This document shows, one piece after another, positions 1 through 43,197 of a stretch of DNA of 43,197 bases (within the stretch, counting starts at the first letter, position 1; each line of letters begins with the position of its first letter). The stretch is from Chitinophagia bacterium (lineage in GTDB: Bacteria; Bacteroidota; Bacteroidia; Chitinophagales; Chitinophagaceae). The translations under genes and the position numbers were made by a program. Location: positions 1 through 43,197 of the forward strand of contig JAJPJP010000272.1 in the NCBI GenBank assembly GCA_021324175.1. The letters are read 5' to 3'. Below the pieces are notes generated by a model. It was not told where the DNA came from. It searched no databases and was given only the letters and a program-made list of their open reading frames with translations.

Positions 1-352
1 GATTAATTTATTTTGGCTTTATCCTGGAAAATAATTCACTCTACTGCTCCTATTTTCAATTAGGAAAATGCTCCAGAATGTTCGGTTATATATGACTGTT
101 AGAAATTGACCTTGCAAAAAAATTCTTGTTTAAGCAGCATTTCACCTTTCATATCTTGCTTAAAAGAAATCATGTGGCAGTGATTATCCGGTTTTTACTA
201 TTTTTATTGCCTGATAAGATTTGGAAAACATTATTTCCTACAATGAAAAATATTTGCCGCAACAGGTACCAAAAGGAAATGAACATTCCTTCAGGGAAGA
301 TCTGGCTGAAAAGAAAACAACTGACCCGCATATACTGTATAAACGTAACGCA
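1..352. other. Leading stretch without a supportable gene
   Basis: A 76-residue reading frame at 126-356 overlaps the start of the next gene, has no recognisable domain and has an unusual composition (Phe/Leu/Lys-rich), so I treat it as chance. The A+T-rich sequence presumably holds the promoter of the secreted protein that starts at 353, but no convincing Bacteroidetes -33/-7 pair was picked out. Confidence 0.4.
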
Positions 353-751
353 ATGACTAAAATTTATCTATCCATCATTTTGGTATTGACTACCATGCTT
401 TCGTTTGCTCAAGTGGTTAGCAAGCAAAATGATTTGGCAACCGGACAAAATACGCATGCCTTTACCTATCGGCTTTTTCCAACGCAAAACATCTGGACCT
501 TTATAAAATTAAACACCAGGAATGGGCAAATCTGGCAGATTCAATTTGGAATGGAAAAGGAGAATCGCGTAGTGATCAATTTGCATGCTGAGCCTTTAGT
601 ATCTAAAGACAAGGAGGTAAATGACAGGTTTACTCTTTATCCTACTCAAAACATGTATACATTCATCCTGCTTGACCAGATTGATGGCAAAACCTGGCAG
701 ATGCAATGGTCGACTGACCCCAATAACCGGGGTATTATGCCCATTGAATAA
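353..751 (+). CDS. Small secreted protein with two tandem copies of a ~40-residue repeat
   Basis: The 132-residue product begins with a clear Sec signal peptide (MTKIYLSIILVLTTMLSFAQ, cleavage probably after the Ala-Gln region), so it is exported. The rest is two related units, each built as (L/Y)xPTQNxxTFIxLxxxxGxxWQxQ: one begins near residue 38 (FPTQNIWTFIKL) and the other near residue 85 (YPTQNMYTFILL). Short proteins with this Trp/Gln-rich repeat occur in Bacteroidetes without a known function. The frame stays open upstream to a TTG at 221, but I chose the ATG at 353 because it puts the signal peptide at the N terminus. It is alone between non-coding DNA and the fructose-bisphosphatase gene. 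No function is assigned. Confidence 0.75.
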   Translation: MTKIYLSIILVLTTMLSFAQVVSKQNDLATGQNTHAFTYRLFPTQNIWTFIKLNTRNGQIWQIQFGMEKENRVVINLHAEPLVSKDKEVNDRFTLYPTQNMYTFILLDQIDGKTWQMQWSTDPNNRGIMPIE

Positions 752-880
752 TCTATCGGGTATCAAATAATACCATTTCCTTACTTCCTTGTCTTTACCA
801 TCAGAAGATCATTTTTCTCATATGGACAGTTTGTAACCCAGGGCGTGTTTTTACACATCCTGCTTTTTTAATTATTCCGC

Positions 881-1876
881 ATGATTGTCAACAGAACCGT
901 CCTCACGCTGGATGAATTTACCATCCGGCAACTCCGCAATTTCCCCCAGGCAACCGGCGAGCTGAGCAACCTGCTTCGCGATATCGGTCTTGCCGCAAAA
1001 TGCGTGAATGACGAAGTGAACAAAGCGGGGTTGGTAGTTATTTTAGGGGAGACAGGAAGCATAAATAACCAGGGAGAAGAGGTAAAAAAATTGGACCTGT
1101 TTGCCAATGATCAATTGATAGGTGTGCTTCGCCACTGTATCAGTTGCGCGGGGATCGCGAGTGAAGAACTGGAAGATTTTCTTTCCTTCGACGATGTGGT
1201 AAGCAGGAATTCCAAATACATTTGTCTTTTTGATCCCCTTAACGGCAGCGCGAATATCGACACCAACATTTCCATCGGCACCATTTTTTCTGTGTATCGC
1301 AGAGTCTCTGAAAAAGGGAAGGCCTGTATTCTCGAAGACTTTTTACAGACCGGTATACACCAGATAGCGGCAGGATATATTATTTACGGATCCTCTACCA
1401 TGCTGGTTTATGCCACACGCCTGGGAGTGAATGGATTTACTCTTGACCCCTCCATCGGCGAGTTCACACTAAGTCATCCAGATATTACCTGTCCGGACTC
1501 CGGAAAAATATATACAGTCAACCATGGTAACTTTTTGCAGTTTAGCGAAGAGGTAAAAAAATATATTGAGTCCTGCCAGCAGCAAAGTTTTAGTGAGCGG
1601 TACGTCGGCAGTATGGTGGCCGACCTGCACCGGAATATAATAAAAGGAGGCATTTTTCTTTATCCGGCGACCATCGATAAACCGGAAGGGAAATTGCGGC
1701 TGCTCTACGAATGCAATCCTTTCGCTTTCATCATGGAAGTTGCCGGAGGCCGCGCGACTAACGGCAGCCAAAGAATTCTCGACATCCGGCCAACTGCACT
1801 GCACGAGCGTACACCCTTTTTTGCCGGTAGTAAAAACATGATGGACACGCTGGAAAGTTTGCTTTTACCGTCATAA
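881..1876 (+). CDS. fbp: Class 1 fructose-1,6-bisphosphatase with an altered metal-binding motif
   Basis: This cytoplasmic enzyme hydrolyses fructose 1,6-bisphosphate to fructose 6-phosphate in gluconeogenesis. The 331-residue product matches the usual family length and is collinear with the E. coli enzyme. It has FPxATGELSxLLRDIGLAAK (residues 21-40), QGEEVxKLD (64-72), GTIFSVYRR (133-141), YGSSTMLVY (169-177) and GKLRLLYECNP (270-280), the last with the metal-binding Glu at 277. The normally invariant DPLDGSSN motif reads DPLNGSAN at 118-125. Position 121, an Asp that binds the catalytic metal in the well-studied mammalian enzyme, is therefore Asn (codon AAC), and the following Ser-Ser is Ser-Ala. 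Reduced or altered activity is possible. The gene stands alone and is followed by a strong terminator. Family identity is certain; full activity is not. Confidence 0.93.
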   Translation: MIVNRTVLTLDEFTIRQLRNFPQATGELSNLLRDIGLAAKCVNDEVNKAGLVVILGETGSINNQGEEVKKLDLFANDQLIGVLRHCISCAGIASEELEDFLSFDDVVSRNSKYICLFDPLNGSANIDTNISIGTIFSVYRRVSEKGKACILEDFLQTGIHQIAAGYIIYGSSTMLVYATRLGVNGFTLDPSIGEFTLSHPDITCPDSGKIYTVNHGNFLQFSEEVKKYIESCQQQSFSERYVGSMVADLHRNIIKGGIFLYPATIDKPEGKLRLLYECNPFAFIMEVAGGRATNGSQRILDIRPTALHERTPFFAGSKNMMDTLESLLLPS

Positions 1877-1947
1877 TACTTTTTTTTAGGTCAATTGTCT
1901 TTATAGACAGATAGCAAGTTTTCTCTCAAGCATCGCAATTTTGGTAG

Positions 1948-1986
1948 CAGGAAGTGTAATGGCGCTTCCTGTTTTTTATTTTTTTA
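1948..1986 (+). terminator. Rho-independent terminator of fbp
   Basis: A 9-bp stem (CAGGAAGTG / CGCTTCCTG with one G-T pair, loop taatgg) is followed directly by a run of T interrupted by a single A. It lies about 70 bases after the fructose-bisphosphatase stop, in the right orientation to end that transcript. Confidence 0.85.
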
Positions 1987-2072
1987 TCAAAATAACACTG
2001 ATTCCCAATACTATTCTGTCACAGATTTATGAGGTTTTTGTGACCGCTTTCCATATCAATTATGCAATTAGA

Positions 2073-2387
2073 CTACGGCGCTATCCAGTCAAAATCTATC
2101 AAATGACCCAAATTATCTGTCAGCGTGTTGTCAGGATTAGATCTTAAATACTTTCCATTATTGCCGTTCACTACCTCTACTGTTTCGCCGACACGCCAGT
2201 GAGAATGGGTATAATTCCACACCCAGGTAGTTGCTGTGGATCCCTGCGTCTCCAGCAGGGCAATGGCATTTGCTTTAGATTTTTTGATAGCACGGGACAC
2301 CGAATTTTCGCCAACCGTATGAAATGCATAGTCCGTGATAATATTGTTTGCGTTTTTCCAAACGCCGGATATTCGAAAAAGTGCCAT
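2073..2387 (-). CDS. DUF3892-like small protein
   Basis: The 104-residue product is cytoplasmic by appearance (no signal peptide or membrane segment). It has the layout of the DUF3892 family: an N-terminal strand-rich ITGVW-like segment (here ISGVWKNANNIITDYAFH, residues 6-23), a SKANAIALLE helix (37-46), and a C-terminal WxVGExVEVV...YLRSNPDNTLxDNLxHL segment that resembles an RNA/DNA-interacting or ligand-binding small fold of unknown function. The start is the ATG at 2385-2387, and no better upstream start exists. It is convergent with fbp, from which a terminator separates it, and lies just downstream of the restriction operon. It may be a resident gene next to the insertion point of that operon. 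The family call is from memory of the pattern. Confidence 0.7.
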   Translation of the reverse strand: MALFRISGVWKNANNIITDYAFHTVGENSVSRAIKKSKANAIALLETQGSTATTWVWNYTHSHWRVGETVEVVNGNNGKYLRSNPDNTLTDNLGHLIDFDWIAP

Positions 2388-2564
2388 AGTTGTGAAGTTT
2401 TATAATTAACTGATTTAAGACTAAAAAGATATTTAGCGAAGATAGGCCAGTTAATTTTTTTTAGTTTGTCAAAATGAAGCTACATATTGACAATGTTTCA
2501 GCATTTTTCTAGGGGAATAGATTTGACCTATCTTTTCAAAATATGAAAGGGAGATAATGATTTA

Positions 2565-3248
2565 TTATCTTAACAATCCTTTTATCAATCTTAGGAAATC
2601 TCTTAATGCTGGCAACTCCTCGGATAAATCATAACTGCCGTCTGAATCTTCTGCTGTATTCTTTCTCAAAAAAAATTCGCTCGTTCCTGTATGATCGTTA
2701 AATTCTGTTTGGTCTATACAAACAAAAAAGTCAATGTATGGATACTCAAAGTTTGTGTTGCCGTCTTGCAAATACATTTGTCCATCTTCGTCATAGTAAT
2801 AGGCAAATCTATCAAGTAAAGTCGTTTTTAAAATGTCAATCTTGTAACAGAACATTCCGCAAAGCGGAGTTCTCTCATTACAATTTTGTTTGATTGTCCT
2901 TGCTCGTTTATTAAATGCTTCAATGTCTGCACTTGTAGCATTAGTTTTGACTTCAATAATCATTTTACAGTCCTCTGCATTTGCTCCCATATCCTCGTCA
3001 GTAAATGTAGCAATCAAAGCATCATTGTGTAATAGGATTAAATCAATCTGTCCCTCGTCCTCTTGATTGTCAAGATTTACAACACCTCTATCAACTGTAA
3101 TTCTCCCTTTAAAATGCTTTTCAATAATTTCTTTGATAAAATATTCACGGACTTTACCACGAATGCCCATGTGCTGAATTACCTCCGCAACATCGCTTTG
3201 AGCATTCAGCAATTTTTCTGTATAATGGAAGTATTCATCAAATATCAT
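2565..3248 (-). CDS. DUF6602-like protein with a PD-(D/E)xK-like core, last gene of the restriction operon
   Basis: The roughly 227-residue protein resembles the DUF6602 family that accompanies defence genes. Its early part (GxxREYFIKEIIEKHF) leads to a core of the restriction-endonuclease type: an Asp in GQIDLILL, then IIEVKTNA (the E-x-K element) about 25-30 residues later. This suggests, without proving, a nuclease fold. The preferred start is the ATG at 3246-3248, which overlaps the TGA of the upstream hsdMS gene in the ATGA arrangement, a strong sign of translational coupling. A TTG nine bases upstream is also open. No HNH, helicase or membrane region is visible. Its role could be an accessory nuclease or a decayed domain used for binding. 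It belongs to the R-M operon by position. Confidence 0.75.
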   Translation of the reverse strand: MIFDEYFHYTEKLLNAQSDVAEVIQHMGIRGKVREYFIKEIIEKHFKGRITVDRGVVNLDNQEDEGQIDLILLHNDALIATFTDEDMGANAEDCKMIIEVKTNATSADIEAFNKRARTIKQNCNERTPLCGMFCYKIDILKTTLLDRFAYYYDEDGQMYLQDGNTNFEYPYIDFFVCIDQTEFNDHTGTSEFFLRKNTAEDSDGSYDLSEELPALRDFLRLIKGLLR

Positions 3249-6121
3249 TTGCCCCAAACTTTATTGATTACAGATTTAATTTTCTCTTGCATTTTATTTT
3301 TCAAATGCTGTGCACCTTTCATCACTTCTAATTCACTATGTATTTCATTTACAATTTCAAGTTGCTTTCCCATTGGTGGAATTGGAATTGGCAAACTTCT
3401 TATAAAAGAAAGAGAAATAAATTTTTGCGTTGAGCCACTTGATTTTTCAATTACTAATTTTTTGAAAGCATCGCTTTCAAAATAAAATTTAAGAAAGTGG
3501 TTATTGATTGGAGAATCTTTACTGAACTTTATCAAAGCAACATTCTTAATCGCAAATTCTCTATCTTTCTTTACGACAACTGGATTGCCAATTGTTCCAA
3601 TCATTCCCATTAACAAATCACCGTCCTCAACATTTGAACGGAAATTATATTTTTCAAAATCTACTTTTGAGATAAATGTTGCAGTTGAAAAATCTATCTC
3701 TCCATTTATCAAATTCTTTGAAGTAATAAACGGATAACCCTCTGCTACATATTTAGGGCTTTCGTGTGTTCCATCTCTTACATCACACACCTGCTGTAAC
3801 GAAACCAAATCCCAACTTTCATCATAATCAAAATTCGGTTTGTAATTTTCTGTAAGCTGATTGCATCCGTCAACAATTTTTTGGTAGTGTTCAAGTTCAT
3901 CTGCAATTCGCTGCTGAATTTCAATTGAAGGAAGTGGAAATGATAAATTTTCAACATCCGTTTGATTTATGCTTGGGTAAGAACCTTTACCCATTTTTCC
4001 TATCATTTGCTTTTGCAAGTCCTCCAAAAATAAAAGATGAAAAAAGTATTTTCCAATAACTTTGTCAGTTGGAGTTAATACTGCAAATCCAGTTGAAGCA
4101 ATACAATTGTGAGGTATGTTATTTAAGTAGGCAAATGCTTTCAAATTTGGTCTTACAGTTGAAAGCAAAATGTCTCCATTCTTTATTGCTCTTCTTGCTC
4201 TGCTTGGTGCTTCATTTCCTTTTATATAATTATCAAAGTGAATTTCACCTGTGCCGTTTTCTACAGATGAAATATCAATGTATGTAAACTCATTCTCACC
4301 ATACACTTCATTTGGGTTAATAGAAATTGCGTTCACAAGGAAAGCTTCGTTAACATTTACCATTGGAAATTCCGAAAGATTATTTGATATTTCACCACTG
4401 TATTGTTCAAAACTCAAAATGTATTCTCTCTGGCTGTCAATAAAATCAAGCAACTCTTTCGTGAGTTTCTTAATGTTGTTCAAGTTTACACCGTATTCAA
4501 TCGCTGCATCTTTAATGTTTGATTCAAACCATTCTTTTAATTTATCTTCTTCATCAGGTAAAAAGTTTATTCCTGTTTGCTTGTAGAAATCTGCAAGTTG
4601 CTTCTCGTATTTTTCTTTTGTCTTTACCTCATTGTTGGGGTCTTCCAAAAGTTTAGTTTCAAATTCTTCTTTTGCTTTTAATATTTTCTCATACTGTTTT
4701 TTACAGAAAGAGTAAGCAGAAGATGTTGATTTATATATGTCAAGTCGTGCAAATTCATCGCGGTGCAAAAAGCGAAGTTTTTTAGTGAACTGGTTTTCTT
4801 TTTTCGTATTAATTTCTTTTACGAACTGTTCTAAATTACTTTTAGAAAGTTCCATCCATTCCAAAGCATCGGGTAAATCATTTGCTTTTATGTCTGTTCT
4901 ATTTGTGTTTAATGAAAAGCCATCGTTATCTATTTTCACCAATAGAATTTCCTTTCGTTTCCTTGCAATTTCTTTGTCTATAAAAACAATGGAAGTTTTT
5001 ACACCTGAATAGGGTTGAAATATTTGGGCTGGCAAAGAAACTACAGCCCACAAACCTGCTTCGTATATCATCCAGATTCTTAATGAAACATAATCACCTG
5101 ATGATTGAAAAATAATTCCTTCGGGAACAACAAAGCCCGCTTTGCCATCAGGATTCAAATGTTGCAAAATGTAAGAGGCAAAAAGTATTTCGGTTCTGTT
5201 TGCAGGAATTCGAAATTTATCATGTGGGGCAATACCACCTTTCGGTGTCATGAATGGCGGATTAGCTAATATGCAATCGTATTTTTCTTTCCACCTTGTT
5301 TCAAGTGTAAGAGTGTTGTAAGTATGAATTTTAGGATTTCCAAAATGATGCAAATACAAATTCACCATTGCAAGCCGCACCATTAAAGGAGTATTGTCAT
5401 AGCCAACAATGTTTTTTTCAATGCCGCTTCTTTCGGTGCTTGAAAGTTTGTCTCCCCAATTAATTGGTATTCCTTCAATTTTGTAGTTCTTCAAACTCAA
5501 TCGGTAATTTTCATATCCAGTTGTGTTTGTCCGCAAAAGATGTTTGAATGCAGAAACTAAAAATCCACCTGTTCCACATGCAGGATCAAGGATTGTTTCG
5601 TCTTTGCTTGGGTCAACAACTTCAACGATAAAATCAATAATGTTTCTCGGTGTTCTAAATTGTCCGTTGTCGCCTTGCGCTCCCATTGTTTTGAGCAAAT
5701 ACTCAAAGGCATTTCCAAGGTCTTCGCTGTGGTCATATTTAAATCCGTTAATTAAGTCAAGAAATCTTTGTAACACTTTTGCATCACGGAATTTTAAAAA
5801 AGCATTGAGAAAAATATCTCTGAACAACGCAGGAATGTGTTTTGCATTCTGTATTGCTTCAATGCCATTGATAAACTTTGTAACTCTTGCATCAGCACTC
5901 AATTGATTACTCATTAGCTGTTGCCACGAAAACTCTTTGAGTCCACTAGTGAAAAACTTTACATTCAACCCAACTTGGCGAAGTTCTTCGTCTTGGTCGT
6001 CCATGAATTTATAAATAAGTGCAATAGTGATTAGCTCAATTTGGTCTGTTGGCAACGGCAACACACCAACAAGAGTATCTCTTGCATCGTCAATTTTTTT
6101 CTTTATGTCTTTATTAAGCAT
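3245..6121 (-). CDS. hsdM: Type I restriction-modification: fused methyltransferase-specificity subunit (HsdM-HsdS)
   Basis: The 958-residue polypeptide joins two subunits that are normally separate. Residues ~1-470 are an N6-adenine methyltransferase of the HsdM type: an N-terminal helical domain, then the S-adenosylmethionine motif DPACGTGGF (179-187) and the catalytic motif NPPF (287-290). A helical, coiled-coil-rich linker (~470-580) follows. Residues ~590-958 form the specificity part with two target-recognition domains (about 590-770 and 775-945). Each ends in the typical P-L-P-S/I-P-P sequence followed by a helix (LPSIEIQQRIADELEHYQ; IPPMGKQLEIVNEIHSEL). Fused M-S proteins make a methylase that needs no separate HsdS. 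The gene starts 6 bases after hsdR and overlaps the next gene by ATGA. No frameshift or missing catalytic residue is seen. Confidence 0.93.
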   Translation of the reverse strand: MLNKDIKKKIDDARDTLVGVLPLPTDQIELITIALIYKFMDDQDEELRQVGLNVKFFTSGLKEFSWQQLMSNQLSADARVTKFINGIEAIQNAKHIPALFRDIFLNAFLKFRDAKVLQRFLDLINGFKYDHSEDLGNAFEYLLKTMGAQGDNGQFRTPRNIIDFIVEVVDPSKDETILDPACGTGGFLVSAFKHLLRTNTTGYENYRLSLKNYKIEGIPINWGDKLSSTERSGIEKNIVGYDNTPLMVRLAMVNLYLHHFGNPKIHTYNTLTLETRWKEKYDCILANPPFMTPKGGIAPHDKFRIPANRTEILFASYILQHLNPDGKAGFVVPEGIIFQSSGDYVSLRIWMIYEAGLWAVVSLPAQIFQPYSGVKTSIVFIDKEIARKRKEILLVKIDNDGFSLNTNRTDIKANDLPDALEWMELSKSNLEQFVKEINTKKENQFTKKLRFLHRDEFARLDIYKSTSSAYSFCKKQYEKILKAKEEFETKLLEDPNNEVKTKEKYEKQLADFYKQTGINFLPDEEDKLKEWFESNIKDAAIEYGVNLNNIKKLTKELLDFIDSQREYILSFEQYSGEISNNLSEFPMVNVNEAFLVNAISINPNEVYGENEFTYIDISSVENGTGEIHFDNYIKGNEAPSRARRAIKNGDILLSTVRPNLKAFAYLNNIPHNCIASTGFAVLTPTDKVIGKYFFHLLFLEDLQKQMIGKMGKGSYPSINQTDVENLSFPLPSIEIQQRIADELEHYQKIVDGCNQLTENYKPNFDYDESWDLVSLQQVCDVRDGTHESPKYVAEGYPFITSKNLINGEIDFSTATFISKVDFEKYNFRSNVEDGDLLMGMIGTIGNPVVVKKDREFAIKNVALIKFSKDSPINNHFLKFYFESDAFKKLVIEKSSGSTQKFISLSFIRSLPIPIPPMGKQLEIVNEIHSELEVMKGAQHLKNKMQEKIKSVINKVWGK

Positions 6122-6127
6122 TGAAAA

Positions 6128-8656
6128 TTACCTTGGTAAAAATTGGTTAAGTTGAACATTGTCTTTAATGTAATTCAGGATAATCGGAATATTCTCCTTA
6201 CCAATTACTTTTAAGTTGTAAAGCCCAAGCCGTGAATCATTCGGGTCAGGATTTTTTTCATTCATCTGTTTTCTTATGTCGTCAAATATCAGATAACTTT
6301 CAAACAACCGTTTTGCAGAATTGTATTTTGAACCATCTAATTTTTGTTCACTCATAAACTGTTCAAAGTAATCGTCTGCTAAATCAGTCCGTGTTTTTAG
6401 TTTGTATCCATTCACAAATATTTTCATTAGTATTTCTGTGAGTGGTGCTCTACGGTCAATCTCATACGAGTTGAGTAATTTGTCCATGTCCCAATATTCT
6501 GTTGGCTTGTTGAAGATGTATTCTTTTATGTAAGCGCTCAAAGTATTCCAGTCCTCTTGCTCAACTGCTTTTTGAAGTTCTTTATTTTTTTCTACTTCTT
6601 CTTTGGTTGCATCTTCAAAGCGTTTTGAAAATGCTTCCTTGTCAATCTTCATAATTTTTGAAGGTCCAAAATTTTCTTCCTTGATTGTTTTTACTTCGTC
6701 TCCACCTGTGTAATTCAAATCAGGTGTCGGAGTTCCGCCTCCACCACCTTCTTTGCCTTCTGTGTCCTTCGGTAATTCTATTTTTTGTTTGTAGTCGTAT
6801 TCTTCTTCAAAGTAGTCGTGATTTGCAAAGAAGTCAAACATGAAATAATTGTCTTTATCCTCTCTGATTTCTTCGCCTTCGTTGTCATATTCAAAAGTGA
6901 AAAGTCGTGTTCCTCTGCCTTTGATTTGAATGTAATCTGTCGGTGAAAAAATTGGTCGTGCTAAAACAACATTCAAAATATCGGGGCAATCATAACCTGT
7001 CGTCATCATACCTACGGTTACACATACACGGGATTTGCTGCTTTCATAATCTCTCAATTCATTATTGAAGTTGCTGTGCCCATTCAAATCATTATGAGCA
7101 AAGCGAATTGTTCTGTCTTGTGAACCCGTGATGTCGGAAGTGATTTGCAAAGCGAAGAATGAACCTTTGCCGTATTGTTCAGGAAACATTTCGCTCGTTT
7201 CAGCATTCAATAACTTTGTCATTAGTCGGCAGTGATAACGGGAAACACAAAAGAAAATCGTCTTGCCAATTTCTCCGCTTATGGGGTCTCGTTTTGCATT
7301 CTTCAAAAATGCTTGCGCAAACTTCTTATTCGTTTCGTGAGAAACGAATTTTTTCATAAAATCTCTTTTGTAAAAAGTGTCTTCTTCCTCGTCTCCATCT
7401 TCGTTTGCTAATTTATAAGTCCAACCTTGCTTGCTCAACATTTCTGTTGTGATGTCTGTTCGTGCATCTAACAACTTTGGCATACATAAGTAAGGGGGCT
7501 TGTGCGTTACGGCATCTTCTAAACTGAAACGGAAAGTTGGAATTCCATCAGCACAACCAAAAGTTTCATAAGTGCTTAAAAGCAACCTGCGTTCAATATC
7601 TCTTGGGTCTGCCTTTGCAAGATTTACTCCTTTCAAATAATCTTTTGGTGTTGCAGTCAAACCCAACTTTGAACCCATGAAGTAATCAAAGATTACTTTG
7701 TTGTTTCCACCAATAGTTCTATGTGCTTCGTCTGAAATGATGAGTTGAAAATCTGTCGGTGAAAACTCTTTGCGAAAACGATTGTCGTAAGACAAACTTT
7801 GAATTGTAGTAACTACAATTTTCGCGCTCTGCCAATCTTTTTTATTTCTCTTGTAAATGACTGGAAGAACTCCATCATCTTCCAAATACATTTTGAAGTT
7901 CTTGTATGCTTGTAATTCAAGTTCTATTCTGTCAACTAAAAATAAAACTCGGTCTGCGTTGTTTGAACGAATAAACATTTTGATAATGGCAGCACTCAAT
8001 AAAGTTTTTCCTGTGCCTGTCGCCATTTCAAAAAGGAATCTGCGTTTGCCGTCAACAAAATCTTTTTTCAGTTTGTTGGCTGCTTTAACTTGATAGTCCC
8101 GAAGTTCACGGATACCTTTATTTGTTTTTGCTTCCTTGCGTTGACTGTCTGTGTATTTAAGCCACTTTGGATCTTGCGAAACAGCAATGTAGTTTCCATC
8201 AATTACCTGTTCCGCCATTTGTTCAGGGTTTGGTGTCCACTTGATTGCTTCGCCTAATTGTCCAATGCTTAAAAACTTTGAGATAATTGTCGGCTCACCA
8301 TATTCTAAATCCCAGTAGTAGTGAACATTTCCGTTTGAGAGAAAAATGTGTCGGATATGTTTTCCTCTTGCATATTCACGGGCTTGCTCTTTTGCATCAA
8401 GTGGGTCAATGCTTTCTCGTTTTGCTTCAACTAATGCAATTGCTCTACTCTCGTTGTTAAGCAGAACATAATCAATAAAACCGTCAGGCGCGCTATCAAG
8501 GTCGTCACCTAATTTTTTGTTATTGTATTTTGCTTTTTTAGTTCGATGTTCGAGATCAATATTGGCTTTACCTTTCTCGTCGTCAAAAAATCGCCAACCA
8601 GCATCCGTTAGGAGTTCGTTTATTTTGATTCGGGCTTTTGCTTCTTTGTTTGCCGG
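6128..8656 (-). CDS. hsdR: Type I restriction enzyme R subunit (nuclease-translocase)
   Basis: This is the restriction subunit, which translocates and cuts unmethylated DNA. It has an N-terminal nuclease core with Asp in GFIDYVLL and the ExK element in LVEAKRES, at residues ~62 and ~77-79 counted from the chosen start. The SF2 motor follows, with Walker A ATGTGKT (~residues 212-218), the DEAH box (~309-312), a motif VI-like GRGTRLF and a C-terminal helical region that normally docks onto the methylase. Length is ~842 residues. The frame is open to 8707, but I prefer the ATG at 8654-8656 because the residues after it (MPANKEAKARIKINELL) look like the family N terminus while the preceding 17 do not. 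A Gly5 run (~residues 642-646) followed by GTPTP marks a flexible linker. It sits between the wHTH/NDT-like gene and hsdMS. Confidence 0.93.
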   Translation of the reverse strand, partial: PANKEAKARIKINELLTDAGWRFFDDEKGKANIDLEHRTKKAKYNNKKLGDDLDSAPDGFIDYVLLNNESRAIALVEAKRESIDPLDAKEQAREYARGKHIRHIFLSNGNVHYYWDLEYGEPTIISKFLSIGQLGEAIKWTPNPEQMAEQVIDGNYIAVSQDPKWLKYTDSQRKEAKTNKGIRELRDYQVKAANKLKKDFVDGKRRFLFEMATGTGKTLLSAAIIKMFIRSNNADRVLFLVDRIELELQAYKNFKMYLEDDGVLPVIYKRNKKDWQSAKIVVTTIQSLSYDNRFRKEFSPTDFQLIISDEAHRTIGGNNKVIFDYFMGSKLGLTATPKDYLKGVNLAKADPRDIERRLLLSTYETFGCADGIPTFRFSLEDAVTHKPPYLCMPKLLDARTDITTEMLSKQGWTYKLANEDGDEEEDTFYKRDFMKKFVSHETNKKFAQAFLKNAKRDPISGEIGKTIFFCVSRYHCRLMTKLLNAETSEMFPEQYGKGSFFALQITSDITGSQDRTIRFAHNDLNGHSNFNNELRDYESSKSRVCVTVGMMTTGYDCPDILNVVLARPIFSPTDYIQIKGRGTRLFTFEYDNEGEEIREDKDNYFMFDFFANHDYFEEEYDYKQKIELPKDTEGKEGGGGGTPTPDLNYTGGDEVKTIKEENFGPSKIMKIDKEAFSKRFEDATKEEVEKNKELQKAVEQEDWNTLSAYIKEYIFNKPTEYWDMDKLLNSYEIDRRAPLTEILMKIFVNGYKLKTRTDLADDYFEQFMSEQKLDGSKYNSAKRLFESYLIFDDIRKQMNEKNPDPNDSRLGLYNLKVIGKENIPIILNYIKDNVQLNQFLPR

Positions 8657-8722
8657 CATTATTAATATCAAATCTGTTTTGTTGGTTAAGAAATTAGGAG
8701 TTATCAAATGATATATTAAATA

Positions 8723-9793
8723 TCATTTATTTTTTTTATTTTCAAAGTTTACTCTGAAAGGGTGTGGTATAGATTTTTCAGGTTCTTTATTAGCATTTCT
8801 TAAATAATCGCTTATATTTTTTTTAAGTTTATCGCTCCAATTTGGCTCTCTAATTTCATAAATTATTACTCTCAAATGTCGTAAATCGAAAGGGATATCC
8901 TCAAGCTTAGATGAAACAAATATAACTGGCTTTATGGCAGCATGAGCCAACCCTAATTCATAGAAAACATTTGGATTCTTATCTGTTAAATCTGCAAGTA
9001 TTATTTTGGCTTTTGTAATCTGTTCCCATATTTGTTCAACTACACTTCCAGTGCTGAATAATTCGTCTGCTCTAACAGGTTCAAATCCTGCCTCTCTTAT
9101 TGCAGGTACATAAATGTCTTGATAATAAATATCAAACCAAAGTCCAAACGGCATCATGACAAAACAACTATCTAAATATTTTCTTACTCGTGTTTCTTTA
9201 TTTGAAGGATTGTCTGCAGATTGGGTATATTCTATAATTGGCTCATTTTTGTCTTCTATAATTTGGTCTGGATGGTATGCATTAAATGATTTAAGAAATT
9301 CAAGATTTCTCTTAAAAATTTCAGCGAATTTTTCTGCTCTATCTTTTGGGATTTTAAAATTTCGAGTTAATGTATTGAGGAAAAATTCATCTTCAGGGAT
9401 TTTTTTTCCTCCATAAAAAGCTTCAACCTCTTTAAACTCGGGGACATGCCTAAATGCGGCCAACAATGCCTGTTGTCTTTCTGCAGTAGAACTGGGTGCA
9501 ACAATATCTTGACCAAGCTTTTCCAAATTTACTATTGCCGATTGCCCAGTACCATTTACTAATCCATATAAATTTGCGGATTTGAGTAAGTCTAAATATC
9601 TCCAATCATTTGGTAAATTGTAACCCAAAGCTTTTGATAGGTCTGATGCATGCATAGGATTACCTGCGTTTTTTTCATCAATTGCTTTTGGAATTAATAT
9701 TGATTCTTCAAGGATGTTTTTAGGGAATGTCCAAATCTTGCCTTTTGTTTCCAAAGAATCTATGCTTTTTTTGGCTTTTGAACTTTTTGCCAT
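8723..9793 (-). CDS. Winged-helix protein fused to a nucleoside deoxyribosyltransferase-like domain
   Basis: The 356-residue first gene of the restriction operon has two parts. Residues ~25-100 (HASDLSKALGYNLPNDWRYLDLLKSANLYGLV) look like a winged helix. A helical middle follows, and residues ~205-330 form a Rossmann-like domain: a strand with CFVMMPFG (210-217), IYVPAIREAGFEPVRADELF, a Gly-x-x-x-E-x-I segment, then IILADLTDKNPNVFYELGLAHA (264-285) with the Glu that nucleoside 2-deoxyribosyltransferase-like and TIR-like N-glycosidases use. Proteins of this architecture are known near defence genes. Fusions of an NDT-like domain to a winged helix serve as toxic effectors in some retrons, although no reverse transcriptase is nearby here. 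I infer a nucleotide- or NAD-hydrolysing effector or sensor linked to the R-M system. The activity is not proven. It may regulate itself through the inverted repeat just upstream. Confidence 0.72.
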   Translation of the reverse strand: MAKSSKAKKSIDSLETKGKIWTFPKNILEESILIPKAIDEKNAGNPMHASDLSKALGYNLPNDWRYLDLLKSANLYGLVNGTGQSAIVNLEKLGQDIVAPSSTAERQQALLAAFRHVPEFKEVEAFYGGKKIPEDEFFLNTLTRNFKIPKDRAEKFAEIFKRNLEFLKSFNAYHPDQIIEDKNEPIIEYTQSADNPSNKETRVRKYLDSCFVMMPFGLWFDIYYQDIYVPAIREAGFEPVRADELFSTGSVVEQIWEQITKAKIILADLTDKNPNVFYELGLAHAAIKPVIFVSSKLEDIPFDLRHLRVIIYEIREPNWSDKLKKNISDYLRNANKEPEKSIPHPFRVNFENKKNK

Positions 9794-9794
9794 T

Positions 9795-9832
9795 ACTAAA
9801 TATTTTAAGTTTCATAAATTTAAATATTTAGT
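9795..9832 (-). promoter_or_regulatory. Inverted repeat at the start of the restriction operon (candidate operator)
   Basis: Two 11-bp arms, ACTAAATATTT and AAATATTTAGT, match perfectly around a 16-base spacer. They begin two bases upstream of the ATG of the winged-helix/NDT-like gene. Each arm contains the palindrome AAATATTT, and the two copies are 24 bp apart, as expected of two binding sites on one helix face. The region is very A+T rich, so chance is not excluded. Confidence 0.4.
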
Positions 9833-10225
9833 TTCTATTCAAATTTTAATTAAGAAAGAAGATAAGTGTTAACCATTAGATCATTAGAAATACTATATAA
9901 ATATTTATAGTTGCAGCAATAAATCTGGAGAATTGCAATTTTAAAAATTCATTAATAAATTATGAAAGCATTGTAAAGTTGATTTCGATCCCACCAACAA
10001 AATTACCGGCGGGTTCATAATTATTTTGCCGCTGAATTGAATCCTTTGACCATGAGTAGTCCCTTTCTTCTTTCTGGTTGTCTTTACTTTCATGCGACCT
10101 GATTATCCTTCCAAAATATTTTACGACCTGCGTAAGGACTATGCCCTGCTCGTGATGACACTTGCTGCCGATTTATACCACTGATTCTTTACTTTCTTTC
10201 CGATCATCTTTCACCAAATGTTTTT
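9833..10225. other. Intergenic region between the divergent restriction and tyrosine operons
   Basis: There is no coding frame of note. The left part is A+T rich and fits the promoter side of the restriction operon. From about 9990 composition shifts toward that of the tyrosine operon, so its promoter is probably here. I could not fix clear -33/-7 boxes and saw no repeat or tRNA. Confidence 0.4.
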
Positions 10226-11326
10226 ATGAAACCCTCTTCCAATTATCCCGAATTGCTCGGGACTGATCATATTGAGTTTTATGTAGGCAATGCCAGGCAG
10301 GCGGCGCATTATTACCAGGCGGCTTTTGGTTTCCAGCCGCTGGCTTATGCCGGCCCGGAGACTGGTGTGAAGGGTTCTGTAAGCTATGCGCTCCGCCAGG
10401 GAAAAATAATATTTGTTTTCACTACTGCACTCAGGACCTCAAGCCCTATTGCTGATCATGTTTTCCTGCATGGTGATGGCGTACGCGTCCTCGCGCTTTT
10501 AGTGGACGACGCAAAAAAGGCCTGGCAACAAACCACCCGCAACGGCGCAAAAAATTATATCGAGCCTTCCCTGCTGCAGGACGATTCCGGCAGTGCCATG
10601 CTCAGCGGTATTCATCTTTATGGGGAAACGGTGCATGTATTCGTTGAACGTAAAAATTATCATGGCGTTTTTCTTCCCGGCTTTGTGCCCTGGAAACCGG
10701 TATACCGCCCCGGTGATGCGGGACTCCTCGTCGTGGACCATTGCGTGGGCAATGTCGGCTGGAACCGCATGAACCACTGGGTGCAGTTCTATGAATCCGT
10801 GATGGGATTTACCAATATCCTTTCTTTTGATGACATTGACATCTCTACCGAATATTCCGCACTGATGAGCAAGGTGATGGCTAACGGTAACGGGTATATA
10901 AAATTCCCGATCAACGAACCTGCCGAAGGAAAAAAGAAATCGCAGGTGGAAGAATTCCTGGAATTCTATTGCGGGGAAGGTGTCCAGCATATTGCGATGG
11001 CAACAAAAGATATCATAGAGACCGTGTCCACACTCCAGAAACAAGGCGTGGAATTTTTAAAAGTGCCGGACACCTATTATGCTGAATTGCAACAGCGAAT
11101 CGGCGTAATCGACGAAGACATGAGCGCGCTGAAGGAATTGGGTATTCTCATCGACCGCGATGACGAAGGATATCTCCTGCAAATCTTTACCAAACCGGTG
11201 GAAGACCGGCCGACACTTTTTTTTGAGATCATCCAGCGCAAGGGTGCAAAAAGTTTTGGCAAGGGAAATTTTAAAGCGCTGTTTGAAGCGATAGAAAAAG
11301 AGCAGGCGCTTCGTGGAAACCTATAA
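10226..11326 (+). CDS. hppD: 4-hydroxyphenylpyruvate dioxygenase
   Basis: This cytoplasmic non-heme iron enzyme turns 4-hydroxyphenylpyruvate into homogentisate, the second step of tyrosine breakdown. Two glyoxalase-fold (VOC) halves are visible in the 366-residue product, starting at DHIEFYVGNA (14-23) and VDHCVGNV (170-177). The iron ligands are the two His at 172 and 255 (GVQHIAM) and the Glu at 334 (LFFEIIQRKG), all present. C-terminal residues GKGNFKALFEAIEKEQ match the helix that closes the active site. The length is standard for bacteria. It is the first gene of a five-gene run and ends 12 bases before the homogentisate dioxygenase start. Confidence 0.97.
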   Translation: MKPSSNYPELLGTDHIEFYVGNARQAAHYYQAAFGFQPLAYAGPETGVKGSVSYALRQGKIIFVFTTALRTSSPIADHVFLHGDGVRVLALLVDDAKKAWQQTTRNGAKNYIEPSLLQDDSGSAMLSGIHLYGETVHVFVERKNYHGVFLPGFVPWKPVYRPGDAGLLVVDHCVGNVGWNRMNHWVQFYESVMGFTNILSFDDIDISTEYSALMSKVMANGNGYIKFPINEPAEGKKKSQVEEFLEFYCGEGVQHIAMATKDIIETVSTLQKQGVEFLKVPDTYYAELQQRIGVIDEDMSALKELGILIDRDDEGYLLQIFTKPVEDRPTLFFEIIQRKGAKSFGKGNFKALFEAIEKEQALRGNL

Positions 11327-11338
11327 AAAAAATCACTT

Positions 11339-12496
11339 ATGCCGCATTACCATACACTGGGAAAAATCCCTGAAAAACGACACACACAGTTCCGCAAACC
11401 TGACGGTGATCTCTATGCGGAACAACTTTTTTCCACTGAAGGATTTTCAGGAGATTATTCCCTGCTCTATCACACCCATCCGCCGACTGCGATCTTAAGG
11501 GCAGATAAGCCGCACAGTGTTCAGCCAAAAATAGCCGAGGAAAAAATGCTTGCCCACCGCAGTTTTAACGGGGAAAAGATCGGCGGGCAGCCCGATTTTC
11601 TGGCATCCCGCAAAACGATACTCATGAACGGTGATTGTGCGATCTCCCTTGCGAGGCCCGAGAGCGGCATGAGGGATTATTTTTATAAGAATGCCGATGC
11701 CGATGAGCTGATCTTCGTGCACGAGGGAAGCGGGTTATTAAAGACTCCTTATGGCAACTTATTTTTTGGCGAAGGTGATTACCTGGTTATCCCGCGCGGA
11801 ACGATCTATCAGCTTGATTTTTCTGACGCCGCCAACCGGCACTTTATCGTGGAATCCAAAAGCCCGATACGATTTCCGAAAAAATACCTGTCGCGCCATG
11901 GACAGCTTCTGGAGCATGCACCTTTTGCCGAAAGAGACATTAGAAAAGCGGTACAGCTGATTACCAATGACCAGGAGGGAGACTTTCTAGTCCGCACAAA
12001 AAAACAGGGCATGCTATATGGGCTGCATTACCGCTACCACCCCTTCGACGTCATTGGCTGGGACGGCTGCTGCTATCCTTTTGCGCTTTCTATCCACGAC
12101 TTTGAACCGATCACGGGAAGGGTGCACCAGCCGCCGCCCGTCCACCAGACCTTTGAATCGGACAATTTTGTGGTCTGCAGTTTTGTGCCACGGCTTTTTG
12201 ATTACCACCCTCAGGCGATCCCTGCTCCCTATAACCACAGCAATATCGATAGCGATGAAGTGCTCTATTATGTCGAAAGCGAGTTCATGAGCAGGAAAAA
12301 TATCGGGCGCGCATCCCTCACCCTGCATCCGGCAGGCATCCCGCACGGACCGCACCCGGGAACAGTGGAAAAAAGCCTTGGCGCCATAGAGACCAAAGAG
12401 CTCGCGGTGATGGTGGATACCTTTCATCCCCTCATGCTGACTGAAGATGCGCTCGCGATAGAAAACAAAGATTATTTTAAAAGCTGGAACGAATGA
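11339..12496 (+). CDS. hmgA: Homogentisate 1,2-dioxygenase
   Basis: This enzyme cleaves the ring of homogentisate with O2 to give maleylacetoacetate. The 385-residue protein belongs to the cupin-type HmgA family. Iron ligands are His300 (PYNHSN), Glu307 (SDEVLYY) and His336 (IPHGPHPG). HQPPPVHQ (263-270) and FVVCSFVPR upstream match the substrate pocket. It is shorter than the human enzyme (445 residues) but of usual length for Bacteroidetes homologues. The stop overlaps the next start as ATGA, so translation is probably coupled to the fumarylacetoacetate hydrolase-family gene. Confidence 0.95.
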   Translation: MPHYHTLGKIPEKRHTQFRKPDGDLYAEQLFSTEGFSGDYSLLYHTHPPTAILRADKPHSVQPKIAEEKMLAHRSFNGEKIGGQPDFLASRKTILMNGDCAISLARPESGMRDYFYKNADADELIFVHEGSGLLKTPYGNLFFGEGDYLVIPRGTIYQLDFSDAANRHFIVESKSPIRFPKKYLSRHGQLLEHAPFAERDIRKAVQLITNDQEGDFLVRTKKQGMLYGLHYRYHPFDVIGWDGCCYPFALSIHDFEPITGRVHQPPPVHQTFESDNFVVCSFVPRLFDYHPQAIPAPYNHSNIDSDEVLYYVESEFMSRKNIGRASLTLHPAGIPHGPHPGTVEKSLGAIETKELAVMVDTFHPLMLTEDALAIENKDYFKSWNE

Positions 12497-13500
12497 AACT
12501 GATCTCCTTCAGGGATGACGATAATAAACGACTGGGATTGCTAATTGGCGACCAGGTATATCCCGTGGGCCGCCTGCAACCGGGTTTCCCGGAAACGATG
12601 CAGGAGCTCCTGGAAGGCTGGGACCGCTGGATAGAAAGGCTCTGGTCCTTTGAAAAGAAATTGCGTAACCATGTTATTCCAAAACCGTCCAACCTTGCAC
12701 TGGGGGATATAGAACTCTGCGCGCCGGTTCCAAACCCGGGCTCCTGCCGCGATGGTTACGCCTTTCGACAGCATGTAGAAGCAGCCAGGCGAAACCGCGG
12801 TGCCGACATGACCAGGGTTTTTGATGAGTTTCCCGTTTTTTATTTTACCAACCACCGGACAGTACAGGGACCTGGCGTCGTGCACTGCATGCCCGACCAC
12901 CTGGGCAGGCTGGACTTTGAGCTCGAAGCTGCGTTCGTGATATGCCGCGAAGGGAAAAATATCAAAGCGGCGGACGCGGACCGCCATATCGGTGGCCTGA
13001 TGGTGATGAATGACCTCAGCGCAAGGGACCTGCAGATGGAAGAGATGTTGTTGAATCTCGGGCCTGCCAAGGGAAAGGATTTTGCTACGGTGCTTGGCCC
13101 CTGGCTCGTCACCCTCGATGAATTGCAGGAAATGGCATGTCCTCCAAAAGCGGGTCATACAGGATTGAGCTGGAAACTCTCGATGTATGCCCGCGTCAAC
13201 GGTGTAACAGTCAGCCGGGGAAATCTTTCAGATATGGACTGGACCTTTGCCGAGATCATCGAGCGCGCCTCTTATGGCGTGACGCTTTACCCGGGTGTTG
13301 TCATCGGCTCGGGCACCGTGGGCACCGGCTGCTTCCTCGAACTGAACGGCACGGCGAAAATGCATGATTCCTTTCATGTCGAACAATGGCTTAAAGCAGC
13401 GGATCACATTGAGCTGGAAATCGAAGGGCTGGGAATACTCTCCAGCACGATCGCCATGGAAAACACCCGACATTCACTCCTTGAACTAAAAAAATCATGA
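12493..13500 (+). CDS. Fumarylacetoacetate hydrolase family protein
   Basis: The likely role is the last step of tyrosine degradation, hydrolysing fumarylacetoacetate to fumarate and acetoacetate. The 335-residue product has the FAH metal site: Asp141, Glu143 and Glu145 in LDFELEAAF, and the downstream Asp of MNDLSARDLQ (172-181). GSGTVGTGCFLEL near residue 275 fits the family loop. It is shorter than eukaryotic fumarylacetoacetase but of the size of bacterial FahA-like enzymes. Gene order right after hmgA, with an ATGA overlap on both sides, makes fumarylacetoacetase the best call, although FAH-family members also act on other 2,4-diketo acids. No maleylacetoacetate isomerase gene is seen nearby. 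Confidence 0.9.
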   Translation: MKLISFRDDDNKRLGLLIGDQVYPVGRLQPGFPETMQELLEGWDRWIERLWSFEKKLRNHVIPKPSNLALGDIELCAPVPNPGSCRDGYAFRQHVEAARRNRGADMTRVFDEFPVFYFTNHRTVQGPGVVHCMPDHLGRLDFELEAAFVICREGKNIKAADADRHIGGLMVMNDLSARDLQMEEMLLNLGPAKGKDFATVLGPWLVTLDELQEMACPPKAGHTGLSWKLSMYARVNGVTVSRGNLSDMDWTFAEIIERASYGVTLYPGVVIGSGTVGTGCFLELNGTAKMHDSFHVEQWLKAADHIELEIEGLGILSSTIAMENTRHSLLELKKS

Positions 13501-14402
13501 TCCGGGAGCTGGATAAGATGAGTGTGTCAGAGCGCCAGGATATCCTCCAGCATGTAATTGCGCCCCGACCCATAGCTCTTGTTTCTACTATAGATAAAAA
13601 CAATAACCCCAACCTTGCTCCCTTTAGTTTTTTTAACCTCTTTTCGACCGATCCTCCCATTGTGATTTTTTCTCCCTGCCGGAGGGTGCGGGATGGGTCA
13701 ACCAAACATAGCTACGAAAATATTTGTGAGGTCCCGGAAGCGGTCATCCACATCGTGGACCAGGATATACTCCACCAGGCAAATCTTGCGAGTGCGGATT
13801 TTGATCGCGGCGTGGATGAATTTACCAAAGCCGGGTTCACGCCCGAAAAAGCAACCCGCGTGCGTCCCCCGATAGTCAGGGAAAGTCCCGCGAAACTGGA
13901 GTGCAGGATCATCGAGATAAAACCATTGGGAACCAGGGGCGGCGCGGGCAATCTCATCATCGCGGAAATCCTGGTCGTTCATATTTCCGAAAAAATATTA
14001 AATGCTTCAGGAAAGATCGATCAGCAAAAGATAAGGCATGTCGCGAGGTTGGGCGGCGACTGGTATTGCCAGATTTCCCAAGAAAACCTGTTTACCCTCC
14101 CGAAACCTGCATTTCCCCATGCAATAGGTTTTGACGGGTTGCCTGAAGCAATACGGAAGAGCCCCGTATTGACAGGGAGCGAGCTTGCAAAACTGGCAGG
14201 AGTCCCGGAGATCCCCAAAGCAGAAGCATTAGCAGAATCAGAATCTTATCTCTTTCAGCTGATGGATAAACGCTCCCTTTCTTTTGCGCAGGAAGTTCAC
14301 CGCCATGCATCCAGCCTCATCGCCGAAGAAAAGATCGCAGAAGCCTGGCAGATCCTTTTACTCATACACCCAAATAACCGAAATGAACAGAAATATTTTT
14401 AA
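13497..14402 (+). CDS. Flavin reductase-like FMN-binding protein of the tyrosine operon, with a C-terminal extension
   Basis: The 301-residue product has the split-barrel FMN-binding fold of the flavin reductase/flavoredoxin group: IAPRPIALVSTID (20-32), NLAPFSFFNLFSTDPPIVIFSP (39-60) and GGDWYCQI near residue 185. Residues ~200-301 form an extra region, with a proline-poor helical C terminus (SLSFAQEVHRHASSLIAEEKIAEAWQILLLI), beyond the ~200 residues usual for the family. It overlaps the FAH gene by ATGA and the aminotransferase by 20 bases. What it reduces is unknown. Position in the operon suggests an accessory step in tyrosine catabolism or an isomerase- or reductase-like use of FMN. The function is not established. 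Confidence 0.85.
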   Translation: MIRELDKMSVSERQDILQHVIAPRPIALVSTIDKNNNPNLAPFSFFNLFSTDPPIVIFSPCRRVRDGSTKHSYENICEVPEAVIHIVDQDILHQANLASADFDRGVDEFTKAGFTPEKATRVRPPIVRESPAKLECRIIEIKPLGTRGGAGNLIIAEILVVHISEKILNASGKIDQQKIRHVARLGGDWYCQISQENLFTLPKPAFPHAIGFDGLPEAIRKSPVLTGSELAKLAGVPEIPKAEALAESESYLFQLMDKRSLSFAQEVHRHASSLIAEEKIAEAWQILLLIHPNNRNEQKYF

Positions 14403-15486
14403 ACCCCATATAGCTGCTGGCGAACCATACCGGGGTGGATCTACCCGGGCAGAGGTCAACGGCACAACCAAACTATTTAAACTTTCTTCCAATGAGAACC
14501 CGCTGGGGGCATCTCCCAAAGCAATGCAGGCGATTCGGGAGAACCTTGCCATGATCCATGAATACAATTACCAGGATGATGGCCGCTTCAGGGAAAAGCT
14601 AGCCGATCATTACTGCAACCAGTTCACAACAGAGCAGTTCCTGGTCACCAATAGCGCACTCGAACTTGTGGAAACGATCGTCCGCGGATTTCTGGATCCC
14701 GGGCTGGAATGCATCCTCTCTACACCAACCTTTTTGGCCTATAAGAATTTTGCTGAGCTGCAGGGAGCAACAGTGATTGACGTTCCGCTGAACCCCCAAA
14801 ATTTTTCCCTGAATGCAAGAGCGATCCTGGATGCTGTAAACGAAAGGACAAGGATCCTTTTTCTGGCAAGTCCCAATAATCCAACGGGGTCGATCATACC
14901 GGGAAAAACGATGGATGAGATCCTCAGGAATCTCCCGGAGGAAGTGATCGTGGTCTATGACGAGGTCTATCGCCATTTCTCACGCGACCCGGATTATGTA
15001 TGTGCAGCGGAGTATGTGGAGCAGGGAAAAAACATCATTGGACTAAACAGTTTTTCCAAGATATACGGACTTGCCGGTCTCCGTATAGGTTATGCTTACA
15101 GTACGCTTGAAATAGCCACTTACCTCAGAAAGCTGAAAAGACCCTTCATGGTCAACACCATTACGAGCGAAGCGGCCATGGCAGCCCTCGGGGACACGTC
15201 GCATGTACTCGCGACCCAAAAATTAGTACGCCAGGAAAAAAAATGGATGATGGAACAACTGGAGAAGCTCGGAGTATTTACCTGGCCGAGCGAGGCAAAC
15301 TTTATTTTATTCCGGTCGCCATATGATGCGACACGATTTGCCGCGGACCTGCTGCATGCCGGGGTAATGATAAGGACTACGGAGCCCTTTGGACTGCCAG
15401 GCTGCATACGGCTCAGCATCGGTACAAGGGAGGCCAACCAGGCATGCCTCCATGCGATGGAAAAGGGTTTTGCGACTGCCCGTTGA
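14383..15486 (+). CDS. HisC-like PLP-dependent aminotransferase, probably tyrosine/aromatic amino acid aminotransferase
   Basis: The 367-residue class I/II aminotransferase has the histidinol-phosphate aminotransferase layout: LSSNENPLGASPKA (34-47), the SPNNPTG cofactor motif (163-169), VVYDEVYRHF (190-199) with the pyridine-binding Asp, and SFSKIYGLAGLRIGY (223-237) with the Schiff-base Lys at 226. I place the start at the ATG at 14383, which overlaps the previous gene by 20 bases, because the extra 33 upstream residues lie inside that gene and look non-native. HisC-like enzymes can use aromatic amino acids. Because it closes a homogentisate pathway operon and no other his genes are near, conversion of tyrosine to 4-hydroxyphenylpyruvate is the most economical role. 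This is inference from context. Confidence 0.88.
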   Translation: MNRNIFKPHIAAGEPYRGGSTRAEVNGTTKLFKLSSNENPLGASPKAMQAIRENLAMIHEYNYQDDGRFREKLADHYCNQFTTEQFLVTNSALELVETIVRGFLDPGLECILSTPTFLAYKNFAELQGATVIDVPLNPQNFSLNARAILDAVNERTRILFLASPNNPTGSIIPGKTMDEILRNLPEEVIVVYDEVYRHFSRDPDYVCAAEYVEQGKNIIGLNSFSKIYGLAGLRIGYAYSTLEIATYLRKLKRPFMVNTITSEAAMAALGDTSHVLATQKLVRQEKKWMMEQLEKLGVFTWPSEANFILFRSPYDATRFAADLLHAGVMIRTTEPFGLPGCIRLSIGTREANQACLHAMEKGFATAR

Positions 15487-15493
15487 AGCGCGC

Positions 15494-15537
15494 AAATAAA
15501 GGGAAGGTCCTGTCCGGGATCTTCCTTATTTATTTTT
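15494..15537. terminator. Bidirectional terminator between the tyrosine operon and the RteC gene
   Basis: GGAAGGTC pairs with GATCTTCC across an 8-base loop, and the flanking AAATAA and TTATTT extend the stem. A T run follows on the plus strand and an A-rich run precedes it, so it can work in both directions. Its right end touches the stop codon of the RteC gene on the minus strand. Confidence 0.75.
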
Positions 15538-16105
15538 ACCCTGCCGGTTTTTTAAACTGGTCTTCTATGAATTGCCGGTAATGCCCGTAGCCGATGCAGA
15601 GCGCAAGGATGCGATCATAGGGGGCGGAGACATCCGGATCGTTGTCATAAATATTGGATCGGGGGAATTGCGGCTCGGCTGAAGCGCTTCTGAGAAAGTA
15701 CTGCTCATCCATGTCTTTTTTGCCGCTATGATAATAGCGGATAAACCCGGCATGAGTCACTTCAAAACGCGTGATCTTCCGGAACTCATTTTTCCAGAAA
15801 TCTTTTTCTCCCATCACCAGGATGCCCCCTCTCAAAAATACCAGGGCATGGTAGCGGTGGGTATATAGCTCGATCTGACCCGTAAAAAAAGGTTTGATCA
15901 GTTTAAAAAAATAGATCTCCGCCTCTTTATTGCAAAAGCCCCCTGCTTTGATCTCGCGCGCCACTTCCTGCCAGGCACGGAGTGCTTCCTGGTAGGCCGT
16001 TTCCAGCGTTCCTGTTTCTGCTGAACCCGCAGTAACGATTTTTTCGAGGCGGCCGAGAAGGGCATGATATTGCGCCTCGAAATGTGGGACAAATTCAGGT
16101 ATCAT
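15536..16105 (-). CDS. RteC-domain protein
   Basis: The 189-residue protein has the RteC signature: a helical N-terminal half, then YFFKLIKPFFTGQIELYTHRY (~68-88) and the C-terminal motif FIRYYHSGKKDMDEQYFLR (~120-138), which matches the (Y/R)YYxxGxxxxDExYFxR element of the family. RteC was first described as a regulator of excision of the Bacteroides conjugative transposon CTnDOT. Many Bacteroidetes carry orphan copies of unknown role. No integrase, mobilisation genes or attachment sites are visible near this copy. It lies downstream of dsbD on the same strand, with a 99-base gap containing a 9-bp inverted repeat, and is convergent with the tyrosine operon. Confidence 0.8.
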   Translation of the reverse strand: MIPEFVPHFEAQYHALLGRLEKIVTAGSAETGTLETAYQEALRAWQEVAREIKAGGFCNKEAEIYFFKLIKPFFTGQIELYTHRYHALVFLRGGILVMGEKDFWKNEFRKITRFEVTHAGFIRYYHSGKKDMDEQYFLRSASAEPQFPRSNIYDNDPDVSAPYDRILALCIGYGHYRQFIEDQFKKPAG

Positions 16106-16156
16106 AAGCGACCCATTTTTTTAAAAGGCAGGATCTGTAGAAACAGACCCTGGATT

Positions 16157-16194
16157 AGTAGTTGAATTCACATGAGAAAATACTATCAACTACT
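16157..16194 (-). repeat. Inverted repeat between dsbD and the RteC gene
   Basis: AGTAGTTGA at 16157-16165 and TCAACTACT at 16186-16194 are perfect 9-base arms around a 20-base loop. It could be an RNA hairpin in the dsbD-rteC intergenic transcript or an operator for the RteC gene. It is not a standard terminator because no T run follows. Confidence 0.45.
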
Positions 16195-16204
16195 CTGCTT
16201 GAAA

Positions 16205-18016
16205 TCATTTGCCGGTTTGCTTCATCCCATCCAGTCCGCACTGTAACCATGCTAAATACTTTGTAGCATCGGGGGTGTAGCCAACCGGTCTGTTCAGTAA
16301 TTTTCCGTCGGGGGTCATGAGCGCGTAGAGTGGCTGGCTGAGCTGCCCAAAACCCGCCGATTCAAAAGCTGCCCATCTTGCCCCCGTGGGTCCTTTGTCA
16401 TCCACGTATAAGGATACCACGATATATTTCTCCTGCATCATCCGGTCAACTTCAGGATCCTTCCAGGTGCTCTCTTCCATTTTGCGGCAGTTGACGCAGG
16501 CCCAGCCGGTAAAATCCACCAGCACGGGCTTATGTTCTTTTTTTGCCTTATAGAGCGCACTGTCATAATCATTGATGATCCTTCCCGGGTTTTGTCTTGA
16601 GGCGTAGAGGCTGTATTCCCGCGGTGGCGCAAAACCGCTTAACCACCCAAGACTGGGGGCACTGTTGCTAAAACCTGCGTAGATCAGGTAATAACCACCG
16701 AGCATGATCAGCACGCTTGTGGTAAGACGAACCAGGGAATGGATATTTCCAGCCATAAACCAGGCGCCCAGGATGAGGGTGATCAGGCCCCAGATACACA
16801 AAAAGGTCTCTCTTTTGAGCAGACCCCAATGCATGATGAGATCGGCATTGGAGAGAAATTTAAGTGCAAGCGCAAGCTCCACAAAAGCGAGGAATTTTTT
16901 TAAGGTCAGCATCCAGCTGCCGCTGCGGGGAAGTTTTTTGAGCCAGTGCGGAAACATGGCAAAAAGAGCAAACGGTATACCCAGGCCGAGACCGAAACCG
17001 CCCAGTCCAGCCGAAAGCTGCCAGGCCCCGCTGCTGCCGGAGACAGTGCCGGCCAGCAGGGTCCCGAGCAATGGCCCGGTACAGGAAAAGGACACCACCA
17101 CGAGGGTGAGCGCCATAAAAAAAATGCCCGGCACAGAATCGCTACTACTTCTAGCATCAGTGGCTGAACCAATGCGGCCGGGCAAGTATATTTCAAAAAG
17201 TCCAAAAAATGATAAGGCAAAAACGACAAAGACGACAAAGAAAAGCAGGTTGACCCATGGATTTGTCGCGATATCATTGAGCAGGCGGGGGCTTAGCCCG
17301 TGCAGAAGTTGAAAGGGCAGGCTGACCAGCTGATAGAGCAGGACGATAAAAAAACCATAGAGTAAACCGAGCCGGATCGAACGGTCCTTTCCAGCCCTGC
17401 TGCCTGCAAAAAAAGAGACGACCAATGGCACCATCGGGAATACGCAAGGGGTCAATAAGGCGAGCAGACCACCAAGCAGTCCAAAAAGGAATATGGTCAT
17501 AGCATTGCTTTCTGGCTTCGACTCCGCTCCGCAGGTAACCAACGGTTGCAGACGTGTTGTCGTTGAAAGGGGATCAGCATGCCTTTGTCCGCCCGGAAGG
17601 GCTACGTGTAATTTTTCTTCGATGGGCAGAAAGGAAATATTGTTGGAGGCAAAACCGGTGATGGATATTTCCGCGCTGTCCGGAACCGTTCCCGTTATTT
17701 TTATTTCCTTAGCAGCAATAATATTCTTTGTAAAGACGGAAAGTTTCTTCCGGCTGAAGAGCGGATCAGCAAATAGCCCCGCTTCATTTGTAACCGGCAA
17801 TTCCTGATTTTTACATGATATTTTCAGCGCGTAAATTCCATCTGCAGTGTCATCGCTTCCGTAGATATGCCAACCCTTTTCGATGGTGGCGGCCGCCTCT
17901 AGCTTATATGTGCTGTCATTTATTTTTAGGGCTTCTCCCTTCCAGGCTATCTGCGCAGGCAGCATTGCCGGAAACAGAAACAAGAATATAACGCTTATGG
18001 TTAACCGGATATGCAT
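16205..18016 (-). CDS. dsbD: Three-domain thiol:disulfide interchange protein DsbD, N-terminal domain lacking its cysteines
   Basis: This inner-membrane protein carries electrons from cytoplasmic thioredoxin to periplasmic thiol proteins. The 603-residue order is signal peptide (1-21), periplasmic N-terminal domain (~22-140), membrane domain with about eight helices (~172-450), and C-terminal thioredoxin domain (~480-600). The membrane pair is present (LTPCVFP, Cys191; FSCTGPLLG), as is the thioredoxin-like pair CVNC in TGWACVNCRKMEE. In the N-terminal domain, where the family has a C-x4-C pair before L-P-P (CNDHECLPP in the gene at 43 kb), this protein reads SNNISFLPI (124-132). Cys is replaced by Ser and by Phe, each reachable by one base change. 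The electron-output step must then use another partner or is lost. Its ATG directly follows the stop of the upstream truncated epimerase frame. Confidence 0.93.
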   Translation of the reverse strand: MHIRLTISVIFLFLFPAMLPAQIAWKGEALKINDSTYKLEAAATIEKGWHIYGSDDTADGIYALKISCKNQELPVTNEAGLFADPLFSRKKLSVFTKNIIAAKEIKITGTVPDSAEISITGFASNNISFLPIEEKLHVALPGGQRHADPLSTTTRLQPLVTCGAESKPESNAMTIFLFGLLGGLLALLTPCVFPMVPLVVSFFAGSRAGKDRSIRLGLLYGFFIVLLYQLVSLPFQLLHGLSPRLLNDIATNPWVNLLFFVVFVVFALSFFGLFEIYLPGRIGSATDARSSSDSVPGIFFMALTLVVVSFSCTGPLLGTLLAGTVSGSSGAWQLSAGLGGFGLGLGIPFALFAMFPHWLKKLPRSGSWMLTLKKFLAFVELALALKFLSNADLIMHWGLLKRETFLCIWGLITLILGAWFMAGNIHSLVRLTTSVLIMLGGYYLIYAGFSNSAPSLGWLSGFAPPREYSLYASRQNPGRIINDYDSALYKAKKEHKPVLVDFTGWACVNCRKMEESTWKDPEVDRMMQEKYIVVSLYVDDKGPTGARWAAFESAGFGQLSQPLYALMTPDGKLLNRPVGYTPDATKYLAWLQCGLDGMKQTGK

Positions 18017-18274
18017 TTAAGTCGTGATCAGGTGTTGTTTAATGGATGAAAAATAGACCTGGGTGACCCGGTACCTGCGCACCTGGATGGCAAGAGTCTC
18101 CCGGTCCATAATATCTATCGGGATGAACCTTCCGCTATTGCGCAATACATGGGGTTCGGGACGGATATCCGCCGCAATGACCGCCTCTTCGCCAAAGGAA
18201 TAGCGCAGCGCAAGGGTAAGTTCGACGCCGATCTGGCCGCACGCGCCGATCACGAGTATCTTTTCTTCCGGCAT
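18017..18274 (-). pseudogene. Truncated NAD-dependent epimerase / L-threonine dehydrogenase-like remnant
   Basis: The 85-residue frame keeps only the start of a Rossmann-type SDR/epimerase: MPEEKILVIGACGQIG (GxxGxxG-type dinucleotide site), an acidic strand end (IAADIRPE), and the Asp-rich IDIMDRETLAIQVRRYRVTQVY. Such proteins, for example L-threonine dehydrogenase, should continue with a His-Leu-Ala segment and total ~310 residues. Here the sequence diverges at VYFSSIKQHL and stops 13-14 residues later, directly at the dsbD start codon. The last ~40 bases probably belong to the original dsbD leader. I read this as a deletion that removed the 3' three-quarters of the gene. It could still be transcribed and drive dsbD. 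A short functional protein is unlikely. Confidence 0.65.
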
Positions 18275-18522
18275 AGCTTAAAAAAAATTAAATAATATCA
18301 GGTCAACGGTTTTTGAAGTAACACTGCCCGCCGGTCAAGTGTGTCCGCACTGGTAAACCGGCCATCCCTGGTGCGTCATCGGGCCCGTTGTTCCCTCAGC
18401 ACCTTCAGGTGTGTATGTGTACGTCTAAAAGCGGGTGCAAAATAATCGGAATTGTTGTAAAAAAAAATATTTCGATTGTTAAATTTTTTTGGGGATAGGC
18501 ATGACCGTTATAAAGCCATCTA

Positions 18523-19626
18523 TCAAAAATCCCGCAACGCATAGCTGGTACTGCGGCCGCCCGCTGCCTCTTTTACCAGGATATTTTTTTGGAGCAGGTC
18601 ATTGATATCCCGGACAGCCGTATCGGAAGAGCATTTTGCGATCCTGGACCACTTGGAGGAATTCAGCTTTCCGGTAAACCCATCGAGTAATTTATTGAGC
18701 ATCATTTTTTGCCGTTCGTTCAGGGATACGGTTTCATATTTTTCCCAGAATGTTGCTTTTTTCAGGACAGTGCCGAGGGTCTCATCGGTAGCGGACAAGG
18801 CCCTTTCCAGGCAGGAAAGAAACCAATGCAGCCAGGCAGTGATATCCAGTCCGCCTTTTTGCGTGTTTTCCAGGATATCATAATACCCGTTGCGTTCTTT
18901 TCTTATCTGGGCAGACATGCTGTAGAACCGCTGCCTGCTTCCATCCGAGCGGGCCAGCTGCATATCGGCGATCGCTCTGGCTATACGGCCATTGCCATCA
19001 TCAAAGGGATGTATCGTGACAAACCACAGGTGTGCTATGGCGGCCTTGATGACCGCGTCCAGGTTGTTTTCTGTATTGAACCAGTTGATAAACGCCTGCA
19101 TTTCGTCGGGGAGCGTGTCCGCATCCGGTGCCTGGAAATGCACCTTTTGTTTTCCGATCGCCCCGGAAACAACCTGCATGGGATCATCCTTGGTATTATC
19201 GCGCCAGCCGCCGACCACGATCCTATGCATACCGCTGTATCCTGTGGGAAAGAGTGCCGCATGCCAGCTGAATAATTGCTCGTCGCTAAGGTATGCGCTA
19301 TAGTTCTGCGTTGCGTCAACCATTATCTCTACGATACCTTCCACATTCCGGTCTGCGGGAACCAATCCCCCGGTATCCATACCCAGGCGTCTCGCAATAG
19401 ACGAACGGACCTGGTCCGGGTTGAGCAGCTCTCCCTCTATCTCGCTGGATTTTAGCACATCGAGGGTAAGCGTTTGCAGGGTGGCCTCCTCCCGCAGATG
19501 GAAGCCGAGCCCTTCCATTCGGCCAAGAAGCCGCCCCTGCCGGTGCCGCACACCGTTCAGTTGGTCAGCGAGTTTTTCGGGGTCCCACCGGAAACGGGGC
19601 CATTCTTTTTGTTGATAGATATACAT
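18523..19626 (-). CDS. Fic family AMP-transferase with N-terminal DUF4172 domain and C-terminal winged helix
   Basis: The 367-residue protein transfers AMP (or a related group) to target proteins. The N-terminal DUF4172-like domain (YxYQQKEWPRFRW, 2-14) carries the autoinhibitory motif (S/T)xxxE(G/N): Ser60 ... Glu64-Gly65 in KSSEIEGELL. The Fic core has the full catalytic motif HPFDDGNGRIAR (206-217), with its general-base His. A C-terminal winged helix (~305-365) suggests DNA binding, possibly autoregulation through the palindromes just upstream. This is the class in which the inhibitory helix lies N-terminal within the same chain, so no separate antitoxin is needed. Neighbours are a winged-helix protein and a SIR2-like protein on the same strand. 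Targets are unknown. Confidence 0.93.
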   Translation of the reverse strand: MYIYQQKEWPRFRWDPEKLADQLNGVRHRQGRLLGRMEGLGFHLREEATLQTLTLDVLKSSEIEGELLNPDQVRSSIARRLGMDTGGLVPADRNVEGIVEIMVDATQNYSAYLSDEQLFSWHAALFPTGYSGMHRIVVGGWRDNTKDDPMQVVSGAIGKQKVHFQAPDADTLPDEMQAFINWFNTENNLDAVIKAAIAHLWFVTIHPFDDGNGRIARAIADMQLARSDGSRQRFYSMSAQIRKERNGYYDILENTQKGGLDITAWLHWFLSCLERALSATDETLGTVLKKATFWEKYETVSLNERQKMMLNKLLDGFTGKLNSSKWSRIAKCSSDTAVRDINDLLQKNILVKEAAGGRSTSYALRDF

Positions 19627-19638
19627 TTCACGCAGATT

Positions 19639-19722
19639 ATGCGGTGAATATATGACTTATTCACCGCATTTCCAATTATTCGCCGCAAATTATGCGGCGA
19701 TTGGAGCATTTATTCACCGCAT
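19639..19722 (-). promoter_or_regulatory. Palindromic operator array upstream of the Fic gene
   Basis: Five copies of a TATTC(A/G)CCGCAT-like half-site lie in 84 bases. The first two form a perfect 12-bp inverted repeat (19639-19650 and 19658-19669, 7-base spacer). The next two form an 8-bp inverted repeat, TCGCCGCA/TGCGGCGA (19680-19687 and 19693-19700, 5-base spacer). A fifth copy stands alone at 19711-19722. The array starts 13 bases before the Fic start codon and ends before the upstream gene, so it fits a repressor or activator binding region, possibly for the Fic protein's own winged helix. Confidence 0.75.
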
Positions 19723-19731
19723 TCTGATTAA

Positions 19732-20250
19732 TCAGTCAAGCAGTATTTTTTTTCGAATTTCCTGCAATGCCACTTTTAATTCTCTTGTTCTTCCTACACG
19801 GATAATGTCAATACTGGCGAGTAAAAAATATAATTTGCCATCCTGTATTACCGCCTTGGGTACAGACGGATACAACGCCGAAATAGCAAGTCCCCGGCCC
19901 ATTCCGTCTTCATATTGCCAGGCATAGTTTAATTCGCTTTTAAATTTCGCGGCATAAAATGGGTGAGAATGCGCGGTTGGTATGCCGGTCACCATCGTAC
20001 CCGGCAGGGCAGGGAATACATAGCGCAAACCAAATTCAATAAACTCCATGAGCGATCGGCGAAATACTTTTCGCTTGGTTTCATCTACCAGCCTCGCCGC
20101 ATGACTGCGACGAAGTGATTCTGAAATTTCAGAAATGCTTAGAAAAAGAGAACTTGCGAGATCCCTGTACTGCCATGGTGAATCTCCAATGGTCAATATC
20201 TTTAGAAGTACTACAATATCCTGCGGGCGCATGCCATTATGTGTCTTCAT
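19732..20250 (-). CDS. Winged-helix/HTH-like protein of the Fic-SIR2 cluster
   Basis: The 172-residue protein starts with a MarR-like helix-turn-helix core (PQDIVVLLKILTIGDSPWQYRDLASSLFLSISEISESLRRSHAARLVD, residues ~9-56). A conserved middle follows (EFIEFGLRYVFPALPGTMVTGIPTAHS, ~70-97), then ALYPSVPKAVIQDGKLYFLLASIDIIRVGRTRE and a C-terminal helix. Proteins of this shape occur in many bacteria next to toxin-like or nucleotide-processing genes, but their biochemical role is not known to me. The ATG at 20250 is possible; the Met at residue 7 (20232) matches the usual start of relatives better. It lies 68 bases after the SIR2-like gene and 105 bases before fic, and a promoter-like -7 box sits just ahead of it. 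DNA binding is inferred. Confidence 0.65.
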   Translation of the reverse strand: MKTHNGMRPQDIVVLLKILTIGDSPWQYRDLASSLFLSISEISESLRRSHAARLVDETKRKVFRRSLMEFIEFGLRYVFPALPGTMVTGIPTAHSHPFYAAKFKSELNYAWQYEDGMGRGLAISALYPSVPKAVIQDGKLYFLLASIDIIRVGRTRELKVALQEIRKKILLD

Positions 20251-20254
20251 ATGA

Positions 20255-20281
20255 CAAATATAGGATTAATTTGTTTGCAAA
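20255..20281 (-). promoter_or_regulatory. Candidate promoter of the winged-helix gene
   Basis: On the minus strand TATATTTG (20262-20255) matches the Bacteroidetes -7 consensus TAnnTTTG, and TTTG (20281-20278) lies upstream, although the 15-base spacer is shorter than the usual 19-21. Transcription from here would begin near the first ATG, which favours translation from the second Met at 20232. Weak evidence. Confidence 0.3.
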
Positions 20282-20318
20282 TCGCGAACAGCGAACAAGA
20301 TTTTTCGATCACAGTGCG

Positions 20319-21314
20319 CTATAATTCAAAAGGAACATAATAATTATCGACTTCCCGGATATGTTTAAGATTCTGTGCGAGCTTCGGGGACAGATCAAAT
20401 TGATTGATCAGTTGATTGCCATCCAGATTGGGATCCTGAAAATATATTTTTGAAAGTGAGCTTCTCGCGCTTTTAAAAATTTCATCGTCGATCTTGCGGT
20501 TAAAAAAAGGGAATGAATATCCGACAACAACAAGGATTTCGGTATTTGCCGCAATACTTTGCAAATGCTGGATCCTTTTAGAGTTAAAAGTATTTTTCGA
20601 ATCATTGGATTCATCTTCCCAGGCAAAAGAGATCATCGGATCCATATTGTCATCAAAATTGAAAATGGAGGCATCTTCTTCTGCCCCTGCAGCCGCAGTA
20701 TACTTATAACCGGCTATGCCATTAAGATGCAGTAAAAAGGGAATGCCCCTGAAATGCTCTCCTTCGACACCATCCCTATAATTTGGCCAAGGATTAAAAT
20801 TTTTAATTTTACTTCGGCTCTGGGCATTTACGGGTTTTAATTTTTCAGCGGCTATCTCCAGTTGCCTGTCATAATTCCAGGATAATATTTTTACATTTTC
20901 GGGTAATTTACTATTTGCCGATATGGTTGTCAGAAAGGTCAATGCCCTAAAATCAAATGCCTGCTTTCTCCCCGGTCCAACTCCTGACTGCTGCTCCGAA
21001 AAATAATTGGACAGCAATCTTTTTAAAAGCATATAATTTTTGTTGTCTCCGGTTTCCAGTAAAAATTTAGCCAGCAGATCAGGGGTTTCGAATTCCATGC
21101 ATTTGCGGGTGATCTCATCCAATGCTATAACCAGGGTGGTTTTAGATAAGGCCGAATTTTTATATTTCTGTACGAATTGCACAAGCTCTTCCGGCAACCC
21201 TGGTTTATTTGGTGGAAAGACAGAAAAGCCAGCCGCCGGTTGTTTTGCTTTTTTGATAAGCGGAAGTGCATTAGCACTTGCCCCTGCTCCCAGCAAATAA
21301 GTTATTTTAGGCAT
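20319..21314 (-). CDS. SIR2-like domain protein, candidate NAD-consuming defence effector
   Basis: The 331-residue protein has a SIR2-type nucleotide-binding start, YLLGAGASANALPL (6-19) with GAGAS at 9-13, the catalytic Asn in SWNYDRQLE (145-153), His196 in LLHLNG, and a C-terminal LVVVGYSFPFFNRKIDDEI that matches the SIR2_2-like fold used by stand-alone antiphage effectors. There is no zinc-finger Cys set as in classical sirtuin deacetylases. Relatives of this type often hydrolyse NAD to stop phage growth, so that is the inferred role. It starts with its own ATG 172 bases from the divergent sigma gene. Companions on the same strand are the winged-helix protein and Fic. Whether they form one system is unknown. 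Confidence 0.8.
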   Translation of the reverse strand: MPKITYLLGAGASANALPLIKKAKQPAAGFSVFPPNKPGLPEELVQFVQKYKNSALSKTTLVIALDEITRKCMEFETPDLLAKFLLETGDNKNYMLLKRLLSNYFSEQQSGVGPGRKQAFDFRALTFLTTISANSKLPENVKILSWNYDRQLEIAAEKLKPVNAQSRSKIKNFNPWPNYRDGVEGEHFRGIPFLLHLNGIAGYKYTAAAGAEEDASIFNFDDNMDPMISFAWEDESNDSKNTFNSKRIQHLQSIAANTEILVVVGYSFPFFNRKIDDEIFKSARSSLSKIYFQDPNLDGNQLINQFDLSPKLAQNLKHIREVDNYYVPFEL

Positions 21315-21486
21315 ATCATATTGTTTTTAAGATGAAAGATGAAATGGATAAAAGGAACAAAATTATCCATTGTTTTTTACCGATTCTCGAATTAATTATT
21401 ATCCATCGTGCCACCATTTTTTCAACTACGCATCACCGTTATATCTTGGCGGTAACCAAATATTGTCCTAAGTTTATCGGTAATTC

Positions 21487-22065
21487 ATGACGGATTTTCT
21501 GGACTATAATGAACCCCTGCTCCTGCAGCAACTGGCTAATAGCGACACAGAGGCCTTCCGGATGATCTTTGATCATTACCGGCGGAAAGTATGGTTTATT
21601 GCCTGGAAACTGCTGCACTCCGTAACCGAAGCGGAAGACGTGGTGCAGGACGTCTTTGCCAAGATATGGACCTCTAGGCAAAACCTTGCCGCCATAGAGA
21701 ATTTTAACGCCTATATCAATACGCTCGTGCGCAACCATATCTATAACATGCTGCGTAAAAAAGCTTCCGAAGACGTGTATATCCGGGAAAATTTGCAAAA
21801 TAATTCCGAATCGCCGGTAACCGATTTCAACGAGCTCCAGTCTTTTTTAGACCAGGCGATCGCCAACCTCCCGACGCAACAAAAAAAAGTATTCCAACTG
21901 GGCAAAATAGCAGGCTGGAAACACGAACAGATCGCAAGGGAACTGGGCATATCCAGGGAGACCGTAAAAAAGCACATGATGGCGGCAACCAAATCCGTAC
22001 GAGAATTTCTGCACGCCAAAGGAATATACTTGCCAATTATTTTGCTAGGGTTACACCACCACTAA
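21487..22065 (+). CDS. ECF RNA polymerase sigma factor (unit 1)
   Basis: The 192-residue protein has sigma region 2 (EAFRMIFDHYRRKVWFIAWKLLHSVTEAEDVVQDVFAKIW, ~21-60) with the promoter-melting helix, and region 4 (LPTQQKKVFQLGKIAGWKHEQIARELGISRETVKKHM, ~123-159) with a helix-turn-helix. It is the family that works with FecR anti-sigma factors and TonB-dependent transducers. It directs RNA polymerase to uptake genes when the outer-membrane receptor senses substrate. The hydrophobic tail (IYLPIILLGLHHH) is usual in Bacteroidetes members. It precedes FecR by 61 bases and is divergent from the SIR2-like gene. Confidence 0.95.
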   Translation: MTDFLDYNEPLLLQQLANSDTEAFRMIFDHYRRKVWFIAWKLLHSVTEAEDVVQDVFAKIWTSRQNLAAIENFNAYINTLVRNHIYNMLRKKASEDVYIRENLQNNSESPVTDFNELQSFLDQAIANLPTQQKKVFQLGKIAGWKHEQIARELGISRETVKKHMMAATKSVREFLHAKGIYLPIILLGLHHH

Positions 22066-22084
22066 ATAAAAATTAATTTTTCAC

Positions 22085-22126
22085 TACCCCTTTTTTTTAA
22101 CAAGGGTGTCTGATAATAATCATAAC
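22085..22126 (+). promoter_or_regulatory. Sigma-FecR leader motif (unit 1)
   Basis: TACCCC plus a T run begins at 22085 and GTGTCT at 22106, 21 bases apart. The same two elements occur at exactly the same spacing in unit 3 (42699 and 42720), and the start codon follows 21-23 bases later in both. This looks like a promoter or mRNA leader for the gene after the sigma gene, perhaps recognised by an ECF sigma factor. It also supports translation of FecR from the ATG at 22127. Confidence 0.5.
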
Positions 22127-23314
22127 ATGGAGCCAAATCAACGATTGACCGCTTTATTCCGGCTTTACCGGGATAAAAACATTAGCCAGGAAGAGTTCGC
22201 CGAATGGATGCGGCTTGTCCGGGATCCGCAGATGGAAATCGCATTAAAGGAATTGATCTTGCAGGAAACCCTCTTGATCGATTCAAAAAATCAATTGATC
22301 GATAAAGAGATGACGGACGAAAGGGCGGCAGAGATATTTAAGCAAATAATCTCCACGCCCGAAAAAGCAAAGGTCGTCCACACCAAAAAATGGTGGACTG
22401 TTGCCGCCGCCGCCTCAGTGATCGGGATCATCCTCGGCGGAAGCTATTTTGCTTTTTATCATAAAACGGAAAATGAGATAGTAAAAACGCAGGGGTCAAC
22501 AGCAGACATCAAGGCCCCGGAAAAGAGCCGCGCGACGATTACCCTGTCAACAGGCAAAACGATATTTTTGGACAGTGCGGCAAACGGCGAACTCGCCAGT
22601 GAAGCATCGGTAGCGGTGATAAAAAAAGCGGACGGGAATATAGAGTATAACGGTAATATACAACCGAAGATAACGAAAACACTATATAATACTTTGAGCA
22701 ACCCGAGAGGAAGTAAGGTGATCACCCTCACGCTTGCCGATGGCACGCAGGTCTGGCTCAACGCAGAAAGCTCTATTCGATACCCGGTGAGTTTTGGCCC
22801 TAAAGAAAGAAAAGCAGAGATTACCGGAGAGGCTTATTTTGAAGTGGCTCGTGATAAAACAAAGCCCTTTACGGTATCTAACGGCAATACACAGGTGCAG
22901 GTGCTCGGAACACATTTTAATATTAATGCTTATCAGGATGAAAAAGATATCAAAGTGACATTGCTGGAAGGCTCGGTAAAAGTTTCAACAGATAATTCAA
23001 CAAAGATCATCAGACCAGGTGAGCAGGCAATCGTCACATCGGCGATAGAAATCGAGAACAAAACGGATATTGTAAAAGTGATGGCCTGGAAGAACGGCAT
23101 GTTCCGTTTTAGTAATACTAATATTGAGGAGATCATGCGACAGGCGGCAAGATGGTATGATGTGGAGATAAGTTATCAGGGCGATTTTTCTGACCTGAAT
23201 TTTGGTGGATCTGTTTCCAGGAAAGCCAATATTTCGGAACTATTAAAACGCCTGGCAGCTACTGAAACTTTTCATTATACAATTGAAGGGAATAAGATCT
23301 GTTTAATAAAGTGA
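22127..23314 (+). CDS. FecR-type anti-sigma factor (unit 1)
   Basis: This single-pass inner-membrane regulator holds the sigma factor and responds to the SusC transducer. From the chosen ATG the product is 395 residues: an N-terminal cytoplasmic helical region, one membrane segment (WTVAAAASVIGIILGGSYFAFY, ~85-106), the periplasmic FecR domain (~125-280: ITLSTGKTIFLDSA, LTLADGTQVWLNAESSIRYPVSF, ITGEAYFEVARDKTKPFTV, VLGTHFNINAY) and a C-terminal DUF4974/STN-like domain (RFSNTNIEEIMRQAARWYDVEISYQG). A GTG seven codons upstream is open, but it belongs to the leader motif, so the ATG is preferred. An intergenic leader of 127 bases separates it from susC. Confidence 0.93.
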   Translation: MEPNQRLTALFRLYRDKNISQEEFAEWMRLVRDPQMEIALKELILQETLLIDSKNQLIDKEMTDERAAEIFKQIISTPEKAKVVHTKKWWTVAAAASVIGIILGGSYFAFYHKTENEIVKTQGSTADIKAPEKSRATITLSTGKTIFLDSAANGELASEASVAVIKKADGNIEYNGNIQPKITKTLYNTLSNPRGSKVITLTLADGTQVWLNAESSIRYPVSFGPKERKAEITGEAYFEVARDKTKPFTVSNGNTQVQVLGTHFNINAYQDEKDIKVTLLEGSVKVSTDNSTKIIRPGEQAIVTSAIEIENKTDIVKVMAWKNGMFRFSNTNIEEIMRQAARWYDVEISYQGDFSDLNFGGSVSRKANISELLKRLAATETFHYTIEGNKICLIK

Positions 23315-23340
23315 GTTATCCTGGTTAATCCAAAAGAAAA

Positions 23341-23441
23341 CAGGGAAGTGTTTGAGCCACTCCCCTGCGAGTAGTTCGGGTTAACCCATTTATACAATCT
23401 GTTACGGACTGCTTTTGTTTAACCCAAACTAAAACGAAGTT
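23341..23441 (+). promoter_or_regulatory. FecR-SusC leader with hairpin (unit 1)
   Basis: A 10-base stem (CAGGGAAGTG / CACTCCCCTG, one mismatch, 7-base loop) lies just after FecR, followed by the palindrome GGGTTAACCC (23378-23387) and GTTTAACCCAAA (23417-23428), which ends 13 bases before the susC ATG. Unit 2 has the same order at matching distances, so it is probably a conserved 5' leader with an attenuator or promoter that sets susC expression apart from fecR. Confidence 0.55.
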
Positions 23442-26400
23442 ATGGTTTTAAAACTTCTTTATATTCCGCCGCCGGCGGAATTAATCAAACTGCTGCGGAT
23501 TATGAAGATTACCGCAATTCTTATGCTGTGCGCTCTTCTCCAGGTAAGCGCGAAAACGTACTCTCAACAGATCACGCTGCAAGAAAAAAACGCTCGGCTG
23601 GATAAGGTCTTTGATGAGATCAACCGGCAAAGCGGTTATGAATTTGTGTACACGATCAAGATGCTTCAGGCAGCAAAACCGGTGGACATCGATGTAAAGA
23701 ACGCTTCGATCGACGAGGTGCTGTCGATTTGCTTCCAAGATCAGCCATTTAGCTTCACCATCATCGAAAAGACCGTGGTAATTAAACCGAAGACAGCTTC
23801 GATAACCACTCCGGAAACTGCATCCCCCCAGGTTGAAATTCATGGGCGCGTCACTAACGAACAGGGACAGCCGATCGAGAACGCGAATGTGGTGATAAAG
23901 CGAACAAAGAAAGGGACTACCACCAATGCTAACGGCGAATTCACTTTAAAAGATATAAGGGCTGACGACGAGATTACAATCAGCTTTGTGGGATATGAGG
24001 CTAAGACCATAAAAAAAGCCGGTACGAATGATCATTTGACGTTGACCCTTAAAGAAGCTACTGACGAGCTTGATAAGGCAGTTGTTCAGGCATACGGCAA
24101 AACCTCCCAACGCTATGCAACAGGTAATATTGCAACGGTAACAGCCGCCGAAATAGAAAAACAACCTGTTATGAACCCTTTGCTGGCATTGCAAGGGCGC
24201 GTCGCAGGGTTGGTTGTAACACCGGTGGATGGTTATGCCAGTGGTAGAATTAAAGTAGAAATAAGAGGCCGAAACTCGATTAACTCTAACTTCATTTCTG
24301 ATCCTCTTTATGTTATTGATGGCGTCCCATTAACAGTTTTAGAAATAAATGGGTCAATCTATAATACCGGTTCGTTTGGATTCGATCAATTAAGTCTGTC
24401 ACCTGCCGGAGGGCAAAGCCCTTTTTTTAGTATTAATCCTGCAGATATTGAAAGTGTTGAAGTTTTAAAAGATGCGGATGCGACGGCCATTTATGGCTCT
24501 CGTGGCGCAAATGGAGTGATTTTAATTACTACAAAAAAAGGCAACGCGGGTAAAACGAAATTTGATGTGAGTGCGTACGAAGGGATTAGTGCTGTAACAA
24601 ATCATTGGGAAATGCTCAATACACAGCAATACCTGGAAATGCGGAGGGAGGCATTTAAAAATGATAATATAATACCAACTGAAGGAAATGCACCGGATTT
24701 GCTTGTATGGGATACCACTAAATTTACCGACTGGCAAAAATATTTGTGGGGTAATTTAGGCAAAAACACCGACGTACAAGCAGGACTTTCAGGCGGCGAT
24801 GCCCGTACTACATTTCGGGTTGGGGCAAGTTACCATCGCCAGAATAGCATATTGACAGCAAGCGGGGCTGATCAACGTGGCGGTGCGTCTTTCGATTTGA
24901 CCCATAAGGCATTAAATCAGAGGTTGAGTATTTCATTCACTGGTATCTATTCTCTGGCTCAAACCGATCAGATAAGTGTACCCAGTGCAGTTATCCTGCC
25001 ACCGGATGCGCCTCCTGTTTATGACAAAAATGGAAATTTAAATTATAGTCAGTGGAATGCTCAGGGTGGTAATCAATTACCCTTTGGTTTCCCATTTGCT
25101 AATTTGTTGCAGCCCTATTCATCCAGGACTAATTTTCTAAATAGCAATTTAAATTTGAACTATCAAATAATCACGGGACTTTCACTCCGAATAAATTTCG
25201 GATACAATAATTCGCATAATGATCAAACACTATTTTATCCAATTGCTTCCCAGAATCCCGTATATAATCCTACAGGAAGATCCTATTTTGGAACCAACGA
25301 AAATACGAACTTGATTGTAGAGCCACAGCTTGAATATAACGGGTTCATTGGTAAGGGGAAATTAAATATTCTTGTAGGAGGCTCAGCACAAAATACAAAA
25401 ACGGATGCATTTCAGGTCCAAGGATCCGGCTATACCAGCGATGTATTAATATCCTCAATTGCCTTCGCTCCTTCGATTAGGGCAGTTAACCTTTCAGCAC
25501 AATATAAGTATGCCGCCATATTTGGCCGGATTAATTATAATTGGGAAGATAAATATATTTTGAACTTGAACGGAAGAAGAGATGGCTCCTCTCGCTTTGG
25601 ACAAGGAGACCAGTATGGCAATTTTGGTTCTGTAGGCGGTGCCTGGATAGCATCCGAAGAAAAATGGCTGAAAAGATCCCTGCCTTCTGTTTTTAGCTTC
25701 GTTAAGATGAGAGGCAGTTACGGACTCACAGGTAGCGATAACGTAGGCGATTACCAATATCTTTCTCAATGGAGTAGTAATAGCAATTACGTTCCACTTT
25801 TGCCATATGGTGGGATACCCGCCTTAACTTCTTTAATTCAACCGAATCCAAATTTTCACTGGCAGGTGACTAAGAAACTGGAGGGAGCATTAGATTTGGG
25901 ATTCTTTAAAGATAGGATAAACCTGGAAGCGGCTTATTATCGCAACCGTTGCAATAACCAGCTGGTGCCTTTTCCTACTCCCGAATTTACAGGATTTACC
26001 TCTGTAACTGCCAATTCTCCCGCAAATGTGCAGAATTCGGGATGGGAGTTTCTGCTGAATGCGAAAGTAATCAATGAGAAGAATTTTACATGGACAACCA
26101 ATTTCAATATTGGGATTAATAAAAACACACTAATCGCTTACCCAAATTTGGCCCAATCTCCTTATTACAATTCATTAAAAATTGGACAATCACTAAATGA
26201 AGTTTATCTCCTGCATTATACTGGAGTGAATCCACAAACGGGTCAATACACATATGCCGACTGGAATCATGATGGAATCATAAACATAAATGGGGGCGTC
26301 GCTCCAGGTACAGGTACAGATGACCGGTATGTAGCGCTTAACCTGTCTCCGAAATTTACAGGTGGCCTGGGGAATAACTTTAGCTATAAAAACTGGCAAT

Positions 26401-26816
26401 TGAGTGCTTTTTTTTCTTTTACAAAACAAATGGCTGGAAATGCATTTAATGATGGACAAATTCCTGGTAATATCAGCAACCAGTCAGTCGAAGTTTTAAA
26501 TCGGTGGCAAAAGCCAGGCGATATCGCAGCCTTTGCTCGATTTACCACTAATCCTCAGGGATCAGATTTTGATTATTCCAACTCAGACGCCAGCTACACA
26601 GATGCTTCTTTTATTCGTTTGACCAATCTTTCTATTTCTTATAACCTGCCGGAACATATAGCTAAGGAAGCCGGGTTGCAGGGATGCCATCTATTTTTGC
26701 AGGGACAAAATCTGTTCGTAATCACTAAGTATAAAGGAATCGATCCGGAAACCCATAATTTCGGAGGCATGCCCCTGTCTAAAATATTTACCGGAGGTAT
26801 TTCACTCAATTTTTAA
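23442..26816 (+). CDS. SusC-type TonB-dependent outer-membrane transducer (unit 1)
   Basis: The 1124-residue outer-membrane porin imports ligand delivered by SusD with TonB energy. Domains in order: signal peptide (~15-43, TAILMLCALLQVSAKTYS); an STN domain (~45-108, ITLQEKNARLDKVFDEINRQ) typical of transducers that signal to FecR; a CarboxypepD_reg-like domain (~130-200, IHGRVTNEQGQPIENANVVI); the TonB plug with IRGRNSINS and LYVIDGVPL (~270-300) and GSRGANGVILITTKKG (~350-365); then a long beta-barrel ending in the terminal Phe residue of the final strand (GGISLNF). Ligand is not predictable. It is followed 12 bases later by susD. All parts look intact. Confidence 0.95.
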   Translation: MVLKLLYIPPPAELIKLLRIMKITAILMLCALLQVSAKTYSQQITLQEKNARLDKVFDEINRQSGYEFVYTIKMLQAAKPVDIDVKNASIDEVLSICFQDQPFSFTIIEKTVVIKPKTASITTPETASPQVEIHGRVTNEQGQPIENANVVIKRTKKGTTTNANGEFTLKDIRADDEITISFVGYEAKTIKKAGTNDHLTLTLKEATDELDKAVVQAYGKTSQRYATGNIATVTAAEIEKQPVMNPLLALQGRVAGLVVTPVDGYASGRIKVEIRGRNSINSNFISDPLYVIDGVPLTVLEINGSIYNTGSFGFDQLSLSPAGGQSPFFSINPADIESVEVLKDADATAIYGSRGANGVILITTKKGNAGKTKFDVSAYEGISAVTNHWEMLNTQQYLEMRREAFKNDNIIPTEGNAPDLLVWDTTKFTDWQKYLWGNLGKNTDVQAGLSGGDARTTFRVGASYHRQNSILTASGADQRGGASFDLTHKALNQRLSISFTGIYSLAQTDQISVPSAVILPPDAPPVYDKNGNLNYSQWNAQGGNQLPFGFPFANLLQPYSSRTNFLNSNLNLNYQIITGLSLRINFGYNNSHNDQTLFYPIASQNPVYNPTGRSYFGTNENTNLIVEPQLEYNGFIGKGKLNILVGGSAQNTKTDAFQVQGSGYTSDVLISSIAFAPSIRAVNLSAQYKYAAIFGRINYNWEDKYILNLNGRRDGSSRFGQGDQYGNFGSVGGAWIASEEKWLKRSLPSVFSFVKMRGSYGLTGSDNVGDYQYLSQWSSNSNYVPLLPYGGIPALTSLIQPNPNFHWQVTKKLEGALDLGFFKDRINLEAAYYRNRCNNQLVPFPTPEFTGFTSVTANSPANVQNSGWEFLLNAKVINEKNFTWTTNFNIGINKNTLIAYPNLAQSPYYNSLKIGQSLNEVYLLHYTGVNPQTGQYTYADWNHDGIININGGVAPGTGTDDRYVALNLSPKFTGGLGNNFSYKNWQLSAFFSFTKQMAGNAFNDGQIPGNISNQSVEVLNRWQKPGDIAAFARFTTNPQGSDFDYSNSDASYTDASFIRLTNLSISYNLPEHIAKEAGLQGCHLFLQGQNLFVITKYKGIDPETHNFGGMPLSKIFTGGISLNF

Positions 26817-26828
26817 AACTTGGTTATA

Positions 26829-28298
26829 ATGCAAAATAATAATACTTGTAAAAAAGGGTTTGCCAAATTGATTTATTTACTTCTTATTGCCATTGGGATC
26901 ATTAGTTGTAAAAAGCTCGTTTCCGTGTCACCACCAATCAACACGATTACAACTACGCAGGTATTTAGCAATGATGTGACAGCGAATGCAGCCATAGCAG
27001 GAATTTATTCTTCTATGATCAACCTAAGCTCCCGCGATTACGGTAATGATCAATTTTCTAATGGCTATACGACATTATTTGGGGGCATGTCTTCAGATGA
27101 ATTGGTGTTCTATTATGGATCTGCTTTACCGACTTATTATGAATTCAATAACAATTCTCTATTATCAAGCAATGGTATTGTAGGCACCAATTTCTGGGCG
27201 CCAGCTTATTCTGACATCTATAATGCAAACGCAGTGATTGAAGGAATAGCTGCATCCACCTCAGTATCACTACATGATAGCGTAAAAAATGAATTAACTG
27301 GAGAAGCTAAATTTATTCGCGCCTTTTGCTATTTCTATCTTACCAATTTGTTTGGGGATGTACCACTCGCTCTCTCGGTTGATTTCAATCAAATTAATTA
27401 CCTGTCAAGGACTCCGCAATCACAGGTATATGCACAGATCATTCAGGACTTGATTGATGCACAATCTGCATTGCCTTCAGACTTTTCTGTAGGATCTGGG
27501 GAGCGCATACGCCCGAATAAATGGGCAGCAACGGCCTTACTTGCCAGAGTTTATTTATATACAGATTCCTTTGCCAATGCGGTTACGCAGGCGACTGCTG
27601 TAATCAATAATTCATCTCTTTTTGGACTGGATACCCTCAATGGAATATTCCTTGCAAACAGTACAGAAGCCATCTGGCAGTTACAACAAAACACGTCAAA
27701 TAACGGAACGGGCAATGCAACCATTGAAGGATATTGGATTTTACCAAACCCTCTCACAACCGGTAGTCCAATTTGGTATCTTTCTAGCCAATTATTGGCT
27801 TCTTTTGAAACGGGAGATCAGCGGAAGACTGCCTGGATTGATAGCACAAATGATGGGACAGGCACCTATTATTATCCTTTTAAATATAAAATAGGAAGTT
27901 CCAATTACGAAGTTGGTGGTACAGCCACAGAGTATTACATGATGCTACGTCTCGCCGAGCAGTATTTAATAAGAGCTGAAGCCGAGGCCGCATTAGGTCA
28001 GATAGCCTCTGCTATTGCTGATTTGAATGTGATTCGCACAAGGGCGGGCTTAAGTCCATTGTCAGGCTCTTTAACGCAAACTCAGGTTATGGCTGCTGTA
28101 GTACAAGAGCGACGCATAGAACTTCTTGCCGAATGGGGGCATCGGTGGCTTGATTTAAAAAGATGGGGGACAGCTGTGTCCACATTAGATACGATTTCCT
28201 ATAAAGCGGGAAATATCAATACCAACCAACTGGTGTGGCCAATTCCATTTTCTGACCTGAAGACTGATCCAAATTTAACACAGAATGCCGGCTATTAG
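26829..28298 (+). CDS. SusD-like outer-membrane lipoprotein (unit 1)
   Basis: The surface lipoprotein captures the ligand and forms the lid of the SusC channel. From the ATG at 26829 the 489-residue product begins with a lipoprotein signal (LIYLLLIAIGIISCKK, lipid attachment at the Cys). It contains the SusD helices with GEAKFIRAFCYFYLTNLFGDVPL (~155-177), RIRPNKWAATALLARVYLY and the C-terminal ERRIELLAEWGHRWLDLKRWG, hallmarks of the SusD/RagB family. A TTG nine bases upstream is open but less likely. The C terminus ends in QNAGY as is usual. Confidence 0.95.
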   Translation: MQNNNTCKKGFAKLIYLLLIAIGIISCKKLVSVSPPINTITTTQVFSNDVTANAAIAGIYSSMINLSSRDYGNDQFSNGYTTLFGGMSSDELVFYYGSALPTYYEFNNNSLLSSNGIVGTNFWAPAYSDIYNANAVIEGIAASTSVSLHDSVKNELTGEAKFIRAFCYFYLTNLFGDVPLALSVDFNQINYLSRTPQSQVYAQIIQDLIDAQSALPSDFSVGSGERIRPNKWAATALLARVYLYTDSFANAVTQATAVINNSSLFGLDTLNGIFLANSTEAIWQLQQNTSNNGTGNATIEGYWILPNPLTTGSPIWYLSSQLLASFETGDQRKTAWIDSTNDGTGTYYYPFKYKIGSSNYEVGGTATEYYMMLRLAEQYLIRAEAEAALGQIASAIADLNVIRTRAGLSPLSGSLTQTQVMAAVVQERRIELLAEWGHRWLDLKRWGTAVSTLDTISYKAGNINTNQLVWPIPFSDLKTDPNLTQNAGY

Positions 28299-28349
28299 CG
28301 AGGAATGAGAACATGAATATAAATCAATGGATGAATAAACAAAAAAACC

Positions 28350-29078
28350 ATGCAAAATCGATTAAAAATACTTCTGCCTGTGATTGCTTTTTTATTGATT
28401 GCAGAGGCCTGTCATAAGTCCGGTTCGGTGACTGTCGCTCCGACAGCCTTAAATATTATCAATGCAATCCCGAACAGTCAGCCTATCATCCCGATACTTG
28501 GTACCCAAGCGCCTATTCAGTATTTTGGTAATGCGCAATCAATCGGCTACACAGGCTCAGCTGTATATTCTCCCCTCAATGGCTCAAATACCCTTTATAT
28601 CGTTCAAAATACCGATACAACGGCTATTGACCCCAAGTTTGAATTGTTCAATGGAACTATTGACCTGGCAGCCGGAGGCATTTATTCTTTCTTCCTGGCA
28701 GGCGATTCGGTTGCCCCAGACACGCTGTTTGTGCAGGACCAAATTCCTGCATACAGCGATAGTTCCGCGGGCGTCCGGTTTGTCAATCTTACAACCGGAA
28801 GTATGCCGATGAGCGTGACGATAGAGGGAAATCCAGCCACGCAGGCAGAATTCAGCAACCTTGCCTATAAGACGGTAAGTTCCTGGAAGAAATACCTCAG
28901 CAGTAGTGCTGTTCCTGGTTACTATAATTTTACGATTCGGGATGAACTAACTGGCGATTCGTTAACATCATTCTCTTGGAATTATGCCCTGTTTAAAAAT
29001 AACACTTTAGTAATCTCCGGATCGGAAGTCATAGGCAGTAATGAGCCTATACAAGTGTTCCAGATGAATAATTTTTAA
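28350..29078 (+). CDS. DUF4397-like surface lipoprotein (unit 1)
   Basis: The 242-residue protein has a lipoprotein signal (LLPVIAFLLIAEACHKS, Cys at ~21) and a beta-rich body with the DUF4397 pattern: LNIINAIPNSQPIIPIL, YFGNAQSIGY, then a second half GVRFVNLTTGSMPMSVTIEGNP. Such lipoproteins are common downstream of susD in Bacteroidetes and may bind the same ligand at the surface. It is on the same transcript as the neighbouring genes by spacing (52 bases after susD). No catalytic motif is seen. Confidence 0.75.
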   Translation: MQNRLKILLPVIAFLLIAEACHKSGSVTVAPTALNIINAIPNSQPIIPILGTQAPIQYFGNAQSIGYTGSAVYSPLNGSNTLYIVQNTDTTAIDPKFELFNGTIDLAAGGIYSFFLAGDSVAPDTLFVQDQIPAYSDSSAGVRFVNLTTGSMPMSVTIEGNPATQAEFSNLAYKTVSSWKKYLSSSAVPGYYNFTIRDELTGDSLTSFSWNYALFKNNTLVISGSEVIGSNEPIQVFQMNNF

Positions 29079-29139
29079 AAAATTTCCTATCAAGATCATC
29101 AAATTCCGCATTTCAAGATGCTTCTAAATTAAATAATTT

Positions 29140-30285
29140 ATGAACTTATTAAGAAAAATAACATTTGTCACCTTCTTCATTGTTATAATGATCGACCAGA
29201 GTGTAAATGCTCAGAAAAACCCCAGGTTTCTTATCACGAGTTCAATCATGGGTCTTAAAGAAGGTGAGATGGTCAGGTTGTCTTTGGAACCAATATACGG
29301 GGGGCATGAAATGCCAATTGATTCTTGTGAAGTAAGAAAAGGTGCATTCAAATTACAGGGACATATTTCAGATGGTCCACGACTCGTGATATTAAGAATT
29401 GGTAATACCAAATACCAATTTGAACGCCGGTTCATGTTAGATAATGAAAAAATAAAATTGCAAGGCAAAATAGGAAGTCAAGTTGATAAATATTTTGCTG
29501 TAGATACATCTTTTCACGTAATTGGCGGTCGGGCAGAAATTGATCGAAGGATTTTGATCGGGCCTTTAGTTATTTGGAACTCGGGAATTTATAAACTAAG
29601 AATTTATCTGGATTACTTAAAAGATTCTACGGAATATAATAATCAGTTGATGGAAGCGCTCGAAAATACAAAACTGATTTTTGAAAATGAAATCAAAAAC
29701 GTATTTGCATTTAATCTTTATAATAAATCTCTTCCATATTTTTTTTTGAGTCTTCCGCCCTACATTCGATGCGATTCTTTTTTTGTGACTCTATATAGGA
29801 ACATGGGTGAGGGTTCGAGAAACAGCTATTATGGAAAGCTTATGAAGGGGGTATTGCAACTTAGCGAGGGTAACCTAGCTCCTGAATTCAGTTCCAGCAC
29901 TGTAAATGGACCAATAATATCTTTAAAAGGAGTAATTGATAAAAGTAAGCTGACAATTGTTGATTTTTGGGGCTCTACTTGTGGTCCTTGCAGAAAAGAA
30001 TTCAGGTCAAGCCTGGTTCCTCTTTACAAGGAGTTTCATGACAAGGGATTGAATGTAATTGGAGTTTCCTGGGATGATTACAAAAGTGAAAAATGGCGGA
30101 AAGCAATATTGGACGACCATCTTACCTGGTATCAGGTGGCAGGCCAGGATATTTTTGCATTATATAAACCCTGGTCGGGGGCTTCTCCGGCAAATGTCCT
30201 TATAGACCAGAACGGGAGAATCGTTGCCTGGAACCTATTTGGTATGGAGTTGCATTGTTATTTAGATAGGTATTTCCGAAACTAA
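29140..30285 (+). CDS. TlpA-like periplasmic thioredoxin with DUF4369-type N-terminal region (unit 1)
   Basis: The exported 381-residue protein has a signal peptide (1-24, ITFVTFFIVIMIDQSVNA), a beta-rich N-terminal region of the DUF4369 kind (~28-130), a helical middle and a C-terminal thioredoxin domain (~245-380). The redox motif is WGSTCGPCRKE with Cys281 and Cys284, followed by VIGVSWDD and a cis-Pro segment (SGASPANVLID). It likely reduces or isomerises disulfides in the periplasm, with electrons from a DsbD-type protein. It ends unit 1. A-rich, Lys-rich codon use is more A+T rich than the SusCD genes. Confidence 0.88.
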   Translation: MNLLRKITFVTFFIVIMIDQSVNAQKNPRFLITSSIMGLKEGEMVRLSLEPIYGGHEMPIDSCEVRKGAFKLQGHISDGPRLVILRIGNTKYQFERRFMLDNEKIKLQGKIGSQVDKYFAVDTSFHVIGGRAEIDRRILIGPLVIWNSGIYKLRIYLDYLKDSTEYNNQLMEALENTKLIFENEIKNVFAFNLYNKSLPYFFLSLPPYIRCDSFFVTLYRNMGEGSRNSYYGKLMKGVLQLSEGNLAPEFSSSTVNGPIISLKGVIDKSKLTIVDFWGSTCGPCRKEFRSSLVPLYKEFHDKGLNVIGVSWDDYKSEKWRKAILDDHLTWYQVAGQDIFALYKPWSGASPANVLIDQNGRIVAWNLFGMELHCYLDRYFRN

Positions 30286-30529
30286 TCAAAGGTGTTGTAT
30301 GTCGAAAGATTGATACATTTCGAAGATGAGTAGAATTTATTATCTCGATTTGCCGAAGAAGTATGAGGAACTGCCGTTGATATTCCCCAAAATTCAGGTT
30401 AAGCAACTTTCTGCATTTTTTGATGAAAAAACCAGGTCCTGAATCCTCACCCGGTGTAAACATCCATATCATTGAAATAATTTTAAATGAGAGGAATGTA
30501 ATATTTGACATCAGACCTAATATAAGTAA

Positions 30530-30793
30530 TTACTGGTCTGATTCCTTTTCCCAAAACTCAATATTAAAATTGAAAAGGTCTTTTAGCTTTAATTTGTATG
30601 TCAATGCAATTTCTATCAACGTATCGAATCGGATATCCAACTTTCCCTTTTCAATTTTGCCTAATTTGCTGGGGTCAAGGTTAGATGAAAAAGATAATTG
30701 CCTCACACTTTTAATTTGCAAGACCTCTATTCTGCGTTTTTTTAAATAGGCGCCGAATAATTTTCTAATTTCCTTTTTCTTTTTAGCGTTCAT
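30530..30793 (-). CDS. XRE-family helix-turn-helix regulator
   Basis: This 87-residue cytoplasmic DNA-binding protein has the XRE/Cro fold: LFGAYLKKRRIEVLQIKSVRQLSFSSNLDPSKLGKIEKGKLDIRFDTLIEIALTYKL (~12-68), with the scissor helices S-x-x-L-G-K-I-E-x-G-K. Its target is unknown. It lies alone on the minus strand between units 1 and 2. A 12-bp inverted repeat covers its own start codon and a 14-bp palindrome lies 45 bases upstream, so self-regulation is likely. Confidence 0.85.
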   Translation of the reverse strand: MNAKKKKEIRKLFGAYLKKRRIEVLQIKSVRQLSFSSNLDPSKLGKIEKGKLDIRFDTLIEIALTYKLKLKDLFNFNIEFWEKESDQ

Positions 30794-30820
30794 TCAATTT
30801 CAAAAAGAAAATTGAATGAA
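30789..30820 (-). promoter_or_regulatory. Inverted repeat over the XRE gene start codon
   Basis: TTCATTCAATTT (30789-30800) and AAATTGAATGAA (30809-30820) are perfect 12-base arms with an 8-base loop. The arm contains the ATG of the XRE gene, so it can be an RNA hairpin hiding the start codon or an operator overlapping it. Confidence 0.6.
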
Positions 30821-30837
30821 TATTTCATAATAAATGC

Positions 30838-30851
30838 GGTCGAATTCGACC
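30838..30851 (-). promoter_or_regulatory. 14-bp palindrome upstream of the XRE gene (candidate operator)
   Basis: GGTCGAATTCGACC is a perfect palindrome 45 bases before the XRE start, in A+T-rich sequence. Its size suits a dimeric XRE repressor. Confidence 0.5.
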
Positions 30852-30956
30852 ATACTTATTTTTTTATTATATTTACTGTGTCAATCATTGAATAGATAAC
30901 TATTAATAGATTTGCGATTCTTCATAAACTAATGTGAAGGCATTCGCTTTGAGTCT

Positions 30957-31066
30957 CGTCATAGAAACGTAGGAAATTTCGAATGGAAACGAGAGGATAA
31001 GTTGGGTGCCCGCGCTACGGCGCGGGCTCTCTTATTCGTTTCCAGGCTCCTACGGCCTCTATGACG
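30957..31066. repeat. ~110-bp imperfect hairpin element with a UACG tetraloop
   Basis: Successive perfect paired blocks fold this stretch into one rod: CGTCATAGA with TCTATGACG, CGTAGGA with TCCTACG, TGGAAACGA with TCGTTTCCA, ATAAG with CTTAT, and a tip GCCCGCGC-TACG-GCGCGGGC whose C(UACG)G loop is the stable UNCG type. No coding frame fits. It lies in the gap between the XRE gene and the sigma gene of unit 2. It may be a palindromic repeat element (REP/MITE-like), a structured RNA or a processing site. Other copies cannot be checked here. Confidence 0.7.
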
Positions 31067-31166
31067 GTAAGTTGAGTTCCGCGCTATTTTATTTTTTGGA
31101 ACAAACCTTAATAACTCGCATATGCATGACCATTAGCATTGAGATCGCTGCTTAAAATCGATTTCC

Positions 31167-31703
31167 ATGAACATGGAGGAGCAGCAGTGGATGGATGATT
31201 TCAGACGGGGCGAGGAAACGAGCCTGGCGCAGCTATTCCATGCATTTTATCCTGCGCTTTGTTTGTTTGCTTTTCGCATCACGGCGGATCAGCCGGCGGC
31301 GGAAGATATCGCAGAGGAAGCTTTTGTAAAAGTGTGGGAGCGGAGACAAAACTTTTTTCATATAAAGGTAGTCCGGTCTTATCTCTACACCACGGTGAAA
31401 AATATGGCGATCAATTACCGCCTGCAAAAACAAAGACGGCATGTACTTGAAGACCAAATTGGTTTAGGGATGGAAAGGATGGAAGAGGACACCATTGAAA
31501 ATATCATCCGTGCGGAGACTTTCCGCGAAATATTCACGGCGTTGGAATCTCTCCCGCCGCAATGTCAGAAAATAATCTCCATGATATTTAAGGACGGCAA
31601 GAATTCCCGCGAGGTGGCGGAAGAACTCGGTCTTGCCATCGGCACCGTAAAGACACAGAAGGCAAGGGGCCTCGTGCTGCTAAAAAAACTTATCATTAAA
31701 TAA
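31167..31703 (+). CDS. ECF RNA polymerase sigma factor (unit 2)
   Basis: The 178-residue sigma factor has region 2 (LFHAFYPALCLFAFRITADQPAAEDIAEEAFVKVWERR, ~23-60) and region 4 (LPPQCQKIISMIFKDGKNSREVAEELGLAIGTVKTQKARGLVLL, ~129-172). It is the regulator of the SusC/SusD-TlpA-M1 genes that follow. A Met two codons later is also a possible start. The upstream ~370 bases carry the XRE operators and the hairpin element and no gene. FecR begins 54 bases or more downstream. Confidence 0.95.
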   Translation: MNMEEQQWMDDFRRGEETSLAQLFHAFYPALCLFAFRITADQPAAEDIAEEAFVKVWERRQNFFHIKVVRSYLYTTVKNMAINYRLQKQRRHVLEDQIGLGMERMEEDTIENIIRAETFREIFTALESLPPQCQKIISMIFKDGKNSREVAEELGLAIGTVKTQKARGLVLLKKLIIK

Positions 31704-31757
31704 TTTTTAAAAAATCATTAATTATCCATAGGGTAGGGGTCTTTTTTTGCAACCTCC

Positions 31758-32930
31758 ATGTTACAGATCGTTATGGATAAGCATTTTTTTTACGCTTTAT
31801 TAAACAAATATCTCGATGGCACAGCCACCGCAGAGGAGAGGAAGCTGCTGGAATCCTATCATGATATCCTGGCGGATAAAGATATCCCGGGATTGAGCCA
31901 GGCGGACCGGAACCGCATTATCGCGCAGATTGAAAGTGCCGTGATGGGCAGGATCAGGACGCCTGCACCCGTTATTCCTTTGCGTCGCCGCTGGGCGCGG
32001 ATTGCGGTTGCCGCATCGCTTTTTCTCGGAATTTCTACGGCATCATATTTTTTGTTTTCGGGACATAAACAACAGTCCGAAACGAAACTTGCGACCACTC
32101 GGTTTAAAAATGATATAGAGCCCGGTCATTCCGGCGCGGTACTGACACTTGGCAATGGCGCGCAGGTAAAACTGGACAGCCTCGCCAATGGCATCATTCC
32201 TACGGAAGAAAAGACCAGGGTAGAAAAATTTAATGGCACCCTTGCTTATGAATCAGTGCCTGCAGATAAACAGCAACAAATCATATACAACACCGTCTCC
32301 ACGCCGAAAGGCAGGGACTATGAGTTAAAACTTGCTGATGGTACCCGTGTATGGCTGGATGCCATGTCCTCGATCCGTTTTCCAACCAGTTTCCCGGGGA
32401 AGGAGAGAATGGTCGAGATCACGGGGCAGGCCTATTTTGAAGTGGCCCATAACGCGAGACAACCTTTCAGAGTAAAAGCGGCAAACCAGACGATCGAAGT
32501 GCTGGGGACGCATTTTAATGTGAACGCGTACACGCCGGAAATAAAAACAACCCTGCTAGAAGGTGCGGTAAAACTAACGGTGACCAATATGTCAGAAAAA
32601 TATTCGCTGAAACCGGGTGAACAGGCTTTGCTCAACGGAGACAACATTCATATTTCTACGGATGCGGATACCACCGAAGTGGTTGCCTGGAAGAATAACC
32701 GTTTCAGGTTCAGCGGCGCAACGATCCAGGATATCCTTACACAAGTATCCCGTTGGTATGATATGGATATCGTGTATAAGAGCACCGTGCATGATGTCTT
32801 TGTCGCCAATATTTCGCGCGACGTGGCACTGTCCAGGCTGCTGAACTTATTAGAGATGACTAAAGAAGTACAATTCACGATAGACGGTAAAACAGTTACA
32901 GTAGAAGACTCAAAAGAAAAACAGCAATAG
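31758..32930 (+). CDS. FecR-type anti-sigma factor (unit 2)
   Basis: The 390-residue membrane anti-sigma factor has an N-terminal cytoplasmic region (YALLNKYLDGTATAEERKLLESY), one membrane helix (IAVAASLFLGISTASYFLF, ~78-96), the periplasmic FecR domain (~120-270: VLTLGNGAQVKLDSL, LKLADGTRVWLDAMSSIRFPTSF, ITGQAYFEVAHNARQPFRV, VLGTHFNVNAY) and a C-terminal STN-like domain (RFSGATIQDILTQVSRWYDMDIVY). Met6 (31773) is an equally good start. It is followed by a 124-base leader and susC. Confidence 0.93.
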   Translation: MLQIVMDKHFFYALLNKYLDGTATAEERKLLESYHDILADKDIPGLSQADRNRIIAQIESAVMGRIRTPAPVIPLRRRWARIAVAASLFLGISTASYFLFSGHKQQSETKLATTRFKNDIEPGHSGAVLTLGNGAQVKLDSLANGIIPTEEKTRVEKFNGTLAYESVPADKQQQIIYNTVSTPKGRDYELKLADGTRVWLDAMSSIRFPTSFPGKERMVEITGQAYFEVAHNARQPFRVKAANQTIEVLGTHFNVNAYTPEIKTTLLEGAVKLTVTNMSEKYSLKPGEQALLNGDNIHISTDADTTEVVAWKNNRFRFSGATIQDILTQVSRWYDMDIVYKSTVHDVFVANISRDVALSRLLNLLEMTKEVQFTIDGKTVTVEDSKEKQQ

Positions 32931-32940
32931 GGTCCCAAAA

Positions 32941-33054
32941 TAAAAACCGCTCCGGTTTAGGCCCGAAGCGGGGAATTAGTTTGGGCAACCCAAATGAAAA
33001 ACCATAACGACTAATTACAATTCTATTCAGTTAACCCAAAACTTGAACAAAAGT
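32941..33054 (+). promoter_or_regulatory. FecR-SusC leader with hairpins (unit 2)
   Basis: A hairpin of CCGCTCCGG with CCGAAGCGG (32947-32971), then TTTGGG-CAA-CCCAAA (32980-32994-type stem), then GTTAACCCAAA (33030-33040), which ends 14 bases before the susC ATG. Order and distances mirror the unit 1 leader, supporting a conserved regulatory 5' region and the choice of the ATG at 33055. Confidence 0.55.
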
Positions 33055-36000
33055 ATGCATTTGACTGCTTATGGAAAAGCATTGCCGGGAGCAGGGCTTT
33101 TCCGATCCAAAAACCTGTTGGTTATGAAGCTCACAGCGATCCTTGTTGTTGCGGCCTGCCTCGAGGCCGGCGCTAAGGGGTACTCTCAACCGATCACCCT
33201 GTCGATGAAAGATGCACCCTTACAAAAGGTCCTGAGCGCAATCGAAAAACAAAGCGGCGTAAACTTTATTTATGGCAAAGACCTCATCAGCCATGCTGCG
33301 CCCGTCAGCATTGACGTGAGCGCCGTGACACTCATTGCCGCCCTTGACATGGTCTTTAAGAACCAGCCGATAGAATACAAGATCTCGGACAACTATATTG
33401 TGCTGAGTCCAAAACCACCACAGTTAAGCCGTGCGCAGTCGACTTTTAAAGGAAGTGATATTCACGGCCGCGTCACCGATTCCACCGGTGCTCCGCTTGC
33501 CGGAGCATCTGTAACGGTAAAGGGTACCCGAAAAGGAACTTCGACGGATGCTAATGGGAACTACGAATTAAAGAACGTAGAGGAAAATGCTACGTTGGTA
33601 ATCTCCTTTACGGGTTATATTGCTCAGGAGATAAAATTAAATGGCAAAAATACCATTGATGTCGCGCTCTTCCATAGCACGAGCCAGTTGGACCAGGTTC
33701 AGGTCATTGCATATGGCACAACGACTGCCCGGCTTAATACCGGAAATGTCACCACAATTACCAGTGAGGAAATCGGGAACCAGCCTGTGGCCAACCCTTT
33801 ATTGGCCCTTGAAGGCCGCGTACCTGGTATGGATATCGTACAACAAACAGGATTTCCTAACGGCGGAGTTAGCGTTCAGATACGCGGACTAAATTCGATT
33901 GCAGCAGGAACAGCACCATTGTACATCGTCGATGGAATTCCATATTCGACGACGAGCAGTTCCACTTCACTTCTTGGGTATGGACTAACGTCCAATGCCG
34001 ACTTACTTAATCCATTGAATTTTTTAAATCCATTGGATATTGAAAGCATTGATATTTTAAAAGATGCTGATGCTACTGGCATTTATGGATCTAGGGGTGC
34101 TAATGGGGTAGTACTTATCACTACAAAAAAAGGAAAGTCAGGGAAGACTAAAATTGATGTGAATCTTTCCACCGGTACTTCCCAAGTAGGACATTTTATG
34201 AATTTGCTCAATACGAAACAGTATTTAGCGATGAGAAGGGAAGCGTTCGCTAACGATAGTCTGGTCCCCACCATCAACTCAGCTCCGGATTTATTTTCCT
34301 GGGATACCACTAAATATACAAACTGGCAAAAACAGTTCATTGGTGGAACCGCCCATAATGCAAATGCTCAGATTTCTATTTCCGGTGGAAATAAAAATAC
34401 GCAATTCCTAATTAGTGGTAATTACCTCAAAGTCGGAACCGTATTCCCAGGAGATTTTTCAGATAAAAGAGGGTCGGCCAATATTAGTTTTAATAATATT
34501 TCGGACAATCAAAAATTCAAATCTGTCATTAGTGTTAATTACTTAAACGAAAATAATAATCAACCGCTATATGATCCAACCCCCGCTACCACTATTTCTC
34601 CTAATGTGCCCAATTTAATAGATTCCAATGGGAATCTTCTGTGGCCCGCTCATGTGCGTGATAATCCCTACGCGGATATAAGAAATTCATACATCCTTAC
34701 CAGCAACAACCTGATTAGTCATGGAAGTTTGAGCTACCAAATACTTCCTACTTTGGAAATATTAACTGACCTGGGTTTCAGCAGAACAGCACTTGCAGAG
34801 ATTACAACATTCCCGATCGAAGCGAATAATCCCATTTATGGCGTGACAACGGGAAGTTCAAATTTTGCAAACAATAGTGTACAGACTTGGAATATTGAAC
34901 CGCAACTAAATTGGATAAAACATATCGGCTTTAGTAAGATTGGTATCTTAATAGGCACGACATTTCTCCAAACTCTTGAATCTGGATCGGTGATAAATGC
35001 TACAGGGTATACCAATGATGATCTCCTGAAGGACATCAATTCCGCTGGCCAGTTAACGAGTGGAGGGACTTCATACTCTTTATACCGGTATAATTCTTTT
35101 TTTGGCAGAGCCAATTACAATTTCAACGATAAATATCTTATAAATTTAACAGGCCGCAGGGATGGATCCAGCAGGTTTGGTCCTGGTAACCAATTTGCAA
35201 ATTTTGGGGCAATTGGAGCGGCCTGGATATTTTCTAACGAAACTTTTTTAAAAGAAAATCTTTCATTTCTAAGTTTCGGAAAAATCAGGGGGAGTTATGG
35301 TACTACCGGAAACGATCAAATACCTGATTACGGTTATCAGCAACTATTTGGCAGTACTGGTTATTCATTCCAAAATAGCACTACATTCTATCCTATCAAT
35401 CTGGCTAATCCAACTTTTGGATGGGAAAAAGATAAAAAACTGGAAATCGGGGTCAATCTTGGATTTATGAATGACCGTATTCTATTTGCGGCGGATTGGT
35501 ACCAAAACCGATCAGGTAATCAGCTGGTGAATTATGCTTTACCACCTAGCGTTGGTTTATCATTTATACAGGGAAATTTGCCTGCATTGGTTCAAAACAC
35601 TGGTGTAGAAATATCGCTAAATACAATCAACGTTGGCAATTCGATTTTCAAATGGACATCCTCGTTTAATATTTCTATACCCAGAAATAAACTAATTTCT
35701 TATCCCAACATCAAAAGTTCACCTTATGAGTATACTTATGCGGTAGGTAAATCTTTATATATTCAACAAAGATTCCATTCACTGGGAGTTGATCCAACCA
35801 CAGGAATCTATAAATATCAGGATATTGATGGGAGTGGAACAGGATTGGATTATCCAGGCGATCTCCAGCCTCTTAAACAAATTGCGAAGAATTTTTATGG
35901 AGGACTCCAAAATAGCTTATCTATTTATGGATTTCAATTGGACTTTTTGTTTCAGTTTGTAAAACAAACTGGGAACAATGCATTGTTTACAACATCCAAC

Positions 36001-36381
36001 ACTCAACCTGGAGGCGAGAGCAATCAGCTTACTGAAGTTCTTAGCAGATGGCAAAAACCTGGTGACAATACCAATGTACAGAAATTTACCACTGGAGGGG
36101 GCGCGGGATTTCCTGCTTACTTGGCTTTTGCCTATGGCAGATCATTAGGTGATAATGAAATTGGCGATGCCTCATTTATTAGATTAAAGAATATTGCTCT
36201 ATCATATCGGCTTCCGCAAAAAATAATTCAAAAAGCTAAACTTCAGCAAGCTCGGATCTTCATCCAGGCACAGAACCTTTTCACATTAACATCATTTAAG
36301 GGGCTTGATCCTGAGTCAAATGGTGTCTTTGCTTTACCTCCTTTAAAAACAATAAATGCTGGTTTTCAATTAACATTCTAA
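33055..36381 (+). CDS. SusC-type TonB-dependent outer-membrane transducer (unit 2)
   Basis: From the ATG at 33055 (a TTG at 33043 is also open) this 1108-residue protein has a signal peptide (~22-45, VMKLTAILVVAACLEAGAKGYS), an STN domain (~47-112, LSMKDAPLQKVLSAIEKQSG) and a CarboxypepD_reg-like domain (IHGRVTDSTGAPLAGASVTV, ~140-160). The plug carries IRGLNSIAAGTAPLYIVDGIPY and IYGSRGANGVVLITTKKG, and a beta-barrel ends in Phe (LKTINAGFQLTF). The STN domain indicates that it also signals to the FecR/sigma pair. It is closely related in layout to the unit 1 SusC, but the two genes diverge in the barrel, implying different ligands. susD follows 11 bases later. Confidence 0.95.
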   Translation: MHLTAYGKALPGAGLFRSKNLLVMKLTAILVVAACLEAGAKGYSQPITLSMKDAPLQKVLSAIEKQSGVNFIYGKDLISHAAPVSIDVSAVTLIAALDMVFKNQPIEYKISDNYIVLSPKPPQLSRAQSTFKGSDIHGRVTDSTGAPLAGASVTVKGTRKGTSTDANGNYELKNVEENATLVISFTGYIAQEIKLNGKNTIDVALFHSTSQLDQVQVIAYGTTTARLNTGNVTTITSEEIGNQPVANPLLALEGRVPGMDIVQQTGFPNGGVSVQIRGLNSIAAGTAPLYIVDGIPYSTTSSSTSLLGYGLTSNADLLNPLNFLNPLDIESIDILKDADATGIYGSRGANGVVLITTKKGKSGKTKIDVNLSTGTSQVGHFMNLLNTKQYLAMRREAFANDSLVPTINSAPDLFSWDTTKYTNWQKQFIGGTAHNANAQISISGGNKNTQFLISGNYLKVGTVFPGDFSDKRGSANISFNNISDNQKFKSVISVNYLNENNNQPLYDPTPATTISPNVPNLIDSNGNLLWPAHVRDNPYADIRNSYILTSNNLISHGSLSYQILPTLEILTDLGFSRTALAEITTFPIEANNPIYGVTTGSSNFANNSVQTWNIEPQLNWIKHIGFSKIGILIGTTFLQTLESGSVINATGYTNDDLLKDINSAGQLTSGGTSYSLYRYNSFFGRANYNFNDKYLINLTGRRDGSSRFGPGNQFANFGAIGAAWIFSNETFLKENLSFLSFGKIRGSYGTTGNDQIPDYGYQQLFGSTGYSFQNSTTFYPINLANPTFGWEKDKKLEIGVNLGFMNDRILFAADWYQNRSGNQLVNYALPPSVGLSFIQGNLPALVQNTGVEISLNTINVGNSIFKWTSSFNISIPRNKLISYPNIKSSPYEYTYAVGKSLYIQQRFHSLGVDPTTGIYKYQDIDGSGTGLDYPGDLQPLKQIAKNFYGGLQNSLSIYGFQLDFLFQFVKQTGNNALFTTSNTQPGGESNQLTEVLSRWQKPGDNTNVQKFTTGGGAGFPAYLAFAYGRSLGDNEIGDASFIRLKNIALSYRLPQKIIQKAKLQQARIFIQAQNLFTLTSFKGLDPESNGVFALPPLKTINAGFQLTF

Positions 36382-36392
36382 ATTCCATTATT

Positions 36393-37790
36393 ATGTCATT
36401 TTCCAAATATTTAAGGACAATTTTCATTATAACTATTATATTGATAATAAGTGTGGTAAGCAGTTGCAAAAAGTTTGTGGATATTCCCTCTCCTCCGAAT
36501 AAGCTGTTGGCTTCAGATGTTTTTTCTAATGATGCCAGCGCAACAGGCCTGGTTACTGGTATATACACGAGGATGATGATATCGACTGGATTTGCGAGTG
36601 GCAGTTATGAAAGTGTTACGCAGCTATCCGGCTTAAGCGCCGATGAATTTATAAATCTTTTTACCAACAGTGATAATATTCAGTTTGCGAATAATTCTCT
36701 TACTGCTACGAATGGAGCGTTAAATACACTTTGGTCTGAAATTTATACTTACATATATACAACAAATGTTATTTTGGAAGGGTTACAACAGAAAAATGGA
36801 GTTAGTTCTCCCGTGAGTCAACAGTTGAATGGGGAAGCGAAATTTATCCGGGCGTTTTGTTACTTCTATTTGACAAATTTATTTGGTGATGTGCCCTTAC
36901 ATGTTACATCAGACTATCAGGTAAACGCGATCGCTACCCGAACACCTTCGACCCAAGTTTATCAGCAGATAGTTTCAGATCTCAAGGATGCACAAAATTT
37001 ACTGGGTAATGATTACTCTTATTCAAAAGGTGAGCGCATAAGGCCAAATAAATGGGTGGCAACGGCTCTTCTTTCAAGAGTTTATTTGTACACCCAACAA
37101 TGGGATAGTGCTGAAGCGGAGGCTACCACGGTTATCAACAACTCATCATTATATAGTTTAAATTCTTTGGACAGTGTTTTTTTAAAAAACAGCAATGAGG
37201 CAATTTGGCAGCTTTTACCGGTTAGTCCGGGACTGAATACAAATGAAGGGAATTTATTTATTTTAACCTCAGCTCCGACTTTAGTCTCGCTAAGTACTTT
37301 TATCATGTCTGAGTTTGAACCCGGCGACAATAGACTAATCAATTGGGTAGGCACCTATTCCGATGGAATCAATACTTGGTATTTTCCCTATAAATATAAA
37401 GTGCAGGCAAGTTCTACTTTAACTGAATATTCGATGGTTATTCGACTAGCCGAATTATACCTTATAGCAGCAGAATCTGAAGCGAATGGCGCTGGCAATG
37501 GAATTCTCTCAGCAATTAATAATTTGAATATCATCCGAAATCGCGCCGGTCTCAATCCCTATTCAGGACCCACGAATCAGGATTCCGTTTTAAACGCAAT
37601 TTATCATGAGAGACAGGTTGAACTATTTTCAGAATGGGGTCATAGGTGGCTTGACCTAAATAGAACGGGCAGGTCAAATGCTATCTTAGGAAGTGAAAAA
37701 ATACCTTGGGTTGCGACGGATACTTTGTATCCTATCCCATTTTCCGAAATTCAAAACAATTCTAAAATCACTCAGAATACTGGGTACTGA
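36393..37790 (+). CDS. SusD-like outer-membrane lipoprotein (unit 2)
   Basis: The 465-residue lipoprotein has a signal ending in ISVVSSCKK (Cys ~25), LNGEAKFIRAFCYFYLTNLFGDVPL (~146-170), GERIRPNKWVATALLSRVYLY and the C-terminal VELFSEWGHRWLDLNRTGRS, all typical of SusD/RagB ligand-binding partners of SusC. It ends in QNTGY. The stop is immediately followed by the group II intron-like sequence. Confidence 0.95.
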   Translation: MSFSKYLRTIFIITIILIISVVSSCKKFVDIPSPPNKLLASDVFSNDASATGLVTGIYTRMMISTGFASGSYESVTQLSGLSADEFINLFTNSDNIQFANNSLTATNGALNTLWSEIYTYIYTTNVILEGLQQKNGVSSPVSQQLNGEAKFIRAFCYFYLTNLFGDVPLHVTSDYQVNAIATRTPSTQVYQQIVSDLKDAQNLLGNDYSYSKGERIRPNKWVATALLSRVYLYTQQWDSAEAEATTVINNSSLYSLNSLDSVFLKNSNEAIWQLLPVSPGLNTNEGNLFILTSAPTLVSLSTFIMSEFEPGDNRLINWVGTYSDGINTWYFPYKYKVQASSTLTEYSMVIRLAELYLIAAESEANGAGNGILSAINNLNIIRNRAGLNPYSGPTNQDSVLNAIYHERQVELFSEWGHRWLDLNRTGRSNAILGSEKIPWVATDTLYPIPFSEIQNNSKITQNTGY

Positions 37791-38330
37791 GTGTCACGAA
37801 TAGAGAGCGATCTCAAATTAGTTCTTTGAGTTTGTTATTTAATGCTGTGTAGACGATGATGAGAGACCCATCGGTAGCGGCTTACAGGAGCAGCTATCAA
37901 ACCACCTTTAGCTGCTGCAATTAAGAGTTGTGGTAGTGAGCATAAAAGGAAAAGGCATCGATAAAGATGTCAGGTAAGTGTTAGTGAAGGCGAACAATGT
38001 GTGAACTGTCAACAGAGGCGTCGAAAGGATTAAACGATGTCAAAAACCAAGGTGCATTATCGATTTTGGGATAAGCAGTAAGGAAACCTGTCTCAGGTTG
38101 TGATACCTGGGTTTACTTACTAAATATAAATGATCAAATCATCGCGAACAAACAAATTATACAATTCGCAAGTTTTTATGGGCTTCAAAGTACGAACTGC
38201 TGAAAAGAAATGACATACAATTTAGGTAGAATATAAACATTGGTGCATTTCTTAGGCCAAGCTAACACTAAGTGAAAAGTTGGGCTCTTTACAAGATTAC
38301 CATTTGATTTTAGGAATGCGACCTTTTTAG
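37791..38330 (+). ncRNA. Structured non-coding stretch, possible 5' remnant of a group II intron
   Basis: No coding frame exists in ~540 bases between susD and the next gene. The sequence begins GTGTC right after the susD stop, near the GUGYG-type start of group II introns, and shows nested stems: 37812-37830 (CTCAAA/TTTGAG), 37854-37873 (CGATG/CATCG), 37889-37916 (AGCAGCTA/TAGCTGCT) and 38078-38120 (GTAAGGAAACC with GGTTTACTTAC, one mismatch, enclosing CAGGT/ACCTG). Runs such as GTGTGAACTG and AGAGGCGTCGAAAGGATT resemble the domain I region upstream of intron-encoded reverse transcriptases. No reverse transcriptase and no domain V were found, so it would be an inactive fragment. The identity is from pattern memory. 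Confidence 0.4.
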
Positions 38331-38352
38331 TTCAATAAATAAAAATGTATAT

Positions 38353-39879
38353 ATGAATATTTTAGTGTTGTTATTTGTATGTTTTTCTTTTTGGAATAAC
38401 AATAGCACAAGTAGTTTCTCTCAATATTTGAGCTCGCAAGGAAAAGAATTACATTATCATGGAACTATATTGGATTATCAAAATGGTGACAGTTTACGCA
38501 TTCAATATGACGATGAAGGAATTAGAAGTGGACTTTCCGAACACAGTCTAATAACACTATGGGTAGATCCTGATTCAATGGGAAAATTTAAATTCGATCT
38601 TCCTTCTTATGGGCATCTAAGTAGGATGGTTATGTTATTTAAAAGGCATATTCACGGGGTAGGACTAATTTATGATGGTATAGTCGAGCCTGGAGACGAT
38701 ATCAATATTAATATTACAATGAATGAGCAATATGACGTATCAGCGTTGTATAGCGGACCAGGATCTGCAAAATATCAATGCCAGGGTCAGATACCTTCTA
38801 TCTGGACATACTCAGCCCAGGTTCTGCCATACCGGCGAATATATTCAAGCCGCAATTGGCTGGATTCTTTTTACAATAGAGTTAATAAGTTCGAATTAGA
38901 TAATCTCGCGATTTTGAACAATTTTAAGTCAAAGATATCTCCAATCGTATATAAGTTATTGTATGAAGAAGTGAAGGCCAATTTTAGAAACCTTTTTGTT
39001 TCCGACATTGAAGATCTTCTTTGTTCGGATACGGTGGGGATTCAGGGATCTGCGCTTACCCCTGGGTTCAGAAAGGAATTAATTGCTAACTATAAAAATA
39101 AATTTATGTTAGGGGTCGATACATCAAATTCATTGATTTTGCAAAGGTCATGGGCTTGGAGATCGTATGTAATAAATAAAATACAAACCGACTACTATGT
39201 TAAATTCGGGAGGAAACCGACTTTAAAGAAGGTATTTGAAAAAATAGCTCAGGAGTACAAGGGAGTATTATTTGATAGATTAATTGGGCAATTGATGTTT
39301 TATCCATTTAGTATTTCGTGGGGACTTACTTCTAGTTCTGAACAGTTCCAATATTGTATGGAGGAAGGCTTTAAATTGACTAAGTCCCCTTATATAAAAA
39401 AAGCATTTCTTGCCAAGGCAGTATTGGCAAAAGGAAAAGAGGCATATGATTTTTCTTATATCGATACTTCAGGAAATAATGTAGAGCTTTCTTCCTTCAA
39501 AGGAAAAGTCGTTATGGTTGATTGCTGGTTTACTGGCTGCACCGGCTGCGCAATGTTTTATGAACGGTTTAAAGACAGTTTAGCCCCCGCTTTTAAGGGT
39601 AATAAAGACTTTAAGGTGATTTCCATCAATCTTGATGAAAATAAAAAAACCTGGATCAATAGTCTATATAAGGACATATACACTAATCCGAGCGATATTA
39701 ATCTATTTGCGAATGCTAAAGGTTTTAAAACCGGGTTGCTTGATTACTACAAGATCGATGGAGCTCCATTTACATTGTTAATAGATAAAAATGGAAAGAT
39801 CTTGTTGTCAGGTCTGGGTGGGTTTCCCGACACAAATACAGACGTGAAAAAAATAATTCAATCCGCACTACAACAATGA
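38353..39879 (+). CDS. TlpA-like thioredoxin-domain protein (unit 2)
   Basis: The 508-residue protein has a hydrophobic N terminus (LVLLFVCFSFW, signal peptide of moderate quality), a large N-terminal region of unknown type (~30-360) and a C-terminal thioredoxin-like domain (~365-505). The redox motif is CWFTGCTGCAMF with Cys396 and Cys399 (CTGC instead of CGPC), followed by VISINLDEN and the cis-Pro segment DGAPFTLLIDKNGKIL. It is probably periplasmic or membrane-anchored and reduces disulfides on substrate or on partners. The gene follows the intron-like remnant, so it may be read by its own promoter. Confidence 0.82.
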   Translation: MNILVLLFVCFSFWNNNSTSSFSQYLSSQGKELHYHGTILDYQNGDSLRIQYDDEGIRSGLSEHSLITLWVDPDSMGKFKFDLPSYGHLSRMVMLFKRHIHGVGLIYDGIVEPGDDININITMNEQYDVSALYSGPGSAKYQCQGQIPSIWTYSAQVLPYRRIYSSRNWLDSFYNRVNKFELDNLAILNNFKSKISPIVYKLLYEEVKANFRNLFVSDIEDLLCSDTVGIQGSALTPGFRKELIANYKNKFMLGVDTSNSLILQRSWAWRSYVINKIQTDYYVKFGRKPTLKKVFEKIAQEYKGVLFDRLIGQLMFYPFSISWGLTSSSEQFQYCMEEGFKLTKSPYIKKAFLAKAVLAKGKEAYDFSYIDTSGNNVELSSFKGKVVMVDCWFTGCTGCAMFYERFKDSLAPAFKGNKDFKVISINLDENKKTWINSLYKDIYTNPSDINLFANAKGFKTGLLDYYKIDGAPFTLLIDKNGKILLSGLGGFPDTNTDVKKIIQSALQQ

Positions 39880-40069
39880 GATTGGACCTCATTTCAGTGG
39901 TGTTTATAAGTATTTGAATCGGGCTACCCTATAAAATGGTCAATAATTAATTGTGTATTTCATTTAAATATGCTGGATTAGTTCTTCATCCGCATTCCTA
40001 TTCATATCTATTGAACGAATATTTTATGTGCTAAAGTTTTGACATTACTCTCATTTTAAAAATACCCCG

Positions 40070-41968
40070 ATGATTAAACGACTGCATTTACCAAATAATG
40101 AATATAGGAAAACTAGAAAGTCTATTTTTATTTTTGAATTAGAAAAAAGATACATCACATTTTGGATATCGATATTTTTATTCTTGCCATCGATTATTTT
40201 TTCTCAGACCGATCGTTGGCAACAGCGAGTAAAATATACTATCAACATTAAGGTTGATGTTAGTACTAATAGATTTACAGGGAAAGAAGAGCTACAGTAT
40301 TTTAATAATTCGCCTGATACTATAAATAAAGTATTCTACCATCTTTATTGGAACGCTTTTCAACCGGGAAGCATGATGGATACTCGGAACAGAGAGCTGG
40401 AAAAAACGGGTAATGGGGACGAGAGAATTGGTAGTCGGATATTATATCTTAAGCCTGATGAAATTGGTTATCAGCACATCAGTTCGATTAAGATGAACGG
40501 AGTACCACAAATCTATACTATTGAAGAGACCATTTTAGTAGTAAATCTTTCAGAACCGATTTTGCCTAAGTCAAGCGTTATATTTGATATTGGATTCGAT
40601 GCGCAGGTACCTATTCAAATAAGGCGTAGCGGGAGGGATAATCCCATAACAAAAGTCCGTTATTCGATGAGTCAATGGTATCCTGCCATTTGTGAATATG
40701 ATTATGAGGGATGGCATCCTACACCTTATGTCGCTCGCGAGTTCTACGGAGTCTGGGGTGATTATACCGTTAAAATTAATATTGACAAAACTTATCTTAT
40801 TGGAGCTTCAGGTTATTTACAAAATTCAAAACAAATTGGATACGGTTATGAGCCAAAAGGAACAAAAGTTTCGCGGCCTCCGGGGAATAATATGACTTGG
40901 ATATTTTATGAACCAAATGTCCATGATTTTATGTGGGCGGCTGACCCAGAATTCAAACACGTATCAAAAAAAACTAGAAATGATTTAACTTTTCATCTTA
41001 TTTATAAACCGACGAATGAGGCCGATTCTAATTGGATGGCTATTCTCAACAAGGCAGAAAAGGCATTGCCGATAATAGAAAAAATATGTGGAAGATATGC
41101 ATATAAGCAGTTTTCTTTTATACATGGCGGCGATGGGGGCATGGAATATCCAATGGCGACACTGCTTAAGCAGCCTGCAGGCTGGCTTCATGAATGGTTG
41201 CATAGCTGGTACCAAGGCATCCTTGGTACGAATGAGTCAATGTACGCATGGATGGATGAGGGGTTTGTCACTTATTATGAAAATCGAATTGGATATCATT
41301 TGTTTTCTAATCAAGATTTTGAACCAGGAAGGTTTTTTGGCTTGTACAAGACTTTAGTCAATAGTAAAGAAGAAGAACCGTTAACGACTCACGCAGATCA
41401 TTTCAATACAAAAATGGCTTATGTAGAAGGGTCATATGTTAAAGGCGCAATTTTTTTGGAACAGCTTGGCTATTTAGTTGGGGATAAAGTTAGAGATAAA
41501 ATAATGCTTGCATATTATAACTGGTGGAAATTCAAACATCCCAATGCCAACGATTTTATCCAGGTCGCGCAAAAAGTAAGCGGTTTGCAACTTGATTGGT
41601 ATAAAGAGTATTGGATAAACACTATCAAAGTAATAGATTATGGGATTGCTAGTGTTTATGAAGAGAACGGGGTAACCAAGGTCAGAATCAGGAATAATGG
41701 TCAGATCCCTATGCCAATTGACCTGATGGTTACCTTCAGAGACAGCAGTAAAGAATTAGAATACATACCTGCTTATTTGATGTTTGGCCTAAAGGAGCGT
41801 GAGTCTTTTGAAATACCGCGAATAATTCATGAGCCCTGGAAATGGACTGATCCAGTTTATACAGTTATTATTGATCGCAAACTCTCTGAAATTCTTAATG
41901 TAGAGATTGACCCAACCCATCGGATGGCCGACATAAACAGGAAAGACAATTTTGTAGAATTAAAATAA
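40070..41968 (+). CDS. M1-family zinc metallopeptidase (unit 2)
   Basis: The 632-residue aminopeptidase-type enzyme has HEWLH (374-378) and the zinc-binding Glu397 exactly 18 residues on (WMDEGF), the M1 HExxH-x18-E arrangement. GGMEYP (356-361) replaces the exopeptidase motif GAMEN, a common variant in bacterial M1 proteins of this type. The N terminus has 27 charged residues before a hydrophobic stretch (FWISIFLFLPSIIFS, 31-45), so the true start may be later or a long signal. It is likely periplasmic, trimming peptides brought in by the SusC/SusD pair. It ends unit 2. The fold is certain, substrate unknown. Confidence 0.92.
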   Translation: MIKRLHLPNNEYRKTRKSIFIFELEKRYITFWISIFLFLPSIIFSQTDRWQQRVKYTINIKVDVSTNRFTGKEELQYFNNSPDTINKVFYHLYWNAFQPGSMMDTRNRELEKTGNGDERIGSRILYLKPDEIGYQHISSIKMNGVPQIYTIEETILVVNLSEPILPKSSVIFDIGFDAQVPIQIRRSGRDNPITKVRYSMSQWYPAICEYDYEGWHPTPYVAREFYGVWGDYTVKINIDKTYLIGASGYLQNSKQIGYGYEPKGTKVSRPPGNNMTWIFYEPNVHDFMWAADPEFKHVSKKTRNDLTFHLIYKPTNEADSNWMAILNKAEKALPIIEKICGRYAYKQFSFIHGGDGGMEYPMATLLKQPAGWLHEWLHSWYQGILGTNESMYAWMDEGFVTYYENRIGYHLFSNQDFEPGRFFGLYKTLVNSKEEEPLTTHADHFNTKMAYVEGSYVKGAIFLEQLGYLVGDKVRDKIMLAYYNWWKFKHPNANDFIQVAQKVSGLQLDWYKEYWINTIKVIDYGIASVYEENGVTKVRIRNNGQIPMPIDLMVTFRDSSKELEYIPAYLMFGLKERESFEIPRIIHEPWKWTDPVYTVIIDRKLSEILNVEIDPTHRMADINRKDNFVELK

Positions 41969-42081
41969 AATTTATTTTGCAATTACGAAATTCTTCTTTT
42001 CGAGAAAGAATATTAACACCTTTTCTAGAAGTTTTTACTTATTTTACAATGAATTCATGATTACTTAATAATCGCTTCATT

Positions 42082-42663
42082 GTGCCGGATTTTTCTACCT
42101 ATAATGACCTTGAATTGCTCAGGCTGCTCGCAAAAAGTGAGGAGTCTGCGCTAAGGGAAATCATGCGCCGGTACTCGGATTCACTCTTTGCCAGGGCCTA
42201 TAATTTTTTGGGTTCAGTAGAGTCCGCGAAAGATTGTGTGCAGGAGGTTTTCCTCTCGCTTTGGAAGAATCGTGAGACTGCTGTCATTGAAAACCTCCAT
42301 CATTATCTCCACCAGGCGGCCCGTTTCCAAGCCTTCCAGGCGTTGCGCGCGAGTAAAGCGTCCGTGGATCTGGAAAAAAGGCTGGCAGATCTTACACTCG
42401 CTGTTGTACAGGACGATAACCTTGCGTATAAGGAATTGAAAAAACTCCTGCAGGATTGCCTGGCGGAACTGCCAGAAGACATGCGCAATATATTTTTACT
42501 CCACCGCGAAGAAGCGCTTTCCTACCGTGAGATCGCTGAAAAATTAAATATCTCGGTCAAGACCGTAGAGAAAAAAATGTCCGGTTCCCTGCGCTATTTG
42601 CGCGAGCGCATTGTGAGCGCTATTTTTCTTTTTTTATATTTTCTCCTTTTTTTTATAGGGTAG
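42082..42663 (+). CDS. ECF RNA polymerase sigma factor (unit 3)
   Basis: The GTG-started 193-residue sigma factor has region 2 (ALREIMRRYSDSLFARAYNFLGSVESAKDCVQEVFLSLWKNRE, ~23-65), region 4 (LPEDMRNIFLLHREEALSYREIAEKLNISVKTVEKKM, ~131-167) and a hydrophobic tail of ~15 residues (FLFLYFLLFFIG). Its N-terminal part is close to that of the unit 1 sigma. Uniquely among the three, no FecR follows; the next gene is a DsbD N-terminal domain protein. Confidence 0.92.
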   Translation: MPDFSTYNDLELLRLLAKSEESALREIMRRYSDSLFARAYNFLGSVESAKDCVQEVFLSLWKNRETAVIENLHHYLHQAARFQAFQALRASKASVDLEKRLADLTLAVVQDDNLAYKELKKLLQDCLAELPEDMRNIFLLHREEALSYREIAEKLNISVKTVEKKMSGSLRYLRERIVSAIFLFLYFLLFFIG

Positions 42664-42698
42664 AGCCTGTTTTTTCCCACCTATTTTGGTAAAGGGAT

Positions 42699-42742
42699 TA
42701 CCCCTTTTTGCCGTTTTGCGTGTCTTACTAAAAATAACTTTG
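42699..42742 (+). promoter_or_regulatory. Sigma-downstream leader motif (unit 3)
   Basis: TACCCCTTTTT (42699) and GTGTCTTACTA (42720) repeat the unit 1 elements at the same 21-base spacing, and the next start codon (42743) lies 23 bases on. This is where a FecR gene would be expected. Here the gene is instead a DsbD N-terminal domain protein. Confidence 0.5.
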
Positions 42743-43189
42743 ATGCATAGGATTATTTTGGGGGTTCTGGCGATTGGCCTTTTTCTAACTGTGCGTGCAC
42801 AGCAACCCTATCGCTGGGCATTTACTGCAAAAAAAACCGCGGATAAGACTTATGCGATTCACCTGACGGCGGCAATCGATAATGGCTGGCATACCTATTC
42901 CCAAACCACACCGGATGGGGGACCGCTGCCTACGAAAATTACATTCGGAAAAAATCCGCTGGTCACGCGGGTTGGAAATGTGGAAGAGCTTGGCAAAATG
43001 GAAAAATACCATGAGGCCGTATTTGATGTGGATGTAAAACGATATTCGGATAAAGTGGATTTTGTGCAGGTCGTGAAACTAAAAGCAGCGGTGAAAACCA
43101 GGCTGAACGGAACGGTGGAGTTCATGGTCTGCAATGACCACGAATGCCTGCCGCCTAAAACCCTTCCCTTTTCAATTGCTATCAATTAA
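42743..43189 (+). CDS. Stand-alone DsbD N-terminal domain protein
   Basis: The 148-residue secreted protein has a signal peptide (MHRIILGVLAIGLFLTVRAQ) and the immunoglobulin-like N-terminal domain of DsbD: YAIHLTAAIDNGWHTYSQ, KVDFVQVVKLK, and the redox pair Cys130 and Cys135 in VCNDHECLPP. It can therefore pass electrons to periplasmic proteins, unlike the cysteine-free domain of the dsbD at 16-18 kb. The ATG at 42743 is chosen over a TTG at 42686 because the signal peptide then begins cleanly and the leader motif lies upstream. Its stop overlaps a further ATG as TAATG, so a partner gene may follow beyond the window. Confidence 0.9.
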   Translation: MHRIILGVLAIGLFLTVRAQQPYRWAFTAKKTADKTYAIHLTAAIDNGWHTYSQTTPDGGPLPTKITFGKNPLVTRVGNVEELGKMEKYHEAVFDVDVKRYSDKVDFVQVVKLKAAVKTRLNGTVEFMVCNDHECLPPKTLPFSIAIN

Positions 43190-43197
43190 TGAGACCA
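43189..43197 (+). CDS. Possible start of the next gene (window edge)
   Basis: ATG AGA CCA begins in the last base of the stop codon of the DsbD N-terminal domain gene (TAATG). Only three codons are inside the window; the coupling suggests a downstream ORF, perhaps the DsbD membrane part, but this cannot be shown. Confidence 0.3.

Follow-up and report, generated by a model that had tools for sequence, protein, structure and literature searches.

The idea that restriction-modification (R-M) systems are coupled to suicide effectors, as in the case of PrrC, has been in print since 2012-2013. The PrrC precedent for such coupling was described in one of these lines of work (PMC3506569), at least 16 clades of HEPN proteins have been linked to R-M (PMC3710099), and a 2025 review repeats R-M/suicide coupling as a hypothesis (PMC12707154). 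Back-up effectors are likewise described around BREX (PMC12839542), and DrHyd proteins form a superfamily related to TIR whose members act as NADases or cyclases in conflict systems (PMC9503650, PMC7159879). A fused M-S subunit has been made from EcoKI (PMC3510504). A literature search for NucC partnered with Type I R-M returned, by title, only a general review and methylome work; no title dealing with interchangeable effectors of R-M was found, and the name DUF6602 was not found in the literature searched. The locus described here adds a NucC-like partner and a wide range of genes occupying the same place behind the modification subunit.

The analyzed DNA is a contig of 43,197 nucleotides from a Chitinophagia bacterium (hereafter the window). 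Four genes on the minus strand, at positions 2565-9793, follow one another in the order g1, HsdR, fused HsdM-S and DUF6602 (ORF coordinates), and all four ORFs were recovered with the positions and tight spacing given in the original prediction. The first gene, g1 (8723-9793), encodes a 356-aa protein with an N-terminal winged-helix-like part and a C-terminal TIR/DrHyd/deoxyribosyltransferase-like domain (8783-9181, minus strand). It is separated by 66 bp from the ATG of the gene encoding the HsdR-like restriction/translocase subunit (6128-8656); this ORF (8707-6128) extends upstream as far as a TTG at 8707, and its homologues begin at or near the ATG at 8656. After a gap of 6 bp comes the gene for a fused HsdM-HsdS protein of 958 aa (3245-6121), with an N6-adenine methylase and two target-recognition stretches. 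Its stop codon overlaps the ATG at 3248 of the last gene (2565-3248) within the sequence ATGA (3245-3248, minus strand), and this gene encodes a 227-aa DUF6602 protein, a NucC-like putative PD-(D/E)xK nuclease. DUF6602 is followed after 177 bp, on this strand, by a gene for a DUF3892 protein of 104 aa (2073-2387).

Measured in 1-kb windows, the operon has a G+C content of 0.31-0.38, compared with 0.39-0.44 on its left and 0.48-0.54 on its right. The predicted difference in composition holds against both flanks, but similarly AT-rich stretches occur elsewhere in the window, at ~29-31 kb and 34-41 kb, so composition alone is weak evidence. A promoter/terminator scan did no better than shuffles (27 versus 28.3 and 7 versus 5.2, respectively), a clean empty site was not found, and the order of the flanking genes varies among genus-mates. 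Elsewhere in the window, a group II intron D1-D4 match (102.9 bits) at 37858-37975 (plus strand) is followed by an ORF of 508 aa (38353-39879), possibly the reverse transcriptase of this intron. Genes encoding FBPase and HPPD occur twice in the bin, on contig C5 (window positions 881-1876 and 10226-11326) and on contig C67 of the window genome (G000), with about 74% identity, which would fit either a duplication or a bin in which two related organisms are mixed.

The sequence hallmarks of Type I R-M could be distinguished in the two central genes, i.e. an HsdR nuclease ExK with an SF2 motor, HsdM N6-methylase motifs and an HsdS with two TRDs. HsdR contains the Pfam domains ResIII, SWI2/SNF2 and HSDR_N, and its motifs – D79 and E94-x-K96 (ORF numbering) of the nuclease, GTGKT and DEAH – are intact. 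The fused protein matches N6_Mtase (PF02384, 159.5 bits) and, in two stretches, Methylase_S (PF01420, 91.8 bits), and retains the DPACGTG and NPPF motifs. These domains and motifs bear out the predicted Type I R-M system with a fused M-S subunit, and from its sequence we classify R-MS as a Type I-like restriction-modification cassette. No match to the window HsdR was found in three genus-mates. In a Verrucomicrobiota/Planctomycetota branch of HsdR (L065, L066, L069, L071 and L072), MS or its end lies upstream of R and not downstream.

The DUF6602 protein scores 54.5 bits with PF20247 (Pfam cut-off 27), which makes the product predicted as “DUF6602-like” a full member of the family. PADLOC models matched by it include PD-DExK (1.1e-15) and NucC (1.2e-7), and a one-sequence search retrieved Serratia NucC (1.5e-6). 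A profile of six DUF6602 relatives, compared with the PDB, matched five NucC sequences (1.6e-12, 6.3e-6, 0.0014, 0.014 and 0.026), with all non-NucC matches at 0.46 or worse. Residues D69, E99 and K101 are invariant in all six relatives, and the D and ExK of the PD-(D/E)xK core align to NucC. The aligned Asp is D in PDB entry 6p7o and N in 6p7p and 6q1h; this N we take to be an inactivating change of NucC. In a structural model built from three sequences the 14 best Foldseek hits were NucC chains (E 2.4e-3 to 2.3e-2), and at a pLDDT of 48 these hits merely back up the profile search. The PD-(D/E)xK-like nature foreseen for this protein was thus supported by the profile match and the aligned residues and, more weakly, by the model, and DUF6602 is classified as a NucC relative with catalytic residues in place. 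The alignment is confined to its N-terminal part (profile positions 6-127 of 227) and leaves the C-terminal part unaligned, so a nucleotide pocket of the NucC kind would be putative here.

The order R-MS-DUF6602 was found in five lineages, the window included. The other four are represented by G524 (L204), G224 (L020), the near-copies G406 (L022) and G348 (L141, a Chlorobiaceae record), and a locus of Verrucomicrobiales (L064). The distance between MS and DUF6602, by ORF ends, ranges from -13 to +3 in the window, L204, L020, L022 and L064. By gene order and spacing, R, MS and DUF6602 are taken to be a recurring three-gene unit whose genes overlap or nearly touch. The closest replicate, L204, is 74% identical to the window in R, 77% in MS residues 1-440, 32% in the remainder of MS and 65% in DUF6602, which suggests that the nuclease was kept and the specificity exchanged.

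Protein searches with DUF6602 against 296 genomes of the phylum (E to 1e-10) detected three besides the window (G224, G348 and G406), each with R and MS in front of it. In a sample of 395 genomes the Pfam model of DUF6602 was matched 42 times, in 40 genomes; five of these matches lie behind this R-MS (G000, G224, G348, G406 and G524) and 37 do not lie beside it. Of the 42, three have other M/S/R-like genes nearby on their own strand (L185, L190 and L208), two have weaker S- or M-like neighbours (L172 and L177) and one a CD-NTase-like neighbour (L180; 26%, 2e-11). For these neighbourhoods, up to five ORFs per side were compared with the window proteins and with a small set of queries (R, S, CD-NTase and TrlF), a comparison that may overlook other types of R-M. 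The unit seems to be rare, since G524 gave the only DUF6602 match at 1e-20 among 199 genomes of its genus. No DUF6602 relative was found among viral contigs.

The sole DUF6602 match in 72,556 plasmid records is located on a Shewanella plasmid, in the order S-R-DUF6602-CD-NTase (L018). On this plasmid (NZ_AP026733.1; L018, L301) S-R, DUF6602 and CD-NTase adjoin tniQ, csy2 and csy3 and resemble the cargo carried by a CRISPR-associated Tn7-like element. NucC possesses a cyclic tri-adenylate pocket and a trimer-hexamer switch. The CD-NTase after DUF6602 in L018 fits nucleotide activation and, together with the CD-NTase-like neighbour in L180 and the NucC kinship itself, would agree with DUF6602 being NucC proper, activated by cyclic tri-adenylate made elsewhere in the cell and placed behind MS as a defence-island addition. 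However, only the N-terminal part of DUF6602 aligns to NucC, and no SMODS-family CD-NTase was matched in any of four genomes (G000, which is 88% complete, G524, G224 and G348) by a search that gave a match in three of 14 control genomes, so the usual NucC trigger was not found in these four. Nor was a CD-NTase family recognized in any of the seven proteins scanned, four from the operon and three from its flanks. We consider this explanation very doubtful.

In a tree of 43 DUF6602 proteins, those of the window, L204, L020, L064, L141 and L018 share one fork (support 100/100), apart from the 37 others. This type I-linked clade sits on a long branch; the Shewanella protein, which is encoded beside a conventional type I S-R pair, falls within it as a long row of unsure placement. 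The R-MS label requires two changes on the best tree, with one also possible, and a comparison of the R-MS group with other R-M-linked rows was not striking (94 of 500 label shuffles as low). Four of the five clade lineages besides the window (L204, L020, Chlorobiaceae and L018) were found by DUF6602 queries and L064 through R alone, so the link of DUF6602 to R-M arises partly by selection.

The neighbourhood of the cassette was surveyed in 103 loci, 102 of them with R (L073 has none by the threshold); 78 of the 102 came from the best 80 of 578 confirmed relatives, which favours close relatives of the window R. Dropped before counting were L141 and L061 (same contig as G348, near-copy of L022), L050 (a contig without R) and L019 (a copy of L017). 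MS lies within 1.5 kb downstream of R in 79 of these 102 loci, and 65 of the 79 extend at least 500 bp beyond MS and form the testable set. In 50 of the 65, a sample drawn mostly from the best 80 of 578, the MS stop is followed within 100 bp by the start of an ORF of at least 90 aa on the same strand, and in 15 there is no such ORF. In 33 of the 50 cases the ORF starts within 10 bp of the stop.

Twenty-two of these 50 genes belong to defence-type families, a call made over the Pfam cut-off or at a PADLOC E of at most 1e-6, with the label “defence-type” based on library descriptions and general background on these families. They comprise five DUF6602, two AAA_21 and one each of Ppl, SIR2_2, DUF4917, DUF3644, PDC-S21/SIR2, PD-T4-7, SocA-Panacea, AIPR, AAA_5, YhcG nuclease, DarT, HerA DUF87, AAA_13 (the RloC/PrrC-type family), RVT and TIR effector. 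A further six gave weak matches, all below the Pfam cut-off (HamA in one, HEPN in five), one is a DUF1638 gene, not counted as defence, 11 have no family, eight were unscanned (L025, L056, L076, L086, L106, L119, L128 and L299) and two are pieces of MS/S (L100 and L120). The unscanned genes of L056 and L299 are 83% and 74% identical to those of L057 and L297, respectively, both without family. Two loci that fall outside the 65 by the identity threshold also have a gene behind MS, an OLD/TOPRIM ATPase in L103 and a weak HEPN match in L058. We propose that the place behind MS is a cargo slot often carrying other defence-type genes, a putative excess judged from the counts in these 65 loci. Two conjugative IncF-type plasmids of E. 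coli (L017 and L019) have R-MS with a Ppl/TrlF gene behind MS (matched by PADLOC in L017), near finO, and are a possible laboratory model for the slot.

Closely related cassettes may differ in their cargo. L063 and L064 share 88% identity in R and 91% in the N-terminal part of MS, and their slots hold a PD-T4-7-like gene (PADLOC 7.3e-47) and DUF6602, respectively. The DUF6602 of L064 is in turn 64% identical to that of L141, with Rs that are 50% identical. Such comparisons suggest that type I-linked DUF6602s have moved between R-MS cassettes. In family f37, that of the Chlorobiaceae record, seven loci with Rs 76-92% identical have differing genes behind MS – DUF6602 (L022), DUF3644 with an REase-like domain (L055), weak HEPN matches (L058 and L060), and genes without family or unscanned (L056, L057 and L059). 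Mapped onto a quick tree of 101 HsdR proteins, the DUF6602 label takes four changes, all four forced by well-supported branches. Shuffled labels averaged 4.9 and came out as low in 30 of 500 cases, which points to a scattered label with only weak clustering.

Genes were also found at other positions of the cassette. One lies between R and MS in 20 of the 79 sampled loci. Among ten of these that were scanned, four matched the IVP four-helix domain (one over the cut-off), and the others matched RhuM, Fic, nucleotidyltransferase, DUF3800 and, marginally, a transposase, with one lacking any match. The proteins matching the 23S rRNA-intervening-sequence four-helix domain are encoded in L053, L054, L099 and L119, two of them with a zinc ribbon. 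Upstream of R, a same-strand gene within 150 bp was present in 33 of the 87 sampled R loci with 1 kb upstream. Three of ten such genes scanned are ordinary host-like ones (NadA, fasciclin and glycosyltransferase) and a few are defence- or mobile-like (YhcG, RhuM), which makes the upstream place less specific than the slot. In two genomes of the family to which the window belongs, an AbiEii/AbiEi pair lies directly upstream of HsdR (L298:3172-4962 and L300:10356-12215); that of L298 was identified by PADLOC, and the L300 proteins are 75% and 69% identical to it.

The upstream gene of the window, g1, had been predicted to encode a wHTH-NDT-like protein. Its product scores 17.1 bits with PF05014 (cut-off 28.8) and has no NCBIfam hit, and it was therefore rejected as a true nucleoside deoxyribosyltransferase. 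PADLOC matched it to the CBASS “TIR” effectors (1.6e-8). An AlphaFold model (pLDDT blocks mostly 83-96 in both parts, pTM 0.45) gave nucleoside deoxyribosyltransferase, SPARTA TIR-APAZ and DNPH1 as best Foldseek hits. The fold type foreseen is thus present in the model and, by our reading of sequence and model, the N-terminal part (about residues 27-110) is probably winged-helix-like, but the family score stays below its cut-off. The C-terminal domain (about residues 205-337), which we label DrHyd, carries E279 in NPNVFYELG, invariant in 16 of 16 rows.

No g1 homologue was found within 3 kb upstream of R in any of the 86 other sampled R loci with at least 1 kb upstream. In L204 it is missing from this position, and a TIR-type gene lies ~1.35 kb past DUF6602. 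The predicted four-gene system was rejected on these grounds; of the two genes flanking the cassette, DUF6602 recurs behind MS in four other lineages but g1 does not recur upstream. Since none of the 86 loci carries it upstream of R, g1 is regarded as a locus-specific addition and not as part of the R-MS-DUF6602 unit.

A search of 198 genomes of the order gave matches in seven others, in the C-terminal domain only. The neighbours in four of the seven (L026, L027, L030 and L031) were scanned and include LRR-Roc-TIR, patatin, CHAT and nSTAND proteins, and the L026 relative is itself joined to TPR-S/TRAF-binding domains. The L027 relative lies ~1.1 kb from an ordinary HsdR, a hint of an R-M link for the g1-type domain, and in L052 a gene with a g1-type C-terminal domain (27% identical) is found directly behind MS. 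As a single query g1 found no relative among viral contigs. Its C-terminal domain is common there (157 confirmed, best 80 taken), and among these best 80 of 157 the match extends across the greater part of g1 in two, L219 and L221, with the same two-part architecture. The R and MS of the window and the R and S of L018 and L027 had no match in the same 80 contigs, bar a weak MS match in L217. In that contig, a 926-aa protein that is weakly methylase-like (E 4e-4) is encoded on the other strand, back to back with a g1 relative (L217:122-4113), which is the closest in the C-terminal domain after L216 and L218 (50%) among the best 80 of 157.

The companions of R-MS might be independent defence-island passengers that share a promoter with it and have no functional tie to it. 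This describes g1 best, given the architecture of L219 and L221, the 80 viral contigs with next to no R-M match and the absence of a link to this R elsewhere, and the slot contents do vary freely. For DUF6602, however, the same order in four further lineages, with overlapping or touching starts, and a clade common to type I loci argue against it, and as an account of the companions in general we find it quite improbable. The g1 protein itself may be a separate NAD- or nucleotide-cleaving defence gene product, joined to this one locus.

Our preferred reading, to which we give about an even chance, is a Type I-like R-M cassette that carries DUF6602 as a dedicated back-up nuclease. MS would methylate self DNA and R would cut unmodified phage DNA, and the DUF6602 nuclease would be held latent by, or near, the R-MS complex. 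Its trigger would be an R-MS complex that has engaged in vain or has been blocked by an anti-restriction protein of the phage. The nuclease would then degrade DNA without selectivity and so end both the infection and the cell, by the logic of PrrC/EcoprrI. The layered defence of the original prediction is thus partly supported by the recurrence of R-MS with DUF6602 but does not extend to g1 or a four-gene system; companions acting when restriction fails are plausible by analogy.

It is equally possible that DUF6602 helps restriction instead of killing. In one such scheme the restriction complex would recruit it during translocation as an extra nuclease, and it would widen the degradation of unmodified phage DNA with no cell killing. 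The overlap of its start with MS, its co-inheritance with R-MS and its DNase-type fold would suit this role. Yet R already has its own nuclease motif, and elsewhere the slot holds HEPN RNases (weak matches), SIR2, the DarT ADP-ribosyltransferase and ATPases, which are unsuited to it; we regard this particular scheme as rather unlikely. A broader form of the back-up reading, which we put forward only tentatively, is that DUF6602 represents a NucC-fold branch freed of cyclic-nucleotide control and switched by the Type I complex, with the R-MS cassette and its M-S fusion acting as a general chassis, able to sense failed restriction and to drive any effector present in the slot. If the slot is functional, one restriction chassis would serve over a dozen exchangeable companions, the 2012-2013 immunity-suicide proposal would become directly testable, and the link to R-MS would provide a lead to the function of DUF6602.

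Among known systems, EcoprrI-PrrC likewise has an effector-type gene within the transcription unit of a Type I R-M system, with release proposed upon restriction failure. PrrC is, however, an ABC-HEPN tRNA (anticodon) nuclease, whereas here a NucC-like protein stands behind a fused MS, and its latency under R-M control is a supposition. An effector that recurs within the R-M operon, a feature of PrrC-like guards, was found in the case of DUF6602 and not of g1. With NucC, the accessory DNase of CBASS and type III CRISPR, DUF6602 shares the PD-(D/E)xK nuclease and the aligned catalytic D..ExK, but only over its N-terminal part, and no CD-NTase was found in the locus, or in the genome by the SMODS search. 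The R subunit resembles the EcoAI/EcoEI type, as it matches the EcoAI/FtnUII R model of NCBIfam at 187 bits, below the cut-off of 550. The M-S fusion from EcoKI was made, whereas the fused MS of this locus is the native state, with cargo directly behind it. Finally, g1 shares its fold and the conserved NPNVFYELG glutamate with DrHyd/TIR effectors (SPARTA TIR-APAZ, CBASS TIR and the DNPH1/NDT fold), but differs from them in its winged-helix-like N-terminus and in an operon in which no CBASS or Argonaute gene was recognized.
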